Position numbers and translations under genes: made by a program. 64,000 nucleotides of DNA from Streptomyces sp. NBC_00554 (lineage in GTDB: Bacteria > Actinomycetota > Actinomycetes > Streptomycetales > Streptomycetaceae): the NCBI RefSeq assembly GCF_041431135.1, contig NZ_CP107799.1, positions 7,564,001 through 7,628,000 on the forward strand, read 5' to 3'. The stretch's first letter is position 1. Every line of letters starts with the position of its first letter. Shown here piece after piece: positions 1 to 64,000 of this stretch. The notes under the pieces are model-generated. The model was not told where the DNA came from, did not search any database, and saw only the letters and a list, made by a program, of their open reading frames with translations.

Positions 1-4441
<4,441 letters not shown>

Positions 4442-4449
<8 letters not shown>

Positions 4450-5902
4450 TCCCAAGGGCTTTTTGAACCATGGCCGCGAGGTCGCCAGGACCCGTCCGGT
4501 GGACGTGCGTCTCAAGGACTGGAACGAGGTCTACGTTCCGGGCTCGCTGCTCCCCATCATCAGCAAGCAGGCCAGCCGCTGCATGGACTGCGGTATCCCG
4601 TTCTGCCACAACGGCTGTCCGCTGGGGAACCTGATCCCCGAGTGGAACGACTACGCGTACCGCGAGGACTGGTCCGCCGCCTCCGAGCGCCTGCACGCCA
4701 CGAACAACTTCCCGGAGTTCACCGGCCGCCTGTGCCCGGCTCCGTGCGAGTCGGCGTGTGTGCTCGGCATCAACCAGCCCGCCGTGACCATCAAGAACGT
4801 CGAGGTCTCCATCATCGACAAGGCGTGGGACAGCGGCGACGTCGCGCCCCAGGCCCCGGAGCGCCTCTCCGGCAAGACGGTCGCGGTCATCGGCTCGGGT
4901 CCGGCCGGTCTCGCCGCCGCCCAGCAGCTCACCCGGGCCGGCCACACGGTCGCCGTGTACGAGCGCGCCGACCGCGTCGGCGGTCTGCTCCGCTACGGCA
5001 TCCCCGAGTTCAAGATGGAGAAGCGGCACATCAACCGGCGCATCGAGCAGATGCGCGCGGAGGGCACCAAGTTCCGCACCGGCGTGGAGATCGGCCGCGA
5101 CATCGACGCGGCGAAGCTGCGCAAGCGGTACGACGCCGTGGTCATCGCGGCGGGCGCGACGACCGCCCGTGACCTTCCCGCCCCCGGGCGGGAGTTGAAG
5201 GGCATCCACCAGGCGATGGAGTACCTGCCCCTCGCCAACAAGGTCCAGGAGGGCGACTTCGTGGCGCCCCCCATCACGGCCGAGGGCAAGCACGTCGTGG
5301 TCATCGGCGGCGGCGACACGGGCGCGGACTGCGTGGGCACCGCCCACCGCCAGGGCGCGGCCTCGGTCACGCAGCTGGAGATCATGCCGCGGCCCGGCGA
5401 GGAGCGGAACCCGGGTCAGCCCTGGCCGACCTTCCCGATGCTCTACAAGGTCACCTCCGCGCACGAGGAGGGCGGCGAGCGCGTCTACGCCGTCTCCACC
5501 ACCCACTTCGAGGGCGACGAGGACGGCAACGTCCAGTGGCTGCACCTCGTCGAGGTCGAGTTCATCGAAGGCAAGCTGACCCAGAAGCCGGGCACGGAGC
5601 GCAAGATCCCCGCCCAGCTGGTGACGCTCGCGATGGGCTTCACCGGTACGGACGTCGAGAACGGCCTGGTCTCCCAGTTCGGCCTGGAGCTGGACGCGCG
5701 CGGCAACATCGCGCGTGACGCCGACTTCGCGACGAACGTCCCCGGCGTGTACGTCGCCGGTGACGCCGGGCGCGGCCAGTCCCTCATCGTCTGGGCGATC
5801 GCGGAGGGCCGCTCGGCCGCCCGCGGGGTCGACCGCTTCCTGACGGGGGTCAGCGAACTCCCGGCCCCGATCCGCCCGACGGACCGCTCTCTGATGGTCT
5901 GA
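4442..5902 (+). CDS. gltD: Glutamate synthase (NADPH) small subunit
   Basis: This 486-residue beta subunit takes electrons from NADPH through FAD and passes them through Fe-S clusters to GltB. N-terminal cysteine motifs for 4Fe-4S centres are visible ([14 protein letters not shown] and [12 protein letters not shown]). They are followed by an FAD-binding dinucleotide fold ([12 protein letters not shown]) and an NADPH-binding fold ([11 protein letters not shown]). The length is normal for the family. The ATG lies inside the last codons of gltB (8-bp overlap), so the two subunits should be made in a fixed ratio from one transcript. The next gene is convergent, so the operon ends here. Confidence 0.97.
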
Positions 5903-5923
5903 CGCTCCACCCCAACAGACGTC

Positions 5924-5941
5924 CCGTACAAAGGCGTACGG
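5924..5941 (+). terminator. Weak hairpin downstream of gltD
   Basis: A 6-bp inverted repeat, CCGTAC/GTACGG with a 6-nt loop, lies about 20 bp after the gltD stop in the 133-bp gap to the convergent chitosanase gene. It has no U-tract and is short, so it is only a possible terminator. Confidence 0.3.
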
Positions 5942-6035
5942 AACTGAACGCGGCGCTCGCCTTGTCCCCGACCGGACGGTGGTGAGCGCCGTGGTGCGTC
6001 CCGGCCCTGCCCGGCCAAGGCGACCGGGTGGCAGG

Positions 6036-6926
6036 TCAGGGCACCCGGAACGTTTCTCCGTACACCTTCCACTCCAGCGGTGTGCGCAGGTCGAGGTTCC
6101 CGTCGTACAGGAAGGTCCGCTGGGCCGTGTCGATACGGGTCGTGTCGAGGTGGACGTCGTCGCCCTTCATCGTCTTGCGGCGGATGTCGAGGAAGATATC
6201 GAGGTAGGACTTCTCGGAACCGCCCTGGGAGGGTGTGTCGGCCTCGGCCATGGCTCGGTCGCGCAGGCCGTAGAAGCCGTCGGCGCCGGTACCGGGGCCG
6301 TGCAGGACCATCGCGTCGTAGTAGATGAACTGGCCCAGCGTGCCGAGGCCGTCGAGTTTGGCGAGGCGGACCGCGGGATCGAAGTACACGCTGTCGCGTT
6401 CGGAGTCCTGGGCGGTGCGGAAGGCGGCCACCGAGGCTTCCTCGCGCCAGGCCGCCGGGAAACCGTCGAGGCCCTCGTGGGAGTCCGTGCCGTCGACCTT
6501 GCGCAGGGCGGGCAGATAGCGGGCGAGGCCGTTGTCCGGGTGGGACTTCGTGTAGTCCTGGACCAGCGTGAGCAGGTCGTGGGTGCCGGTGCAGAAGCCG
6601 ACGATTCCCGCCGTGTAGCCCTGGCCGTCGCCGATGTCCTCGACGTAGGCGTAGGTGGTGCGCCAGTTCAGTGTGGAGTTCTCGGCGCTGGCCACGATCT
6701 TCTGGGCCAGCTCCTTCTTGTCCGGCGCGGCCAGACCGGGCGGCAGGTCCGCGATCAGCTCGTCGTCGGCCGCCTGCTCGGCCAGGGACTTGGCGTCGGG
6801 CCCGGGCTGCTGCGACGCGGTCGCCTGGGCCTGCGCCGTGCCCGCGTTCTCGGACGTGGCGAGGTAGACCGCCGCCGTGGCGAGGAGCGGGACGGCGGCG
6901 AGCAGGAGGCAACCGGCTCTTCTCAT
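6036..6926 (-). CDS. csnA: Secreted GH46 chitosanase
   Basis: An exported endo-chitosanase that cuts beta-1,4-linked glucosamine polymers. The product is 296 residues from the ATG at 6926; an in-frame GTG at 6935 is the alternative start, and neither has a clear ribosome site. It begins with a basic, hydrophobic signal peptide (MRRAGCLLLAAVPLLA). The mature part closely follows the Streptomyces sp. N174 chitosanase: SAENSTLNW carries the catalytic glutamate (about E82), and EDIGDGQGY carries the catalytic aspartate (about D100), 18 residues apart as in N174. Other shared blocks are ERDSVYFDPAV, LGQFIYYDAMVLHGPG and TPSQGG. A low-complexity linker of about 35 residues separates the signal from the catalytic domain. 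It is monocistronic and convergent with gltD. Confidence 0.93.
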   Translation of the reverse strand: MRRAGCLLLAAVPLLATAAVYLATSENAGTAQAQATASQQPGPDAKSLAEQAADDELIADLPPGLAAPDKKELAQKIVASAENSTLNWRTTYAYVEDIGDGQGYTAGIVGFCTGTHDLLTLVQDYTKSHPDNGLARYLPALRKVDGTDSHEGLDGFPAAWREEASVAAFRTAQDSERDSVYFDPAVRLAKLDGLGTLGQFIYYDAMVLHGPGTGADGFYGLRDRAMAEADTPSQGGSEKSYLDIFLDIRRKTMKGDDVHLDTTRIDTAQRTFLYDGNLDLRTPLEWKVYGETFRVP

Positions 6927-6948
6927 GGCGCCCACAGTAAACGCAGAC

Positions 6949-7869
6949 CTACGCCGTCCCGTTCTTCAGTTCGATAACTTTCCCTGCCGCCGACACCACC
7001 AGCAGCACCAGCAGCCCCACGCACGCCGCCACCTGTATCGGCGTACGGCGCCGGTCACGGGGTGCGTACGCGTACGCGAGGGTGACGGCGGTGCCGGTCA
7101 GGAGGCCGCCGAGGTGGCCCTGCCAGGAGGTGAGCCCCGCGGAGATCAGCAGCCACAGCAGCAGGCCCGCCATGAAGCGGTTGACGCTCTGCATGTCCGC
7201 GCCCAGCCGACGGGCCATGACGTAGTACGCGGCCCCCAGGCCGAAGATCGCACCCGAGGCGCCGAGCGTGGGAGTTTCCGGCGCGATCAGCAGCACGAGG
7301 ACCGAGCCGCCGAGCGCCGACAGCAGATACAGCGCGACATAGCGGATCCGGCCGAGCTGGGACTCCACGACGCGGCCGATGTTCCACAGCGACACCATGT
7401 TCATCACGATGTGCAGAACCCCGAACGTGCCCTCGGTGGGCGGCAGATGGAGGAAGGCGCCGGTCAGCAGCCGGTACCACTCCCCGTCCACCACACCCTC
7501 CGCGTGGAAGTCCGAGGGGTAGACGGCCTGCCAGACGTAGTACAGACCGTCCGGACCCACCAGACTCGCGCCCAGCATCTCGAACCGGTCCACGATCGCC
7601 GGGCGCACCAGTTCACCCACGTAGGCCAGCACGTTGAGCGCGATCAGTACGTACGTCACCACGGGCGCCGTCGAGATCCGGCCGCCGAAGGCCGTGCGGG
7701 CCTCTCTCACGGACCGCACGCCCTCTTTCACGCACTCCGGGCACTGGTGACCGACGGCCGCCTCGCGCATGCAGTCCGGGCATATGTAGCGGTCGCACCG
7801 GGTGCAGCGCACATGCGACTCCACCTTGGGATGGCGGTAGCAGGTGGTGACGGTGGACTCGGGCTCCAC
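6949..7869 (-). CDS. Rhomboid-family intramembrane serine protease with N-terminal zinc box
   Basis: Rhomboids cut transmembrane helices within the bilayer. The GTG at 7869 (306 residues) is chosen because GAGGAG lies just upstream and the protein then begins directly with a B-box-like zinc finger. Eight Cys/His ligands fall within residues 10-46 (CYRHP, CTRC, CPDC, HQCPEC). After a short linker come about six or seven membrane helices. The catalytic serine is in GASGAIFG (about S205), the histidine is in GHLGG (about H252), and the conserved HIVMN lies in an earlier helix. The arrangement of zinc box plus rhomboid is common in actinobacteria. Substrates are unknown. It is transcribed toward csnA, and its stop is 13 bp from the 6935 alternative csnA start. 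Confidence 0.9.
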   Translation of the reverse strand: MEPESTVTTCYRHPKVESHVRCTRCDRYICPDCMREAAVGHQCPECVKEGVRSVREARTAFGGRISTAPVVTYVLIALNVLAYVGELVRPAIVDRFEMLGASLVGPDGLYYVWQAVYPSDFHAEGVVDGEWYRLLTGAFLHLPPTEGTFGVLHIVMNMVSLWNIGRVVESQLGRIRYVALYLLSALGGSVLVLLIAPETPTLGASGAIFGLGAAYYVMARRLGADMQSVNRFMAGLLLWLLISAGLTSWQGHLGGLLTGTAVTLAYAYAPRDRRRTPIQVAACVGLLVLLVVSAAGKVIELKNGTA

Positions 7870-8047
7870 GTCGGCTCCTCGGGAGATGTGTGCGGGTGAC
7901 AGCGGGACGGTGAGCCGGTGGGGCTGCGGCGAACAAAATAGCGAATGCCGGTGTACGCGTGGGACGGCAGGGGCCTGCGATGCCTGCCCGTGCCTGCGGT
8001 GACGTAATCTCGGCACTTCCGCGACCCTCGCGCGATGGGAGCCCAGC

Positions 8048-8767
8048 ATGGCCGGAATCAGCCTCACCAAGGTGGAGGAGACCGCGCCCGCGCTGGTCAG
8101 TCTGTACAAGAGCGCCGGGGTCTCCCTCACCAAGCACGGGCTGAGCGGGCAGCGGGCCGCCGTGTACCTGGTCGTGGACTACTCGGGGTCGATGAAGCCG
8201 TACTACAAGGACGGCAGTGTGCAGGCGCTCGCCGACCGGGTGCTGGGGCTCTCGGCGCACCTCGACGACGACGGGACGGTGCCGGTCGTCTTCTTCTCCA
8301 CCGACATCGACGCCGTCACCGACATCGCCCTCGTCAACCACCAGGGACGCATCGACCAGATCGTGTCCGGGCTCGGGCACATGGGCAAGACCAGCTACCA
8401 CCTCGCCATGGACGCGGTCATCGACCACTACCTCGACAGCGGCTCCAAGGACCCCGCCCTCGTCGTCTTCCAGACCGACGGCGGACCGATCAACAAGCTC
8501 GCCGCCGAACGGTACTTGTGCAAGGCGGCGAAGCTTCCGCTGTTCTGGCAGTTCATAGGGTTCGGGGATCCGGGGAGCAGGCAGTTCGAATTCCTGCGCA
8601 AGCTGGACGAGTTGCCGGTGCCGCAGCAGCGGATCGTCGACAACGCCGGGTTCTTCCATGCTGGTTCGGAGCCTCGGAAGGTGTCCGACAGCGAGCTGTA
8701 CGACCGGATCGTGGGGGAGTTCCCGCAGTGGCTGGCGGCGGCGCGGGCGCGGGGAATCGTGCAGTGA
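8048..8767 (+). CDS. VWA-domain protein (TerF/TerY-like)
   Basis: A 239-residue cytosolic protein made almost entirely of a von Willebrand factor A domain. The metal-ion-dependent adhesion site is intact: DYSGSM near residues 44-49, with later conserved Thr and Asp (KTSYH and FQTDGG). The closest recognisable families are the VWA proteins that occur with tellurium-resistance TerD proteins, although no ter gene is in this window. There is no signal peptide or membrane segment. The stop overlaps the start of the HutD gene by 4 bp (GTGA), so the pair is translationally coupled. Its partner and role are unknown; the domain call is firm. Confidence 0.88.
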   Translation: MAGISLTKVEETAPALVSLYKSAGVSLTKHGLSGQRAAVYLVVDYSGSMKPYYKDGSVQALADRVLGLSAHLDDDGTVPVVFFSTDIDAVTDIALVNHQGRIDQIVSGLGHMGKTSYHLAMDAVIDHYLDSGSKDPALVVFQTDGGPINKLAAERYLCKAAKLPLFWQFIGFGDPGSRQFEFLRKLDELPVPQQRIVDNAGFFHAGSEPRKVSDSELYDRIVGEFPQWLAAARARGIVQ

Positions 8768-9354
8768 CCGTACGTCTCCTGCCCGCCGCCGACCGGCTCG
8801 CCGTGCCCTGGAAGAACGGGGGCGGGGTGACCCGCGAGATCGTCGCCTCGCCCGAGGGCGCGGGCATGGACGACTTCGACTGGCGGGTGAGTCTCGCCGA
8901 GGTCGCCGCGGACGGGCCGTTCTCGGCCTTCCCCGACATCGACCGCACCCTCACCGTCGTCGAGGGCGCGGGCATGGACCTGACCGTGGGCGGGGAGCGG
9001 CGGCTCGTCGACTCCCGTTACGTACCGCAGGACTTCAGGGGCGATGTCCCCACCGACTGCCGGCTGCTCGACGGCCCGGTCGTGAACCTCAACGTGATGT
9101 GGCGCCGGGGCGCCGGCCGCACGGCCCCGACGGTCGCCGTCGTACGCGGCCGCCTGACCCTCCCCGCCGCGCCCGCTCTGGTGGTCGCCCTCGACGGGAG
9201 CGCCGAGGTGGCCGGGCTGCCCCTTCGCCGGTACGACGCCGCGCTGCTCACCGGCGAGGAAGCAGCCGTGCTGCACGCGATGGGCCCTGCCGCCGTGGTC
9301 GGTATCGCCCAACAGGCCCAGTTGGCGGGGATCCTGACGCTCCCGTTGGCTTAG
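8764..9354 (+). CDS. HutD/Ves family protein
   Basis: A 196-residue protein starting at a GTG that overlaps the stop of the VWA gene. Family features are the N-terminal VPWKNGGGVTREI block and FDWRVSLAEVAADGPFSAFP, followed by a cupin-like beta-rich body. HutD proteins are often encoded with histidine-utilisation genes, but none is nearby; the molecular function of the family is not established. It is one residue block shorter at the C-terminus than some members but looks intact. The coupling to the VWA protein is the main clue to its role. Confidence 0.88.
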   Translation: MTVRLLPAADRLAVPWKNGGGVTREIVASPEGAGMDDFDWRVSLAEVAADGPFSAFPDIDRTLTVVEGAGMDLTVGGERRLVDSRYVPQDFRGDVPTDCRLLDGPVVNLNVMWRRGAGRTAPTVAVVRGRLTLPAAPALVVALDGSAEVAGLPLRRYDAALLTGEEAAVLHAMGPAAVVGIAQQAQLAGILTLPLA

Positions 9355-9400
9355 CCGGGACGCCGTGCCACCCTGAGGGAAGCCGAGGGGAAGGCTACAC

Positions 9401-11044
9401 ATGGGCGCGCGATCGGTGGGGGCCGGGCGGAACGGGCGACCGGTGCGGCCGGCCAAGGGCGAGCGGCTCGCGGACTGGGCCGACGGGCGTCTCGGGCTGT
9501 ACCCGATGGCCAAGACCAACCTGCGCAAGGTCTTTCCGGACCACTGGTCGTTCATGCTGGGCGAGGTCTGCCTCTACAGCTTCATCGTCCTGATCCTCAC
9601 CGGCGTCTACCTCACACTGTTCTTCGAGCCGAGCGGGATCGAGGTCGTCTACAACGGCTCCTACGAACCCCTCAACGGCGTCATCATGACGCGGGCGTAC
9701 GAGTCCACGCTCGACATCAGTTTCGACGTGCGCGGCGGGCTGCTGATCCGGCAGATCCACCACTGGGCGGCGCTCGTGTTCGTCGCCGGGATGCTCGTGC
9801 ACATGATGCGGGTGTTCTTCACCGGCGCGTTCCGCAAGCCGCGCGAGGTCAACTGGGTGTTCGGCTGGACGCTGTTGTTCCTCGGGATCATCACCGGCCT
9901 GACCGGCTACTCGCTCCCCGACGACCTGCTCTCGGGCACCGGTGTCCGCTTCGCGCAGGGTGCGATCCTGTCGGTCCCGGTGGTGGGGACGTACCTCTCT
10001 TTCTTCCTCTTCGGAGGGGAGTTCCCGGGCCACGACATCATTCCGCGGTTCTTCCCGATCCATGTGCTCCTGCTGCCCGGGATCATGCTGGGCCTGGTGG
10101 TCGCCCATCTGATCCTGGTCTTTTACCACAAGCACACGCAGTACCCCGGGGCCGGACGGGACCAGAAGTCCGTGGTCGGCATGCCGTTCATGCCGGTCTA
10201 CATGGCCAAGGCGGGCGGCTTCTTCTTCCTCGTGTTCGGGGTGCTGTCGATGATGGGGGCGATCGCGACGGTCAACCCCGTGTGGGCCTTCGGGCCCTAC
10301 CGCCCCGACCTGGTCACCACCGGCGCCCAACCCGACTGGTACCTCGGCTTCTCCGAGGGGCTGATCCGGGTGATGCCGGGATGGGAGATCAACGCCTTCG
10401 GCCACACACTGGCGTTGGGCGTCTTCATCCCCTTCTCCCTCTTCCCGCTGATCATGCTGGCGATCGGCGTGTACCCGTTCATCGAGTCATGGATCACCAG
10501 GGACACCCGCGAACACCACATCCTGGACCGGCCGCGCAACGCGCCCACCCGCACGGGTCTCGGCGTGGCCTGGCTGAGTCTGTACGGGGTGCTGCTGATC
10601 GGCGGCGGCAACGACATCGTGGCCACGCATCTGCACCTGTCGATCAACTCGATCACATGGTTCGTGCGGATCTCCTTCTTCGCCGTGCCGGTGCTCGCCT
10701 TCGTCGTCACGCGGCGGATCTGTATGGGGTTGCAGCGCAGGGACCGCGACAAGGTGCTGCACGGACGGGAGTCGGGCCTCATCAAGCGGCTCCCGCACGG
10801 CGAGTTCGTCGAGGTCCACGAACCGCTCACACAGGCACAGCGGTTCGCCCTCACCCAGCACGACCAGGCGACGCCGTACGAGGTGGGTCCGCTCGTCGAC
10901 GCGAACGGTGTCACCCGCCGCGTCGGTCCCTCGCGCAAGCTGCGGGCGCGTCTGGCCCGGGCCATGTACGGGCCCGACACACAGATCCCGAAGCCGACGG
11001 CGGAGGAGTACCGGGAGCTTACGAGCGAGGATCACCACCACTGA
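9401..11044 (+). CDS. Cytochrome b subunit of bc1 type, solitary paralogue
   Basis: A 547-residue membrane protein of the actinobacterial QcrB family. Cytochrome b passes electrons between two haems and oxidises menaquinol. Haem-ligand histidines are visible in IHHWAALVF, VHMMRVFF, FFPIHVLLLP and VAHLILVFYH, and the quinol-site motif is PDWY, the usual actinobacterial form. About eight or nine helices can be read, followed by a charged C-terminal tail of about 120 residues ending in HHH. Unlike the main qcrCAB operon, no Rieske or cytochrome c gene is adjacent. This suggests a second copy that either works with the main complex or has another role. Its 3' end overlaps the convergent acyl-CoA dehydrogenase gene by 26 bp. 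Confidence 0.93.
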   Translation: MGARSVGAGRNGRPVRPAKGERLADWADGRLGLYPMAKTNLRKVFPDHWSFMLGEVCLYSFIVLILTGVYLTLFFEPSGIEVVYNGSYEPLNGVIMTRAYESTLDISFDVRGGLLIRQIHHWAALVFVAGMLVHMMRVFFTGAFRKPREVNWVFGWTLLFLGIITGLTGYSLPDDLLSGTGVRFAQGAILSVPVVGTYLSFFLFGGEFPGHDIIPRFFPIHVLLLPGIMLGLVVAHLILVFYHKHTQYPGAGRDQKSVVGMPFMPVYMAKAGGFFFLVFGVLSMMGAIATVNPVWAFGPYRPDLVTTGAQPDWYLGFSEGLIRVMPGWEINAFGHTLALGVFIPFSLFPLIMLAIGVYPFIESWITRDTREHHILDRPRNAPTRTGLGVAWLSLYGVLLIGGGNDIVATHLHLSINSITWFVRISFFAVPVLAFVVTRRICMGLQRRDRDKVLHGRESGLIKRLPHGEFVEVHEPLTQAQRFALTQHDQATPYEVGPLVDANGVTRRVGPSRKLRARLARAMYGPDTQIPKPTAEEYRELTSEDHHH

Positions 11045-12086
11045 CAGCGCTGTCTGTGCTTCGTGGACCGTGAACGGTGAGGACTTCGGCCCTGCACTCG
11101 GCCGGGCTGCCCCACGCGGTGCGCAGGGCACGGGCCTTGGTGAGCCAGAGGGACAGGTCGTACTCGGCCGTGTAGCCGATCGCGCCGTGCAGCTGCAGCG
11201 CCGTACGGGCGGTCGCGTACGCCGCCTCGCCCGCCGCGACCTTGGCCGCCGCGACGTCGGCCGGTGCCATGGACAGCGCCGCGCCGAACAGCAGGGGGCG
11301 CGCGAACTCCAGGGCGATCTTCGCGTCCGCGAGCTGGTGCTTGACGGCCTGGAACGAGCCGATGGGGACACCGAACTGGGTGCGCTGCTTGACGTACTCC
11401 ACCGTCCGGTCGAGGAGGGCGAGTCCGACACCGAGCGACTGGGCGGCGGTGGCGAGCCTGGCCCAGGTGAGCGCCTGGGCGGCGGCGTGGGTCACGTGGG
11501 GGCCGGTGGCGAGGAGTTCGCCGGTGGGGTGGGGGAGGGTGAGGTGGCGTGCGGGGTCGAGGGAGGGGCGTGCTGATCCTGTGGGACCGCTGCCGCTGCC
11601 GCTGAGGTGCAGGCGGGCGGGCGGGGTGGTGTCCCGTGTGGGGGCTTCGGGGGAGTCCACCGTCAGGTGGATGTCCGCCGCTTCCGCGTCCAGGACGAAC
11701 GGGCCCCCGCCGGGCAGGGCGACCGTCGCCAGCGCCTCGCCCGAGGCCAGTGCGGGCAGCAGGCGCTTGGCGGAGCCCGACTCGCCCAGCTCGGAGAGGA
11801 GCACGGCCGCGGCCACCGTCTCCACCAGTGGGCCCGGCACCCCGTGGCGGCCCAACTCGATGAAGGCGACGGCCAGTTCGGCCGGGAGGGGGCCCACGCC
11901 CTCGTACGCCTCCGGTACCGCCAGTGCGAAGACGCCCGCGTCGGCGAGGCGGGACCACAGGGCGCGGCCGGGGGTACGGTCGCCGGTGGCCCAGGCACGT
12001 ATGACCGGCGGTGTGTCCGCCGCCGTCAGCAGCGCGTTCAGCGAGTCGGCGAAGGCGCGCTGCTCGGCATCGAGGAGGAAGCGCAT
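11019..12086 (-). CDS. Acyl-CoA dehydrogenase, KstR2-regulon type, subunit 2
   Basis: A 355-residue FAD-dependent acyl-CoA dehydrogenase-like protein that probably forms a heteromer with the product of the gene just upstream. The start codon shares one base with that gene's stop (TGATG). The C-terminal half has the FAD/pyrophosphate segment RTQFGVPIGSFQAVKHQLAD and the LQLHGAIGYT block. The N-terminal half is degenerate and lacks the strong substrate-side motifs, as expected for one half of a split heterotetrameric enzyme. The beginning MRFLLDAEQRAFADSL and the cluster context resemble the FadE33/IpdE2 side of the steroid C/D-ring dehydrogenase. Substrate and exact orthologue are inferred. 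Confidence 0.85.
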   Translation of the reverse strand: MRFLLDAEQRAFADSLNALLTAADTPPVIRAWATGDRTPGRALWSRLADAGVFALAVPEAYEGVGPLPAELAVAFIELGRHGVPGPLVETVAAAVLLSELGESGSAKRLLPALASGEALATVALPGGGPFVLDAEAADIHLTVDSPEAPTRDTTPPARLHLSGSGSGPTGSARPSLDPARHLTLPHPTGELLATGPHVTHAAAQALTWARLATAAQSLGVGLALLDRTVEYVKQRTQFGVPIGSFQAVKHQLADAKIALEFARPLLFGAALSMAPADVAAAKVAAGEAAYATARTALQLHGAIGYTAEYDLSLWLTKARALRTAWGSPAECRAEVLTVHGPRSTDSAVSGGDPRS

Positions 12087-13231
12087 CAGCGGCGGCCCTT
12101 CGGGAGGCCGAGGAGGCGCTCGGCGATGATGTCGCGCTGGATCTCGTTGGTGCCGGCGTAGAGGGGGCCGGCGAGGGAGAAGACATAGCCCTCGGACCAG
12201 TCGGTGTCCGCCAACTCGCCCTCCGGGCCGAGCAGATCGAGCGCCGTCTCGTGCAGCGCGATGTCGTACTCGGACCAGAAGACCTTGTTCAGGCTGGACT
12301 CCGGCCCGATCGGCTCCCCGGCGGCGAAACGGGAGGCGCCGGCGTAGGTGAAGAGCTGGTAGGCGCGGGCGCCGATCACCGCGTCGGCCACCCGGTCGCG
12401 CAGGGCCGTGTCCGCGGGGTCGGCGTGGGTGCGCCACAGGTCGGCCAGCCGGTCGGCGGCGGCCAGGAAACGGCCCGGGGAGCGGAGCGTCAGACCGCGT
12501 TCGTTGCCCGCTGTCGACATGGCGACCCGCCAGCCCTGGCCCACCTCTCCGATCACGTCCTCGTCGGGGACGAAGACGGAGTCGAGGAAGAGTTCGGCGA
12601 AGGCGGGTCTGCCGTCCAGGCGGCCGATCGGGCGGACCGTCACACCCGGTGCACGCAGGTCGAACATCAGGTAGGTGAGGCCCTGGTGGGGCTTCGGGGT
12701 GTCCGGCTCGCTGCGGAACAGGCCGAACGCACGGTCCGCGAACGCGGCCCGCGACGACCACGTCTTCTGCCCGCTCAGCAGCCAGCCCCCGTCCGTGCGC
12801 ACCGCGCGGGAGGTGAGCGAGGCCAGGTCGGAACCGGCCTCGGGCTCGGACCATGCCTGCGCCCAGATGGTCTCGCCCGTCGCCATCGACGGCAGCACGC
12901 GCGCGCGTTGCTCCTGAGTCCCGTGGTCGAAGAGGGTGGGGGCCAGCAGGTTGATGCCGTTCTGGCTGACCCGGCCCGGCGCGCCCGCCGCGTAGTACTC
13001 CTCCTCGAAGACCAGCCACCGGACGATGTCCACGCCCCGGCCGCCGTACGCCGTCGGCCACGACACCACCGACCAGCGGTCCGCGGCGAGTTCGGACTCC
13101 CACGCGCGGTGGGCGGCGAAGCCCTCCGCGGTCTCCAGGGAGGGGAGGGGGGCGAGCGGCACATGGGCCGCGAGCCAGGCCCGGGCCTCGGCGCGGAACG
13201 CCTCGTCGGCGGGGGAGTGGTCGAGATCCAT
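12086..13231 (-). CDS. Acyl-CoA dehydrogenase, KstR2-regulon type, subunit 1
   Basis: A 381-residue acyl-CoA dehydrogenase starting at ATG 13231, with GAAGGG about 8 bp upstream; the longer open frame to 13279 would run into the operator. It contains the FAD contact segments QAWSEPEAGSDLASL and WLLSGQKTWSS, and the C-terminal YAGTNEIQRDIIAERLLGL. Sequence style and context match the mycobacterial FadE30-FadE33 group, closest by eye to FadE31/32. A role dehydrogenating a bicyclic steroid C/D-ring CoA thioester is inferred. It is the first gene of a two-gene unit transcribed away from the KstR2-like operator at 13275-13288. Confidence 0.87.
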   Translation of the reverse strand: MDLDHSPADEAFRAEARAWLAAHVPLAPLPSLETAEGFAAHRAWESELAADRWSVVSWPTAYGGRGVDIVRWLVFEEEYYAAGAPGRVSQNGINLLAPTLFDHGTQEQRARVLPSMATGETIWAQAWSEPEAGSDLASLTSRAVRTDGGWLLSGQKTWSSRAAFADRAFGLFRSEPDTPKPHQGLTYLMFDLRAPGVTVRPIGRLDGRPAFAELFLDSVFVPDEDVIGEVGQGWRVAMSTAGNERGLTLRSPGRFLAAADRLADLWRTHADPADTALRDRVADAVIGARAYQLFTYAGASRFAAGEPIGPESSLNKVFWSEYDIALHETALDLLGPEGELADTDWSEGYVFSLAGPLYAGTNEIQRDIIAERLLGLPKGRR

Positions 13232-13274
13232 CGGCAGCACCCTTCGGGGGAACCCTTCGGCGGCAACCTTCCCT

Positions 13275-13288
13275 AACAAGTGTTTGGT
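13275..13288. promoter_or_regulatory. KstR2-like operator, site 1
   Basis: The 14-mer AACAAGTGTTTGGT matches the recalled KstR2 motif AnCAAGnnCTTGnT at every fixed position but one. It sits inside a wider palindrome ending CTAAC...GTTAG (13273-13295). It lies between the divergent acyl-CoA dehydrogenase and SDR-kstR2-fadA6 units, 17 bp from the SDR start, so a bound repressor could block both. The motif is quoted from memory; the site itself is directly visible. Confidence 0.75.
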
Positions 13289-13304
13289 AGGTTAGCGTGG
13301 AGCC

Positions 13305-14096
13305 ATGAGCGACGTCGAGAGTCCGGCGTACGTATCCGGGCACGGGCTGCTGAAGGGGCGTACGGCCGTCATCACCGCCGCGGCCGGCGCCGGTATCGGC
13401 GGAGCTACGGCGCGCAGGTTCCTCGAAGAGGGCGCCCGCGTGCTGATCGGCGACGCGCACGCGCGACGGCTCAAGGAGAGCGCCGAGGCCCTGGCAGCCG
13501 AGTTCGGTGCGTCGAGTGTCGCCTCGCTGCCCTGCGACGTCACCGACGAGGACCAGGTACAAGCCCTCCTCGACACGGCTCGAGAACTGCACGGAGGCCT
13601 GGACATAGTCGTCAACAACGCCGGTCTCGGCGGTACTTCGGCCCTCGTCGACATGACCGACGAGCAGTGGTCGAAGGTGCTCGACGTGACGTTGAACGGC
13701 ACGTTCCGGTGTACGAGGGCGGCCCTGCGGATGCTCAAGGAGCAGGCCGGCGGCGGAGTGGTCGTCAACAACGCCTCCGTCGTCGGCTGGCGGGCCCAGG
13801 CCGGGCAGGCGCACTACGCCGCCGCGAAGGCCGGCGTCATGGCGCTCACCCGCTGCGCCGCGATCGAGGCCGCCGCTTACGGAGTGCGGGTCAACGCCGT
13901 GTCACCGAGCCTCGCCATGCACCCGCACCTGGCGAAGGTGACCACTCCGGAGCTCCTTGAGGAGCTGACGGCGCGCGAGGCGTACGGGCGGTACGCCGAG
14001 CCCTGGGAGGTGGCCAACGTGATCGTGTTCCTGGCGTCCGGCTACTCCTCGTACATGACCGGGGAAGTCGTCTCCGTCAGCAGCCAGCACGCGTAG
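13305..14096 (+). CDS. SDR-family oxidoreductase, IpdF/Rv3559c-like
   Basis: A 263-residue short-chain dehydrogenase. Motifs are the nucleotide-binding TAAAGAGIGG near residue 24, NNAG near 103, and the catalytic Tyr-Lys in HYAAAKAG. Placement beside kstR2 and fadA6 matches the gene called ipdF (Rv3559c) in the mycobacterial HIP pathway, which acts on the 5-hydroxy group of the bicyclic CoA intermediate. Orthology is inferred from context and overall appearance. It is first in a three-gene unit with kstR2 and fadA6 and begins 17 bp from the operator-like palindrome. Confidence 0.82.
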   Translation: MSDVESPAYVSGHGLLKGRTAVITAAAGAGIGGATARRFLEEGARVLIGDAHARRLKESAEALAAEFGASSVASLPCDVTDEDQVQALLDTARELHGGLDIVVNNAGLGGTSALVDMTDEQWSKVLDVTLNGTFRCTRAALRMLKEQAGGGVVVNNASVVGWRAQAGQAHYAAAKAGVMALTRCAAIEAAAYGVRVNAVSPSLAMHPHLAKVTTPELLEELTAREAYGRYAEPWEVANVIVFLASGYSSYMTGEVVSVSSQHA

Positions 14097-14150
14097 GGGC
14101 GAGGCGGTCGGCATGCGTGGATACGAGGAGCACAGGACCACAATGGGCCC

Positions 14151-14762
14151 GTGCCTACCAAGAAGAAGCCCCAGGTGACCGCCTCGCCCGAGCGGCGCCG
14201 CGAACTGCTCGACACGGCCGCCGAGGTCTTCGCCGAGCAGGGCTACAACGCCACCACCGTACGCAAGATCGCCGACCAGGCCGGAATGCTCGCGGGCAGT
14301 CTCTACTACCACTTCGACTCCAAGGAATCGATGCTGGAGGAGATCCTGCGAACCTTCCTCGACGAGCTCTGGGACGGGTACGACACCGTCCTGGACGCCG
14401 AACTCGGCCCCCGGGAAACCCTGGAGGCCCTGGTCACCGAGTCCTTCCGGGAGATCGACCGGCACCGCGCCGCCGTCGCGATCTACCAGAAGGAGTCCAG
14501 ACACCTCGCCGCGCAGCAGCGCTTCGCGTTCCTCACCGAGTCGCAGCGCAACTTCGAGAAGGCGTGGCTGAGCACGCTGGAGCGCGGTGTCGCCGCCGAG
14601 GTCTTCCGGGCCGACCTCGACATCCGGCTCACCTACCGGTTCGTCCGCGACACCGTGTGGGTCGCCGCGTCCTGGTACCGGCCCGGCGGGCACCACAGCC
14701 CGGAGGAGATCGCCCGGCAGTACCTGTCGATGGTGCTCGACGGGATCTCCGTACGCGAATAG
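14151..14762 (+). CDS. kstR2: TetR-family repressor, KstR2 orthologue
   Basis: A 203-residue TetR-type repressor with GTG start. The N-terminal helix-turn-helix is clear (TTVRKIADQAGMLAGSLYYHF, about residues 36-56). The ligand-binding half ends YRFVRDTVWVAASWYRPGG followed by QYLSMVLDGI. This is nearly the same as the end of mycobacterial KstR2 (Rv3557c) as I recall it, including the WYRPGG block. KstR2 is released from DNA by HIP-CoA and controls steroid C/D-ring genes. Its gene lies within the cluster it should control, behind operator site 1, so self-repression is expected. Confidence 0.9.
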   Translation: MPTKKKPQVTASPERRRELLDTAAEVFAEQGYNATTVRKIADQAGMLAGSLYYHFDSKESMLEEILRTFLDELWDGYDTVLDAELGPRETLEALVTESFREIDRHRAAVAIYQKESRHLAAQQRFAFLTESQRNFEKAWLSTLERGVAAEVFRADLDIRLTYRFVRDTVWVAASWYRPGGHHSPEEIARQYLSMVLDGISVRE

Positions 14763-14809
14763 ATCCATGTCCGCGAGCCCCATGTCCGCATTTCCCTGAG
14801 GGAGTTGTC

Positions 14810-15967
14810 ATGGCCGAGGCCTACATCGTCGAAGCGGTTCGTACGCCCGTCGGGCGGCGCAGGGGAGGCCTGAGCGGCGTCCACTCGGCCGACCTCGGCG
14901 CACATGTCCTCAAAGCCCTGGTCGAGCGCTCGGGTGTGGACCCGGCCGCCGTCGAGGACGTCGTCTTCGGGTGCCTCGACACGGTCGGGCCGCAGGCCGG
15001 GGACATCGCCCGCACCGCCTGGCTGGCGGCCGGGCTGCCCGAGGAGGTGCCCGGAGTCACCGTCGACCGGCAGTGCGGGTCCTCCCAGCAGGCCGTGCAC
15101 TTCGCCGCCCAGGGCGTCCTGTCCGGCACCCAGGACCTGGTGGTCGCGGGCGGCGTCCAGAACATGAGCCAGATACCCATCGCGTTCGCCTCCCGCCAGG
15201 CCACCGAACCGCTCGGCCTCACCCAGGGCCCCTTCGCGGGCAGCGAGGGCTGGCGGGCGCGCTACGGAGACCGGCCCGTCAACCAGTTCCACGGCGCCGA
15301 ACTGATCGCCGCCAAGTGGGGCATCAGCCGCCTGGACCAGGAGGAGTTCGCCCTCCGCTCCCATGAACGCGCGATCCGTGCCATCGACGAGGGCCGCTTC
15401 GCGCGCGAGACGGTGGCGCACGGGGAGGTCACGGTCGACGAGGGCCCGCGCCGGGACACCTCGCTGGAGAAGATGGCCGCCCTGAAACCGGTCATCGACG
15501 GTGGCACCGTCACCGCCGCCTGCTCCTCCCAGGTCTCCGACGGCGCAGCCGCCATGCTCCTCGCCTCCGAACGGGCCGTCCGGGAACACGGGTTGACCCC
15601 TCGCGCCCGCGTGCACCACCTCTCCGTACGCGGCGAGGACCCCATCCGTATGCTGTCGGCGCCCATCCCGGCCACCGCGCACGCCCTCAAGAAGACCGGC
15701 ATGTCCATCGGCGACATCGACCTTGTCGAGATCAACGAGGCCTTCGCCCCGGTCGTCCTCGCCTGGCTGAAGGAGACCGGAGCCGACCCGGAGAAGGTCA
15801 ACGTCAACGGCGGCGCGATCGCCCTTGGCCATCCGCTGGGCGCCACCGGCGTGAAGCTGATGACGACCCTGCTGCACGAACTGGAGCGCACCGGGGGCCG
15901 GTTCGGGCTCCAGACCATGTGCGAGGGCGGCGGTCAGGCGAACGTCACCATCATCGAGCGGCTCTGA
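14810..15967 (+). CDS. fadA6: Acetyl-CoA C-acyltransferase (thiolase), FadA6-like
   Basis: A 385-residue thiolase starting at ATG 14810 after GAGGGAG. The three catalytic residues are present: the nucleophile C89 (VDRQCGSSQQ), H341 (ALGHPLGATG) and C371 (MCEGGGQAN). In the HIP pathway FadA6 cleaves the open-chain CoA product left after both rings have been hydrolysed. Neighbours (kstR2 upstream; ipdC, ipdB, ipdA downstream on the other strand) support this assignment over a general beta-oxidation thiolase. The last 17 bp overlap the end of the convergent ipdC gene. Confidence 0.92.
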   Translation: MAEAYIVEAVRTPVGRRRGGLSGVHSADLGAHVLKALVERSGVDPAAVEDVVFGCLDTVGPQAGDIARTAWLAAGLPEEVPGVTVDRQCGSSQQAVHFAAQGVLSGTQDLVVAGGVQNMSQIPIAFASRQATEPLGLTQGPFAGSEGWRARYGDRPVNQFHGAELIAAKWGISRLDQEEFALRSHERAIRAIDEGRFARETVAHGEVTVDEGPRRDTSLEKMAALKPVIDGGTVTAACSSQVSDGAAAMLLASERAVREHGLTPRARVHHLSVRGEDPIRMLSAPIPATAHALKKTGMSIGDIDLVEINEAFAPVVLAWLKETGADPEKVNVNGGAIALGHPLGATGVKLMTTLLHELERTGGRFGLQTMCEGGGQANVTIIERL

Positions 15968-17009
15968 GTAGCTCCAAGGACTTCAACGTCTCCTCGGCCT
16001 CGGTCATGATCCGGTCCACCAGCTCGGTGCACGAGGGCAGGTCGTCGATCACCCCGGCGACCTGCCCGGAGGCCATCACCCCGAGGTCCGTACGCCCGTC
16101 CACCATCGCGGACTTGAGCAGCATGGGCGTGTTGGCGGCGAGGAGGACCTGGCTCCAGGACAGGTTCTTGCCGTGCTTCATCGCGAGGCCGTCGCGGATC
16201 ATGGCAGGCCAGGAGAGTCCGGATATCTTCCTGAAGCCGGCCGCCCGGCGGACGGCCTGAGCGAGAGCCCTCGTACGGCCCGACTTCTCGAGGGAGTCGA
16301 CGAAGTCCGTACGCAGCATGCGGTGCGGGAGTCCGTCGACGGCCGTCGTGACCGTGACGTCCTTGACCGTCGCCGCCAGGTACCGCGCCTTCACCGCGTC
16401 CGGGACCGTCGAGTCGGAGGTCAGCAGGAAACGCGTGCCCATGGCGACGCCCGCCGCGCCGTACGCCAGCGCGGCCACCAGCCCCCGCCCGTCGTGGAAA
16501 CCGCCCGCCGCCACGACCGGGATGTCCACCGCGTCCACCACCTGCGGCAGCAGCACGGTCGTCGCCACCTCGCCGGTGTGCCCGCCGCCCTCACCGCCCT
16601 GCACGATCACCGCGTCCGCACCCCAGGCGGCCACCTTCTCGGCGTGCCGGCGCGCCCCGACGGAGGGGATGACGACCACGCCCGCCTCCTTCAGCTCCGC
16701 GATCAGCTCGCGTGAGGGGGCCAGTGCGAAGGAGGCGACGCGTACGCCTTCGTCGATGATGATCCGCACCCGGTCGCCCGCGTCTCCCGCGTCGGCCCGT
16801 AGATTCACGCCGAACGGCGCGTCCGTGCGGGACCTGACTTCCCGTACGGCGTCCCGCAGTTGGTCGAGGGTCATCGTCGCGGAGGCCAGGACGCCCAGTG
16901 CGCCCGCCTCCGCCGTGGCGGAGACCAGGCGGGGGCCCGCCACCCAGCCCATGCCGGTTTGCACGATCGGGTGGCGGATCCCGACGAGCCGGGTGAACGC
17001 GGTGTCCAT
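15951..17009 (-). CDS. ipdC: Nitronate monooxygenase-family flavoprotein, IpdC-like
   Basis: A 352-residue FMN protein of the nitronate monooxygenase/2-nitropropane dioxygenase family. Visible features are the N-terminal RHPIVQTGMGWVAGP, the FMN phosphate region AAGGFHDGRGLVAAL and GAAGVAMGTRFL, and the QGGEGGGHTGE segment. In steroid degraders the corresponding gene, ipdC, is needed for C/D-ring breakdown and probably acts as a reductase or dehydrogenase on a ring CoA thioester, not on nitroalkanes. The start shares one base with the stop of ipdB (TGATG), making it the last gene of echA20-ipdA-ipdB-ipdC. Confidence 0.87.
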   Translation of the reverse strand: MDTAFTRLVGIRHPIVQTGMGWVAGPRLVSATAEAGALGVLASATMTLDQLRDAVREVRSRTDAPFGVNLRADAGDAGDRVRIIIDEGVRVASFALAPSRELIAELKEAGVVVIPSVGARRHAEKVAAWGADAVIVQGGEGGGHTGEVATTVLLPQVVDAVDIPVVAAGGFHDGRGLVAALAYGAAGVAMGTRFLLTSDSTVPDAVKARYLAATVKDVTVTTAVDGLPHRMLRTDFVDSLEKSGRTRALAQAVRRAAGFRKISGLSWPAMIRDGLAMKHGKNLSWSQVLLAANTPMLLKSAMVDGRTDLGVMASGQVAGVIDDLPSCTELVDRIMTEAEETLKSLELLRAAR

Positions 17010-17809
17010 CAGCGGCCCCCGGCTTCGGCGGCCCCGGCCGTTGGGACCCCGGTCTTGGCGGCCCCGGGAATCATTCCCGCCCCGGGAACCTCGCGGTCCC
17101 GTGCGCCCTTCGGGTCGATGACCTCGCGGATCAACTCCAGCTCCGCCGGGGTCGGTTCGCGGGTGTACGGCACCTCGTCGGGGACGTACAGCTCGAAGCC
17201 CGTCGCCTCCCTGACCCGCTCGACGGTGACGCCCGGATGCAGGGAGGCGAGGCGCATCGAGTGGTCGGGGGTGGCGAAGTCGAAGACGCCGAGGTCGGTC
17301 ACCACGCGGGGGATGCGGTGGAAGCGGGTGGCGCTCGGACCCGCCGCGGCGGCGCGGTCGTACCCGACTCCGCACACCATGTCGACCTTCGGGACGAAGA
17401 CGCGCGTGGAGTGCTTCGGGATCCAGTAACTGGTCGGATTGTTGAGGGTGTTGACCGGCCCGCCGCGCACGCCGAGCAGTTGGCGCTTGGGCCTGGCCCA
17501 GTCGCCGACGCACGAGATGTTCTGGTTGCCGAAGCGGTCGATCTGGCTCGCGCCCATCATCACGTGCCGGCGCCCGCCGGTCACCATCGTCAGGTGCTGC
17601 CGGTACGGCAGCCAGCCCTCCGGTGTCCCGTCGAGGCCGACGAGCATCGCCTCGCCGTCGGTCAGCAGCAGATCGGGGGAGAAGGTGCGCTTGGCGAGGC
17701 GGGCGCCGATGGACGGGATCAGGCCCATGGGGCTGGCGAGCACCTCGCCGTTGTGCCGCCACGCCTCGGCGCAGGCGATCACGCAGTACTCGGCCGGTGT
17801 CGGGCTCAC
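17009..17809 (-). CDS. ipdB: CoA-transferase-family beta subunit, IpdB ring hydrolase
   Basis: A 266-residue partner of IpdA. IpdAB has the fold of a class I CoA transferase but acts as a hydrolase that opens the last carbocycle (ring C) of the steroid-derived COCHEA-CoA intermediate. Blocks such as GEVLASPMGLIPSIGARLAK, MMGASQIDRFGNQN and TPDHSMRLASLHPGVT are typical of IpdB. The C-terminal 25 residues are Gly/Ala/Pro-rich and probably disordered. The GTG start overlaps the ipdA stop by 4 bp. The catalytic glutamate belongs to the IpdA chain in this family. Confidence 0.92.
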   Translation of the reverse strand: MSPTPAEYCVIACAEAWRHNGEVLASPMGLIPSIGARLAKRTFSPDLLLTDGEAMLVGLDGTPEGWLPYRQHLTMVTGGRRHVMMGASQIDRFGNQNISCVGDWARPKRQLLGVRGGPVNTLNNPTSYWIPKHSTRVFVPKVDMVCGVGYDRAAAAGPSATRFHRIPRVVTDLGVFDFATPDHSMRLASLHPGVTVERVREATGFELYVPDEVPYTREPTPAELELIREVIDPKGARDREVPGAGMIPGAAKTGVPTAGAAEAGGR

Positions 17810-18672
17810 TGGTGCTGCTCCTTCTGCCAGGCCTGGACGGCGCTCTGGTAGGCGTGCTCGTCGCCGCCGAGGAACCGCTCGGCGAACTCCGCGTACGGCG
17901 TGGTCGCGTACAGCTTCTGGAAGGCCTCGTCGCGTCCGTGGTCCGGCGCGCAGGACGTGAAGTGCGCGCCGTTCGGCGCCTCGACGACACCCGTCACGCT
18001 CGACCGCTTGAGCAGCAGGGTCTGCGGCGCGGCCTCCTTGGTCAGCTCCGCCGTGTCGACCACCCGCTCGCAGGAGACGTACGCCGCGTCCGCCGCCTCG
18101 CAGAACAGGTCGTCGAAGTACGGGTCCGGGCCCAGGTACTGGCCGTTGCCGAGCCGGTCCGCGCGGTTCATGTGGACCAGGGCCGCGTCCAGCCGTAGGG
18201 CGGGCATGGCGACGAACTCCTCCCTGACGCCGGAGAGTTCATCGGCGTAAGGCGAAGTGACCGTCCGCAGCCCGGGGTTGACCCGCATCACGTCGGAGCC
18301 GAGTCCGGCGCGCACCGGCAGGAAGGGCAGCCGGTTCGCGGCGGCGTGCAGCCCCCACATGAACATCGCCTCGTCGACCTCCATCAGCTCGAAGGCGCCG
18401 CTCTCGCGCGCCGCGCGGTAGTGCGGTTCGAGCGGGATCGAGTCGAGGGTGACGAAGGCGGTCACCAGCTTCCGTATCCGCCCGGCGGCGGCGAGGAGGC
18501 CCACGTCCGGGCCGCCGTACGAGACGACGGTGAGATCGGTGATCCCGGACCGGAGCAGTGCTCTCACCAGGGCCATCGGCTTGCGGCGCGAACCCCAGCC
18601 GCCGATGCCGAGGGTCATCCCGCTCTCCAGGCGGCCCACGGCCTCCTGGGCCGACATGGTCTTGTCGCTCAC
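17806..18672 (-). CDS. ipdA: CoA-transferase-family alpha subunit, IpdA ring hydrolase
   Basis: A 288-residue alpha subunit of the ring-opening hydrolase IpdAB. It follows mycobacterial IpdA (Rv3551) closely by eye: GMTLGIGGWGSRRKPMALVRA, SYGGPDVGLL, RLPFLPVRAGLGSDV, DPYFDDLFCEAAD and APDHGRDEAFQ. E101 in VDEAM is the likely equivalent of the glutamate reported as catalytic in the Rhodococcus enzyme. The GTG start overlaps the stop of echA20 (GTGA). The strong match of both IpdA and IpdB argues against an ordinary acetate or glutaconate CoA transferase. Confidence 0.93.
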   Translation of the reverse strand: MSDKTMSAQEAVGRLESGMTLGIGGWGSRRKPMALVRALLRSGITDLTVVSYGGPDVGLLAAAGRIRKLVTAFVTLDSIPLEPHYRAARESGAFELMEVDEAMFMWGLHAAANRLPFLPVRAGLGSDVMRVNPGLRTVTSPYADELSGVREEFVAMPALRLDAALVHMNRADRLGNGQYLGPDPYFDDLFCEAADAAYVSCERVVDTAELTKEAAPQTLLLKRSSVTGVVEAPNGAHFTSCAPDHGRDEAFQKLYATTPYAEFAERFLGGDEHAYQSAVQAWQKEQHQ

Positions 18673-19439
18673 TGAGTGGCCTCCTTGCCGAAGCTATCGC
18701 GAACGCGGTCGGCCACCCCGCTGAGAGCGGCCTCGTAGGTGAAGCCCTGCTCGAAGCGGTAGCTGCGGCGTACGTCGACGGGGTCGATGCCGTTGATGGC
18801 GGCCTTGGCGAGCCGGACGAGACGGCCGTCCTTCGCGGCGATCTCGCGGGCCAGCTCCAGGGCGGCCGCGCGCAGTTCGGCGCGCGGCACGACCTGCCAC
18901 ACCGAGCCGTGCGCGTGCAGCTCGGCCGCGGTCGCGGTGCGGGAGGTGTAGTAGAGGACGCGCATCAGGTGCCGCGGGACCAGACGGGCCAGATGGGTGG
19001 CCGCGCCCAGTGCCCCCCGGTCCAGCTCGGGCAGCCCGAAGGTGGCGTCGTCGCTCGCCACGATCGCGTCCGCGTTGCCGACGAGGCCTATCCCGCCGCC
19101 CAGACAGAAGCCCTGCACCGCCGCGACCACCGGCACCTCGCACTCGTACACCGCCGCGAACGCCTCGAAGCAGCCGCGGTTCGCGCCTATGAGCACGTCA
19201 TGACCTTGCGTACCGCCGGTGGTGTCCCGCTGTATCTCCTTGATGTCCACGCCAGCGTTGAAACCGCGGCCCTCGGCGGTCAGCACGACACAGCGGATCC
19301 CCGGGTCGCGGCCGGCCGCGCGGACGGCGTCGGCCAGGTCGAACCAGCCCCGCACCGGCAGTGCGTTCACCGGCGGGAAGTCGACCGTGACGACGGAGAT
19401 CCCCTTTTCCGGGGTCGAGGTGGAGACACCCATGGGCAC
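18669..19439 (-). CDS. echA20: Enoyl-CoA hydratase-family ring hydrolase, EchA20-like
   Basis: A 256-residue crotonase-fold protein. In the HIP pathway EchA20 hydrolyses ring D of the bicyclic CoA thioester before IpdAB opens ring C. Oxyanion-hole segments are GRGFNAGVDIKEIQ and GFCLGGGIGLVGNAD; FGLPELDRGALGAATHLARLVP and YRFEQGFT also match Rv3550 as recalled. The GTG at 19439 is taken as start because GAAGG lies about 8 bp upstream; ATG 19433 is an alternative. It is the first gene of a four-gene unit directly facing operator site 2. Confidence 0.92.
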   Translation of the reverse strand: MPMGVSTSTPEKGISVVTVDFPPVNALPVRGWFDLADAVRAAGRDPGIRCVVLTAEGRGFNAGVDIKEIQRDTTGGTQGHDVLIGANRGCFEAFAAVYECEVPVVAAVQGFCLGGGIGLVGNADAIVASDDATFGLPELDRGALGAATHLARLVPRHLMRVLYYTSRTATAAELHAHGSVWQVVPRAELRAAALELAREIAAKDGRLVRLAKAAINGIDPVDVRRSYRFEQGFTYEAALSGVADRVRDSFGKEATQ

Positions 19440-19464
19440 ATCAGCTACCTTCAGCTATCTTTCC

Positions 19465-19478
19465 ACCAAACGTTTGTT
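19465..19478. promoter_or_regulatory. KstR2-like operator, site 2
   Basis: ACCAAACGTTTGTT lies within CCACCAAACGTTTGTTAGG (19463-19481), in the 87-bp gap between divergent echA20 and the SDR at 19527. It has the same outer bases as site 1 and fits AnCAAGnnCTTGnT except at two inner positions. The core AAACGTTT is a perfect palindrome. Sharing of this unusual word by the two divergent promoters of one pathway is strong evidence for a common repressor. Confidence 0.72.
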
Positions 19479-19526
19479 AGGTGCGATTTCGAAGCTAGCA
19501 GCGAATGCATCCCAGCGGGAGGCCCT

Positions 19527-20276
19527 GTGGACAACGTGGATCTCGGCGGCAGGACCGTCGTCGTCACGGGCGGCACCCGCGGGGTCGGGGCCGGGATCGC
19601 GCGGGCCTTCGCACGGGCGGGCGCCGACGTAGTGGTCTGCGCGCGCAGGCCGCCCGAAGTGCCGGTCGAGGGTGTCGGGTTCGCGTCCGTGGATCTGCGC
19701 GACCCGCCCGCCGTCCGCGACTTCTTCGACGCCCTGCCCCGGGTCGACGTCCTGGTCAACAATGCGGGCGGTTCCCCATACCTGCCGCTCGCGGAGCCGG
19801 ACGCCGAACGCCACGCGCGGGTGATCGAGCTCAACCTCATCGCGCCGCTGACCGCCTCCCTCGCCGCGCACCGCCATCTCCGGCGGGCCAAGGGGGCGGT
19901 CGTGATGATCGGCAGCGTGAGCGGGACGCGGCCCTCGCCCGGCACGGCGGCGTACGGGGCGGCCAAGGCGGGCCTGGAGAACCTGGCCCGTTCGATGGCC
20001 GTCGAGTGGGCCCCCGATGTCCGGGTCAACACCCTCGTCGTCGGCATGGTCCGCACCGAACGGTCGCACCTGCACTACGGGGACGAGGACGCGGTCGCCG
20101 CCGTCGCGCGGACCGTGCCGCTGGGCCGCCTCGCCGAGCCGTACGACGTCGGAGAGGCCGCCGTCTTCCTCGCCTCCGACGCCGCCGCGTACATCAGCGG
20201 GGCCTCGCTGCTCGTCCACGGGGGCGGGGAGCGGCCGGCCTTCCTCGATGCCGCGACCGCCAACAAGGAGAGCTGA
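19527..20276 (+). CDS. SDR-family oxidoreductase, Rv3549c-like
   Basis: A 249-residue short-chain dehydrogenase starting at GTG 19527, five bases after GGGAGG. It has the NAD(P)-binding TGGTRGVGAGIA motif, NNAGG near residue 78, and the catalytic YGAAKAG. It heads a two-gene unit with the SDR at 20288 and faces operator site 2. By position it corresponds to Rv3549c in the mycobacterial KstR2 regulon. The exact substrate in steroid C/D-ring degradation is not established. Confidence 0.83.
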   Translation: MDNVDLGGRTVVVTGGTRGVGAGIARAFARAGADVVVCARRPPEVPVEGVGFASVDLRDPPAVRDFFDALPRVDVLVNNAGGSPYLPLAEPDAERHARVIELNLIAPLTASLAAHRHLRRAKGAVVMIGSVSGTRPSPGTAAYGAAKAGLENLARSMAVEWAPDVRVNTLVVGMVRTERSHLHYGDEDAVAAVARTVPLGRLAEPYDVGEAAVFLASDAAAYISGASLLVHGGGERPAFLDAATANKES

Positions 20277-20287
20277 GGAGAGCTGGG

Positions 20288-21208
20288 ATGAGTGCACCGT
20301 TGCTGTGTGAGGGCCGGGTCGTCGTCGTCACGGGTGCGGGCCGCGGGCTCGGCCGGGCGCACGCGCTCGCGTACGCCGCCGAGGGGGCGCGGGTCGTTGT
20401 CAACGACCTCGGGGTCGGTCTCGACGGCGCGCCCGGTTCCGGGTCTCCCGCCGTGCAGGTCGTCGACGAGATCCGCTCGGCGGGCGGGGTGGCGGTGGCC
20501 CACGGGGGCGACGTCGCGACGACCGAGGGTGCCGCGTCCCTCGTGCGCGCCGCGCTGGAGACGTACGGGCGCCTCGACACCCTCGTCAACAACGCGGGGT
20601 TCCTGCGCGACCGGATGCTGGTCAATCTCGACGAGGACGACTGGGACGCCGTGATGCGGGTCCATCTCAAGGGGCACTTCCTGCCGTTGAAGCATGCGGC
20701 GTCGTACTGGCGGGCGGAGGCCAAGGCCGGGCGTCCGCCTGTCGCCCGGGTGGTCAACACCAGTAGCGGGGCGGGGTTGTTGGGGTCTGTCGGGCAGGGG
20801 AACTACAGCGCTGCGAAGGCCGGGATCGTGGGGCTGACGCTTGTCGCCGCCGCCGAGTTGGGGCGGTACGGGGTTCAGGTCAACGCGATCGCGCCTGCCG
20901 CGCGGACGCGGATGACGGAGGGGGCGTTCGCGTCGACGATGGCCGCGCCTGAGGGTGGCGGGGGCTTCGACGCGATGGCACCGGAGAACGTGTCTCCGTT
21001 GGTGGTGTGGCTCGGGTCCGCGGCGAGTGCCGGGGTCACCGGGCGGGTCTTCGAGGCGGAGGGTGGGCGGATCACTGTGATGGAGGGGTGGCGGGCGGGG
21101 CCGGGTGTGGACAAGGGGGCGCGGTGGACTCCGGCCGAGGCGGGGGATGCGGCGGTGAAGTTGTTGGCGGGGGCGGAGGTGCCGGGGGCGGTGTACGGGG
21201 CGGGGTGA
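20288..21208 (+). CDS. SDR-family oxidoreductase, Rv3548c-like
   Basis: A 306-residue short-chain dehydrogenase with VVTGAGRGLGRAHALAYAAEG at the nucleotide site and YSAAKAG as the catalytic motif. The long insert around VNDLGVGLDGAPGSGSP and the region HLKGHFLPLKHAASYWR are those of the larger SDRs related to Rv3548c and to bacterial versions of multifunctional enzyme hydroxyacyl-CoA dehydrogenase domains. It follows the previous SDR by 11 bp. In the last 450 bp third codon positions shift toward G and T, unlike the first half. An intergenic inverted-repeat element begins 6 bp after the stop. Confidence 0.85.
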   Translation: MSAPLLCEGRVVVVTGAGRGLGRAHALAYAAEGARVVVNDLGVGLDGAPGSGSPAVQVVDEIRSAGGVAVAHGGDVATTEGAASLVRAALETYGRLDTLVNNAGFLRDRMLVNLDEDDWDAVMRVHLKGHFLPLKHAASYWRAEAKAGRPPVARVVNTSSGAGLLGSVGQGNYSAAKAGIVGLTLVAAAELGRYGVQVNAIAPAARTRMTEGAFASTMAAPEGGGGFDAMAPENVSPLVVWLGSAASAGVTGRVFEAEGGRITVMEGWRAGPGVDKGARWTPAEAGDAAVKLLAGAEVPGAVYGAG

Positions 21209-21213
21209 GGGTT

Positions 21214-21490
21214 GGGTTTTTTCGCCCCCTCCGCCCCTACCCGTCCCGTTCCTGGGGCTGCCGCCCCCAGACCCCCGCTTCGGCCTGGACGGCCTCGTCC
21301 TCAAACGCCGGACGGGCTGAAAGATCTCTAGCCCCGGCCGGAGCTGAAAGATTTCAGCTCCGGCCGGGGCGAAAGATTTCAGCGCCGGCCGGGGAAATCT
21401 TCAGCCCCTCCGGCGTTTGAGGAGCGGGGGTTTGGGGGCGGAGCCCCCAAGGGACGGGAATGGGTAGGGGCGGAGGGGGCGAAAAAACCC
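21214..21490. repeat. 277-bp intergenic inverted-repeat element
   Basis: The ends are a perfect 29-bp inverted repeat (21214-21242 and 21462-21490). Further in, matched arms contain CCTCAAACGCCGG (near 21298) and CCGGCGTTTGAGG (near 21410). The centre holds a perfect 19-bp palindrome with a 2-nt spacer (21331-21370). The element fills the whole gap between convergent genes and touches the stop of the ankyrin gene. A half copy recurs at 34965. It could end transcription from both sides. Confidence 0.85.
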
Positions 21491-21491
21491 C

Positions 21492-22217
21492 TCACCCGCC
21501 GAGCAGCGTGGCTATCTCCGCATGCCCCGTCTGCTGGTCGTTGCCCGCCGTCGGGTTGCCTTGCGTGTCGAGGAGTTGGACCTCGATGATGACGCCGCCG
21601 TCCGCCGGGTGGCGGTGGGTGACGGAGCGGCGGCCGGGGCCGTAGGCCTGCTCGAGGCCCGCGCGGAGTTCGGCCTCGACGTCGAGGGCCAGCCAGCGGC
21701 GCGCCTCCGCGAGGGCCTCGGAGCGGGACCGCGCGCCGTGCGCGAGGAGGGCGCGCACGCAGCCGGGCGACCCCCGCCGCGCGGCCGCGACCAGCGGGAG
21801 CTCGCCGCTCGGCCCGGGCCGGTCCGGATCCGCGCCGCCCGCGAGAAGGGCCTCCGCCACGGCGACATGGCCGCACCGCAACGCCCACGCCAGCGCCGTG
21901 AACCCGAACTCCTCCACGGTGTCGGGACCGGCCCCGGCCGCGAGCAGGGCCCGTACGACCTCGGTGTGCCCGCCGCACGCCGCCCCGCACAGCGGAGCGT
22001 CGGAGCCCGCGCTGAGCCGGTCGGGCGCGGCGCCGGCCGCAAGCAGCAGCCGTACGATGTCGGGCTGGTCGCTCACCGCCGCCAGGTACAGCACCGTCTG
22101 GCCGTCCTCGTCCACGGACTCCGGATCCGCGCCGGAGCGCAGCAGCCGTACGACCGCGTCCTCGTCACCCTCGTACACAGCGGTGAAGAGAAGCGCCGTG
22201 GGGTCGTTCGTGCTCAT
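21492..22217 (-). CDS. Ankyrin-repeat protein
   Basis: A 241-residue soluble protein. The ATG at 22217 is used because GAGGG is about 7 bp upstream. Four or five ankyrin repeats of about 33 residues fill residues 5-165 (for example DGQTVLYLAAVSDQPDIVRLLLAAGA and GFTALAWALRCGHVAVAEALLAGGA). A different C-terminal domain of about 75 residues follows, with HRHPADGGVIIEVQLLDTQGN. There is no signal peptide. Ankyrin repeats bind other proteins, but the partner cannot be read from the context. The stop lies against the inverted-repeat element. Confidence 0.85.
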   Translation of the reverse strand: MSTNDPTALLFTAVYEGDEDAVVRLLRSGADPESVDEDGQTVLYLAAVSDQPDIVRLLLAAGAAPDRLSAGSDAPLCGAACGGHTEVVRALLAAGAGPDTVEEFGFTALAWALRCGHVAVAEALLAGGADPDRPGPSGELPLVAAARRGSPGCVRALLAHGARSRSEALAEARRWLALDVEAELRAGLEQAYGPGRRSVTHRHPADGGVIIEVQLLDTQGNPTAGNDQQTGHAEIATLLGG

Positions 22218-22243
22218 CCTTCGACCCTCGCTCCCGAAGGCCG

Positions 22244-22279
22244 GGTGAGGCAAAGGCTTTTGGGGTGTTCTGCCTCACC
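22244..22279. terminator. Inverted repeat between two co-directional genes
   Basis: GGTGAGGCA (22244-22252) and TGCCTCACC (22271-22279) are a perfect 9-bp inverted repeat with an 18-nt loop. It sits just after the stop of the minus-strand gene at 22296 and 27 bp before the ankyrin start. It may be a terminator or an operator; there is no U-tract. Confidence 0.4.
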
Positions 22280-22295
22280 TCTTACGTCTCGTCAC

Positions 22296-24250
<1,955 letters not shown>

Positions 24251-24274
24251 CCCTCTGACGCCACACGCGCTCGT

Positions 24275-24308
24275 GGGCGCCCGCGACCTGCCCCGGTCGC
24301 GGGCGCCC
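24275..24308. terminator. Bidirectional terminator between sprT and the GH35 gene
   Basis: A perfect 13-bp GC-rich stem (24275-24287 with 24296-24308) and an 8-nt loop lie in the 70-bp gap between two convergent genes. No U-tract follows, as is usual in Streptomyces. Confidence 0.8.
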
Positions 24309-24320
24309 TGCCTCCCACCG

Positions 24321-26081
24321 TCAGCCCCGGTCCGGCCCGCGCAACACCGGCGAAGACGAAGGCTCGGGAAGCCGCGGAGCCTCCTGAAGTTCCAGCACCC
24401 ACACCTCGTTGAGGCCCTCGCGCAGCACAGGACCGGGGACGTACAGCGAGCGCTGCGGGCCCACGGACCAGTAGCGGCCCAGATTGAACCCGTTGATCCA
24501 CACGAACCCCCTGGTCCAGCCCGGGAGTTCGAGGAAGGCGTCCCCCGCGCCGCGTACCGTGAAGGTGCCCCGGTACAGGCCGCGGGAGCCGTCCGCGGGG
24601 AGTTCGCCGAAGGGGACCGGGCCGACGTCGTCCACCGCGTCCAGCCGCAGACCCTGCGCCCGCACCCCGTGCAGATACTGCCGCTCGTGCAGGATGCCTC
24701 CGGTGACGCCCTTCGGCTCGCCGCTGCGCGGACCGTAGTTGACCCTCCCCAGGGACTCCACCCACAGCTCCACGCGCGAGTGCCCCGCGACGGGCTCCTT
24801 GAGCCGTGCGTCGTCCTCGGTCAGCACCCCGGCCGCCGCCCCGTCGACGTACACCACCGCCAGGTCCCGCAGCCCGCGCAGGGTGAGCGGGTACGGCTGC
24901 CGGGGGCCGGGCACGGTCACCTCATACTTGACGAGCCCCTGGTCGACGTCCAGTTCCTCGAAGGTCGGCGGTACGGGGTACTCGTCCCCGGGGCCGCCAA
25001 GCGTCCGCAGTACGTCGTCCAGGGAGGCCCATGCGTCGAGGTCCAGTGCCACGGGCTCGGCGAGCGCCGGGGGCGCCGGCGGTACGTCGGGCAGCGGGCC
25101 GTCCGCGTACTCGGCGAGGATCTCCCGGAAGCGCCAGAACTTCTCGGTGGGCCGCCCGAGTTCGTCGATGGGCGCGTCGTAGTCGTAGGAGGTGACGTCG
25201 GGCTCCAGGGAGCCGTCGTGCAGTGCGCCGCCGCCCCGGTTGGCGCCCGCCCAGCCCGCGAAGTTCGTCCCCCCGTGCGCCATGTAGAGGTTGACCGACG
25301 CACCGCACTCCAGGATCTCCCGCAGCGCCTGGGCCGCGTCGTCCGGATCCCGTACGACATGACCGGCGCCCCAGTGGTCGAACCAGCCGCACCAGAACTC
25401 CATGCACATCAGCGGCCCCTGGGGCTGGTGACGGCGCAGCGTCTCGAAGGCCACGCGCGCGTGGGAGCCGAAATTGGCGGTCGCGAGGACTCCCGGAATC
25501 GAGCCGCCGGTGAGCATGTGGTCCTCGGGGCCGTCCGAGGTGAACAGCGGGACGGTCACGCCCCTGTCACGCAGCAGGTCGGCCAGCCGGCGCAGATACA
25601 CCCGGTCCGAGCCGTAGCTGCCGTACTCGTTCTCGACCTGCACCATGAGCACCGGGCCGCCCCGGTCGATCTGCCGGGGCACGATCTCGGGCAGCAGCCG
25701 GCCGAACCAGCGCTCCACCTGCTGCAGATACTCCGCGTCCCGGGTCCGCGGCCGGCCCGTCAGCCAGTGCGGCAGCCCGCCGTTGTCCCACTCCGCGCAG
25801 ATGTACGGGCCCGGACGCACGATCGCCCACAGGCCCGCCCGTCCGGCCGCGTCCAGGAAACGCCCCAGCTGCTCCACGTCGCGGAAGTCGCCGGGCCGCG
25901 GCTCGTGCAGATTCCACGGAACGTACGTCTCCACGCAGTTGAGCCCCATCGCCCGCAGCATCCCGAGCCGGTGCTCCCACAGCTCCTCGCGCACCCGGAA
26001 GTAGTGCAGCGCGCCGGACAGCAGCCGCACCGGCCGCCCGTCCAGCAGAAAATCCGTGTCCCCCACCGTGAACTCGCTCAT
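24321..26081 (-). CDS. GH35 beta-galactosidase, cytosolic
   Basis: A 586-residue glycoside hydrolase family 35 enzyme that removes terminal beta-galactose. The ATG at 26081 (MSEFTVGDTDFLLDG) aligns with the family N-terminus; an upstream in-frame start would add 14 residues. The TIM barrel carries the acid/base glutamate E152 (VQVENEYGSYG) and the nucleophile E228 (MEFWCGWFDHWG). GPYICAEWDNGGLP and MAHGGTNFAGW are also family blocks. C-terminal beta-sandwich domains follow. There is no signal peptide, so it must act on imported oligosaccharides. An AraC regulator is divergently placed 96 bp away. Confidence 0.93.
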   Translation of the reverse strand: MSEFTVGDTDFLLDGRPVRLLSGALHYFRVREELWEHRLGMLRAMGLNCVETYVPWNLHEPRPGDFRDVEQLGRFLDAAGRAGLWAIVRPGPYICAEWDNGGLPHWLTGRPRTRDAEYLQQVERWFGRLLPEIVPRQIDRGGPVLMVQVENEYGSYGSDRVYLRRLADLLRDRGVTVPLFTSDGPEDHMLTGGSIPGVLATANFGSHARVAFETLRRHQPQGPLMCMEFWCGWFDHWGAGHVVRDPDDAAQALREILECGASVNLYMAHGGTNFAGWAGANRGGGALHDGSLEPDVTSYDYDAPIDELGRPTEKFWRFREILAEYADGPLPDVPPAPPALAEPVALDLDAWASLDDVLRTLGGPGDEYPVPPTFEELDVDQGLVKYEVTVPGPRQPYPLTLRGLRDLAVVYVDGAAAGVLTEDDARLKEPVAGHSRVELWVESLGRVNYGPRSGEPKGVTGGILHERQYLHGVRAQGLRLDAVDDVGPVPFGELPADGSRGLYRGTFTVRGAGDAFLELPGWTRGFVWINGFNLGRYWSVGPQRSLYVPGPVLREGLNEVWVLELQEAPRLPEPSSSPVLRGPDRG

Positions 26082-26177
26082 GGGCCCACCCTCACCGCTG
26101 GCGACGGCCCGGTCCATGGACAAAGATCAAGGCTGGTTGGACAGATCTGAGGAGCCAAAGGGGAGGGGCTAAAGCGG

Positions 26178-27062
26178 ATGTACCACACCTGGATGCGCTA
26201 TTTCACCCCCGGTCCCGTGCATCACCGGCTCGGTCTCGTCTGCCTCGGCGTCGGCCTCCAGTACGGCGAGCTGCCCACCGTCGGGCCCCGCACCCTCGAC
26301 CACCACGTGGCCGTCGTGATCGGCGAGGGCGGCGGCTGGTACCGGACACCCGACAGGCACCGCCTCACCGTCACCGCGCCCGCCCTGATCTGGCTGGTCC
26401 CCGGGGTACCGCACCACTACGGGCCCGACTCCGGCTGGGACGAGTGCTTCGTCGACTTCACCGGGCCCGCGACGGCGACGTACACCGAACTCGGCTACAT
26501 CGAACCGGACCGGCCCGTCGTGCCCCTCTCCGACGCCGCCGGCGCCCGCGCCGTCATCGGCCGCATCGCCCGCGCCGCCCGCCGCGACAACCCCCTCCTG
26601 GAGGTCGAGACGGGTGCCGCCGTCCACGAACTCCTCGTCGCGCTGCGCCGCGCCCGCGCCGATCTCGCCCCCGACGGCTCCCCGGTCCTGCAAGCCCTCG
26701 CCCGCGACGCGTTCCAGCCACTGTCCGTCGCCGAGCACGCGGCCCGGCACGGCATGACCCCCGCCGAACTGCGCACCGCCGTCCGCCGCGCCGCCGGACG
26801 CAGCCCCAAGGACTACCTCCTCGGCATCCGCCTGGGCCGCGCCAAGGAGCTGCTAGCCGCCACCGATCTCCCCGTCGCCGCGGTCGCCCGACAGGTGGGC
26901 TACGACGATCCCGCCTACTTCTCCCGCCTGTTCACCCGACGCGTCGGCATGGCACCCGTCCGCTTCCGGGAACAGCAGGGCCGTACGGTGCCCGGCGGCT
27001 GGAGCGACCGGATACCTGACCCCGACGATCCACCCATGATCGAGCGTTCGCCCGCCACATAG
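26178..27062 (+). CDS. AraC-family transcriptional regulator
   Basis: A 294-residue regulator. The N-terminal half is a cupin-like sugar-sensing domain (PGPVHHRLGLVCLGVG ... WLVPGVPHHYGP). The C-terminal 100 residues hold two helix-turn-helix units, the second with the signature VAAVARQVGYDDPAYFSRLFTRRVGMAP. It is divergent from the GH35 beta-galactosidase, with 96 bp between the starts, and is the obvious candidate regulator of that gene. ATG 26193 is a possible shorter start, because the GGGAGGGG upstream is rather far from 26178. Confidence 0.9.
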   Translation: MYHTWMRYFTPGPVHHRLGLVCLGVGLQYGELPTVGPRTLDHHVAVVIGEGGGWYRTPDRHRLTVTAPALIWLVPGVPHHYGPDSGWDECFVDFTGPATATYTELGYIEPDRPVVPLSDAAGARAVIGRIARAARRDNPLLEVETGAAVHELLVALRRARADLAPDGSPVLQALARDAFQPLSVAEHAARHGMTPAELRTAVRRAAGRSPKDYLLGIRLGRAKELLAATDLPVAAVARQVGYDDPAYFSRLFTRRVGMAPVRFREQQGRTVPGGWSDRIPDPDDPPMIERSPAT

Positions 27063-27116
27063 GGAGCGCCCATACGCCTGCAGGGAGTGTGTGCACGCCA
27101 CGTAGGGTTGGTCCCC

Positions 27117-27485
27117 ATGACCAACAGCAACACCAACGAGGCGACCGCCGGCGCGGGCCCCCGGGTCGACCCGGCCGTCCGCGCCGAACTCGACCGGCTG
27201 CGCGACAGCATCGACAACATCGACGCCGCCGTCGTCCACATGCTCGCCGAGCGCTTCAAGTGCACGCAGCAGGTCGGCCACCTCAAGGCCGCCCATCAAC
27301 TGCCGCCCGCCGACCCGTCCCGCGAGGCCCACCAGATCGCCCGGCTGCGCAGACTCGCCGAGAACGCCAAGCTGGATCCGGCCTTCGCCGAAAAATTGCT
27401 CAATTTCATCATCGCCGAGGTCATCCGGCACCACGAGCGCATCGCGGACGGCACTGTCGACACCATCGCCGACACGGGGGAGTGA
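27117..27485 (+). CDS. Chorismate mutase, AroQ type
   Basis: A 122-residue all-helical chorismate mutase that turns chorismate into prephenate for phenylalanine and tyrosine synthesis. The domain starts at LDRLRDSIDNIDAAVVHMLAERFKCTQQVGHLKA (about residues 27-60), with the conserved first Arg and Lys of the active site. It ends at IAEVIRHHERIA. There is no signal peptide, so it is the intracellular enzyme. ATG 27117 follows GTAGGG. It is a single gene between a regulator and a receiver protein. Confidence 0.92.
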   Translation: MTNSNTNEATAGAGPRVDPAVRAELDRLRDSIDNIDAAVVHMLAERFKCTQQVGHLKAAHQLPPADPSREAHQIARLRRLAENAKLDPAFAEKLLNFIIAEVIRHHERIADGTVDTIADTGE

Positions 27486-27624
27486 CAGCGGCCCGCCCCA
27501 CCGTGCATCCTGCGCTGAGCGCTCTGCGCTGCCTTTGCACCGAGCACTCCTTCTCCACCGCGGGCGCACGTCGTGAGTCCGTGCGGGCATAAGCTGGTAT
27601 GTCCAAACGAGGGGACGTCGGGCC

Positions 27625-28155
27625 ATGCCTTCGGACGCCAAGATCCTCATCGTCGACGACCATGAGGACACGCTGTACGCCCTGGAGAGCGCCCTGGCCC
27701 CGCTGGGTTACCTCCTGTCACGGGCGACCAGCGGCGACGAGGCGCTCAAGGAAGTCCTGCGCGGCCAGGTCGGACTGCTCGTCCTCGACGTGCGCATGCC
27801 CGGCGTCAGCGGCCTCGACGTCGTGCGCTACATGCGGCGCGTGGGACAGACCCAGCACATCCCCATCATCCTGGTCACCGGCTTCGGCCCCGACGCCGAA
27901 CTGACCGCCACCGCCTTCGGCCTCGGCGTCGCCGACCTCGTCATGAAACCCATCGACCCCTGGGCCCTGCGCACCAAGGTCCGCTACCTGTACGACACCC
28001 ACCAGCGCTACCAGAGCCTGGAACGCGAAGTGCGCGAACTGCGCGCCCTGGTCAAGGAACACACCCCGGACCCCGCCCTCGCGCACCCCGACACCCGCGT
28101 GCCCCTCCAGCGCGAGGCCCGCCACGGGAAGCTGAGGCAGGACCGGACCTCCTAG
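27625..28155 (+). CDS. Stand-alone response-regulator receiver protein
   Basis: A 176-residue protein with a CheY-like receiver domain (residues 5-122). The acidic pair is at D11-D12 (LIVDDHED), the phosphorylated aspartate is D55 (VLDVRMPG), and the conserved Thr/Ser (LVTGFG) and Lys (VMKPID) are present. After it there is only a coiled-coil-like helix (QSLEREVRELRALVKEH) and a charged tail, with no DNA-binding domain. No histidine kinase is adjacent, so its partner is unknown. Confidence 0.88.
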   Translation: MPSDAKILIVDDHEDTLYALESALAPLGYLLSRATSGDEALKEVLRGQVGLLVLDVRMPGVSGLDVVRYMRRVGQTQHIPIILVTGFGPDAELTATAFGLGVADLVMKPIDPWALRTKVRYLYDTHQRYQSLEREVRELRALVKEHTPDPALAHPDTRVPLQREARHGKLRQDRTS

Positions 28156-28267
28156 CCGGGAGCGGTGCCAGCCAGGGGCAGGTCCGGACCTCGTCGTCAG
28201 GCGGGGGCAAAGGCCGTAAAACGGGCCACCTCTGTGCGCTGTCGGACCCATCAGGCAGCATGTCCCC

Positions 28268-30760
28268 ATGTCCGTACTGACGCGCGACGAAGCGCAGACC
28301 CGTGCCAAGCTCCTCGACGTCCACCACTACGGGATCGCACTCGACCTGACCGGTGGCGACGACACCTTCGACTCCCGGACCGTCATCCGGTTCACGGCCC
28401 GCACAGACGCGGACACCTTCGTCGAGCTGAAGCCCGCCGAGCTGCGCTCCGTCACCCTCGACGGGCAGCCCCTCGACCCCGAGACCCTCGACGAGAACCG
28501 GCTGCCGCTCAAGGGCCTGACCGCAGGCGAGCACGAGCTGCGCGTCGACGCCGCGATGCGCTACTCCCGCACCGGCGAGGGCATGCACCGCTTCACCGAC
28601 CCCACCGACGGCGAGACCTACCTCTACACCCAGCTGTTCATGGAGGACGTCCAGCGCGTCTTCGCCGCCTTCGACCAGCCCGACCTGAAGGCCGTCTTCG
28701 AGCTGTCCGTCACCGCCCCCGAGGGCTGGACCGTCCTCGCCAACGGCGTCACCGAACACCTCGGGGAGGGCCGCTGGGAAGCCGCCGCGACCCCGCTGAT
28801 CTCCACCTACCTCGTCGCCGTCGCCGCGGGGCCCTGGCACTCCGTACGCACCGAGCACCGCGGCCTCCCCTTCGGCATCCACTGCCGCCGCTCGCTGGCC
28901 CCCTACCTGGACGCCGACGCCGACGAGATCCTCGACGTCACCCGCGCCTGCTACGACCGCTACCACGAGAAGTTCGACGAGCCCTACCCCTTCGACTCCT
29001 ACGACCAGGCGTTCGTCCCCGAGTTCAACGCCGGCGCCATGGAGAACCCCGGACTCGTCACCTTCCGCGACGACTTCGTCTACCGCTCCGCCGTCACCGA
29101 CACCGAGCGGCAGACCCGCGCCATGGTCATCGCGCACGAGATGGCCCACATGTGGTTCGGCGACCTCGTCACGCTGCGCTGGTGGGACGACATCTGGCTG
29201 AACGAGTCCTTCGCCGAGTACATGGGCTACCAGACCCTCACCGAAGCGACCCGGTTCACCGAGACCTGGACCGAGTTCGGCGTCAGCCGCAAGCCCTGGG
29301 GCTACGACGCCGACCAGCGTCCCTCCACGCACCCCGTCGCACCCGACCCGGACGCGGTCCCCGACACCGCGTCCGCGATGCTCAACTTCGACGGCATCTC
29401 CTACGCCAAGGGCGCCTCCGCGCTGCGCCAACTCGTCGCCTGGCTCGGCGAGAAGGACTTCCTCGACGGCATCAACACCCACTTCGCCCGCCACAAGTTC
29501 GGCAACGCCACCCTCGCCGACTTCATCGACTCCCTCGCCGGGGCCACCGAACGGGACGTGCACGCCTGGGCCGACGCCTGGCTGCGCACCACCGGCGTCG
29601 ACACCCTCACCACCACCGTCACCGACGACAGGCCCGGCTGGTCGCTCACCGTCGACCGCGACGGCAGCCGCCCGCACCGTGTGGAGGTCGGCCTCTACGA
29701 CCGCGAACCCGCCGACGGCCGCACCCTCGTCCCGCGCGAGCGCATCAGCCTCGACCTGCCCATGGACGACACGGCCCAGAGCTTCCCCGGCCGCCGCCCC
29801 GCCCTGGTCGTCCCCAACGAGGCGGATCTGACGTACGCCAAGATCCGCCTCGACGAGACCTCCCTGGAAACCGTCCTGCGCGGCCTCTCCGCGATCCCCG
29901 ACGGACTCACCCGCGCGGTCCTGTGGAACACCCTGCGCGACATGGCCCGCGACGGTGAACTCGCCCCGGCCGCCTACCTGGAGACCGCCGCCGCCCACCT
30001 GCCCGAGGAGACCGACCTCGCGCTCGTCCAGGGTGTCCTGTCCTTCGCCGCCGCACAGGTCGCCGACCGCTTCGTACGCCCCGAGGAGCGCCCTGCCGCC
30101 CTCGCCATCCTCACCTCCCTGTGCCGCGACCTCATCCGCCGCACCGAGGACGGCTCCCACCCCGGCCTGCGCCTCACCGCCGTACGCCACTTCATCGACG
30201 TCGCCGCCCACCCGGACACCATCAGCGCCTGGTTCTCCGAGGGCACCGTCCCCGGCGGCCCCGAGCTCGACCCCGAGCTGCGCTGGCGCATCCTGGGCCG
30301 GCTCGCCGTCCTCGGCGCGATCGACGACGCCGTCATCGACGCCGAACTCGTCCAGGACCCCAGCGCCACCGGTCAGGAAGGCGCCGCCCGCTGCCGCGCC
30401 GCGCTGCCCGACCCGCAGGCCAAGCAGGCGGCCTGGGAGGCGATGTTCACCAACGACGACCTCTCCAACTACCTCTTCACCGCCACCGCCCAGGGCTTCT
30501 GGCAGCCCGAACAGGCCGACCTGGTCAGGGAGTACGTCGAGCGCTTCTGGCCCGACGCGGTGGCCCTCGCCGCCCGCCGCGGCCCCGCCATCGCCGAAGC
30601 CGCGGGACGCTGGGCCTTCCCCGTCCACGCCGTCGCCCCGGAGACCCTCGCCCTCGGCGAGGCCTGCCTCCGCGACGCCGACCCCATCCCGGCCCTGCGT
30701 CGCAAGCTCGCCGATCAACTGGACGACCTGGCGCGGGCGTTGCGGGTCAGGGAGGCGTAG
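28268..30760 (+). CDS. pepN: Aminopeptidase N, M1 family
   Basis: An 830-residue zinc aminopeptidase that removes N-terminal residues from peptides in the cytosol. The substrate-binding exopeptidase motif GAMEN is at about 256-260. The zinc site is HEMAH (H290, H294) with E313 in the downstream NESFAEYMG. The length and the large helical C-terminal domain (ERAP1_C-like, residues 500-830) are typical of actinobacterial PepN. There is no signal peptide. It is followed by a MITE-like element 57 bp after the stop. Confidence 0.96.
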   Translation: MSVLTRDEAQTRAKLLDVHHYGIALDLTGGDDTFDSRTVIRFTARTDADTFVELKPAELRSVTLDGQPLDPETLDENRLPLKGLTAGEHELRVDAAMRYSRTGEGMHRFTDPTDGETYLYTQLFMEDVQRVFAAFDQPDLKAVFELSVTAPEGWTVLANGVTEHLGEGRWEAAATPLISTYLVAVAAGPWHSVRTEHRGLPFGIHCRRSLAPYLDADADEILDVTRACYDRYHEKFDEPYPFDSYDQAFVPEFNAGAMENPGLVTFRDDFVYRSAVTDTERQTRAMVIAHEMAHMWFGDLVTLRWWDDIWLNESFAEYMGYQTLTEATRFTETWTEFGVSRKPWGYDADQRPSTHPVAPDPDAVPDTASAMLNFDGISYAKGASALRQLVAWLGEKDFLDGINTHFARHKFGNATLADFIDSLAGATERDVHAWADAWLRTTGVDTLTTTVTDDRPGWSLTVDRDGSRPHRVEVGLYDREPADGRTLVPRERISLDLPMDDTAQSFPGRRPALVVPNEADLTYAKIRLDETSLETVLRGLSAIPDGLTRAVLWNTLRDMARDGELAPAAYLETAAAHLPEETDLALVQGVLSFAAAQVADRFVRPEERPAALAILTSLCRDLIRRTEDGSHPGLRLTAVRHFIDVAAHPDTISAWFSEGTVPGGPELDPELRWRILGRLAVLGAIDDAVIDAELVQDPSATGQEGAARCRAALPDPQAKQAAWEAMFTNDDLSNYLFTATAQGFWQPEQADLVREYVERFWPDAVALAARRGPAIAEAAGRWAFPVHAVAPETLALGEACLRDADPIPALRRKLADQLDDLARALRVREA

Positions 30761-30817
30761 GACCGGCGACCTGAGAGCCGGTTCCCGCAAGACGATGCGG
30801 CGGGCTGATCATCCCTC

Positions 30818-30996
30818 CTAGGGTCTGTCTGACAATTCCCGTCGTCGCCCGGAGGGCGGCCTCGCGGCGTCAGGTGCGTGCTCTCGGCGTGCCGGGCGTA
30901 GAGCCTCGTACTGGACGTACTTGGGTCTGCGCCCGGTGCGGCGAGAGTGCGTGCATGGCGTCGCGGGGCAGACGGGAATTGTCAGACAGACCCTAG
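30818..30996. mobile_element. 179-bp MITE-like element with 26-bp terminal inverted repeats
   Basis: A perfect 26-bp inverted repeat including the flanks (30818-30843 and 30971-30996), starting CTAGGGTCTGTCTGACAATT, bounds about 127 bp without coding potential. The inner parts are also imperfect inverted copies (GCGTGCTCTCGG... against the complement of ...CGAGAGTGCGTGC). The flanking CTAG on both sides fits target duplication by an IS5-like element. No transposase is present, so it would need one in trans. Confidence 0.8.
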
Positions 30997-31038
30997 GCTC
31001 GGGGAGGCCAGGGATGATCAGCCCAAGGAGGAGAACGC

Positions 31039-31872
31039 ATGATCGTTGTGACCGGTGCCACCGGGAACGTGGGCCGTGCGCTCGTCGGCCGTCTGGTCGC
31101 CGAGAACCGGCCCGTGCGGGCCCTGACCCGGGACCCGGAACAGGCGACGCTCCCCGCGGCGGCCGAGGTCGCGCGCCTCGACCTCACCGACCCGGCCGCC
31201 CTCTTCAAGGGCGCGTCCAAACTGTTCCTCCAGGTACAGGCCACCGGTGACCGGACCGGAGCGGTGCTCGACGCGGCCCGTGCGGCGGGCGTCCGGCACG
31301 TCGTGATGCTCTCCTCCGGGATCATCCGGGAGGGCGCCGACGAGACCCACCCCGTCTACGCCTGGCACGCCGCCATCGAGAGACAAGTCCGCGACAGCGG
31401 CGTGGAGTGGACCTTCCTGCGCCCCAACGCGTTCGCCGCCAACGCCCGCCAGTGGGCCCCGCAGATCCGCTCCGGCGACACCGTCCGCGGCCCCTACGCG
31501 GGCGCCCTCACCGCGCCCATCCACGAGGGCGACATAGCCGCCGTCGCCGCCCGCGCCCTCCTCGACGACGGACACACCGGCGCCGTCCACCGACTCACGG
31601 GCCCCGCCGCGGTCACCACCGGCGAGCAGATCGCGGCGATCGGCCGTGCCCTCGGCCGCGAACTGCGCTTCGTCGAGGTCCCGCCCGACGAGGTGGGCCG
31701 CGACCTCTTCCCGCACGTCCCGCCTCAGATGCTCCCGGGCGTCCTGAAGTCCCTCGCGGCCACCGTGGGCATACGCCCGGAGATCACCATGACGGTCGAG
31801 GCGGTCACAGGGTCCCCGGCCCGCACCTTCGCCGAATGGGCCGTCGACCACCGGGCCGACTTCACCACCTGA
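31039..31872 (+). CDS. NmrA-like NAD(P)-binding oxidoreductase
   Basis: A 277-residue atypical short-chain reductase. The Rossmann motif is at the very N-terminus (VVTGATGNVGRALVGRLVAE) with an Arg at the end of strand two (RALTRDPEQ) that favours NADPH. The body (VVMLSSGIIREG, TFLRPNAFAANARQW, LTAPIHEGDIAAVAARALL) is of the NmrA/quinone-oxidoreductase-like kind often annotated as NAD(P)H-binding. AAGGAGG precedes the ATG by 8 bp. It is a single gene, and its substrate is unknown. Confidence 0.87.
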   Translation: MIVVTGATGNVGRALVGRLVAENRPVRALTRDPEQATLPAAAEVARLDLTDPAALFKGASKLFLQVQATGDRTGAVLDAARAAGVRHVVMLSSGIIREGADETHPVYAWHAAIERQVRDSGVEWTFLRPNAFAANARQWAPQIRSGDTVRGPYAGALTAPIHEGDIAAVAARALLDDGHTGAVHRLTGPAAVTTGEQIAAIGRALGRELRFVEVPPDEVGRDLFPHVPPQMLPGVLKSLAATVGIRPEITMTVEAVTGSPARTFAEWAVDHRADFTT

Positions 31873-32069
31873 GGAGAGGGCCCCCACGTCAACGCGCGGC
31901 GTCAACCCGGCCCGCGCGCACGACTCCTAGCACCTCGGCCGCTCCAACACGTTTCCTCCGTACGGCAGTACCCCCTTTTGGGTCGGATCGTTGTCCTTCG
32001 CGGGCGCGCCGACCCGATCTGCGTACAGGCTTGGACTCCACCCTGCCGCGCGCCCACCGGAGGACACCC

Positions 32070-33437
32070 ATGAGCAGGCCGCACCTCGCCTCAGGTCCCG
32101 AAGGCCCCGGCGCGCTGCGGCCGTTGCTCGACACCGTGCTCGACGCACTGCGCGAGGGCGGCGAGGCGAGGGGAGGGCCGCTGCCCGCCGGAGGGCCGGA
32201 GGCGGTGGCCCGACGGGTGCGGGACGCGGTCGGCGACGTACTGCCCCGGCAAGGCAGCGACGACGCCCTGCACACCCTCGTACGGGCCCTCGCCGAGGGC
32301 GCCGCGGACCCCGCCCACCCGCTGTGCGCCGCCCACCTGCACTGCCCGCCCCTCGCCGTCGCCACCGCCGCGGACCTCGCCGTCTCCGTCCTCAACCCCT
32401 CCCTGGACTCCTGGGACCAGGCCCCCGCCGCCTCCGAACTGGAGGCACTCGTGACACGGACGCTGGCGCGCGAAGCCGGCGCGGCGGACGCGCTCGTCAC
32501 CACCGGCGGCACCGAGTCCAACCAACTCGCCCTCCTCCTCGCCCGGGAAGCACACGGAAGCGCACACGGCGGCGTGCGGCTCGTGCACGGCGCCAACGCC
32601 CACCACTCCCTGCCCCGCGCCGCCTGGCTCCTCGGCCTGCCCGACCCCGTCGTCGTCCCCGCCCCCGCCGGCACGATGGACCCCGCCGCCCTCTGCGAAG
32701 CCCTCACCGAGCTGCCGGGCCCCCTGCTCGTCGCCGCCACCGCCGGCACCACCGACGCCGGCCTCATCGACCCGCTGCCCGAGATCGCCGACCTGTGCGA
32801 GGCCCACGGCGCCCGCCTCCACATCGACGCCGCCTACGGCGGAGGCCTCCTCTTCAGCGACCGGCACCGCGGCCTGCTCGACGGACTCGACCGCGCCCAC
32901 ACCGTCACCCTCGACCTGCACAAACTCGGCTGGCAGCCCGTCGCCGCGGGCCTCCTCACCGTCCGCGACGAACGCGACCTCGCCGCACTGGAACACCGCG
33001 CCGACTACCTCAACGCCGACGACGACACCGAAGCGGGCCTCCCCGACCTCCTCGGCCGCTCCCTGCGCACCACCCGGCGCCCCGACATCCTCAAGATCGC
33101 CGTCACCCTCAAAACCCTCGGACGAGAAGGAATCGGCGCCCTCGTCGACCAGGTCTGCGCGCGCGCTCACGAGTTCGCCGACCTCATAGCCGCCCACCCC
33201 GGCTTCGAGCTCTACGACCGGCCGACCATCAGCACTGTCCTGTTCCGGCCCACCGAAGCCACCGACGCCGCCGTCGCCGCCGTACGCCGCACCCTCCTGC
33301 ACGAAGGCCGCGCGGTCCTCGGACGCGCCACCCTCGACGGCCGCCGCTGGCTCAAAGCCACCCTCCTCAACCCCCACACCCGGCCAGGCGACCTGGCCAC
33401 GCTCTTGAAACTGGTGGAAGGACACACCCCCCGATGA
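32070..33437 (+). CDS. PLP-dependent amino acid decarboxylase, DesA-like
   Basis: A 455-residue group II PLP decarboxylase starting at ATG 32070 after GGAGG. The PLP lysine is K285 in LDLHKLGWQPVAAG. The aspartate that contacts the ring is D253 (HIDAAYGG), and the TTGGTESNQLAL phosphate loop is near residue 146. The DLHKLGWQPVAAG block is the form seen in DesA, the lysine decarboxylase of desferrioxamine synthesis. The downstream gene overlaps by 4 bp and is a DesB-like hydroxylase, so lysine (giving cadaverine) or a shorter diamine precursor is the likely substrate. No iron box was seen in the 197-bp upstream gap. Confidence 0.87.
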   Translation: MSRPHLASGPEGPGALRPLLDTVLDALREGGEARGGPLPAGGPEAVARRVRDAVGDVLPRQGSDDALHTLVRALAEGAADPAHPLCAAHLHCPPLAVATAADLAVSVLNPSLDSWDQAPAASELEALVTRTLAREAGAADALVTTGGTESNQLALLLAREAHGSAHGGVRLVHGANAHHSLPRAAWLLGLPDPVVVPAPAGTMDPAALCEALTELPGPLLVAATAGTTDAGLIDPLPEIADLCEAHGARLHIDAAYGGGLLFSDRHRGLLDGLDRAHTVTLDLHKLGWQPVAAGLLTVRDERDLAALEHRADYLNADDDTEAGLPDLLGRSLRTTRRPDILKIAVTLKTLGREGIGALVDQVCARAHEFADLIAAHPGFELYDRPTISTVLFRPTEATDAAVAAVRRTLLHEGRAVLGRATLDGRRWLKATLLNPHTRPGDLATLLKLVEGHTPR

Positions 33438-34852
33438 GCCCGACGCCCAACCCCCCACACCCCGCCGCCGTTGCACCCCGCGACCTGGTGGGCATCGGCA
33501 TCGGCCCCTTCAACCTCTCCCTCGCCGCCCTCGCCCAGCCCCTCGCCGAACTCGACACCGTCTTCTACGAACAGCGCCCCGGCTTCGACTGGCACCCCGG
33601 CCTCCTCATCGACGGCGCCACCCTCCAAGTCCCCTTCCTTGCCGACCTGGTGACCCTCGCCGACCCCGCCAGCCCCTGGTCGTTCCTCAACTACCTCAAG
33701 GACCGCGACCGGCTCTTCCCGTTCTACTTCGCCGAGCGCTTCCACATCCAGCGCGCCGAGTACGACGCCTACTGCCGCTGGGTCGCCGACAGCCTCCCCG
33801 GACTCCACTTCGGCCACCAGGTCGACGCCGTCCGCTGGAACCCCGAACGCGCCCTGTTCGAAGTCGACTTCAGCCAACTCGACGCCGACGGGGAAGCCGA
33901 ATCCCTCGGCCGCTCCTACACCCGCAACATCGTCCTCGGCGTCGGCACCGCCCCCAACATCCCCGAACCGCTCAAGCCCCTCGTGGCGGCCCCCGGCGTG
34001 CCCGTCATCCACGCCGCCGACTACCTCAAACACCGCGAGCAGTTCCTCACCGCCGAACACATCACCGTCATCGGCGCCGGACAGTCAGGCGCCGAAGTCT
34101 TCCTCGACCTCCTGCGCAACCGACCCGCAGGCCGCGAGAAGATCCACTGGCTCGCCCGCACCGAAGCCTTCGCCCCCATGGAGTACTCCAAGCTCGGCCT
34201 GGAGCACTTCACCCCCGACTACACCCGCTACTTCCACCACCTCACAGAACCCGTCCGCGACCGGCTCGTCGCCGCCCAATGGCAACTCCACAAAGGCATC
34301 GACGCCGACACCATCGCCGCCATCCACGACGAGCTCTACCGCCGCACCCTGCACGGCGGCTGGCCCGACGCCGTCCTCACCCCCGCCGTCACCGTCCGCA
34401 CCGCAGGACGCGTCGCCACCACCAAAGTCGAACTCCACCTCGAACACACCCAACAAGGCGCCCGCTCCCGCCTCACCACCGACGCCGTCGTCCTCGCCAC
34501 CGGCTACCGTGAACGCCCCCTCGGCCGCATCCTCGCCGGACTCGACCCCTACCTGCGCCGCGACAGCTCCGAACGCCCCCGCATCGACGACCAGTTCCGC
34601 CTGGTCCTCGACCCGTCCGTCACCGGCCACGTCTACGTCCAGAACGCCGAACTCCACACCCACGGCGTCGGCGCCCCCGACCTCGGCCTCGCCGCCTGGC
34701 GCAGCGCCACCATCCTCAACTCCCTCACCGGCAAAGACCCCTACCCGCTCCCACGCCGAACGGCCTTCACCAGCTTCGGACTCGATCAACAACCACAGAT
34801 CCCGTCCGCCCGCCAGGAACGCACCCTGATCCCCTTGGTGGAGGGCAGGTAA
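33434..34852 (+). CDS. Lysine/ornithine/diamine N-monooxygenase, DesB-like
   Basis: A 472-residue flavin N-hydroxylase that turns a terminal amine into a hydroxylamine for hydroxamate siderophores. The FAD motif GIGIGPFNLSLAAL is near residue 20, the substrate-side FDWHPGLLIDGATLQVPF follows, the NADPH motif VIGAGQSGAEVFLDLL is near 215, and the family's LATGYRERPLG is near 355. Its ATG overlaps the decarboxylase stop (ATGA). No acyltransferase (DesC) or siderophore synthetase (DesD) follows; the next 636 bp contain only repeats. The pair may feed another pathway or a siderophore locus elsewhere. Confidence 0.9.
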   Translation: MSPTPNPPHPAAVAPRDLVGIGIGPFNLSLAALAQPLAELDTVFYEQRPGFDWHPGLLIDGATLQVPFLADLVTLADPASPWSFLNYLKDRDRLFPFYFAERFHIQRAEYDAYCRWVADSLPGLHFGHQVDAVRWNPERALFEVDFSQLDADGEAESLGRSYTRNIVLGVGTAPNIPEPLKPLVAAPGVPVIHAADYLKHREQFLTAEHITVIGAGQSGAEVFLDLLRNRPAGREKIHWLARTEAFAPMEYSKLGLEHFTPDYTRYFHHLTEPVRDRLVAAQWQLHKGIDADTIAAIHDELYRRTLHGGWPDAVLTPAVTVRTAGRVATTKVELHLEHTQQGARSRLTTDAVVLATGYRERPLGRILAGLDPYLRRDSSERPRIDDQFRLVLDPSVTGHVYVQNAELHTHGVGAPDLGLAAWRSATILNSLTGKDPYPLPRRTAFTSFGLDQQPQIPSARQERTLIPLVEGR

Positions 34853-35316
34853 GAAGCGAAGCCTTCCAAGCACGGCTCAGCACCCGCGACGGCAAGAAGC
34901 CGCTGGAGATCACCCGGGCCATCGGCGTTTCCTGCGGGCCGCCACCCGGGCTGCCGTGGGGAATGGTTTTTCGCCCCCTCCGCCCCTACCCAACCCGTAC
35001 CTGGGGGCTCCGCCCCCAGACCCCCGCTCGCCCGAAGGCCTCGTCCTCAAACGCCGGACGGGCTGGATGGTGACTCCCTGGGCTGAAAAGCGCAGCCCCC
35101 ACGGGTGGGAGGGGGATCGGGACGGCACAGGCTCGTCCTCAAACGCCGGACGGGCTGGATGGTGACTCCCTGGGCTGAATGCGTAGCCCCCGCGGGTGGG
35201 TGGGGGATCGGGACGGCACCGCCCCGCCCACCGGACGCCGTAGGCGTTCGAGGAGCGGGGCCCGGTCCGGAGGGAGCGCCCCCCACCACACCCCCCGCTG
35301 CCGCCCACCGGCGGGA
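34853..35316. repeat. Repeat-filled non-coding region with half copy and tandem 88-bp units
   Basis: Most of this gap carries no convincing gene. From 34965 about 95 bp repeat the left half of the 277-bp element at 21214 (TTTTTCGCCCCCTCCGCCCC ... CCTCAAACGCCGGACGGGCT). Two tandem units of 89 and 88 bp follow (35040-35128 and 35132-35219), each starting CTCGTCCTCAAACGCCGG and ending GGGATCGGGACGGCAC. A reversed arm (GGCGTTCGAGGAGCGGGG) closes at about 35264. The first 110 bp (34853-34964) show nothing recognisable. Confidence 0.75.
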
Positions 35317-35429
35317 GGGGGCGTGCCGGTACGTCCAAAGCCCGTCGCGTACGCCCGCGTCACCGGACGCTTCACTGCCCGGCCAACGTCTGATCCGGCG
35401 GCGACGGGCGGACGTACCGGCACGCCCCC
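35317..35429. mobile_element. 113-bp palindromic MITE-like element
   Basis: A perfect 20-bp inverted repeat (35317-35336 and 35410-35429, GGGGGCGTGCCGGTACGTCC) continues inward as a 9-bp arm pair (GCCCGTCGC, 35340-35348; GCGACGGGC, 35401-35409) after a 3-nt bulge. About 52 bp lie in the loop. There is no coding potential. It could be a transposon-derived hairpin or a large terminator for the convergent nucleotidase and hydroxylase genes. Confidence 0.6.
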
Positions 35430-35488
35430 GACCCACCCACCCGGCATCAGCCCCCACCTACACCCGCGGCTGCATCGTCAACCACGGC

Positions 35489-37294
35489 CTAGAACACGGG
35501 CGTGCCGTCCCGAGTCAGCTTCCAGTCCACCGAAGCGAACTCCGCCGGGTTCAGCGACCCCTTCGCGGTCACCCACTCCGCGATCCGCGTGCGGATCTCC
35601 GTCGACTCGGCCCACACCTCGGTAGCCGACGCCACATGCGGGAAGGCGCCGCCGCCATTGGCGCGGTAGTTGTTCACCGCCAGCACGAACTGCTGCGCGT
35701 CGTCCAGCGCCGCACCGTTGTACGTCAGGTTCTTGATCCGCGAACCCTCGGCCTGCGCGATGTCGATGTCGTACCGCAGCCCCGACACGTAGTCGTAGTT
35801 GTAGTCCGGCCGGTTGTTCGCGTTCGTCAGCTTCGCCGTGTCGATCACCGCGTCCGCCGCCGTCCGCACGAAGTAGTTCGCCGAGTACTCCAGGTACGCC
35901 CGCACCTGCGCGCCCGTCATCACCTTCGCGACCAGCGTGTTGTCGTACACGTACAGGCTCGACAGATCCCGGATCGTCACATTGCCGGCCGGGATCTCCG
36001 AGGTGCGCGAGAACGGCGAGGCCTGCGCGATCACCGGCAGCGAGGCGTACTCCGTGCCCACGAGCGCCGCCTTGACGACGTCCTCCTGCACCTTGGTGAT
36101 CAGGTCGATGATCGCGGCGTCCTTGTACCGCGCCTCGACCGTAGTCAGCGTCTCCGTGGCCGTGCCGACCACCTGGTTGACGTACGCGACGACCACGTCG
36201 TGCTCGTCCTTGAGCAGCTTGGTGATCTTCGGGTCGTCGACGACCGAGTTCGAGTTGCGGACCGACGCCGCCACCGACTCGACCGTCCACCGGCCCTTCT
36301 CGAAAACCAGCTCGAAGTCGAAGAGGGACAGGCGCTCCGCGTAGGCCAGCGGCTCCGAGAGAACCACCGTCTTGCCGGTCGCGGTGTTGGTGACCTTCAG
36401 CTCGGGAATCTCCACATGCGCGTGCCCGACCAGAATCGCGTCGATCCCCGGCACCTGCTGCGCCACCAACCCCGCCGAGTTCTCGACGTACGGCAGCTGA
36501 TCACCGTACGAGGACGTGCCCGACGAACCGGAGTGCGCCGACACGACCACCACGTCCGCCCCCATCGACCGCAGCTTCGGCACCCACTTCGCCGCCTGCT
36601 CCTCCAGCCCCGGGAACGTCAACTTGCCCTGGACATAGGCCTTGTCCCAGATCGCGATACCGGGGTTGGTGAGACCGAGAACGGCGACCTTGACCGGCGG
36701 CGCACCCTTCACGTGGAACGTCTTCATGAAGTACGGCGGGAAAGCCGGCTTCAGCGTCTTCGCGTCCAGCGCGTTGGCGCCGAGCAGCGGGAAACGGCAC
36801 TGCTCCTCGAACTTCCGCAGCGTCTCGATGCCGTAATTGAACTCGTGGTTGCCAAGGGCCACCGCGTCATAGCCGATCGCGTTCATCGCCTGCGCCATCG
36901 GGTGGACAGGACCGCCCTTGGCGGTGATCGGGTCGACCTTCGCGTAGTAGTACGTCAGGGGAGTGCCCTGAATCGTGTCGCCCGCGTCCAGAAGCAGCGT
37001 GTTGCCACGGCCCTTCTCCTTGCGGACCGCGTTCACCAGCGTCGAAATCCGCGCCAGCCCCTGCGCGTTGCCCGCCGTGTCCTTGTACTCCGCGTCCTTG
37101 AAGTAGTCCCAGTTGAAAACATGACCGTGCAGATCGGTCGTGCCCATCACCGTCAGGGAGTACCGCTTCACGGGCTTCCCGCCCTTCTTCGCCTCAGCAG
37201 CCGTGGCAGCCGGAGCCGCCACCGCCCCGGCGAGCGCGACCCCCGCCCCCGTCACGGCGGACTTCTTCAGGAACTTACGGCGGTTCAACGACAT
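35489..37294 (-). CDS. Tat-exported bifunctional metallophosphatase/5'-nucleotidase
   Basis: A 601-residue periplasmic-type nucleotidase that releases phosphate from nucleotides outside the cell. The N-terminus has a twin-arginine signal (NRRKFLKKSAV, then a hydrophobic stretch and an Ala-rich cleavage region near residue 32). The metallophosphatase domain shows its metal ligands in order: TTDLHGH, LDAGDTIQG, LGNHEFNYG, VVSAHSG and VGHAHVE. The C-terminal 5'-nucleotidase domain binds the nucleobase and includes NNYRANGGGAFPH. It is transcribed alone, away from the SIMPL gene. Confidence 0.94.
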   Translation of the reverse strand: MSLNRRKFLKKSAVTGAGVALAGAVAAPAATAAEAKKGGKPVKRYSLTVMGTTDLHGHVFNWDYFKDAEYKDTAGNAQGLARISTLVNAVRKEKGRGNTLLLDAGDTIQGTPLTYYYAKVDPITAKGGPVHPMAQAMNAIGYDAVALGNHEFNYGIETLRKFEEQCRFPLLGANALDAKTLKPAFPPYFMKTFHVKGAPPVKVAVLGLTNPGIAIWDKAYVQGKLTFPGLEEQAAKWVPKLRSMGADVVVVSAHSGSSGTSSYGDQLPYVENSAGLVAQQVPGIDAILVGHAHVEIPELKVTNTATGKTVVLSEPLAYAERLSLFDFELVFEKGRWTVESVAASVRNSNSVVDDPKITKLLKDEHDVVVAYVNQVVGTATETLTTVEARYKDAAIIDLITKVQEDVVKAALVGTEYASLPVIAQASPFSRTSEIPAGNVTIRDLSSLYVYDNTLVAKVMTGAQVRAYLEYSANYFVRTAADAVIDTAKLTNANNRPDYNYDYVSGLRYDIDIAQAEGSRIKNLTYNGAALDDAQQFVLAVNNYRANGGGAFPHVASATEVWAESTEIRTRIAEWVTAKGSLNPAEFASVDWKLTRDGTPVF

Positions 37295-37431
37295 CTCAGC
37301 GACTCCTCAGGAAACGGTCAACGACGCGCGTAGATTCTGGCCCACGAGCCACCACCGCAACAGGTCCGGGAGGTTTCGATCTGGTGACCTGTGGGCATTC
37401 CAACCGGCCTCTCAGTGACAGAGTGGGACGT

Positions 37432-38148
37432 ATGGCACCCACCGCAGAGGAACCCCAACCCGCCCTCCCCTACGGCACTCCCGACTCACCCCGCATCGCC
37501 GTCCGCGGCGAAGCCCGCCTGGAGGTCGATCCCGAGATCGCCCGCATCGGCATCACCGTCACCGCACGCGGCACCGACCGCCGCGACGCCCTCACCGACC
37601 TCACCCGCCGCAACACCACCGCGCTGGACCTCGTGAAGTCGTACGGCGACGCGGTCGAGCACGTGGAGACCGGTGCCTTCTCCATCAGCCCCGAACTCAC
37701 CAAGCACGGCCGCGGCGAACGCATCCGCGCCTATCACGGCCGCGTCCACATCACCGCCGAACTCACCGACTTCACGGCCCTCGGGGAGCTGACGACCCGG
37801 CTCGCGGACCTCGACCTCACCCGCGTCGACGGACCCTGGTGGGCCCTGCGCCCCGACTCGCCGTCCTACCGCCAGGCCCGCCGGCAAGCCGTCCACGAAG
37901 CCGTCCAGCGCGCCCGCGAATACGCCGAGGCCCTCGGCACCACCCTCTCCGCCCTCGTCGAACTCGCCGACATCGGCGCCGAGAACGCCGCACCGCCCTA
38001 CCCCGCGGCGCCCGGCCGCGCCATGCGCTCCATGGCCTACGCCGCGGACACCGCCGAAGAGGCCGCCCCCCTGGACCTGGAACCCCAACGCCAGCGTGTC
38101 TACGCGCAAGTCAACGCCCGATTCACCATGGCGCCACCCCAGCTCTAG
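37432..38148 (+). CDS. SIMPL-domain (DUF541) protein
   Basis: A 238-residue protein with the SIMPL/DUF541 fold (IAVRGEARLEVDPEIARIGITVTARG at residues 21-46). The family is widespread, often in the envelope or cytosol, and has no settled biochemical function. No signal peptide is visible, so it is probably cytosolic here. The C-terminus ends RVYAQVNARFTM, the last strand of the fold. An 11-bp unit (AGTCCTGCTCC) is repeated three times across and after the stop (38147-38177). Confidence 0.87.
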   Translation: MAPTAEEPQPALPYGTPDSPRIAVRGEARLEVDPEIARIGITVTARGTDRRDALTDLTRRNTTALDLVKSYGDAVEHVETGAFSISPELTKHGRGERIRAYHGRVHITAELTDFTALGELTTRLADLDLTRVDGPWWALRPDSPSYRQARRQAVHEAVQRAREYAEALGTTLSALVELADIGAENAAPPYPAAPGRAMRSMAYAADTAEEAAPLDLEPQRQRVYAQVNARFTMAPPQL

Positions 38149-38345
38149 TCCTGCTCCAGTCCTGCTCCAGTCCTGCGGAGAAGTATTCGGAATTGTGGCC
38201 GAGGGCGTACTGAAAGCGACCACCGGCGCTCATCAGAGCACCCCGGCGCACAATTCAACGCTTGTCAATAACCCTTCACGCAAAGGTTGTTGAGTAGTCA
38301 TGCGGCACCAATTCCCTACCCGCCGGTAAGGCCTACGCTCGAAAC

Positions 38346-39782
38346 ATGCGCCGAGCAAAGATCGTCTGTACCTTGGGCCCCGCCACCGACTCGTACGACC
38401 AGATCAAGGCACTGGTCGAAGCCGGAATGGACGTAGCCCGCTTCAACCTCAGCCACGGCAGCTACGCCGACCACGAGGAGCGCTACCAGCGCGTACGCAA
38501 GGCCTCCGACGAGTCCGGCCGCAGCGTCGGCGTCCTCGCCGACCTTCAAGGCCCGAAGATCCGACTCGGCCGCTTCACCGAAGGCCCCGTACTGCTTGAA
38601 CGCGGAGACACCTTCACCATCACCGTCGAAGAAGGCTTCGAGGGCGACCGCCAGACCTGCGGCACCACCTACGCGGGACTGGCGGGAGACGTCACCACCG
38701 GAGAGCGCATCCTCGTCGACGACGGCAAGGTCTGCCTCGAAGTCACCGCCGTCGACGGCCCCCGCGTCCACACCACCGTCATCGAAGGCGGCATGGTCTC
38801 GGACAACAAGGGCCTCAACCTCCCCGGCGTCGCCGTCTCCGTCCCCGCCCTCTCCGACAAGGACGAAGCGGACCTCCGCTGGGCCCTGCGTATCGGATGC
38901 GACGTCATCGCCCTGTCGTTCGTCCGCAGCGGCCGCGACATCGAGGACGTCCACCGCATCATGGACGAGGAAGGCCGCCGCCTTCCCGTGATCGCCAAGG
39001 TGGAGAAGCCGCAGGCCGTCGAGAACATCGACGACATCGTCGCCGCCTTCGACGGCATCATGGTCGCCCGCGGCGACCTCGGCGTCGAAATGCCTCTGGA
39101 ACAGGTCCCGATCGTCCAGAAGCGCGCGATCAAGCTGGCCAAGCGCAACGCCAAGCCCGTCATCGTCGCCACCCAGATGCTCGACTCGATGATCGAGAAC
39201 TCCCGCCCCACCCGCGCGGAGGCCTCCGACGTCGCGAACGCCGTCATCGACGGCACCGACGCCGTGATGCTCTCCGGCGAGACCAGCGTCGGGAAGTACC
39301 CCATCGAGACCGTCCGCACGATGGGCCGGATCGTCGAAGCCGCCGAAGAGGACATCCTCGAAAAGGGCCTCCCGCCCCTGACGGAACGCAACAAGCCCCG
39401 CACCCAGGGCGGCGCCGTGGCTCGTGCCGCCGCGGAGATGGGCGACTTCCTCGGCGCCAAGTTCCTGGTCGCCTTCACGCAGTCCGGGGACACCGTCCGC
39501 CGTCTCTCCCGCTACCGCTCCCCGATCCCGCTGCTCGCCTTCACGCCGGCCCCGGAGACCCGCTCCCAGCTCAACCTCACCTGGGGCGTCGAAACCTTCC
39601 TGGGCCCGCACGTCGACTCCACCGACGCGATGGTCGACCAGGTCGACGAGCTGCTCCTGAAGTACGGCCGCTGCGAGAAGGGCGACATCGTCGTCATCAC
39701 GGCCGGCTCCCCGCCCGGGGTCTCGGGCTCGACGAACCTCGTGCGGGTGCATCACATCGGCGAGGACGACAGCCCCAAGTAG
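38346..39782 (+). CDS. pyk: Pyruvate kinase
   Basis: A 478-residue pyruvate kinase, which makes pyruvate and ATP from phosphoenolpyruvate in glycolysis. Conserved parts are RRAKIVCTLGPATDS at the N-terminus, DVARFNLSHGSY, LADLQGPKIRLG, the catalytic lysine region VIAKVEKPQAVENI, the metal-site MVARGDLGVEMPLEQVP, and the signature ATQMLDSMIENSRPTRAE. The C-terminal domain is complete. Streptomycetes usually have two pyk genes; this looks like the copy near gltB. The ATG lies only 6 bp past a TACGCT box, so the leader may be very short. Confidence 0.96.
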   Translation: MRRAKIVCTLGPATDSYDQIKALVEAGMDVARFNLSHGSYADHEERYQRVRKASDESGRSVGVLADLQGPKIRLGRFTEGPVLLERGDTFTITVEEGFEGDRQTCGTTYAGLAGDVTTGERILVDDGKVCLEVTAVDGPRVHTTVIEGGMVSDNKGLNLPGVAVSVPALSDKDEADLRWALRIGCDVIALSFVRSGRDIEDVHRIMDEEGRRLPVIAKVEKPQAVENIDDIVAAFDGIMVARGDLGVEMPLEQVPIVQKRAIKLAKRNAKPVIVATQMLDSMIENSRPTRAEASDVANAVIDGTDAVMLSGETSVGKYPIETVRTMGRIVEAAEEDILEKGLPPLTERNKPRTQGGAVARAAAEMGDFLGAKFLVAFTQSGDTVRRLSRYRSPIPLLAFTPAPETRSQLNLTWGVETFLGPHVDSTDAMVDQVDELLLKYGRCEKGDIVVITAGSPPGVSGSTNLVRVHHIGEDDSPK

Positions 39783-39823
39783 GCGGGCACGCTGTGTCAC
39801 CGACCGTGGCAGCGTGCAGCAAA

Positions 39824-39856
39824 AAGCGGAGGCTCACGAGATGTGAGCCTCCGCTT
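39824..39856. terminator. Bidirectional terminator between pyk and tRNA-Leu
   Basis: A perfect 14-bp stem, AAGCGGAGGCTCAC / GTGAGCCTCCGCTT, with a 5-nt loop lies between convergent pyk and tRNA-Leu. A-rich (39821-39825) flanks give a U-run in the tRNA direction. Confidence 0.88.
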
Positions 39857-39868
39857 ACGCGCAAAATG

Positions 39869-39951
39869 TGCCGGGTGCGGGATTCGAACCCGCAAGCCCT
39901 CTCAGGCAGAGGTGTTTGAGACCTCCGTGTATGCCGTTCCACCAACCCGGC
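39869..39951 (-). tRNA. tRNA-Leu (anticodon CAA)
   Basis: On the minus strand a 7-bp acceptor stem GCCGGGT/ACCCGGC pairs the ends, with discriminator A at 39869. The anticodon stem GAGGT/ACCTC holds the loop CTCAAAC, giving anticodon CAA (codon UUG). A long variable arm and the T-loop GTTCGAATC are present, as in a class II leucine tRNA. The 3' CCA is not encoded. It is 83 nt long. This is not bldA, which reads UUA. Confidence 0.96.
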
Positions 39952-40050
39952 TCAAGTGGCTGCCCGGAAGCATACCGGGTCACCGCAGCTTGCTGCAGCT
40001 AGGTAGGCTCTTGGGCAGCAGCACTGCCCGGCCCGTAATGAGGAGCCCCC

Positions 40051-40707
40051 GTGACCGCCCCCGAGTCGCCCCAGCCCGTAGACGCGCCCGACGACGACAA
40101 GTCGCACGTGCCTCCGCTGACGACCCGCGTCGTCATCGCTGAGGACGAGGCGCTGATTCGTCTCGACCTCAAAGAGATGCTGGAGGAAGAGGGCTACAGC
40201 GTCGTAGGAGAGGCGGGCGACGGTGAGCAGGCGGTCGAGCTGGCCCGGGAGCACAAGCCCGACCTGGTGATCCTCGACGTGAAGATGCCCAAGCTCGACG
40301 GCATCTCGGCGGCGGAGAAGATCGCCGAGGAGGGCATCGCCCCGGTGCTCATGCTGACCGCCTTCTCGCAGCGCGACCTGGTCGAGCGGGCGCGCGACGC
40401 CGGCGCGATGGCGTACCTGGTGAAGCCGTTCAGCAAGAGCGACGTGGTGCCCGCGATCGAGATGGCGGTCTCGCGGTTCACGGAGCTGAAGCAGCTCGAG
40501 CAGGAGGTCGCGGACCTCAGCCAGCGGCTGGAGACCCGGAAGCTGGTCGACCGTGCGAAGTCGGTTCTGCAGACCCAGTACGGACTGACGGAGCCGGCCG
40601 CGTTCCGGTGGATCCAGAAGACCTCGATGGACCGGCGTATGTCCATGCAGCAGGTCGCCGAGGCGGTCATCCAGGACGCCGAGGAGAAGAAGTCCGCGAA
40701 GGGCTAG
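40051..40707 (+). CDS. ANTAR-domain response regulator (PdtaR-like)
   Basis: A 218-residue regulator with GTG start after GAGGAG. The receiver domain (about residues 25-140) has the acidic cluster AEDEA, the phospho-acceptor D76 (VILDVKMPKLDG) and the Lys of VKPFSKSD. A coiled-coil linker leads to an ANTAR domain (about 155-212, QRLETRKLVDRAKSVLQTQYGLTEPAAFRWIQ). This domain binds paired hairpins in mRNA leaders and stops termination. The mycobacterial homologue is PdtaR. The partner kinase is not in the window. Confidence 0.93.
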   Translation: MTAPESPQPVDAPDDDKSHVPPLTTRVVIAEDEALIRLDLKEMLEEEGYSVVGEAGDGEQAVELAREHKPDLVILDVKMPKLDGISAAEKIAEEGIAPVLMLTAFSQRDLVERARDAGAMAYLVKPFSKSDVVPAIEMAVSRFTELKQLEQEVADLSQRLETRKLVDRAKSVLQTQYGLTEPAAFRWIQKTSMDRRMSMQQVAEAVIQDAEEKKSAKG

Positions 40708-40727
40708 CCCGACGCGTGGAACGGAAG

Positions 40728-40760
40728 AGGCCCGCACCCCCGGCAAGGGGGTGCGGGCCT
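40728..40760. terminator. Terminator between the ANTAR regulator and livF
   Basis: A 14-bp stem AGGCCCGCACCCCC / GGGGGTGCGGGCCT with loop GGCAA (40742-40746) is followed by TCTCGT. It lies between convergent genes, 20 bp after each stop, and should serve both. Confidence 0.88.
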
Positions 40761-40780
40761 TCTCGTACGCGCGGAAGGAG

Positions 40781-41497
40781 CTAGTCCTCGCCCAGGTACG
40801 CCTTCCGGACCGACTCGTCGTGCAGGAGGTCCTGCCCGGCGCCGGAGAGGACGATGCTGCCCACCTCCATGACGTGTCCGTGGTCGGCGAGGGAGAGCGC
40901 CGCCTGGGCGTTCTGCTCGACGAGGAGGATCGTCGTGCCCTGGGACTTGAGCTCGGCGATGGTCGACATGATCTTCTGCATCATGATCGGCGAGAGGCCC
41001 ATGGAGGGTTCGTCGAGCATGAGCAGCTTGGGCTGGGACATCAGCGCCCGGCCCATGGCCAGCATCTGCTGCTCACCGCCGGAGAGGGTTCCCGCGGCCT
41101 GCTTCCTGCGCTCCCCGAGGATGGGGAAGAGGTCGTAGGCGCGCTGGATGTCCTTCGCGATGGCCGGCTTGTCGTCGCGCAGGAAGGCACCGAGCCGCAG
41201 ATTGTCCTCGATGGTCATGCGGGGAAAGATGTGCCGACCCTCGGGGGAGTGGGCGAGCCCCAGCGAGACGATCTGGTGGGCGGGGGTCTTCTTCAGCGAC
41301 TTGCCCTGGAACTTGATCTGGCCGCCGACGGGCTTGAGGAGGCCGGACAGGGTGCGCAGGGTGGTGGTCTTGCCGGCGCCGTTGGTGCCGATGAGGGTGA
41401 CCACCTCGCCGGCCTCGACCTTGAACGAGATGCCCTTGACGGCTTCGATCTTGCCGTAGGCGACTCGGAGGTCCTCGACTTCGAGCAGTGCGGTCAT
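40781..41497 (-). CDS. livF: Branched-chain amino acid ABC transporter ATP-binding protein
   Basis: A 238-residue ATPase of the high-affinity leucine/isoleucine/valine importer. Walker A is GTNGAGKTT (near residue 37), the signature is LSGGEQQMLAMGRAL, and Walker B is LLMLDEPSMGLSP. The start overlaps the livG stop by 4 bp (ATGA). It is the last gene of livK-H-M-G-F and ends at a strong terminator. LivF rather than LivG is supported by the AYLGED C-terminus and the position. Confidence 0.94.
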   Translation of the reverse strand: MTALLEVEDLRVAYGKIEAVKGISFKVEAGEVVTLIGTNGAGKTTTLRTLSGLLKPVGGQIKFQGKSLKKTPAHQIVSLGLAHSPEGRHIFPRMTIEDNLRLGAFLRDDKPAIAKDIQRAYDLFPILGERRKQAAGTLSGGEQQMLAMGRALMSQPKLLMLDEPSMGLSPIMMQKIMSTIAELKSQGTTILLVEQNAQAALSLADHGHVMEVGSIVLSGAGQDLLHDESVRKAYLGED

Positions 41498-42405
41498 CGG
41501 TCGTTCTCCTTGCCGGGCGCGGCGTCCGTCGTGGTGTCGGCGTTCGCCTCGGCGGCTTCGACCTCGGCGAGCTCTTCGTGACCGGGGGCGTCCTCGAAGG
41601 GCTCGCCGAGGTAGGCGGCGATGACGCGCTCGTCGCCCTGGACGGTTTCGCTGTCGCCCTCGACGAGCTTCTCGCCCTGGACGAGGACGGCGACGCGGTC
41701 GCAGAGGTTGAAGATGAACCGCATGTCGTGCTCGATGACGAGGATGGCGATGCCCATGTCCCGGATCGCGAAGACGAGTTCCTCGGTGGCCCGGGTCTCC
41801 TGCGGGTTCATGCCGGCGGTGGGCTCGTCGAGAAGGAGCAGGCCCGGCTCGCTGGCCAGGGCTCGTGCGATCTCGAGCTTGCGCTGCTCGCCGTAGGGGA
41901 GGTTCCTGGCGAGGTGGTCGCGCTTGGCGGCCAGGCCGATGAACTCCAGGAGCTCCATCGCGCGCTCTTCGGAGGCCTTCTCGGCCTTCTTGAAGCCGGG
42001 TCCGCGCAGGAGGGCCGACCAGAGGCCTTCCTTGGTGCGGGTGTGGCGGCCCACGAGCACGTTCTCCAGGACCGTCATGTTGGCGAAGAGACGGATGTTC
42101 TGGAAGGTACGGGCGACGCCGGCCGCGGTGACCTTGAAGGACTTCGGCGGCAGGACGGTGCCCTTGTAGCGGACCTCTCCCTCGGTGGGGATGTAGAGCC
42201 CGGTGAGGCAGTTGAAGAAGGTCGTCTTGCCGGCGCCGTTGGGGCCGATCAGTCCGACGATCTCGCCGCTGTTGACGGTGAGGTCGACATTGCGTACGGC
42301 GGTGAGGCCGCCGAAGCGCATGGTGACGCCACGGGCGTCGAGTACGACTTCGCCGGGGGAGTTGGCGCCGGAGGAGGCTGCCGGGGTGGTGGTCTCGGTA
42401 GTCAT
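41494..42405 (-). CDS. livG: Branched-chain amino acid ABC transporter ATP-binding protein
   Basis: A 303-residue ATPase, the second of the liv pair. Walker A is GPNGAGKTTFFNCL, the LivG-type signature is LPYGEQRKLEIARALA, and Walker B is LLLLDEPTAGMNPQE. Extra Thr/Ala/Glu-rich tails at both ends (about 25 and 40 residues) are probably disordered. It starts 5 bp after livM and overlaps livF by 4 bp. Confidence 0.94.
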   Translation of the reverse strand: MTTETTTPAASSGANSPGEVVLDARGVTMRFGGLTAVRNVDLTVNSGEIVGLIGPNGAGKTTFFNCLTGLYIPTEGEVRYKGTVLPPKSFKVTAAGVARTFQNIRLFANMTVLENVLVGRHTRTKEGLWSALLRGPGFKKAEKASEERAMELLEFIGLAAKRDHLARNLPYGEQRKLEIARALASEPGLLLLDEPTAGMNPQETRATEELVFAIRDMGIAILVIEHDMRFIFNLCDRVAVLVQGEKLVEGDSETVQGDERVIAAYLGEPFEDAPGHEELAEVEAAEANADTTTDAAPGKENDR

Positions 42406-42410
42406 GGTGG

Positions 42411-44246
42411 TCAGACCCCTGCCTTGCTGAGGACTGTGGGTGCTTCCGCGTCTTCGTGGAATTCGAGCTGGCGGCGCCGGTTCGGGATGAGGCCCTCAGG
42501 GCGGAAGCGCATCAGCAGGACGAGCGCGAGGCCGAAGGCGAGGAGCTGGTAGTCGTCCAGGAACTGGAGCTTGGCCGGGATGAGGTAGAGCAGTGCGGCG
42601 CCGACGAGCGGTCCGCTGATGGTGCCCATGCCGCCGAGGACGACTGCCGCGAGCAGGAACGCCGAGTTGGGGGGGACGACGTTGGCGAAGGTGTACTGCT
42701 CGGGGGTCACGGTGTAGGTGACGTGTGCCTGCACCGTACCCGCGAGGCCGGCGAGAGCGGCGCCGAGGGCGAAGGCGATGAGCTTGACCCGGAAGCCGTT
42801 GATGCCCATGGCCAGAGCGGCGGTCTCATCCTCACGGATGGCGATCCAGGCGCGGCCGATGCGGGAGTCGCTGCTGCGCCGGAAGACGATCACGACGACG
42901 AACGTGATGAGGAGCATCAGCAGGAAGTAGTTGGCGAATCGGGCGATGGTGAACCCGGCAAAGCTGTGTTCCGCGCCGAAGTCGAAGCCCAGGATGTTGA
43001 GGTTCGGGATCGACGCGATGCCGTTGGAGCCGTTGGTGATGTCCGGGCCCGAGGTGCCGTCCATGTTGAGGACGGCGATGCGGAAGATCTCACCGAAGCC
43101 GAGGGTCACGATGGCGAGGTAGTCGCCGCGGAGCCGCAGGGTGGGCGCGCCGATGAGGACGCCGAAGACCATGGCGACGGCGGCGCCGAGCAGGGCCGAG
43201 GCCCAGAACGGGAAGTGGACGTCGAACGGCGAGGACGGGGAACCGGAGACCATGGCCGCGGTGTAGGCGCCGACACCGAGGAAGGCGACGTATCCGAGGT
43301 CGAGGAGGCCGGCGAGGCCGACGACGATGTTCAGGCCGAGGGCGACGGTGGCGAAGATCAGGATGTAGACGCCGATCGTCGCGTACTGGTCGTCGGACTG
43401 GGTGAAGGGGAAGGCGGCGGCGGCGAGGAACGCGCCGAGCATCGTCACGTTGCGGTGCTTCGCGGTGAGCGCGGAGATCCGGCTGACGAGGCCCGCCTTG
43501 GCGGCGGCGGCGAAGGCGAAGCCCGTGGTGATGAGGAAGCCGACGAAGAGCTCGTCGTACTCGGTGCCGATGCCGTACGTGAAGACGATCAGACCCAGGG
43601 CGAGCGCCGCGACGATGATCAGGATCTCGGCGTACGAGGGCAGCTTGCGGGCCGGGGCGGGGGTGCCGGAGGCGAAGGCCGCCTTGATGACACTGACCTG
43701 GTTGCGTACGTCGAGGAGAAGCCGCTCGCGGGGGGTGTCCTCGGGGTCGGCGATGTCGGGTTCCGGCCGCTGGAACGGCAGGGAGAGAGCGCCGAGGAGG
43801 GAGCCGAGGGTGGCGATCGCGACGATGTAGCCGCCGGGTTCGAGGTTGACGATCCCGCCGAGCTGGACGGTGATCGCGATGACTGTGAACCAGGCGGTGG
43901 CGAAGGTGCCGAGCGCGGCGAGCTTCAGGGCGCTGGAGGCGCCCGCGGGTACCAGCCAGCCCAGGCCCTTGACGCCGTACGAGGCGAGGCCGAACAGGGT
44001 GGTGAGGGCGCCGCCGATGAGGACGAGGACCTGGAGGCCGCCCGGGTAGCCGTAGACGGTGAGGTCACCGGGGAACTCGTCGGTCCAGGTCCAGGCGAGG
44101 AAGGCGGAGACGACGGCGAGTGCGCCGCCACCGGTGGCGAGGGCGCGGCCGATGGTGGGGGGGATGGCGACGAGGCCCTTGAGCTCTCCCGGGTTCGGGG
44201 TGCTGGGCGTCTCGGGAGCGGTGGTCTGTGTGGTCATCGGTGTCAC
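42411..44246 (-). CDS. livM: Branched-chain amino acid ABC transporter permease, long form
   Basis: A 611-residue permease, starting at GTG 44246 that overlaps the livH stop by 4 bp. The C-terminal 320 residues are the LivM domain (VGLAGLLDLGYVAFLGVGAYTAAM, LRLRGDYLAIVTLGFGEI, GINGFRVKLIAFALGAALAGLAG). About 270 residues come before it, with six or so additional hydrophobic helices, making it almost twice the length of the E. coli protein. Long forms of this kind appear usual in Streptomyces. A cytosolic loop near residues 165-205 separates the two halves. Confidence 0.92.
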   Translation of the reverse strand: MTPMTTQTTAPETPSTPNPGELKGLVAIPPTIGRALATGGGALAVVSAFLAWTWTDEFPGDLTVYGYPGGLQVLVLIGGALTTLFGLASYGVKGLGWLVPAGASSALKLAALGTFATAWFTVIAITVQLGGIVNLEPGGYIVAIATLGSLLGALSLPFQRPEPDIADPEDTPRERLLLDVRNQVSVIKAAFASGTPAPARKLPSYAEILIIVAALALGLIVFTYGIGTEYDELFVGFLITTGFAFAAAAKAGLVSRISALTAKHRNVTMLGAFLAAAAFPFTQSDDQYATIGVYILIFATVALGLNIVVGLAGLLDLGYVAFLGVGAYTAAMVSGSPSSPFDVHFPFWASALLGAAVAMVFGVLIGAPTLRLRGDYLAIVTLGFGEIFRIAVLNMDGTSGPDITNGSNGIASIPNLNILGFDFGAEHSFAGFTIARFANYFLLMLLITFVVVIVFRRSSDSRIGRAWIAIREDETAALAMGINGFRVKLIAFALGAALAGLAGTVQAHVTYTVTPEQYTFANVVPPNSAFLLAAVVLGGMGTISGPLVGAALLYLIPAKLQFLDDYQLLAFGLALVLLMRFRPEGLIPNRRRQLEFHEDAEAPTVLSKAGV

Positions 44247-45175
44247 GCCCTGTCCGCCACGCGCTCACCGAGCAGGCCCTGTGGCCTGAACAGGAGTACG
44301 AGGATGAGAAGTACGAAGGCCCAGACGTTGGCCCAGGACTGGCCGCCGAGCTGCGACATTCCGGGGACGTCGGCGATGTAGGCGGTGGCCATGGTTTCGG
44401 CGAGGCCCAGGACGAGGCCGCCGATCATGGCTCCGTAGATGTTGCCGATGCCACCGAGGACCGCGGCGGTGAAGGCCTTGAGGCCCAGGATGAAGCCCAT
44501 CCGGAAGTTGATCTCGCCGTACTTGAACCCGTAGGCCACGCCCCCGATGGCGGCGAAGGCGGCGCCGAGGGCGAACGCGACCACGATGATGCGGTCGGTG
44601 TTGATGCCCATGAGCTTGGCGGTGTCCGGGTCCTGGGCGGTGGCCTGCATGCCGCGTCCGGTGCGGGTCTTCATCACGAAGTAGGCGAGGATCGCCATGC
44701 TGATGGGGGCGGCGACGAAGAGGAAGATGTCGCCGGTCTGGATGGTGACGCTGCCGATCTCGAAGGGCCCGCCGGGGATGCTCGGGAAGATGATGGCGGA
44801 CTTGGCGTCCGGGTACCAGGCCCACACCGCCTGCTGGAGGGCGAGGGAGAGGCCGATGGCGGTGATGAGGGGGGCGAGGCGTGGTGCGCTGCGCAGCGGT
44901 CGGTAGGCGAACCGTTCGGCTCCCACAGCGACCGTGGTGGAGACGACGATGGCGCCGATGAGCATCAGGGGCAGCGCGAGCCACATGGTGGTGCCGTCGG
45001 GCAGGATGTACAGGTAGACCGTGAGAGCGCCGAAGGCCCCGGTCATGAAGATCTCGCCGTGGGCGAAGTTGATGAGCTGGACGATGCCGTAGACCATTGT
45101 GTAGCCGATGGCGACGAGCCCGTACATGGATCCCAGTAGCAGGCCATTGACCAGCTGCTGCGGCAGTTCGTTCAC
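44243..45175 (-). CDS. livH: Branched-chain amino acid ABC transporter permease
   Basis: A 310-residue integral membrane permease of the liv importer. Family blocks are LVNGLLLGSMYGLVAIGYTMVYGIVQLINFAHGEIFM at the N-terminus and RTGRGMQATAQDPDTAKLMGIN in the cytosolic coupling loop, followed by ILGLKAFTAAVLGGIGNIYGAMIGGL. About eight helices are visible. It starts 119 bp after livK, with a strong hairpin between, and overlaps livM by 4 bp. Confidence 0.94.
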   Translation of the reverse strand: MNELPQQLVNGLLLGSMYGLVAIGYTMVYGIVQLINFAHGEIFMTGAFGALTVYLYILPDGTTMWLALPLMLIGAIVVSTTVAVGAERFAYRPLRSAPRLAPLITAIGLSLALQQAVWAWYPDAKSAIIFPSIPGGPFEIGSVTIQTGDIFLFVAAPISMAILAYFVMKTRTGRGMQATAQDPDTAKLMGINTDRIIVVAFALGAAFAAIGGVAYGFKYGEINFRMGFILGLKAFTAAVLGGIGNIYGAMIGGLVLGLAETMATAYIADVPGMSQLGGQSWANVWAFVLLILVLLFRPQGLLGERVADRA

Positions 45176-45238
45176 CGCATGTCCTCCGAGACGTTCGGAC
45201 GTCGGATGTTCGACGAGTGGGGGCTGGATGCGAGTCCG

Positions 45239-45270
45239 CGCGGGGCGCCTGTGGTGCAGCGCCCCGCGCG
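45239..45270 (-). terminator. Intra-operon hairpin between livK and livH
   Basis: An 11-bp perfect stem, GCGCGGGGCGC / GCGCCCCGCGC with a 10-nt loop, lies about 25 bp after the livK stop and 64 bp before the livH start. As a partial terminator or RNA-stabilising end it would give more binding protein than permease. Confidence 0.7.
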
Positions 45271-45294
45271 GCTCGTCTGTGGTGCGGGTGGGGG

Positions 45295-46527
45295 TCAGCC
45301 TGTGTAGGTGCCGGACTTCACGGCCTTCCAGGCGCCGTTCTCGACCGCGTAGACGGTGAGCTGCTTGTTGGTCGCGTCACCGAACTCGTCGAAGGAGACC
45401 TTGCCGGTCACACCGTCGAAGGAGACGTTCTGCATGGCAGCGGTGACCTTGGCGCGGGCGTCGGACGGAAGCTTGCCGTCGTTGTCGTCGACGACCTTCT
45501 TCACGGCCTCGATGATCGCCCAGGCCGAGTCGTAGGAGTAGCCGCCGTACGCCTCGTAGGCGTCCTTGTAGCCCGCGGCCTTGTAGTTGGCGACGAACTC
45601 CTTGGCGGAGGCGAGCTCCTCGACCGGCGCGCCGACCGAGGTGGCGAGGTCGCCGGTGGCCGTGGAGCCGGCCAGCTTGATGAAGTCGGCGCTGTAGATG
45701 CCGTCACCGCCGACCACCGGGATCTTGGCGCCCGCGGCCTTGATCTGCTTGCTGAGCGGGCCGGCCTGCGGGTACTCGCCGCCGTAGTAGACGACGTCCG
45801 CGCCGGAGCTCTTCACCTGGGTGGCGACCGCGGAGAAGTCCTTGGTCTCGGGGTCGATGTGCTGCGTGCCGACCACAGTGCCGCCGAGCTTCTTGAACTC
45901 CTCGGTGAAGGTGGCGGCCAGACCGGCGCCGTAGGTCTTCTTGTCGTCGATGACGAAGACCTTCTTCTTCTTGGAGTCGTTGTAGACGTACTGCGCGGCG
46001 AACGGGCCCTGGATGGCGTCCGTGGTCGCGGTGCGGAAGTACGACGCGTACGGGCGCTTCTTCGTGCCGGTGTTCCACTCCGTGCCCTGGGTCAGGGCCG
46101 GGTTGGTGTTGGCGGGAGAGACCTCGACGAGCTTGTTGTCGTCGAAGATCTTCTGCATGGACTCGGCGACGGAGGAGTTCAGCGGTCCGACTACGCCGAG
46201 GACCTCCTTGTCGGCGACGAGCTTGGAGGCGTTCTGCTGGCCCGAGGAGGGCAGCGCCTGGTCGTCGAGGGCCTCGATCTTGAAGGTGACGCCGTCGACG
46301 TACTTCTGCTCGTTGGCCTGCTTGGTCGCGAGGTCCACGGAGTTCTTGATGCCGAGGCCCAGAGCGGACAGGTCGCCGGTCAGCGGGGCGTCGATGCCTA
46401 TGGTGACGGTGGTGCCACTGTCACCGGAGCCCGAGCCGCCGTCGTCGTCGCGCGAGCCGCAGGCGGTAAGGGTGAGTGCTCCCGCCGCCAGCGCGGCGGT
46501 GATGGCGATGAACGAACGTTGACGCAC
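45295..46527 (-). CDS. livK: Branched-chain amino acid-binding lipoprotein
   Basis: A 410-residue extracellular binding lipoprotein that delivers leucine, isoleucine or valine to LivHMGF. The signal ends in the lipobox LTAC (Cys at about residue 23), followed by a Gly/Ser/Asp linker. The type 1 periplasmic-binding fold shows VTIGIDAPLTGDLSALGLGIKNSVDLA and EVLGVVGPLNSSVAESMQ near the N-terminal lobe. GTG 46527 is the start, with AAAGGA upstream. The 281 bp before it hold no gene; no clear promoter box could be assigned there. Confidence 0.93.
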   Translation of the reverse strand: MRQRSFIAITAALAAGALTLTACGSRDDDGGSGSGDSGTTVTIGIDAPLTGDLSALGLGIKNSVDLATKQANEQKYVDGVTFKIEALDDQALPSSGQQNASKLVADKEVLGVVGPLNSSVAESMQKIFDDNKLVEVSPANTNPALTQGTEWNTGTKKRPYASYFRTATTDAIQGPFAAQYVYNDSKKKKVFVIDDKKTYGAGLAATFTEEFKKLGGTVVGTQHIDPETKDFSAVATQVKSSGADVVYYGGEYPQAGPLSKQIKAAGAKIPVVGGDGIYSADFIKLAGSTATGDLATSVGAPVEELASAKEFVANYKAAGYKDAYEAYGGYSYDSAWAIIEAVKKVVDDNDGKLPSDARAKVTAAMQNVSFDGVTGKVSFDEFGDATNKQLTVYAVENGAWKAVKSGTYTG

Positions 46528-46808
46528 GGTCAGTCCTTTCCCTGGCGCGGCCCTCCCCCATGGAAGCGGCCGAGTCGAGCGCTGAGCTGAGCCGAAATGA
46601 TTTCGAATCCCTGGCGCGGTGACTGGGCGTGACTCTAAGCGGGTGATGGGAACAACGAGGAGGGTCTGGGGAAGGCTGTGACGCTCTTGTTATGACACGA
46701 GGTAATGCAGAGCGGTACTGAGTGGGTGGAACAGCGGAATTCCGGCTGATTCGCCCTGTCCGCATGTTGAGAACGCGCAGGACCCGGAGGGGTGTGTTCA
46801 GGAGTGTT

Positions 46809-47441
46809 CTAGGACTTTGGTGATGACATGGAATTGTTGCCGCAGGCTACCTGGAGTGCTTCCGAGAGGTCTTGTGCGTATAGCTCACCCAGGATGAAGC
46901 TGTGCACTTGTATTGCGTGCGTATTACGCAGAGTTACGTCCAGGAAAGGGAACCCGGCGTTCCGGGGCACTTTCGCGCATTCGTTGACGTGCACGGTGAT
47001 CGTGATCCTGTGAGGAAAACCGGCCCTTGTCCGGAACGGAGGGTGCGGATCCGAGGTGAGGGAGAAGCCGGCGGAGGGCTGATCGATCCGCAACACGGTG
47101 ACCGGAGGGCCGGAACTCACGGTGAGCTCCACCGCGAAGGTGAAGGCCCCGCGCGGATGGTTCGGGGACGGGCCCTCCTTGCCCGCGTAAACGACCTCGG
47201 TCACCTGGGACGGGTAGGGCGGGGCGGGGGCCGGAGGCTGCCGGGGCCGGGTGGCGTAGAGATAGCCGCCGACGACGAGGACGGCGGCGGACATCCCGGC
47301 GGCGAGCGCGGCGCGGCGGTGCCGGGCGTACAGCTGCATGAGCGGCCCGCGCGGGGCCTCGGGGGGCCGTGGGGTCTCCGGATCCGGGGTGTCCCGTGCG
47401 TGGGTGCCTTCGCCCGGTTCGACGGGACCGATGTCGCTCAC
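46809..47441 (-). CDS. Membrane-anchored hypothetical protein, Tat/Sec-independent N-in topology
   Basis: A 210-residue protein of unknown function. GTG 47441 is chosen because GGAGG lies about 9 bp upstream and the start overlaps the stop of the lipoprotein gene (GTGA). A Pro/Glu-rich cytosolic segment (1-45) leads to one membrane helix (AALAAGMSAAVLVVGGYLYA) and an outside domain of about 145 residues. That domain is beta-rich with two cysteines (NECAKVP and VACGNN) that may form a disulphide. It is coupled to the upstream lipoprotein, so both probably work at the membrane surface. Confidence 0.72.
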   Translation of the reverse strand: MSDIGPVEPGEGTHARDTPDPETPRPPEAPRGPLMQLYARHRRAALAAGMSAAVLVVGGYLYATRPRQPPAPAPPYPSQVTEVVYAGKEGPSPNHPRGAFTFAVELTVSSGPPVTVLRIDQPSAGFSLTSDPHPPFRTRAGFPHRITITVHVNECAKVPRNAGFPFLDVTLRNTHAIQVHSFILGELYAQDLSEALQVACGNNSMSSPKS

Positions 47442-47872
47442 TGCCAGGGACCTCCGCTCGGGGCGCCGTCGCGGTAGCGCTCCGCGCACAGTTCGCGCGC
47501 CCGGCGGTCGATCAACAGCTCGGCCGCCTCCTCGCCCTTGCGCTTCTCCTCGGCCCGGGCGGCGTCCACGACCTTCACCAGGATCTCGTACTGCCCGTTG
47601 GACAGGCCCATCGACTGGTAGTCCCCGTAGGAGTCCTGGTCCAGCGCCTCCCGCGACCAGTACGAGACGAGTTGGGCGCACAGGTCCTCGGGAGGCGTGA
47701 CCTCGGGGGAGGGGGAACCGGACGGAGACGGGGTGCCGGAGCCGGTCCGCGAGGCCGTCGTCGTCCCGTCCTTCGCGCCGGATTCCCCGCATCCGGTGAG
47801 CAGGACGCCGGTGAGAAGAGCCAGTCCTGTCCCGAGCGCTGCCCGCGTCCAGCCGGCCCCTGCCGTTCCCAT
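47438..47872 (-). CDS. Small lipoprotein, hypothetical
   Basis: A 144-residue predicted lipoprotein. The signal peptide ends LLTGVLLTGC, a good lipobox with Cys near residue 28. A Ser/Thr/Pro/Gly linker of about 30 residues follows, then a helical domain (EDLCAQLVSYWSREALDQDSYGDYQSMGLS). Two cysteines remain after the lipid-modified one (DLCAQ and RELCAER). No family is recognised. It is the first gene of a two-gene unit with the membrane protein at 46809, divergent from the ceramidase-like gene. Confidence 0.75.
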   Translation of the reverse strand: MGTAGAGWTRAALGTGLALLTGVLLTGCGESGAKDGTTTASRTGSGTPSPSGSPSPEVTPPEDLCAQLVSYWSREALDQDSYGDYQSMGLSNGQYEILVKVVDAARAEEKRKGEEAAELLIDRRARELCAERYRDGAPSGGPWQ

Positions 47873-47936
47873 ACCTTGACGCTAAGGGGCCGGGTGCCCG
47901 GGATCAACGGATGCGGACCGGACAGGATGGAGGACC

Positions 47937-48638
47937 GTGAACTGGAACGAGCACCTCGACGAGTACTGCGAGCGAGGGTCGGCGGCCTTCTGGGCCGAAC
48001 CCGTCAACGCGTTGACCAATCTGGCCTTCCTCGTCGCGGCGTTGGCGATCTGGCGCATCCTCAGGCCCTGTCGGTCCGTGCCCGCGAGCATCGGGCTGCT
48101 GGCTCCGCTCATGGCACTCATCGGCATCGGCAGCTTCGCCTTCCACACACTGGCGACGCGGTGGTCCCAGGCGCTGGACGTCGTGCCCATCACGCTGTTC
48201 GTGCTCTTCTGCCTCGGGTGCGTCCTGCGCTGGTTCTACGGCCTCGCCTGGCGGCGGTGCGTGCTGGGAGTGGCCGGTTTCGGGGCCTTCACCGCCGTGT
48301 TCGGCGTGCCGGCCGGCGAGTTGATCCCCAACCGCTCCGGCATGTACGTCCCCGTGCTGCTGCTGATGACCGGCCTGGCGGTGACGCTGCGAGGATCCGC
48401 GGACGCGGGCCGGGCCGCCCACTGGCGGCAATTCGCCCTGGCGGCTGTGGTGTTCGCCCTCGCGCTGTCCGCCCGCACCGTGGACCAGGAGATCTGCGGG
48501 GCGTTCCCGCTCGGCACGCACTTCCTGTGGCACACCCTCGACGGCGTACTGGTCTTCCTGGTGTCCCGCGCCCTTGTCAGCCGCTGGCGCCAACTTGCGG
48601 ACGCCGACCGGGACCCGCTCGCCGCCCCCGCTCCGTAG
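47937..48638 (+). CDS. Ceramidase-like (CREST superfamily) membrane protein
   Basis: A 233-residue protein with about seven membrane helices and GTG start. It has the PF05875-like pattern: an N-terminal WNEHLDEYCERG...FWAEPVNALTNLAF, then GSFAFHTLATRWSQALDVVPI, and near the end LGTHFLWHTLDG. The Ser, His and Asp residues in these blocks correspond to the zinc-site residues of the CREST hydrolases. Streptomycetes do not make ordinary ceramides, so the natural substrate, if any, is unknown. It is a single gene, 64 bp from the divergent lipoprotein. Confidence 0.85.
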   Translation: MNWNEHLDEYCERGSAAFWAEPVNALTNLAFLVAALAIWRILRPCRSVPASIGLLAPLMALIGIGSFAFHTLATRWSQALDVVPITLFVLFCLGCVLRWFYGLAWRRCVLGVAGFGAFTAVFGVPAGELIPNRSGMYVPVLLLMTGLAVTLRGSADAGRAAHWRQFALAAVVFALALSARTVDQEICGAFPLGTHFLWHTLDGVLVFLVSRALVSRWRQLADADRDPLAAPAP

Positions 48639-48702
48639 CGGCCGCGGAGGAGCCGCCCGGCACCGGCGGGTGCCACCGCCGGCCGGTGCCGAGGCGTCCG
48701 CG

Positions 48703-49164
48703 TCAGCCGGTGGGTGCGTCCTTGAGCATGCAGGTCAGCCGGGCGGAGCAGACGCGCTTGCCGGCCTCGTCCGTGATGACGATCTCGTACGTCGCCGAGG
48801 ACCTCCCGCGGTGCACGGGCGTGGCCACACCCGTGACAAGGCCGGAGCGCACCCCGCGGTGGTGCGTGCAGTTCAGGTCGACCCCCACGGCGAGCTTGGA
48901 GCTGCCGCCGTGCAGCATCGCGCCGACGGAGCCGATGGTCTCCGCGAGGACGGCGGAGGCGCCGCCGTGCAGGAGGCCGTAGGGCTGGGTGTTGCCCTCC
49001 ACCGGCATCGTGCCCACGACCCGCTCGGCGGAGGCTTCGAGGATCTGCACGCCCATGCGCTGGCCGAGGTGGCCCGCCGAGAAGAGTGCGGGCAGGTCGA
49101 CGCCGAGCGCCGCGTACTCGTCGATGACCTCTTGCGGGAACTTCACGGTGTGCTGCTCGCCCAT
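48703..49164 (-). CDS. PaaI-family hotdog-fold thioesterase
   Basis: A 153-residue acyl-CoA thioesterase of the hotdog superfamily. The active-site region is LLHGGASAVLAETIGSVGAML (about residues 64-84), with the usual Asn/Glu-type catalytic residues, and VGVDLNCTHHRGVRSG forms the central strand. These small enzymes hydrolyse aromatic or hydroxylated acyl-CoA esters. It is a single gene. A perfect 7+7 bp palindrome 66 bp upstream of its start is a likely operator. It is downstream of the oxidoreductase gene on the same strand. Confidence 0.88.
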   Translation of the reverse strand: MGEQHTVKFPQEVIDEYAALGVDLPALFSAGHLGQRMGVQILEASAERVVGTMPVEGNTQPYGLLHGGASAVLAETIGSVGAMLHGGSSKLAVGVDLNCTHHRGVRSGLVTGVATPVHRGRSSATYEIVITDEAGKRVCSARLTCMLKDAPTG

Positions 49165-49229
49165 CGGGCCCGACTCCGTCCGTCGTGGATCACTGTGTGC
49201 GGATCGTTGTGGATCGATCCCACCGGCTC

Positions 49230-49247
49230 ACTGAGCAAACGCTCAGT
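49230..49247. promoter_or_regulatory. Operator-like palindrome upstream of the thioesterase
   Basis: ACTGAGC-AAAC-GCTCAGT is a perfect 7-bp inverted repeat with a 4-nt centre, of the kind bound by TetR-family repressors of acyl-CoA metabolism. It overlaps the stop codon of the upstream oxidoreductase gene (49243-49245). Confidence 0.55.
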
Positions 49248-51522
49248 CGGTTGCCGATTGTTCCAGACGTACGACGACGGATTTGCTGGCAGGGGTGTTG
49301 CTGGTGTCGGCGGTCGCGTCCAGCGGGACCAGGACATTGGTCTCCGGGTAGTAGGCGGCCGCGCAGCCCCGGGCGGTGGGGTAGTGCACGACGCGGAAGC
49401 CGGGCGCGCGGCGTTCGACGCCGTCCCTCCACTCGCTGACCAGATCGACGTATGAGCCGTCGGCGAGGCGGAGTCCGGCGGCGTCCTCCGGGTTGACGAG
49501 GACGACCCGGCGGCCGTTCTTGATGCCCCGGTAGCGGTCGTCCAGGCCGTAGATCGTGGTGTTGTACTGGTCGTGCGAGCGCAGGGTCTGCAGGAGCAGC
49601 CGGCCCTCGGGGAGCTTCGGGTACTCCACGGGCGCGGCCGTGAAGTTGGCCTTGCCGGTGGCCGTGGGGAAGCGGCGCTCATCGCGCGGGGCGTGCGGGA
49701 GCGCGAAGCCCGAAGGGTTCGCCACGCGTGCGTTGAAGTCCTCGAAGCCGGGGATCACGCGCGCGATGCGGTCGCGGACGGTCGCGTAGTCCTTCTCGAA
49801 CTCCTCCCAGGGCGTACGGGATTCATGGCCGAGCACGCGACGCGCGAGCCGGGCGACGATGGCCGGCTCGGACAGCAGGTGCTCGCTCGCGGGCTCCAGG
49901 CGGCCGCGTGAGGCGTGCACCATGCCCATGGAGTCCTCCACGGTCACGAACTGCTCGCCGCTGCCCTGGAGATCACGCTCGGTGCGCCCGAGGGTCGGCA
50001 GGATCAGGGCACGCGCGCCGGTGACCGCGTGCGAGCGGTTCAGCTTCGTCGACACGTGCACGGTGAGGCGGGCGCGGCGCATGGCCGCCTCGGTCACCTC
50101 GGTGTCGGGCGACGCCGACACGAAGTTGCCGCCCATCGCGAAGAAGACCTTCGCGTCGCCGTCGCGCAGCGCGCGGATGGCCCGTACGACGTCGTAGCCG
50201 TGCTCGCGCGGCGGCGCGAACCCGAACTCCCTCTCCAGGGCGTCCAGGAAGGCTGCGGAGGGCCGCTCGAAGATGCCCATCGTGCGGTCGCCCTGCACGT
50301 TCGAGTGGCCGCGGACCGGGCACACGCCCGCTCCGGGGCGGCCGATGTTGCCGCGCAGCAGAAGGAAGTTGACGACCTCGCGGATCGTCGGCACGGCGTG
50401 CTTGTGCTGGGTGAGGCCCATGGCCCAGCACACGATGGTGCGCTTCGAGGCGAGGATCAGGCGAAGGGCTTCGTCGATCTTCTCCCGGGTGAGGCCGGTC
50501 GCGGTGAGGGTCTCGTCCCAGTCGGCTTCCCGGGCGGCCTCGGCGAACTCCTCGTAGCCGTGGGTGTGTTCGCCGATGAAGTCCTCGTCGAGGGCGCCTT
50601 CCGTCTCCAGGATCAGCTTGTTGAGGAGGCGGAAGAGTGCCTGGTCGCCGCCGAGGCGGATCTGCAGGAACAGGTCGGTGAGTGCGGCGCCCTTGAGCAT
50701 GCCCTGGGGGGTCTGCGGGTTCTTGAAGCGCTCCATGCCCGCCTCGGGCAGCGGGTTGACCGTGATGATCTTCGCGCCGTTGGCCTTGGCCTTCTCCAGG
50801 GCGGAGAGCATGCGGGGGTGGTTCGTGCCCGGGTTCTGCCCGGCGACGATGATCAGGTCCGCCTTGTAGAGATCGTCCAGCAGGACGCTGCCCTTGCCGA
50901 TGCCGATGGTCTCGTTGAGGGCGGAACCCGACGACTCGTGGCACATGTTGGAGCAGTCCGGCAGGTTGTTCGTGCCGAGCTCGCGGGCGAACAGCTGGTA
51001 GAGGAAGGCCGCTTCGTTGCTCGTGCGCCCGGAGGTGTAGAAGAGGGCCTCGTCGGGGGAGCCGAGCGCGGCGAGTTCCTCGGCGACGATGTCGAAGGCC
51101 CGCTCCCAGGGCACCGCTTCGTAGTGCTCGGCGCCCTCCGCCAGGTACATGGGGTGGGTGAGGCGGCCCTGCTGGCCCAGCCAGTAGCCGCTGCGGGTGG
51201 CGAGGTCGGCCACGCTGTGGGCGGCGAAGAAGTCCGGGGTGACCCGGCGCAGGGTGGCCTCCTCGGCGACCGCCTTCGCGCCGTTCTCGCAGAACTCCGC
51301 CGCGTGCCGGTGCTCCGGCTCCGGCCAGGCGCAGCCCGGGCAGTCGAACCCGTCCTTCTGGTTGACCCGCAGGAGGGTGAGCGCGGTACGGCGCACGCCC
51401 ATCTGCTGCTGGGCCATGCGCAGGGTGTGCCCGATGGCGGGCAGTCCCGCTGCCGCGTGCTTCGGCTCGGCGACCTGCGGCGCGTCCTGAACCGGATCGC
51501 TCTTGGGCGGCTTGCTGGCCAT
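49243..51522 (-). CDS. FdhF/YdeP-family molybdopterin oxidoreductase
   Basis: A 759-residue molybdopterin-guanine-dinucleotide enzyme. ATG 51522 has GAAGGGG 8 bp upstream; the longer open frame crosses the promoter region. An N-terminal cysteine group (CPGCAWPEPEHRHAAEFC) may hold an Fe-S centre. The likely molybdenum ligand is the Cys of NMCHESSG. VCPVRGHSNVQGDRTMGI, QNPGTNHPRML and the C-terminal cofactor-binding part (LLLQTLRSHDQYNTTIYG) are typical. No twin-arginine signal is present, so it is cytosolic. Formate is the assumed substrate by annotation habit, but this subfamily's substrate is not settled. Confidence 0.9.
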   Translation of the reverse strand: MASKPPKSDPVQDAPQVAEPKHAAAGLPAIGHTLRMAQQQMGVRRTALTLLRVNQKDGFDCPGCAWPEPEHRHAAEFCENGAKAVAEEATLRRVTPDFFAAHSVADLATRSGYWLGQQGRLTHPMYLAEGAEHYEAVPWERAFDIVAEELAALGSPDEALFYTSGRTSNEAAFLYQLFARELGTNNLPDCSNMCHESSGSALNETIGIGKGSVLLDDLYKADLIIVAGQNPGTNHPRMLSALEKAKANGAKIITVNPLPEAGMERFKNPQTPQGMLKGAALTDLFLQIRLGGDQALFRLLNKLILETEGALDEDFIGEHTHGYEEFAEAAREADWDETLTATGLTREKIDEALRLILASKRTIVCWAMGLTQHKHAVPTIREVVNFLLLRGNIGRPGAGVCPVRGHSNVQGDRTMGIFERPSAAFLDALEREFGFAPPREHGYDVVRAIRALRDGDAKVFFAMGGNFVSASPDTEVTEAAMRRARLTVHVSTKLNRSHAVTGARALILPTLGRTERDLQGSGEQFVTVEDSMGMVHASRGRLEPASEHLLSEPAIVARLARRVLGHESRTPWEEFEKDYATVRDRIARVIPGFEDFNARVANPSGFALPHAPRDERRFPTATGKANFTAAPVEYPKLPEGRLLLQTLRSHDQYNTTIYGLDDRYRGIKNGRRVVLVNPEDAAGLRLADGSYVDLVSEWRDGVERRAPGFRVVHYPTARGCAAAYYPETNVLVPLDATADTSNTPASKSVVVRLEQSATD

Positions 51523-51545
51523 CGCGGGGACCCCTTCACCTGCAC

Positions 51546-51579
51546 GTGTGATGCACATCCACCTGCGTGTGTGATGCAC
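51546..51579. promoter_or_regulatory. Direct repeat upstream of the oxidoreductase gene
   Basis: GTGTGATGCAC occurs at 51546-51556 and again at 51569-51579, 23 bp apart, about two turns of DNA. It lies 24-57 bp before the oxidoreductase start in the divergent gap with polA. It is a candidate double activator or repressor site. Confidence 0.5.
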
Positions 51580-51667
51580 GTCTCCGATCCTCGCACGAGG
51601 CGCTGACAACGACCGTGCCGGACCGCGACGGCTCTCAGTGTCAGTGCCACGTGGCAGGATCGGGGTC

Positions 51668-54394
51668 GTGGCAGAAACAGCATCGAAGAAGAGCGACAAG
51701 ACCTCCGGCGAGACGCGTCCCCGGCTGATGCTCATGGACGGGCACTCGCTGGCGTACCGCGCGTTCTTCGCGCTGCCCGCGGAGAACTTCACGACCGCGA
51801 CGGGCCAGCCGACGAACGCGATCTACGGCTTCGCGTCGATGCTGGCGAACACGCTGCGCGACGAGGCGCCCACGCACTTCGCGGTGGCGTTCGACGTCTC
51901 CCGCAAGACGTGGCGCTCCGAGGAGTTCACCGAGTACAAGGCGAACAGGTCCAAGACCCCCGACGAGTTCAAGGGCCAGGTCGAGCTGATCGGCGAGCTG
52001 CTCGACGCGATGCACGCCGAGCGGTTCGCGGTCGACGGCTTCGAGGCCGACGACATCATCGCGACGCTCGCCACGCAGGCCGAGGCCGCGGGGTTCGAGG
52101 TGCTGATCGTCACCGGCGACCGCGACTCCTTCCAGCTGGTCTCCGAGCACACGACGGTGCTGTACCCGACGAAGGGCGTCTCGGAGCTGACCCGCTTCAC
52201 TCCGGAGAAGGTCTTCGAGAAGTACGGGCTGACGCCGGCCCAGTACCCCGACTTCGCGGCGCTGCGCGGCGACCCGTCCGACAACCTGCCGGGCATCCCC
52301 GGCGTCGGTGAGAAGACCGCCGCGAAGTGGATCAACCAGTTCGGTTCCTTCGCGGAGCTGGTCGAGCGCGTCGACGAGGTCAAGGGCAAGGCCGGGCAGA
52401 ACCTCCGCGACCACCTGGACGCGGTGAAGCTCAACCGCCGTCTCACGGAGATGGTGAAGGACGTCGAGCTGCCCAAGACGGTCACCGACCTGGAGCGCGC
52501 CGCGTACGACCGCAAGGCCGTGGCGATGGTCCTGGACACCCTGGAGATCCGGAACCCGTCACTGCGTGAGCGGCTCCTCGCCGTCGACCCGGGGGCCGAG
52601 GAGTCCGAGGAGACGAAGCCGGTCGCCGAGGGCGTCGAACTCGACGGCACGGTGCTGGGCGCGGGCGAGCTGAAGCCGTGGCTCGCCGAGCACGGCACGG
52701 AGATCCTGGGGCTGGCCACGGTCGACACCTGGGCGCTCGGCGCGGGCTCCGTGACCGAGGTCGCGCTCGCCGCCGCCGATGGCGCGGCCGCGTGGTTCGA
52801 CCCGACGCAGCTGGACGAGGCCGACGACAACTCGTTCGAGAAGTGGCTCGCCGACCCCGGCAGCCCCAAGGTCATGCACAACGCCAAGGGCGCGATGCGG
52901 GTCTTCGCCGAGCACGGCTGGACCATCGAGGGCGTGTCCATGGACACCGCGCTCGCCGCGTACCTGGTCAAGCCGGGGCGCCGCTCCTTCGCCCTCGACG
53001 CACTGTCCCTGGAGTACCTCGGCCGGGAGCTGGGGCCCACCGCCGCGGCCGACGGGCAGCTCGCCTTCGGCACCGACGACCAGGCCGAGGCCGACGCGCT
53101 GATGGTGCAGGCCCGCACGATCCTCGACCTGGGCGAGGCGTTCGGCGAGCGGCTTGAGGAGGCCGGCGCGGCCGATCTGCTGCGCGACATGGAGCTGCCG
53201 ACGTCCGCCCTGCTGGCCCGGATGGAGCGGCACGGCATCGCGGCCGACCGGACGCATCTGGAAGCCATGGAGCAGATGTTCGCGGCCGCCGTGCAGCAGG
53301 CCGTGAAGGAGGCGCACGCCTCCGTGGGGCACGAGTTCAACCTCGGCTCGCCCAAGCAGCTCCAGGAAGTCTTCTTCGGCGAACTCGACCTGCCCAAGAC
53401 GAAGAAGACCAAGACGGGTTTCACCACGGACGCGGACGCGCTGGCCTGGCTGGCCGGGCAGACCGACCACGATCTGCCGGTGATCATGCTCCGCCACCGT
53501 GAGCAGGCGAGGCTCCGGTCGACGGTCGAGGGCCTGATCAAGACGATCGCGGTGGACGGCCGCATCCACACCACCTTCAACCAGACCGTGGCCGCGACGG
53601 GCCGCCTGTCGTCCACGGACCCGAACCTGCAGAACATCCCGGTCCGCACCGACGAGGGCCGCGCGATCCGCCGCGGCTTCGTGGTCGGTGAGGGCTTCGA
53701 GTCGCTCATGACCGCGGACTACAGCCAGATCGAACTGCGCGTGATGGCCCACCTGTCCGAGGACGAGGGCCTGTTGGAGGCGTTCACCTCCGGGGAGGAC
53801 CTGCACACCACGGTCGCCTCGCAGGTGTTCTCCGTGGAGCGGTCCGCGGTCGACGCGGAGATGCGGCGCAAGATCAAGGCGATGTCGTACGGACTGGCGT
53901 ACGGCCTGTCGGCCTTCGGCCTCTCCCAGCAGCTGAACATCGACGCGGGCGAGGCACGCGGGCTGATGGACACGTACTTCGAGCGGTTCGGCGGCGTACG
54001 CGACTATCTGCGCCGCGTCGTCGACGAGGCCCGCGCCACGGGCTACACGGAGACCCTGTTCGGCCGCCGCCGCCACCTGCCCGACCTCAACAGCGACAAC
54101 CGGCAGCGGCGCGAGACGGCCGAGCGGATGGCTCTGAACGCGCCCATCCAGGGCACGGCCGCCGACATCGTCAAGATCGCCATGCTCAAGGTGGACAGCG
54201 CCCTGCGCGAAGCCGATCTCAAGTCCCGGATGCTCCTCCAGGTCCACGACGAAATCGTCCTGGAGATCGCGCCCGGCGAGCGCGCGAAGACCGAGGAACT
54301 GGTCCGGCGCGAAATGGCGTCCGCTGTGCAGCTCCGGGCGCCTCTGGACGTGTCCGTCGGCTCCGGGGACGACTGGGAGTCGGCGGCGCACTAG
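51668..54394 (+). CDS. polA: DNA polymerase I
   Basis: A 908-residue DNA polymerase I for repair and Okazaki fragment processing. GTG 51668 (MAETASKKSDK) agrees with the known Streptomyces start; an in-frame GTG 30 bp upstream is the alternative. The N-terminal 5'-nuclease is intact (LMLMDGHSLAYRAF, GFEADDIIATLAT, VTGDRDSFQLV, GEKTAAKW). The middle 3'-5' exonuclease domain lacks the DxE motif (EILGLATVDTWALG) and the second aspartate (MHNAKGAMR), so it is inactive, as in other actinobacteria. The polymerase motifs A (MTADYSQIELR), B (RRKIKAMSYGLAYG) and C (QVHDEIVLE) are complete. Confidence 0.97.
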   Translation: MAETASKKSDKTSGETRPRLMLMDGHSLAYRAFFALPAENFTTATGQPTNAIYGFASMLANTLRDEAPTHFAVAFDVSRKTWRSEEFTEYKANRSKTPDEFKGQVELIGELLDAMHAERFAVDGFEADDIIATLATQAEAAGFEVLIVTGDRDSFQLVSEHTTVLYPTKGVSELTRFTPEKVFEKYGLTPAQYPDFAALRGDPSDNLPGIPGVGEKTAAKWINQFGSFAELVERVDEVKGKAGQNLRDHLDAVKLNRRLTEMVKDVELPKTVTDLERAAYDRKAVAMVLDTLEIRNPSLRERLLAVDPGAEESEETKPVAEGVELDGTVLGAGELKPWLAEHGTEILGLATVDTWALGAGSVTEVALAAADGAAAWFDPTQLDEADDNSFEKWLADPGSPKVMHNAKGAMRVFAEHGWTIEGVSMDTALAAYLVKPGRRSFALDALSLEYLGRELGPTAAADGQLAFGTDDQAEADALMVQARTILDLGEAFGERLEEAGAADLLRDMELPTSALLARMERHGIAADRTHLEAMEQMFAAAVQQAVKEAHASVGHEFNLGSPKQLQEVFFGELDLPKTKKTKTGFTTDADALAWLAGQTDHDLPVIMLRHREQARLRSTVEGLIKTIAVDGRIHTTFNQTVAATGRLSSTDPNLQNIPVRTDEGRAIRRGFVVGEGFESLMTADYSQIELRVMAHLSEDEGLLEAFTSGEDLHTTVASQVFSVERSAVDAEMRRKIKAMSYGLAYGLSAFGLSQQLNIDAGEARGLMDTYFERFGGVRDYLRRVVDEARATGYTETLFGRRRHLPDLNSDNRQRRETAERMALNAPIQGTAADIVKIAMLKVDSALREADLKSRMLLQVHDEIVLEIAPGERAKTEELVRREMASAVQLRAPLDVSVGSGDDWESAAH

Positions 54395-54673
54395 CGCTCC
54401 GCTGCGTTTGCGGTTCGTTCACCGCGGGCCCGGTGGGGGCTCGTCGCGCAGTTCCCCGCGCCCCTTCGGGGCGCTGCCGAACCGCACCGGGCTTCGCCGG
54501 CCGCGTTCAGCCTGACCGGGCGGACCCCCTGGGTCCGCCCGGAGGCGGTGGCCCGGAGGCGGTGGCCCGGAGCCCGGTGCGGAACCTTGAGGTACGCCCC
54601 CACCCCGGCCGGTGTCACTCGCGTGGCCCCCGCAAAGGCGCCCCGCGGCCGAGGCGCCCGTAAGGATGCGGGC
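54395..54673. repeat. Hairpins and repeats after polA
   Basis: This 279-bp gap contains no gene. It has an outer inverted repeat TGCGGTTCG/CGAACCGCA (54409-54417, 54478-54486). Inside it is the common Streptomyces word TCGCGCAGTTCCCCGCGCCC with a hairpin GCGCCCC-TTC-GGGGCGC (54458-54474). A second perfect 11-bp hairpin lies at 54516-54542, and a 14-bp tandem repeat GGAGGCGGTGGCCC occurs twice (54541-54568). The hairpins may end polA transcription. Confidence 0.7.
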
Positions 54674-55654
54674 ATGGGTATACGCATGCTCAACCGCCAC
54701 ACGGCCATAGCCACGGCCGTCGTCTCGGCGCTCCTCGCGCCGATACCCGCGGTCGCCGCGCACGCGAGCACCGCGCAGGTGCCCGCGGCCTGCCGCTCCA
54801 CCCGTGACCCCGACCTCGCCGCCCGGATGTCCCGCGACCTCCGGGCGGCGCTTTCGTCCCGCCAGGGCACCGTCTCCGTGGCGGTGCACGACGACGACAC
54901 CGGCCTGACCTGCACCCTCGCGAGCGCGCGCCAGTACGACTCGGCGAGCGTCGCCAAGGTCGTGATCATGGAGGGCGCCCTGCGCCGGGCCGAGGAACTC
55001 GGGCGCAAACTCACCGGCTGGGAGCTGGCCAACGTCCGCCCGATGATCACCAGGTCCGACAACCCCGCCGCCCTGCGACTGTGGACCGACCTCGGCCACG
55101 CCTACCTGGGCCGCATCCTGGCCCGCGCCGGGACGAAAGGCACCGCTCTCGGCCCGAAGGGCTACTGGGGCCTGACCCGCACCACAGCGGCCGATCAGAT
55201 GCGGCTGCTCGCCGTGCTCACCAACACCCGCTCGTTCCTGAAGACCCGCGCCTACGGTCTGAAGCTGCTCAGCCAGGTCCGCCGCGACCAGCGCTGGGGC
55301 GTGCCCGCCGGTATGCCGAAAGGCCTGAAGGCCCACGTCAAGAACGGCTGGCTGCCGCGCGCGACGCACGGCTGGCGCGTACACAGCGTCGGCGCGTTCA
55401 CCGGCCGCGGCCGCACGTACCGCATCGTCGTCCTCTCGCACGACAACCCGACGATGGCGTACGGAGTGCGCACCATCGAGCGCATCGCGCAGGCCGTCCA
55501 CCGCGGACTCAACCAGAAGCGCGGCCTGAGCGACGGGCGCGGTCTGGTGCAGGGCCCCACCCCCGAGAACGCGATCAGCGAGGAGTCGGACGGCTCGGCT
55601 CCGTACGAGCCGCTGCCGGGCTGGGACGAGCCGGAGCGGGACGCCACATCCTGA
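54674..55654 (+). CDS. Exported serine hydrolase with class A beta-lactamase fold
   Basis: A 326-residue secreted protein. A signal peptide (about 1-33, ending AVAAHASTA) is followed by a penicillin-recognising fold. The active-site motifs are SxxK in SASVAKVVIM (near residue 93), SDN in TRSDNPAA (near 120), and KNG in HVKNGWLP replacing the usual KTG. The acidic C-terminal tail is extra. Such proteins in streptomycetes are often annotated as serine hydrolases; whether it destroys beta-lactams is unknown. ATG 54674 follows AAGGA. The last 80 bp overlap the convergent DUF4184 gene. Confidence 0.88.
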   Translation: MGIRMLNRHTAIATAVVSALLAPIPAVAAHASTAQVPAACRSTRDPDLAARMSRDLRAALSSRQGTVSVAVHDDDTGLTCTLASARQYDSASVAKVVIMEGALRRAEELGRKLTGWELANVRPMITRSDNPAALRLWTDLGHAYLGRILARAGTKGTALGPKGYWGLTRTTAADQMRLLAVLTNTRSFLKTRAYGLKLLSQVRRDQRWGVPAGMPKGLKAHVKNGWLPRATHGWRVHSVGAFTGRGRTYRIVVLSHDNPTMAYGVRTIERIAQAVHRGLNQKRGLSDGRGLVQGPTPENAISEESDGSAPYEPLPGWDEPERDATS

Positions 55655-56429
55655 CCCCCAGCGCGTACAGCGCGAGGCCGAGCACAAGCCCGGCGCCCGC
55701 GCCGAAACACAGCGTCGGGATCCACTCCCAGGGCTTCGCGTCGGCACCCCGCCCGGCGAGCCAGAGCGAAGCCCGCTGCACCGCGCCGACCAGCGCGCAA
55801 CCCCCGATCACGGCACCGGCCGCCCACCGGTCGGAACCGGACAGTACGGGCACCCCCACGGGCTCGCCCGACGGCGTACGCCGCACCGCGACGAGCACGA
55901 AGAGCGCGATGACGACGGCCGCCACCGCCGAACTGCCGTACTGCACATACCAGTACAGGGGCGAGCCTCCCGCCTGCCGGCCCAGGACGGGCACCAGCTC
56001 CACACCCCACCGGTCGTGATGTGTGAACGCGTCCCACACGACATGCGTCAGCGCGCCGAGCGCCGCCGAGGCGTACCACCGCAACACCACCGACGGACAC
56101 AGACGTTCACGTGCCGCCCCGCAGCGCAGTAGACCCGCGACCCGCCCCTGCCGCGCCCGCGGCAGCAGTGCGACCAGCGGCTCGCGCAGCACCAGCCACG
56201 CACCCACGAGAGCCCAGGCGACGAGCACGTCGAAGGTGAACACACCGGTGAAGGAGTGGGTGAAGGCGCCGAACTCCATCGCTCCGGACAGCACACTTGC
56301 CGCGTAATAGGTCATGTCGGGAGCGAACGAACCGGCCACGAGGGCCGCCGGCACCAGCCGGCCGCGGCCGCTTCCGTCGCCGCGCACAGCGGGCAGCACG
56401 GCCGCGGCATGGCTGAGTGTGAAGGGCAA
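55575..56429 (-). CDS. DUF4184 membrane protein
   Basis: A 284-residue membrane protein with about six helices. The TTG at 56429 is chosen because it gives the family's MPFTLSHAAAVLP N-terminus and has AGGGGG six bases upstream. Conserved blocks are AGSFAPDMTYY, FTHSFTGVFTFDVLVAW and LGALTHVVWDAFTHHDRWGVELVP, with His/Asp residues that look like a metal site. DUF4184 has no assigned function. Its 3' end overlaps the convergent serine hydrolase gene by 80 bp; the overlapped tail is low-complexity Pro/Ala/Arg. Confidence 0.85.
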   Translation of the reverse strand: MPFTLSHAAAVLPAVRGDGSGRGRLVPAALVAGSFAPDMTYYAASVLSGAMEFGAFTHSFTGVFTFDVLVAWALVGAWLVLREPLVALLPRARQGRVAGLLRCGAARERLCPSVVLRWYASAALGALTHVVWDAFTHHDRWGVELVPVLGRQAGGSPLYWYVQYGSSAVAAVVIALFVLVAVRRTPSGEPVGVPVLSGSDRWAAGAVIGGCALVGAVQRASLWLAGRGADAKPWEWIPTLCFGAGAGLVLGLALYALGVRMWRPAPARPSPAAARTEPSRPTPR

Positions 56430-56768
56430 GTCGTCCCCCTGGGGCTCACGTTGGCCGGGTATATCGGTCGCCGCGGTCACCGGCACCCGGTGGACGCCCA
56501 GTATGAGGGACGCATGAGAACTGTCCGGGGGGACACCCGGGGCGGCGTCCTACCGCACAATCGGACATGGCCAACTGGTGAAAATCGGGCACGAACGGGT
56601 GCCCCGGCGACTGGAGTTGTCGTAGGGTCACCTGGGTCGCCGTGCAGGGGAACGCGGCCGAACGACCAGAGGAAAACGCAGAAGAAAACGCACCAGAAGC
56701 AAGTGCACAGGTGCAAAGCGCACGGCAAGAAGGTGCGTAAGCGGATGTCCACGGGAGGGACTCACTCA
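56430..56768. other. Divergent intergenic region before the transglycosylase
   Basis: This 339-bp stretch holds no convincing gene. It must contain promoters for both flanking genes. The half next to the transglycosylase is unusually A-rich for the window (GAGGAAAACGCAGAAGAAAACG, near 56670-56690). I looked for a c-di-AMP (ydaO) riboswitch, which often precedes cell-wall hydrolase genes in Streptomyces, and did not see its conserved blocks. Confidence 0.5.
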
Positions 56769-58493
56769 ATGGTGGCGCATTTCGGTACGAGGCTGCGCAA
56801 GGGAGCGATGACCACGGCTGTGGCCGCGGCCGCGGTCGCGGCTCTGTCCGCTTCCCAGGCCCCGGGAGTGACCACCGACGGCCAGGGCAGACAGACCACC
56901 GGCGCCGACGCCGAGTCCACGCCCGACGGGAACGGCGACGGCAGCGCCACCGGCAACTCGCCGTACTACACGGACCTTCCGCCCCTGAACACGCCCGTCC
57001 CGGCGCCGACCATCGGCACCCCCGCCGCCACCGGCGAAGCCGAGGCAGGCATACCCGCGACCGTCCTCGACGCCTACAAGAAGGCCGCGGACTCGCTCAG
57101 CGCGTCCAAGCCGGGCTGCAACCTCCCCTGGGAGCTCCTCGCCGCGATCGGCAAGGTCGAGTCCGGCCAGGCCCGCGGAGGCAACGTCGACGCCGCCGGC
57201 ACCACCATCACCCCGATCCTCGGCCCGGTCCTCAACGGCAACGGCTTCGCGAACATCGGCGACACCGACGGCGGCGCGTACGACGGCGACAGCACCTACG
57301 ACCGCGCGGTCGGCCCGATGCAGTTCATCCCGTCCACCTGGGAGTGGGCGGGCGAGGACGGCAACGGCGACGGCAAGAAGGACCCCAACAACATCTACGA
57401 CGCGGCGCTCGCGGCGGGCAACTACCTGTGCCGGTTCAGCTGGGACCTGTCCGACCAGGCCGACCTCAACAGCGCGATCCTCAGCTACAACAACTCGACG
57501 GAGTACCTCAACACCGTCCTGTCGTGGCTGGAGTACTACCGCAAGGGCACCCACGAGGTGCCGGACGGCACGGGCGCGCTGCCCTCGAACCGCAGCGACG
57601 GCTCGGACGGGGCCACCACCTCGCCGAGTCCGAGCCCGAGCCCGAGCACGCCGAGTACCCCGAGTACCCCGGCACCGACTCCCCCGAAGCCGAGCCCCCC
57701 GTCGGGCGGCGGCACCACAACCCCCAGCCCGACCCCGCCCGGTCCGACCCTCCCCACCACGCCCACCCCCACCGAAACCGTGGACCACCTGGAGGACGCG
57801 GGCACCGGGGCGCTCACCGCGACGGCGGGCGACACCTTCGGTGAGCAGGTCGCGGTGCGGACCGAGACCAAGGCCGGCAAGGCGGTCGCCAAGGTCCGGG
57901 TGCGGTTCACGATCGTCGGCGACACCACGGACGCCACCTTCACCGGCGGCGAGACCGTCGCCACGGTCGTCACCGACAGCGCCGGCACGGCCACCGCGCC
58001 CGCGCTCGTGGCAGGCGAGAAGACCGGCGACTTCATCGTCCGCACCACCGTCGTGGGCCGCACGCTGACCGGCCTCGACTACACGGCGAGCGTCACGGCG
58101 CGCCAGGCCGACACCCTCGTACGCACCAGCGACACCGCCCTGACCTGCGTGCCGGGCGGCGAGTTCGCGGACCAGGTCGAGGTGAAGGCCACCTACAACG
58201 GCGCGGTCGCGGACAAGGTCGCGGCCACCGCCACCCTCATCAAGTCGGCGGACGACGCCACCGAGAACGACAAGGGCCCGTACTTCAAGGACGCGGACGG
58301 CAACACCGTACGCACCCTCGCGGACCTCACCACGGACGCCGACGGTCTGCTGAAGCTCCCGAAGCTGTACGCGGACGACACCACCGGCACGTTCCTGCTC
58401 CGCATCACCACCACGGGCGGCGCGACGCTGACGGTCGAACTGACGGTGGCCGCGGCGGCCACCCCCGAGCCGGAGCCGACGACCACGGCGTAG
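56769..58493 (+). CDS. Secreted lytic transglycosylase with Ig-like C-terminal domains
   Basis: A 574-residue exported cell-wall enzyme. ATG 56769 has GGGAGGGA eight bases upstream; ATG 56745 is the alternative. After a signal-like segment (to about residue 32) and a Thr/Gly/Pro linker comes an SLT-type transglycosylase domain (about 95-260). It has the catalytic glutamate E131 (IGKVESGQARGG), VGPMQFIPSTW and ILSYNNSTEYLNTVLSWLEYY. A Ser/Pro/Thr-rich linker with SP and TPS repeats (about 285-335) leads to two beta-rich, invasin/Ig-like domains (345-565) that may bind wall or matrix. It acts outside the cell on peptidoglycan. Confidence 0.9.
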   Translation: MVAHFGTRLRKGAMTTAVAAAAVAALSASQAPGVTTDGQGRQTTGADAESTPDGNGDGSATGNSPYYTDLPPLNTPVPAPTIGTPAATGEAEAGIPATVLDAYKKAADSLSASKPGCNLPWELLAAIGKVESGQARGGNVDAAGTTITPILGPVLNGNGFANIGDTDGGAYDGDSTYDRAVGPMQFIPSTWEWAGEDGNGDGKKDPNNIYDAALAAGNYLCRFSWDLSDQADLNSAILSYNNSTEYLNTVLSWLEYYRKGTHEVPDGTGALPSNRSDGSDGATTSPSPSPSPSTPSTPSTPAPTPPKPSPPSGGGTTTPSPTPPGPTLPTTPTPTETVDHLEDAGTGALTATAGDTFGEQVAVRTETKAGKAVAKVRVRFTIVGDTTDATFTGGETVATVVTDSAGTATAPALVAGEKTGDFIVRTTVVGRTLTGLDYTASVTARQADTLVRTSDTALTCVPGGEFADQVEVKATYNGAVADKVAATATLIKSADDATENDKGPYFKDADGNTVRTLADLTTDADGLLKLPKLYADDTTGTFLLRITTTGGATLTVELTVAAAATPEPEPTTTA

Positions 58494-58518
58494 TCCGTAC
58501 GTCCGCACGCGCACGGTC

Positions 58519-58552
58519 AGGGCGCCCCTCGCTTCCGGCGGAGGGGCGCCCT
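58519..58552 (+). terminator. Terminator after the transglycosylase gene
   Basis: A perfect 12-bp stem AGGGCGCCCCTC / GAGGGGCGCCCT with a 10-nt loop lies 26 bp after the stop, followed by CGTCGTTGTG. Confidence 0.85.
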
Positions 58553-58564
58553 CGTCGTTGTGTG

Positions 58565-58578
58565 TGCAACGTGTTCTC
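58565..58578. promoter_or_regulatory. KstR-like box and CTGA palindrome upstream of SPW_0924
   Basis: TGCAACGTGTTCTC fits the core AACnnGTT of the KstR motif as recalled (TAGAACGTGTTCTA type). Thirty-two bases downstream is CTGACGATGTATCAG (58610-58624), an imperfect palindrome. Both lie in the promoter region of the small protein and DUF3068 genes. The regulator is not known. Confidence 0.45.
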
Positions 58579-58655
58579 ATCTCGCCCCGCCGTTGCTACG
58601 GTGCCGGACCTGACGATGTATCAGTTCCAGTTTCCGGCCCCCGGGGAGGCCCCGC

Positions 58656-58790
58656 ATGCGTGCCCTCATAGCCGCCGCGATCGGTCTCGCCGTGGCGCTC
58701 GCCCTGGTGTTCACGATCACGGCCATGGGCTCACCGGCAGGCAAGACCTCGCCGAAGCCGATGCTCACCACCGTCCCCACACACCCATAG
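58656..58790 (+). CDS. SPW_0924-type small membrane protein
   Basis: A 44-residue protein that is easy to miss because of its size. It starts at ATG 58656, with GGGGAGG 6-7 bp before it, and ends TAG 58788. One hydrophobic helix (LIAAAIGLAVALALVFTITAM) is followed by a short outside tail GSPAGKTSPKPMLTTVPTHP. The sequence agrees with the small conserved Streptomyces family named SPW_0924; its function is unknown. It lies 20 bp before the DUF3068 gene, so the two are probably co-transcribed. Confidence 0.85.
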   Translation: MRALIAAAIGLAVALALVFTITAMGSPAGKTSPKPMLTTVPTHP

Positions 58791-58810
58791 CGCTCAGGGA
58801 GGACGCCGAC

Positions 58811-59803
58811 ATGCGCCGCAAGGTCAGCCTGATCCTGCTCGCCTTCGCCGTGTTCTTCGCGGCACTGTCCCCCCTGCTGCACTGGTACGCCTTCCCGCGC
58901 CTGGCCAAGGTCCCCGCCAACCAGTACCAGGACATGGTCCTGGAGGCGAAGGACGCGACCCTCCTCGACTACGGCACCATGACGGCCAAGAAGGTCCCCA
59001 AGGTCACCATCGTGCAGACCCTCAAGGGCAACGTCGAAGAATCCGAGAAGATCGAGAAGACCGCGGGCCGCGACGTCGTCGTCTGGGACTCCCTCTCCTA
59101 CGTCCAGGGCCCCGACGGGGAGATGGTCTCCAAGCTCCCCGAGCGCTACATCTTCGACGCGCACAGCCAGGACCCCGTCCACGCCACCGGCGAGTCGGTC
59201 GACGGCGACCCCGTCACCCGCGAGGGCATCGAGTTCAAGTGGCCCTTCAACACGGAGAAAAGGGACTACGAGTACTTCGACGCGCAGACCCGCACCTCGG
59301 CCCCCATTCACTACAAGGGCACCCAGAAATTCCGGGGCGTAGAGGTCTACTACTTCGAGCAGACCATCCCCTGGACCAAGGTCAAGTTCCCGAAGATCAT
59401 GCCCGTGGAGGGCGTCACCCCGGAGTCGGTCGCCAAGACGGGCACCACCCGCTGGTACACCACGGTCCGCAAGTTCTGGGTGGAGCCGGTCACCGGAGCG
59501 CCCGTCTACGGCGAGGAGATCCACCAGGAGGAGCTGCGCGGCGGCACCCTCCTGGGGGACCGCGACAAGGTGACGGCCTTCTCCGGGCACGTGAAAATGC
59601 GCGAGGACTACATCGAGTACACGGTCGACCTGGTCAAGTCCAACCGCACCCTGGTCCTGATGATGACCACGTACCTCCCCTGGGGCTTCCTGATCCTCGG
59701 CGCGGGGCTCCTGTCGCTCTCCCTCTACCTGGAGGCACGCAGCCGCCGCGGCGGCGACCCCGCGCCCACGGGCGCGGCGGAACCCGAGCCGGTCAGCGCC
59801 TGA
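58811..59803 (+). CDS. DUF3068 (PorA-like family) membrane protein
   Basis: A 330-residue protein with one helix at each end (LILLAFAVFFAALSPLLHWYAF at 7-28 and LVLMMTTYLPWGFLILGAGLL near 290-310). Between them lies a large outside domain, giving hairpin topology. Features such as YVQGPDGEMVSKLPERYIFDAHS and FRGVEVYYFEQTIPWTK mark the DUF3068 family, which databases sometimes label porin PorA family; a pore function is unproven. It follows the SPW_0924 gene and overlaps the convergent hrpB gene by 11 bp. Confidence 0.88.
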   Translation: MRRKVSLILLAFAVFFAALSPLLHWYAFPRLAKVPANQYQDMVLEAKDATLLDYGTMTAKKVPKVTIVQTLKGNVEESEKIEKTAGRDVVVWDSLSYVQGPDGEMVSKLPERYIFDAHSQDPVHATGESVDGDPVTREGIEFKWPFNTEKRDYEYFDAQTRTSAPIHYKGTQKFRGVEVYYFEQTIPWTKVKFPKIMPVEGVTPESVAKTGTTRWYTTVRKFWVEPVTGAPVYGEEIHQEELRGGTLLGDRDKVTAFSGHVKMREDYIEYTVDLVKSNRTLVLMMTTYLPWGFLILGAGLLSLSLYLEARSRRGGDPAPTGAAEPEPVSA

Positions 59804-62309
59804 GCCGCGCGTTCGTGTACCGCGTCGGCTCGGCGGTCGCCGGGTCCTCGGGCCAGGGATGCCTGGGGTAGCGCCCGCGCAGTTCGGCCCGTACGGCCTT
59901 GTAGCCCTCCCTCCAGAAGGAGGCCAGGTCGGCGGTGACGGCTGCGGGCCGCCCCGCGGGCGAGAGCAGATGCACGAGTACGGGCACACCGGCGACGCGC
60001 GGCGTCCGTGCCAGCCCGAACATCTCCTGCAACTTCACCGCGAGCACGGGCTGTTCGGGGTCCGCGTAGTCGATCCGGATTCTGGACCCGCTGGGTACCC
60101 CGATCCGCTCGGGCGCGAGCTCGTCGAGGCGGGCGGCGTCCCCGGTGGCCCAGGGCAGCAGACGGTTCAAGGCCTGCCCCGCCTCGATCCGCGCGAGATC
60201 GGCCCGCCGCCGGGCGCGGCTCAGCTCCGGCTCCAGCCACTCGTCCACGCGCGCGTGGAGCGCGTCGTCGGACACGTCGGGCCAAGGGGCGCCCAGATGC
60301 AGCCGCAGAAACGCGAGCCGCCGCCGCAGCACCTCGGCATCCTGAGACCACCGCAACAGGCCGAACCCCTCCTCCCGCAGCCCTTCAAGAAGCGCATCCC
60401 GTACGAGCCCGGCGTCGGCGTTCCTGATCGGCCGCACCGTCAGCTCCACGGCCCCGAGCCGCTCGACCCGCCGCGCGACGACGTCACCGTCGGCCCAGTG
60501 GACCTCGTCGCCCCGGGAGCGCAGGCTCGCCGCGGCCCGCATCGCCGTCTCCTCGTCGATGACGGCCGCGAGCCGCACGCGCGCGTGCCCGGCGCCGACC
60601 GGCCGGTCCGCGACGGCCACGGCGAGCCAGGGCGCCCCGCGCAAGCCCGAACCTTCCGACACCTCGGCCCGGGTCCCCGACACCATGAGGTGGGACCCGC
60701 CCCGGGCCCGCGCGACGCGTTCGGGGAACGCCAGGGCGGCCACGAGCCCGGCGACCCAGTCGTCCCCGGCACCCGGCTGAGAGGCGCGGGCCGACGATCC
60801 GGTGAGGGCCGTGGACGACGTGCGCAGACGGCGGGACTCCGTGCGCCAGCGGGCCGCGTAGGCGTCGCCGCCGCGCCGGGCCGCCCGCCAGGCCGCCGCC
60901 AGATCGTCGCCGTACTCCCGTGGCGGCTCCTCGCTCAGGAGGGCGACCACCTCGGCGGCCCGGTCCGCGCCGACCACGGGTGCCGCGTCCAGCAGGGCCC
61001 GGGCGAGTCGCGGATGCAACCCGAGCCGGGACATGCGCACACCCCGCTCGGTCGCCCGCCCCGCGGCGTCGACGGCACCCACGGCCGACAGCACCGTGCG
61101 CGCCGCGGCCATCGCGCCGCCCGGCGGCGGGTCGAGGAGCGCGAGCCCGGTGGCGTCCGGATCGCCCCAGCAGGCCGCCTGCAGGGCGAACGCCGTCAGG
61201 TCGGCCACCTTGATCTCCGGCGCGGGGAAGCGGGCGAGACGCGTGTCCTCCGCCTCGGACCAGCAGCGGTACACCCGCCCAGGTGCCTCACGACCGGCCC
61301 GCCCCGCCCGTTGCCGCCCCGCCGCCTGCGAGGCCCGTACGGTCGCCAGCGCGCTCAGCCCGCGCGCGTGGTCCACCCGCGGCTCCCGCGCGAGCCCGGA
61401 GTCGACGACCACCCGGACCCCCGGAACCGTCAGCGAGGACTCGGCCACGGAGGTGGCGAGGACCACCCGGCGCCCCGCCCCGCCCGACAGCACCGCGTCC
61501 TGCACGGCGGCCGGCGCCCGGCCGTGCACCTGGAGCACCTCGACACCGCCGAGATCCCCCAACTGCCCGGCGACCCGCGCGATCTCACCGACCCCCGGGA
61601 GGAAGCACAGGACGTCCCCCTCGTACTCGGCCAGCGCTCGGCGCACCTGCGACGCCACATGTGTGAGGAGTACCGGGTCCACACGCATCCCATGGGGCGG
61701 CCGCACAGGGCGCACGGGCGGCGCCCACACCACCTCGACCGGATACGAGATCCCCTGTGCCTCGACCACCGGCGCGTCGCCCAGCAGGTGGGCCCACCCC
61801 TCGGCGTCGGTCGTCGCGGACGCGGCCACCAGCCGCAGCTCGGGGCGGAGAGCGGCCCGCACGTCCAACAGGAAGGCGGCCACCGTGTCGGCGTCCAGAT
61901 GCCGCTCATGGCACTCGTCGAGCACGACCACGTCGACGCCCGCCAACTCCTGGTCCCGCTGGAGCCGTTGCAGCAGCACACCGGTCGTGACGACCTCCAC
62001 GCGCGCGCGTGGCCCCACCACACGCTCCCCGCGCACGGTGTACCCGACGCTTTCGCCGACCTTCTCCCCGAGCAGCCACGCCATCCGCCGCGCGGCCGCC
62101 CGGGCGGCGATGCGGCGCGGCTCGGCGACGACGACGCGGCGTGCCGGGCCCTCGTCCAGCAGTCCGGCGAGCGCCAGGGGCACGAGGGTCGTCTTGCCCG
62201 TACCGGGCGGTGCGACGAGGACCGCCGCACCGTGCGCCTCCAGGGAGTCGCTCAGGCCGGGCAGCGCGCCGCGTACGGGCAGCAGGTCCAGGGCGTCGTA
62301 ACGGATCAC
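59793..62309 (-). CDS. hrpB: ATP-dependent RNA helicase HrpB
   Basis: An 838-residue DExH helicase. Walker A is APPGTGKTTLVPLALAG (near residue 34) and the DExH box is VVVLDECHERHLD (about 131). Helicase motif III is SATTDAEGW and motif VI is QAAGRQRAGRAGR. A C-terminal HrpB-specific domain follows (RNADAGLVRDALLEGLREEGFGLL, LNRLLPWATGDAARLDELAPERIGVPSGSRIRIDY). The length is typical. Its role in bacteria is poorly known; E. coli loses little without it. It starts 4 bp after the methyltransferase stop, forming a two-gene operon. Confidence 0.95.
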   Translation of the reverse strand: MIRYDALDLLPVRGALPGLSDSLEAHGAAVLVAPPGTGKTTLVPLALAGLLDEGPARRVVVAEPRRIAARAAARRMAWLLGEKVGESVGYTVRGERVVGPRARVEVVTTGVLLQRLQRDQELAGVDVVVLDECHERHLDADTVAAFLLDVRAALRPELRLVAASATTDAEGWAHLLGDAPVVEAQGISYPVEVVWAPPVRPVRPPHGMRVDPVLLTHVASQVRRALAEYEGDVLCFLPGVGEIARVAGQLGDLGGVEVLQVHGRAPAAVQDAVLSGGAGRRVVLATSVAESSLTVPGVRVVVDSGLAREPRVDHARGLSALATVRASQAAGRQRAGRAGREAPGRVYRCWSEAEDTRLARFPAPEIKVADLTAFALQAACWGDPDATGLALLDPPPGGAMAAARTVLSAVGAVDAAGRATERGVRMSRLGLHPRLARALLDAAPVVGADRAAEVVALLSEEPPREYGDDLAAAWRAARRGGDAYAARWRTESRRLRTSSTALTGSSARASQPGAGDDWVAGLVAALAFPERVARARGGSHLMVSGTRAEVSEGSGLRGAPWLAVAVADRPVGAGHARVRLAAVIDEETAMRAAASLRSRGDEVHWADGDVVARRVERLGAVELTVRPIRNADAGLVRDALLEGLREEGFGLLRWSQDAEVLRRRLAFLRLHLGAPWPDVSDDALHARVDEWLEPELSRARRRADLARIEAGQALNRLLPWATGDAARLDELAPERIGVPSGSRIRIDYADPEQPVLAVKLQEMFGLARTPRVAGVPVLVHLLSPAGRPAAVTADLASFWREGYKAVRAELRGRYPRHPWPEDPATAEPTRYTNARLRR

Positions 62310-62313
62310 CTGC

Positions 62314-63156
62314 TCAGTCTCGTACGCAGACGAAGATCGCCGTGCCCGGGATCAGATTCCCGCGCAGCGGGGACCAGCCGCCCCACTCCTGGGTGTTCCA
62401 AGCGGGCCACTCCGGCTCGACGACGTCGAGGAGGGTGAAGCCGCCGGCCACGATGTCGCGGACGCGGTCGCCGATCGTCCTGTGGTGCTCGACGTACACC
62501 GCGCGGCCCTCCTCGTCCTGCTCCACGTACGGAGTGCGGTCGAAGTAGGAGGAGGCGACCGACAGGCCCTCGGGGCCCGGCTCGTCCGGGAAGGCCCAGC
62601 GGACCGGGTGCGTCACGGAGAAGACGAAACGGCCGCCGGGACGCAGCACCCGGCGTACATCGCGCAGCACGCGCACCGGGTCGGCGACGAACGGCAGCGC
62701 ACCGTACGCCGAGCACGCCAGGTCGAAGGAGCCGTCCGCGAACGGCAGGGCGCCCGCGTCGGCCTCCACCAGGGGCACGGTTCCGCCGATCCGCAGCGCG
62801 TGCTGGAGCTGGCGGTGGGAGAGGTCCAGGGCCACCGGACGCGCCCCCTGCCCGGCCAGCCAGCGCGAGCACTGGGCCGCGCCGGCGCCGATCTCCAGGA
62901 TGTCCTTCCCCTTGAGGTCCTCCGGCGGGCCGAGCAGCTCGGCCTCCACCTCGTCGAGCCCCTCGGGGCACCACACGAATCGGTCGTCTCCGAGGAAGGT
63001 GCCGTGCTCGGTCTGGTACTCGTCCGCGTTCCGGTCCCACCAGCCGCGATTGGCGCGGGAACTCTCCGTGACATCCGCGTCGCGTCGGGTGGCTTCGGGC
63101 TCGAACGGTTCGGGCTCTTGGATGATCGGCTCCCTCGTATTAGTCTGCGGACCCAT
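62314..63156 (-). CDS. Class I SAM-dependent methyltransferase
   Basis: A 280-residue methyltransferase. The SAM motif is KDILEIGAGAAQCSRWLAGQG (about residues 84-104), followed by the acidic end of strand two (VALDLSHRQLQ) and the motif IV region FDLACSAYGALPFV. The start is uncertain: ATG 63156 has GAGGAGG almost touching it, which is too close, so a later start such as the V of DADVTESSRANRGWWDRNADEY (near 63072) is possible. Its position before hrpB suggests an RNA or ribosome substrate, but this is a guess from neighbours alone. Confidence 0.85.
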   Translation of the reverse strand: MGPQTNTREPIIQEPEPFEPEATRRDADVTESSRANRGWWDRNADEYQTEHGTFLGDDRFVWCPEGLDEVEAELLGPPEDLKGKDILEIGAGAAQCSRWLAGQGARPVALDLSHRQLQHALRIGGTVPLVEADAGALPFADGSFDLACSAYGALPFVADPVRVLRDVRRVLRPGGRFVFSVTHPVRWAFPDEPGPEGLSVASSYFDRTPYVEQDEEGRAVYVEHHRTIGDRVRDIVAGGFTLLDVVEPEWPAWNTQEWGGWSPLRGNLIPGTAIFVCVRD

Positions 63157-63275
63157 CCTCCTCAACCCGTCCGGGGACGGGTCACGGCAGGGGCCAACTA
63201 CGGCCCGCGTGGCCTCGTGTGACAGGTCTTGTGCCGGGTATGCGGCGTTCCGCCCCGGGTGTGCGCCTTCGCGCA

Positions 63276-63304
63276 TTGACCCTGTCCGGCTGCCCCCGTA
63301 TGCT
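63276..63304 (+). promoter_or_regulatory. Strong sigma-70 type promoter for rpsA
   Basis: TTGACC (63276-63281) and TATGCT (63299-63304) are spaced by exactly 17 bp, close to the vegetative (HrdB) consensus. The transcript would begin near 63311 and carry a leader of about 210 nt before the rpsA ATG. It is the best promoter match noticed in the window. Confidence 0.8.
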
Positions 63305-63396
63305 ACAAGTTGCGCTGCGGGCCTGCGCACCTCAGACGTAGCAGGTTGCGCTCGCATCTGTATGTATGACCCCTCGGTTTTCGGGGCGCCACCGGC

Positions 63397-63416
63397 GGTG
63401 TTTGTTCACAAACACC
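63397..63416 (+). promoter_or_regulatory. Hairpin in the rpsA leader
   Basis: GGTGTTTG-TTCA-CAAACACC is a perfect 8-bp hairpin with a 4-nt loop, inside the 5' leader of rpsA and preceded by a smaller CCCC/GGGG hairpin (near 63371-63386). S1 controls its own translation in E. coli through leader structure, so a similar role is possible. The remaining leader (63157-63523, 367 bp with the promoter) holds no gene. Confidence 0.5.
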
Positions 63417-63523
63417 CTCCGGATCCGGCGCTTCCTTGGCTGTCCGGCCTTCTGCAGAGCGAAACGGGCTCCCGGCGTAAGCAGTACCTACGACTCACTG
63501 TCCGTACCGGAGCCCTTACCCAC

Positions 63524-64000
63524 ATGACGAGCAGCACCGAGACCACCGCCACCACTCCGCAGGTTGCGGTCAACGACATCGGTGACGAGGAAGCATTCCT
63601 CGCCGCGATCGACGAGACGATCAAGTACTTCAACGATGGCGACATCGTCGACGGCGTCATCGTCAAGGTTGACCGGGACGAGGTTCTCCTCGATATCGGT
63701 TACAAGACCGAAGGTGTCATCCCGAGCCGCGAGCTCTCGATCAAGCACGACGTCGACCCGAACGAGGTCGTCAAGGTCGGCGACGAGATCGAAGCCCTTG
63801 TTCTCCAGAAGGAGGACAAGGAAGGCCGCCTGATCCTCTCGAAGAAGCGCGCCCAGTACGAGCGCGCCTGGGGCACCATCGAGAAGATCAAGGAAGAGGA
63901 CGGCATCGTCACCGGCACCGTCATCGAGGTGGTCAAGGGTGGTCTCATCCTCGACATCGGCCTCCGTGGCTTCCTGCCGGCTTCCCTCGTCGAGATGCGC
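63524..64000 (+). CDS. rpsA: 30S ribosomal protein S1, 3' partial
   Basis: The first 159 residues of ribosomal protein S1, which binds mRNA on the small subunit and helps start translation. ATG 63524 gives MTSSTETTATTPQVAVNDIG. The first S1 RNA-binding repeat (GDIVDGVIVKVDRDEVLLDIGYKTEGVIPSRELS) begins at about residue 39, and the second (EDGIVTGTVIEVVKGGLILDIGLRGFLPASLVEMR) at about 125. The reading frame continues past the window end; about 340 more residues are expected. The best ribosome site, GGAG, is about 12 bp upstream. Confidence 0.97.
   Translation, partial: MTSSTETTATTPQVAVNDIGDEEAFLAAIDETIKYFNDGDIVDGVIVKVDRDEVLLDIGYKTEGVIPSRELSIKHDVDPNEVVKVGDEIEALVLQKEDKEGRLILSKKRAQYERAWGTIEKIKEEDGIVTGTVIEVVKGGLILDIGLRGFLPASLVEMR

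Follow-up and report, generated by a model that had tools for sequence, protein, structure and literature searches.

A near-universal decarboxylase/N-hydroxylase gene pair of Streptomyces as the probable missing half of a split rhizobactin/schizokinen-type pathway

In Streptomyces sp. NBC_00554, an adjacent decarboxylase/N-hydroxylase gene pair, desA2 and desB2, probably encodes the RhbB- and RhbE-type steps of an NRPS-independent pathway of the rhizobactin/schizokinen type whose genes, in Streptomyces, occupy two unlinked loci. The most likely role of the pair is to provide N-hydroxy-1,3-diaminopropane for the other locus, which is of rhbACD(F) type. The pair lies in a stretch of 64 kb that was analysed as a whole (the window) within a genome of 10.08 Mb. 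The observations behind this proposal are the gene content, the one-to-one correspondence of six enzyme types to those of the rhb operon, the placement of both proteins by clade and by residue, the shared loss of the pair and rhbC, and the absence of iron boxes.

The first gene, desA2 (rhbB type; 32070..33437, + strand), encodes a PLP-dependent group II decarboxylase of 455 aa (PF00282, E 1.8e-38), and desB2 (rhbE type; 33434..34852, + strand) encodes a flavin-dependent N-hydroxylase of 472 aa (PF13434, E 3.4e-115). The two ORFs share a 4-bp ATGA stop/start overlap (33434..33437, + strand), likely a sign of translational coupling, and ATGA is found near the junction at 67 of 70 loci. An earlier sequence-only reading had given these enzyme types, positions and overlap correctly. 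A GGAGGA ribosome-binding site precedes desA2, and the PLP motifs TGGTESNQ, HIDAAYGGG and DLHKL can be read in its product. Both ORFs are real rather than chance, since desB2 recurs in 80 Streptomyces loci and substitutions in the ORFs fall mostly at third codon positions. DesA2 scored 299 bits against the NCBIfam RhbB model, under the cut-off of 900, and DesB2 scored 406 bits against the histamine N-monooxygenase model, under the cut-off of 700. The solved structures closest to DesB2 are SsDesB, FbsI and DfoA, all of which are diamine hydroxylases. The neighbouring genes (NmrA-like, PepN, nucleotidase, SIMPL and pyruvate kinase) are housekeeping or unrelated, and the pair has no adjoining gene for an acyltransferase, NIS synthetase or transporter, as had been noted before.

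Repeats were observed 3' of desB2. In the gap there, a 48-bp direct repeat occurs in two perfect copies separated by 92 bp, with a 52-bp repeat of 85% identity after them (35040-35229). Between desB2 and the gene for the nucleotidase, 35317-35336 and 35410-35429 form a perfect inverted repeat of 20 bp with 73 bp between its arms.

The window pair is distinct from that of desferrioxamine biosynthesis. The sequence-only reading had allowed that these genes might be the normal desAB, split from desCD, if the genome held no other desAB; a canonical desABCD is present at C1:6.397-6.402 Mb, with near-consensus iron boxes (1 and 3 mismatches). Both desC and desD sit there with the canonical desAB, and neither is found near the window pair. 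In total, the genome encodes three full-length N-hydroxylases of the DesB2 family and four PF00282 decarboxylases. Like desferrioxamine desAB (SCO2782-SCO2783 type; SsDesB; DfoJ/DfoA), the window pair combines the same two enzyme families in adjacent genes, decarboxylase then diamine hydroxylase, but it differs in clade, in diagnostic residues and in lacking both desCD and an iron box. The phylogeny against true desAB that had been proposed earlier bears this out: in maximum-likelihood trees, DesB groups with SsDesB, DfoA and FbsI, and DesA with DfoJ, with full support, whereas DesB2 and DesA2 fall in other, well supported clades.

A second cadaverine/putrescine pair could nonetheless feed DesC/DesD and add to desferrioxamine or to mixed ferrioxamines. 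The enzyme families are the same, with 41% and 42% identity to the strain's own DesA and DesB, respectively, SsDesB accepts several diamines (PMC8009421), and about 150 genomes hold both the pair and DesD. This is distinctly improbable given the separate clades, the missing iron box and the RhbE-like rather than DesB-like residues of DesB2, including Phe and Gly where SsDesB has Thr240 and Thr388. DesD was detected in 155 of 199 Streptomyces genomes and showed no association with the pair (p 1.0). Some 40 genomes have the pair and lack DesD, so serving DesD cannot be its only reason to exist.

Residue comparisons gave further clues to the substrate. SsDesB excludes an amino-acid carboxylate through L237, D391 and the lack of a Lys equivalent to SidA K107 (PMC8009421). 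DesB2 keeps L237 and D391 (SsDesB numbering) and has no carboxylate-binding Lys; it should therefore act on a diamine, as expected of a diamine-type hydroxylase. We compared 21 diagnostic columns that each have one residue common to the cadaverine enzymes and a different one common to the two rhb-type enzymes. DesB2 carries the letter of the 1,3-diaminopropane enzymes (RhbE/Halorussus) in 17 of 21 and the cadaverine letter in 2 of 21, although some of these states may be ancestral. Two telling positions close to the substrate site are 240 (Phe) and 388 (Gly); the Phe may be ancestral because lysine and ornithine enzymes have it too. On these residues, we propose that DesB2 would be a 1,3-diaminopropane N-hydroxylase. 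For DesA2, the diagnostic columns favored the diaminobutyrate type by only 7 to 3 of 13, and its tree position gives no link to known diaminobutyrate decarboxylases. The RhbB family model was rejected as a substrate discriminator, as it scores lysine-type DesA (431 bits) higher than DesA2. The proposal that DesA2 is an L-2,4-diaminobutyrate decarboxylase rests mainly on the aminotransferase gene found beside its relatives and in a distant locus of the same genome. Overall, the diamine is likely 1,3-diaminopropane from diaminobutyrate rather than cadaverine.

That distant locus, L100 (C1:2.587-2.595 Mb), lies 5 Mb from the window pair and carries, on one strand, genes for a diaminobutyrate aminotransferase (rhbA type; C1:~2.593-2.595 Mb; TIGR00709, 490 bits, cut-off 402), a first NIS synthetase (rhbC type; IucA/IucC, PF04183), a GNAT acetyltransferase (rhbD type; PF13523) and a second NIS synthetase (rhbF type). 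It encodes neither a decarboxylase nor an N-hydroxylase. In Sinorhizobium meliloti (L238) and Halorussus (L239), a single A-B-C-D-E-F operon holds all six types. Together, the window pair and the four L100 genes match these operons one to one at 36-55% identity; types A, C, D and F are at L100, in the same relative order as in the rhb operon, and B and E are in the window. Because L100 lacks exactly the two types that the window pair supplies, the pair can be seen as its missing half. All six enzyme types of the rhizobactin 1021 operon rhbABCDEF and of the haloarchaeal schizokinen-type operon (dat, bdb, iucABDC) thus have a counterpart here, but in this genome they are spread over two unlinked loci, neither of them iron-boxed. 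In Haloferax volcanii, genes of the same six types were reported to be essential for siderophore production, with a proposed schizokinen route via 1,3-diaminopropane (PMC7407949).

A similar locus is known from Streptomyces coelicolor. From the gene order nrdJ, nrdR, lexA and helicase, we take L100 to correspond to SCO5799-5801 of that species, an orphan NIS locus of the same kind by gene order and content. In the literature found, SCO5799-SCO5801 is named only as a putative siderophore locus, and no decarboxylase/hydroxylase partner is named for it in the literature searched. No earlier link between desA2B2-type and SCO5799-5801-type loci was found in the open-access literature. Separately, a divergent pair of NIS synthetase genes with neither an N-hydroxylase gene nor an iron box was observed elsewhere in the genome (~8150-11340 of G000:C1:2012000-2030000), and such divergent pairs occur in several of 11 Streptomyces genomes checked.

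The closest relatives of the pair in other actinobacterial families (46-61% identity) adjoin one or two NIS synthetase genes, and in one genome (G438) decarboxylase, hydroxylase and NIS genes follow in direct succession. In one actinobacterial family, a diaminobutyrate aminotransferase gene is regularly part of these NIS clusters, several of which have iron boxes. Two variations were also observed. In other actinobacteria and small-genome Streptomyces (L139-L152), NIS clusters beside relatives of the pair encode a glutamine-synthetase-like protein and a PF02784 decarboxylase (Orn/DAP/Arg type), and several of these clusters are iron-boxed. Two Streptomyces genomes carry a second copy of the decarboxylase/hydroxylase pair at 62-63% identity (L134 7770-10716; L135 5269-8341), with an iron box (4 mismatches) upstream and no NIS gene within the stretch examined.

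Within Streptomyces, desB2 was recovered at 79-100% identity in 80 loci, with desA2 adjacent in 70, and most loci share one neighborhood, with pepN on one side and nucleotidase/pyk on the other. The pair is present in 191 of 199 genomes, comprising 186 clear DesB2 matches and five frameshifted, broken or contig-end copies (G010, G012, G081, G099 and G196). The first NIS gene of L100, rhbC, is nearly as widespread (189 of 199), whereas the second, rhbF, is the variable gene of the locus; it is absent from about half of the genus, in contrast to the rhb operon, and shows no association with the pair (p 0.39). Ten genomes lack rhbC (G014, G027, G028, G032, G050, G092, G130, G132, G139 and G142) and eight lack DesB2 (G008, G027, G050, G079, G092, G130, G132 and G142). 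Both are absent from six genomes compared to 0.4 expected by chance (Fisher p = 7e-8, a value that ignores the kinship of the genomes, reflects few events and comes from a test for which rhbC was picked after the rhbF result was seen). A DesD tree places G027/G132 and G130/G142 in two clades parted by genomes that keep both the pair and rhbC; with the DesD-less G092 counted as well, the co-loss likely reflects at least three events. Four of the exceptions to co-loss (G028, G032, G139 and G008) are fragmented or incomplete assemblies. G079, which has an intact rhbC and no pair, is 78% complete, and G050, counted among the shared losses, is 82% complete. G014, in which the pair is present and both rhbC and DesD are absent, looks like a true exception.

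These patterns also bear on whether the pair might act alone, for example by hydroxylating a polyamine in a regulatory, developmental or detoxifying role, with the co-loss of rhbC being a coincidence or part of lineage-wide loss. An independent function would suit a near-universal, iron-box-free pair at a chromosomal-core locus as well as the gene content of G014, and the independent loss events are few. We nevertheless regard it as unlikely: the pair fills exactly the gene types absent at L100, it was lost together with rhbC in what appear to be at least three events, and its relatives are located within NIS clusters.

The sequence-only reading had also raised an N-N bonded product, for which there is a basis in one relative from the clade of DesB2. 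In Streptomyces G581 (L136; C2:90000-109000, 4885-12676), genes were observed for a diaminobutyrate aminotransferase, a decarboxylase, a DesB2-like hydroxylase (64% identity), a stand-alone cupin (116 aa) and a MetRS-like protein (551 aa), with the first two on the opposite strand to the other three. By analogy, this is likely a Dpn-like, diaminopropane-based hydrazine cluster. The MetRS/cupin hydrazine synthetase pathways (Spb38/Spb40, Dpn type) use an N-hydroxylase of the DesB2 family, and a review describes split enzymes (Dpn5-Dpn6) with N3-OH-DAPN as substrate (PMC11705231), which we read as N-hydroxy-diaminopropane. The window pair could in principle make N-hydroxy-1,3-diaminopropane for a hydrazine formed in this way. 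However, a hydrazine synthetase is missing from both the window locus and the rest of the genome, where the best match is 26%, as expected for a housekeeping MetRS, compared to 100% for the positive control G581. Apart from G581, close matches turned up in 3 of 20 genomes (34-38%), a sporadic pattern unlike that of the near-universal pair, and no such genes adjoin the pair in the 80 loci examined. An N-N bonded product is therefore unlikely in this genome, and we give very little credence to hydrazine synthesis as the function of the pair.

In this genome, iron boxes were found at des and at an NRPS locus, but not at the window pair or L100. As the sequence-only reading had stated, the window has no iron box, with none at ≤6 mismatches across its 64 kb. 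Iron boxes were likewise absent near the pair in all 70 loci and, within 5 mismatches, from seven other rhb loci. No Zur box was found in the window, and one rhb locus gave one weak match (4 mismatches). An upstream element, GTACCCCCTTTYGGG (31968..31982, + strand), was recognized by its conservation about 100 bp 5' of desA2; it occurs at 49 of 69 Streptomyces loci with ≤2 mismatches and has a single match within the window. It was not found at rhbA, no known regulator was recognized for it, and no shared motif was found upstream of desA2 and rhbA. In S. coelicolor, values for SCO5799 and SCO5801 rise in later mycelium, while those for SCO2782 (desA) fall (PMC3610822).

For the split pathway, we infer the substrates of all steps, coupling in trans, the product and any role in iron uptake. 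The aminotransferase of L100 would form L-2,4-diaminobutyrate, for which an ectoine-type aminotransferase is another possible source. DesA2 would decarboxylate this to 1,3-diaminopropane, and DesB2 would hydroxylate one of its amines. The GNAT protein of the distant locus would then acylate the hydroxylamine, and the first NIS synthetase, together with the second where present, would couple the product to citrate to give a schizokinen-like citrate hydroxamate. Several observations weigh against this scheme. A distance of 5 Mb separates the two loci, a search for a regulatory motif common to both found none, and some rhbC loci lack an adjacent aminotransferase gene. The absence of rhbF from about half of the pair-bearing genomes leaves the product there ambiguous. 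Further points are the gene content of G014 and of the 78%-complete G079, the 7-to-3 residue signature and tree position of DesA2, and the lack of an iron box, which means that the pathway may not serve iron uptake.

Collectively, the earlier idea of an N-hydroxy-diamine precursor for a product encoded elsewhere holds in that this is a second, non-desferrioxamine pair, most likely for a second hydroxamate; it changes in that the genes, far from being stray, form a locus found across the genus, with the remaining partners likely in the same genome. The chemistry is already known; what would be new is its split arrangement, a candidate answer to an orphan cluster that has long been listed. More tentatively, and with considerable doubt, nearly every Streptomyces might use a split pathway free of iron boxes to turn 1,3-diaminopropane into a citrate hydroxamate not yet described. 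This compound would serve in metal handling or signalling, be constitutive or under some other control, and not be a classical iron-starvation siderophore. In the model S. coelicolor, the SCO5799-5801-type NIS locus has counted among the orphan siderophore clusters; should the pair supply the two steps that it lacks, the way to its product could be predicted (diaminobutyrate, 1,3-diaminopropane, N-hydroxy-diaminopropane, citrate). If true, this would clearly exemplify a specialised pathway, near-universal and spread over two unlinked loci, of the sort that cluster-based genome mining misses.
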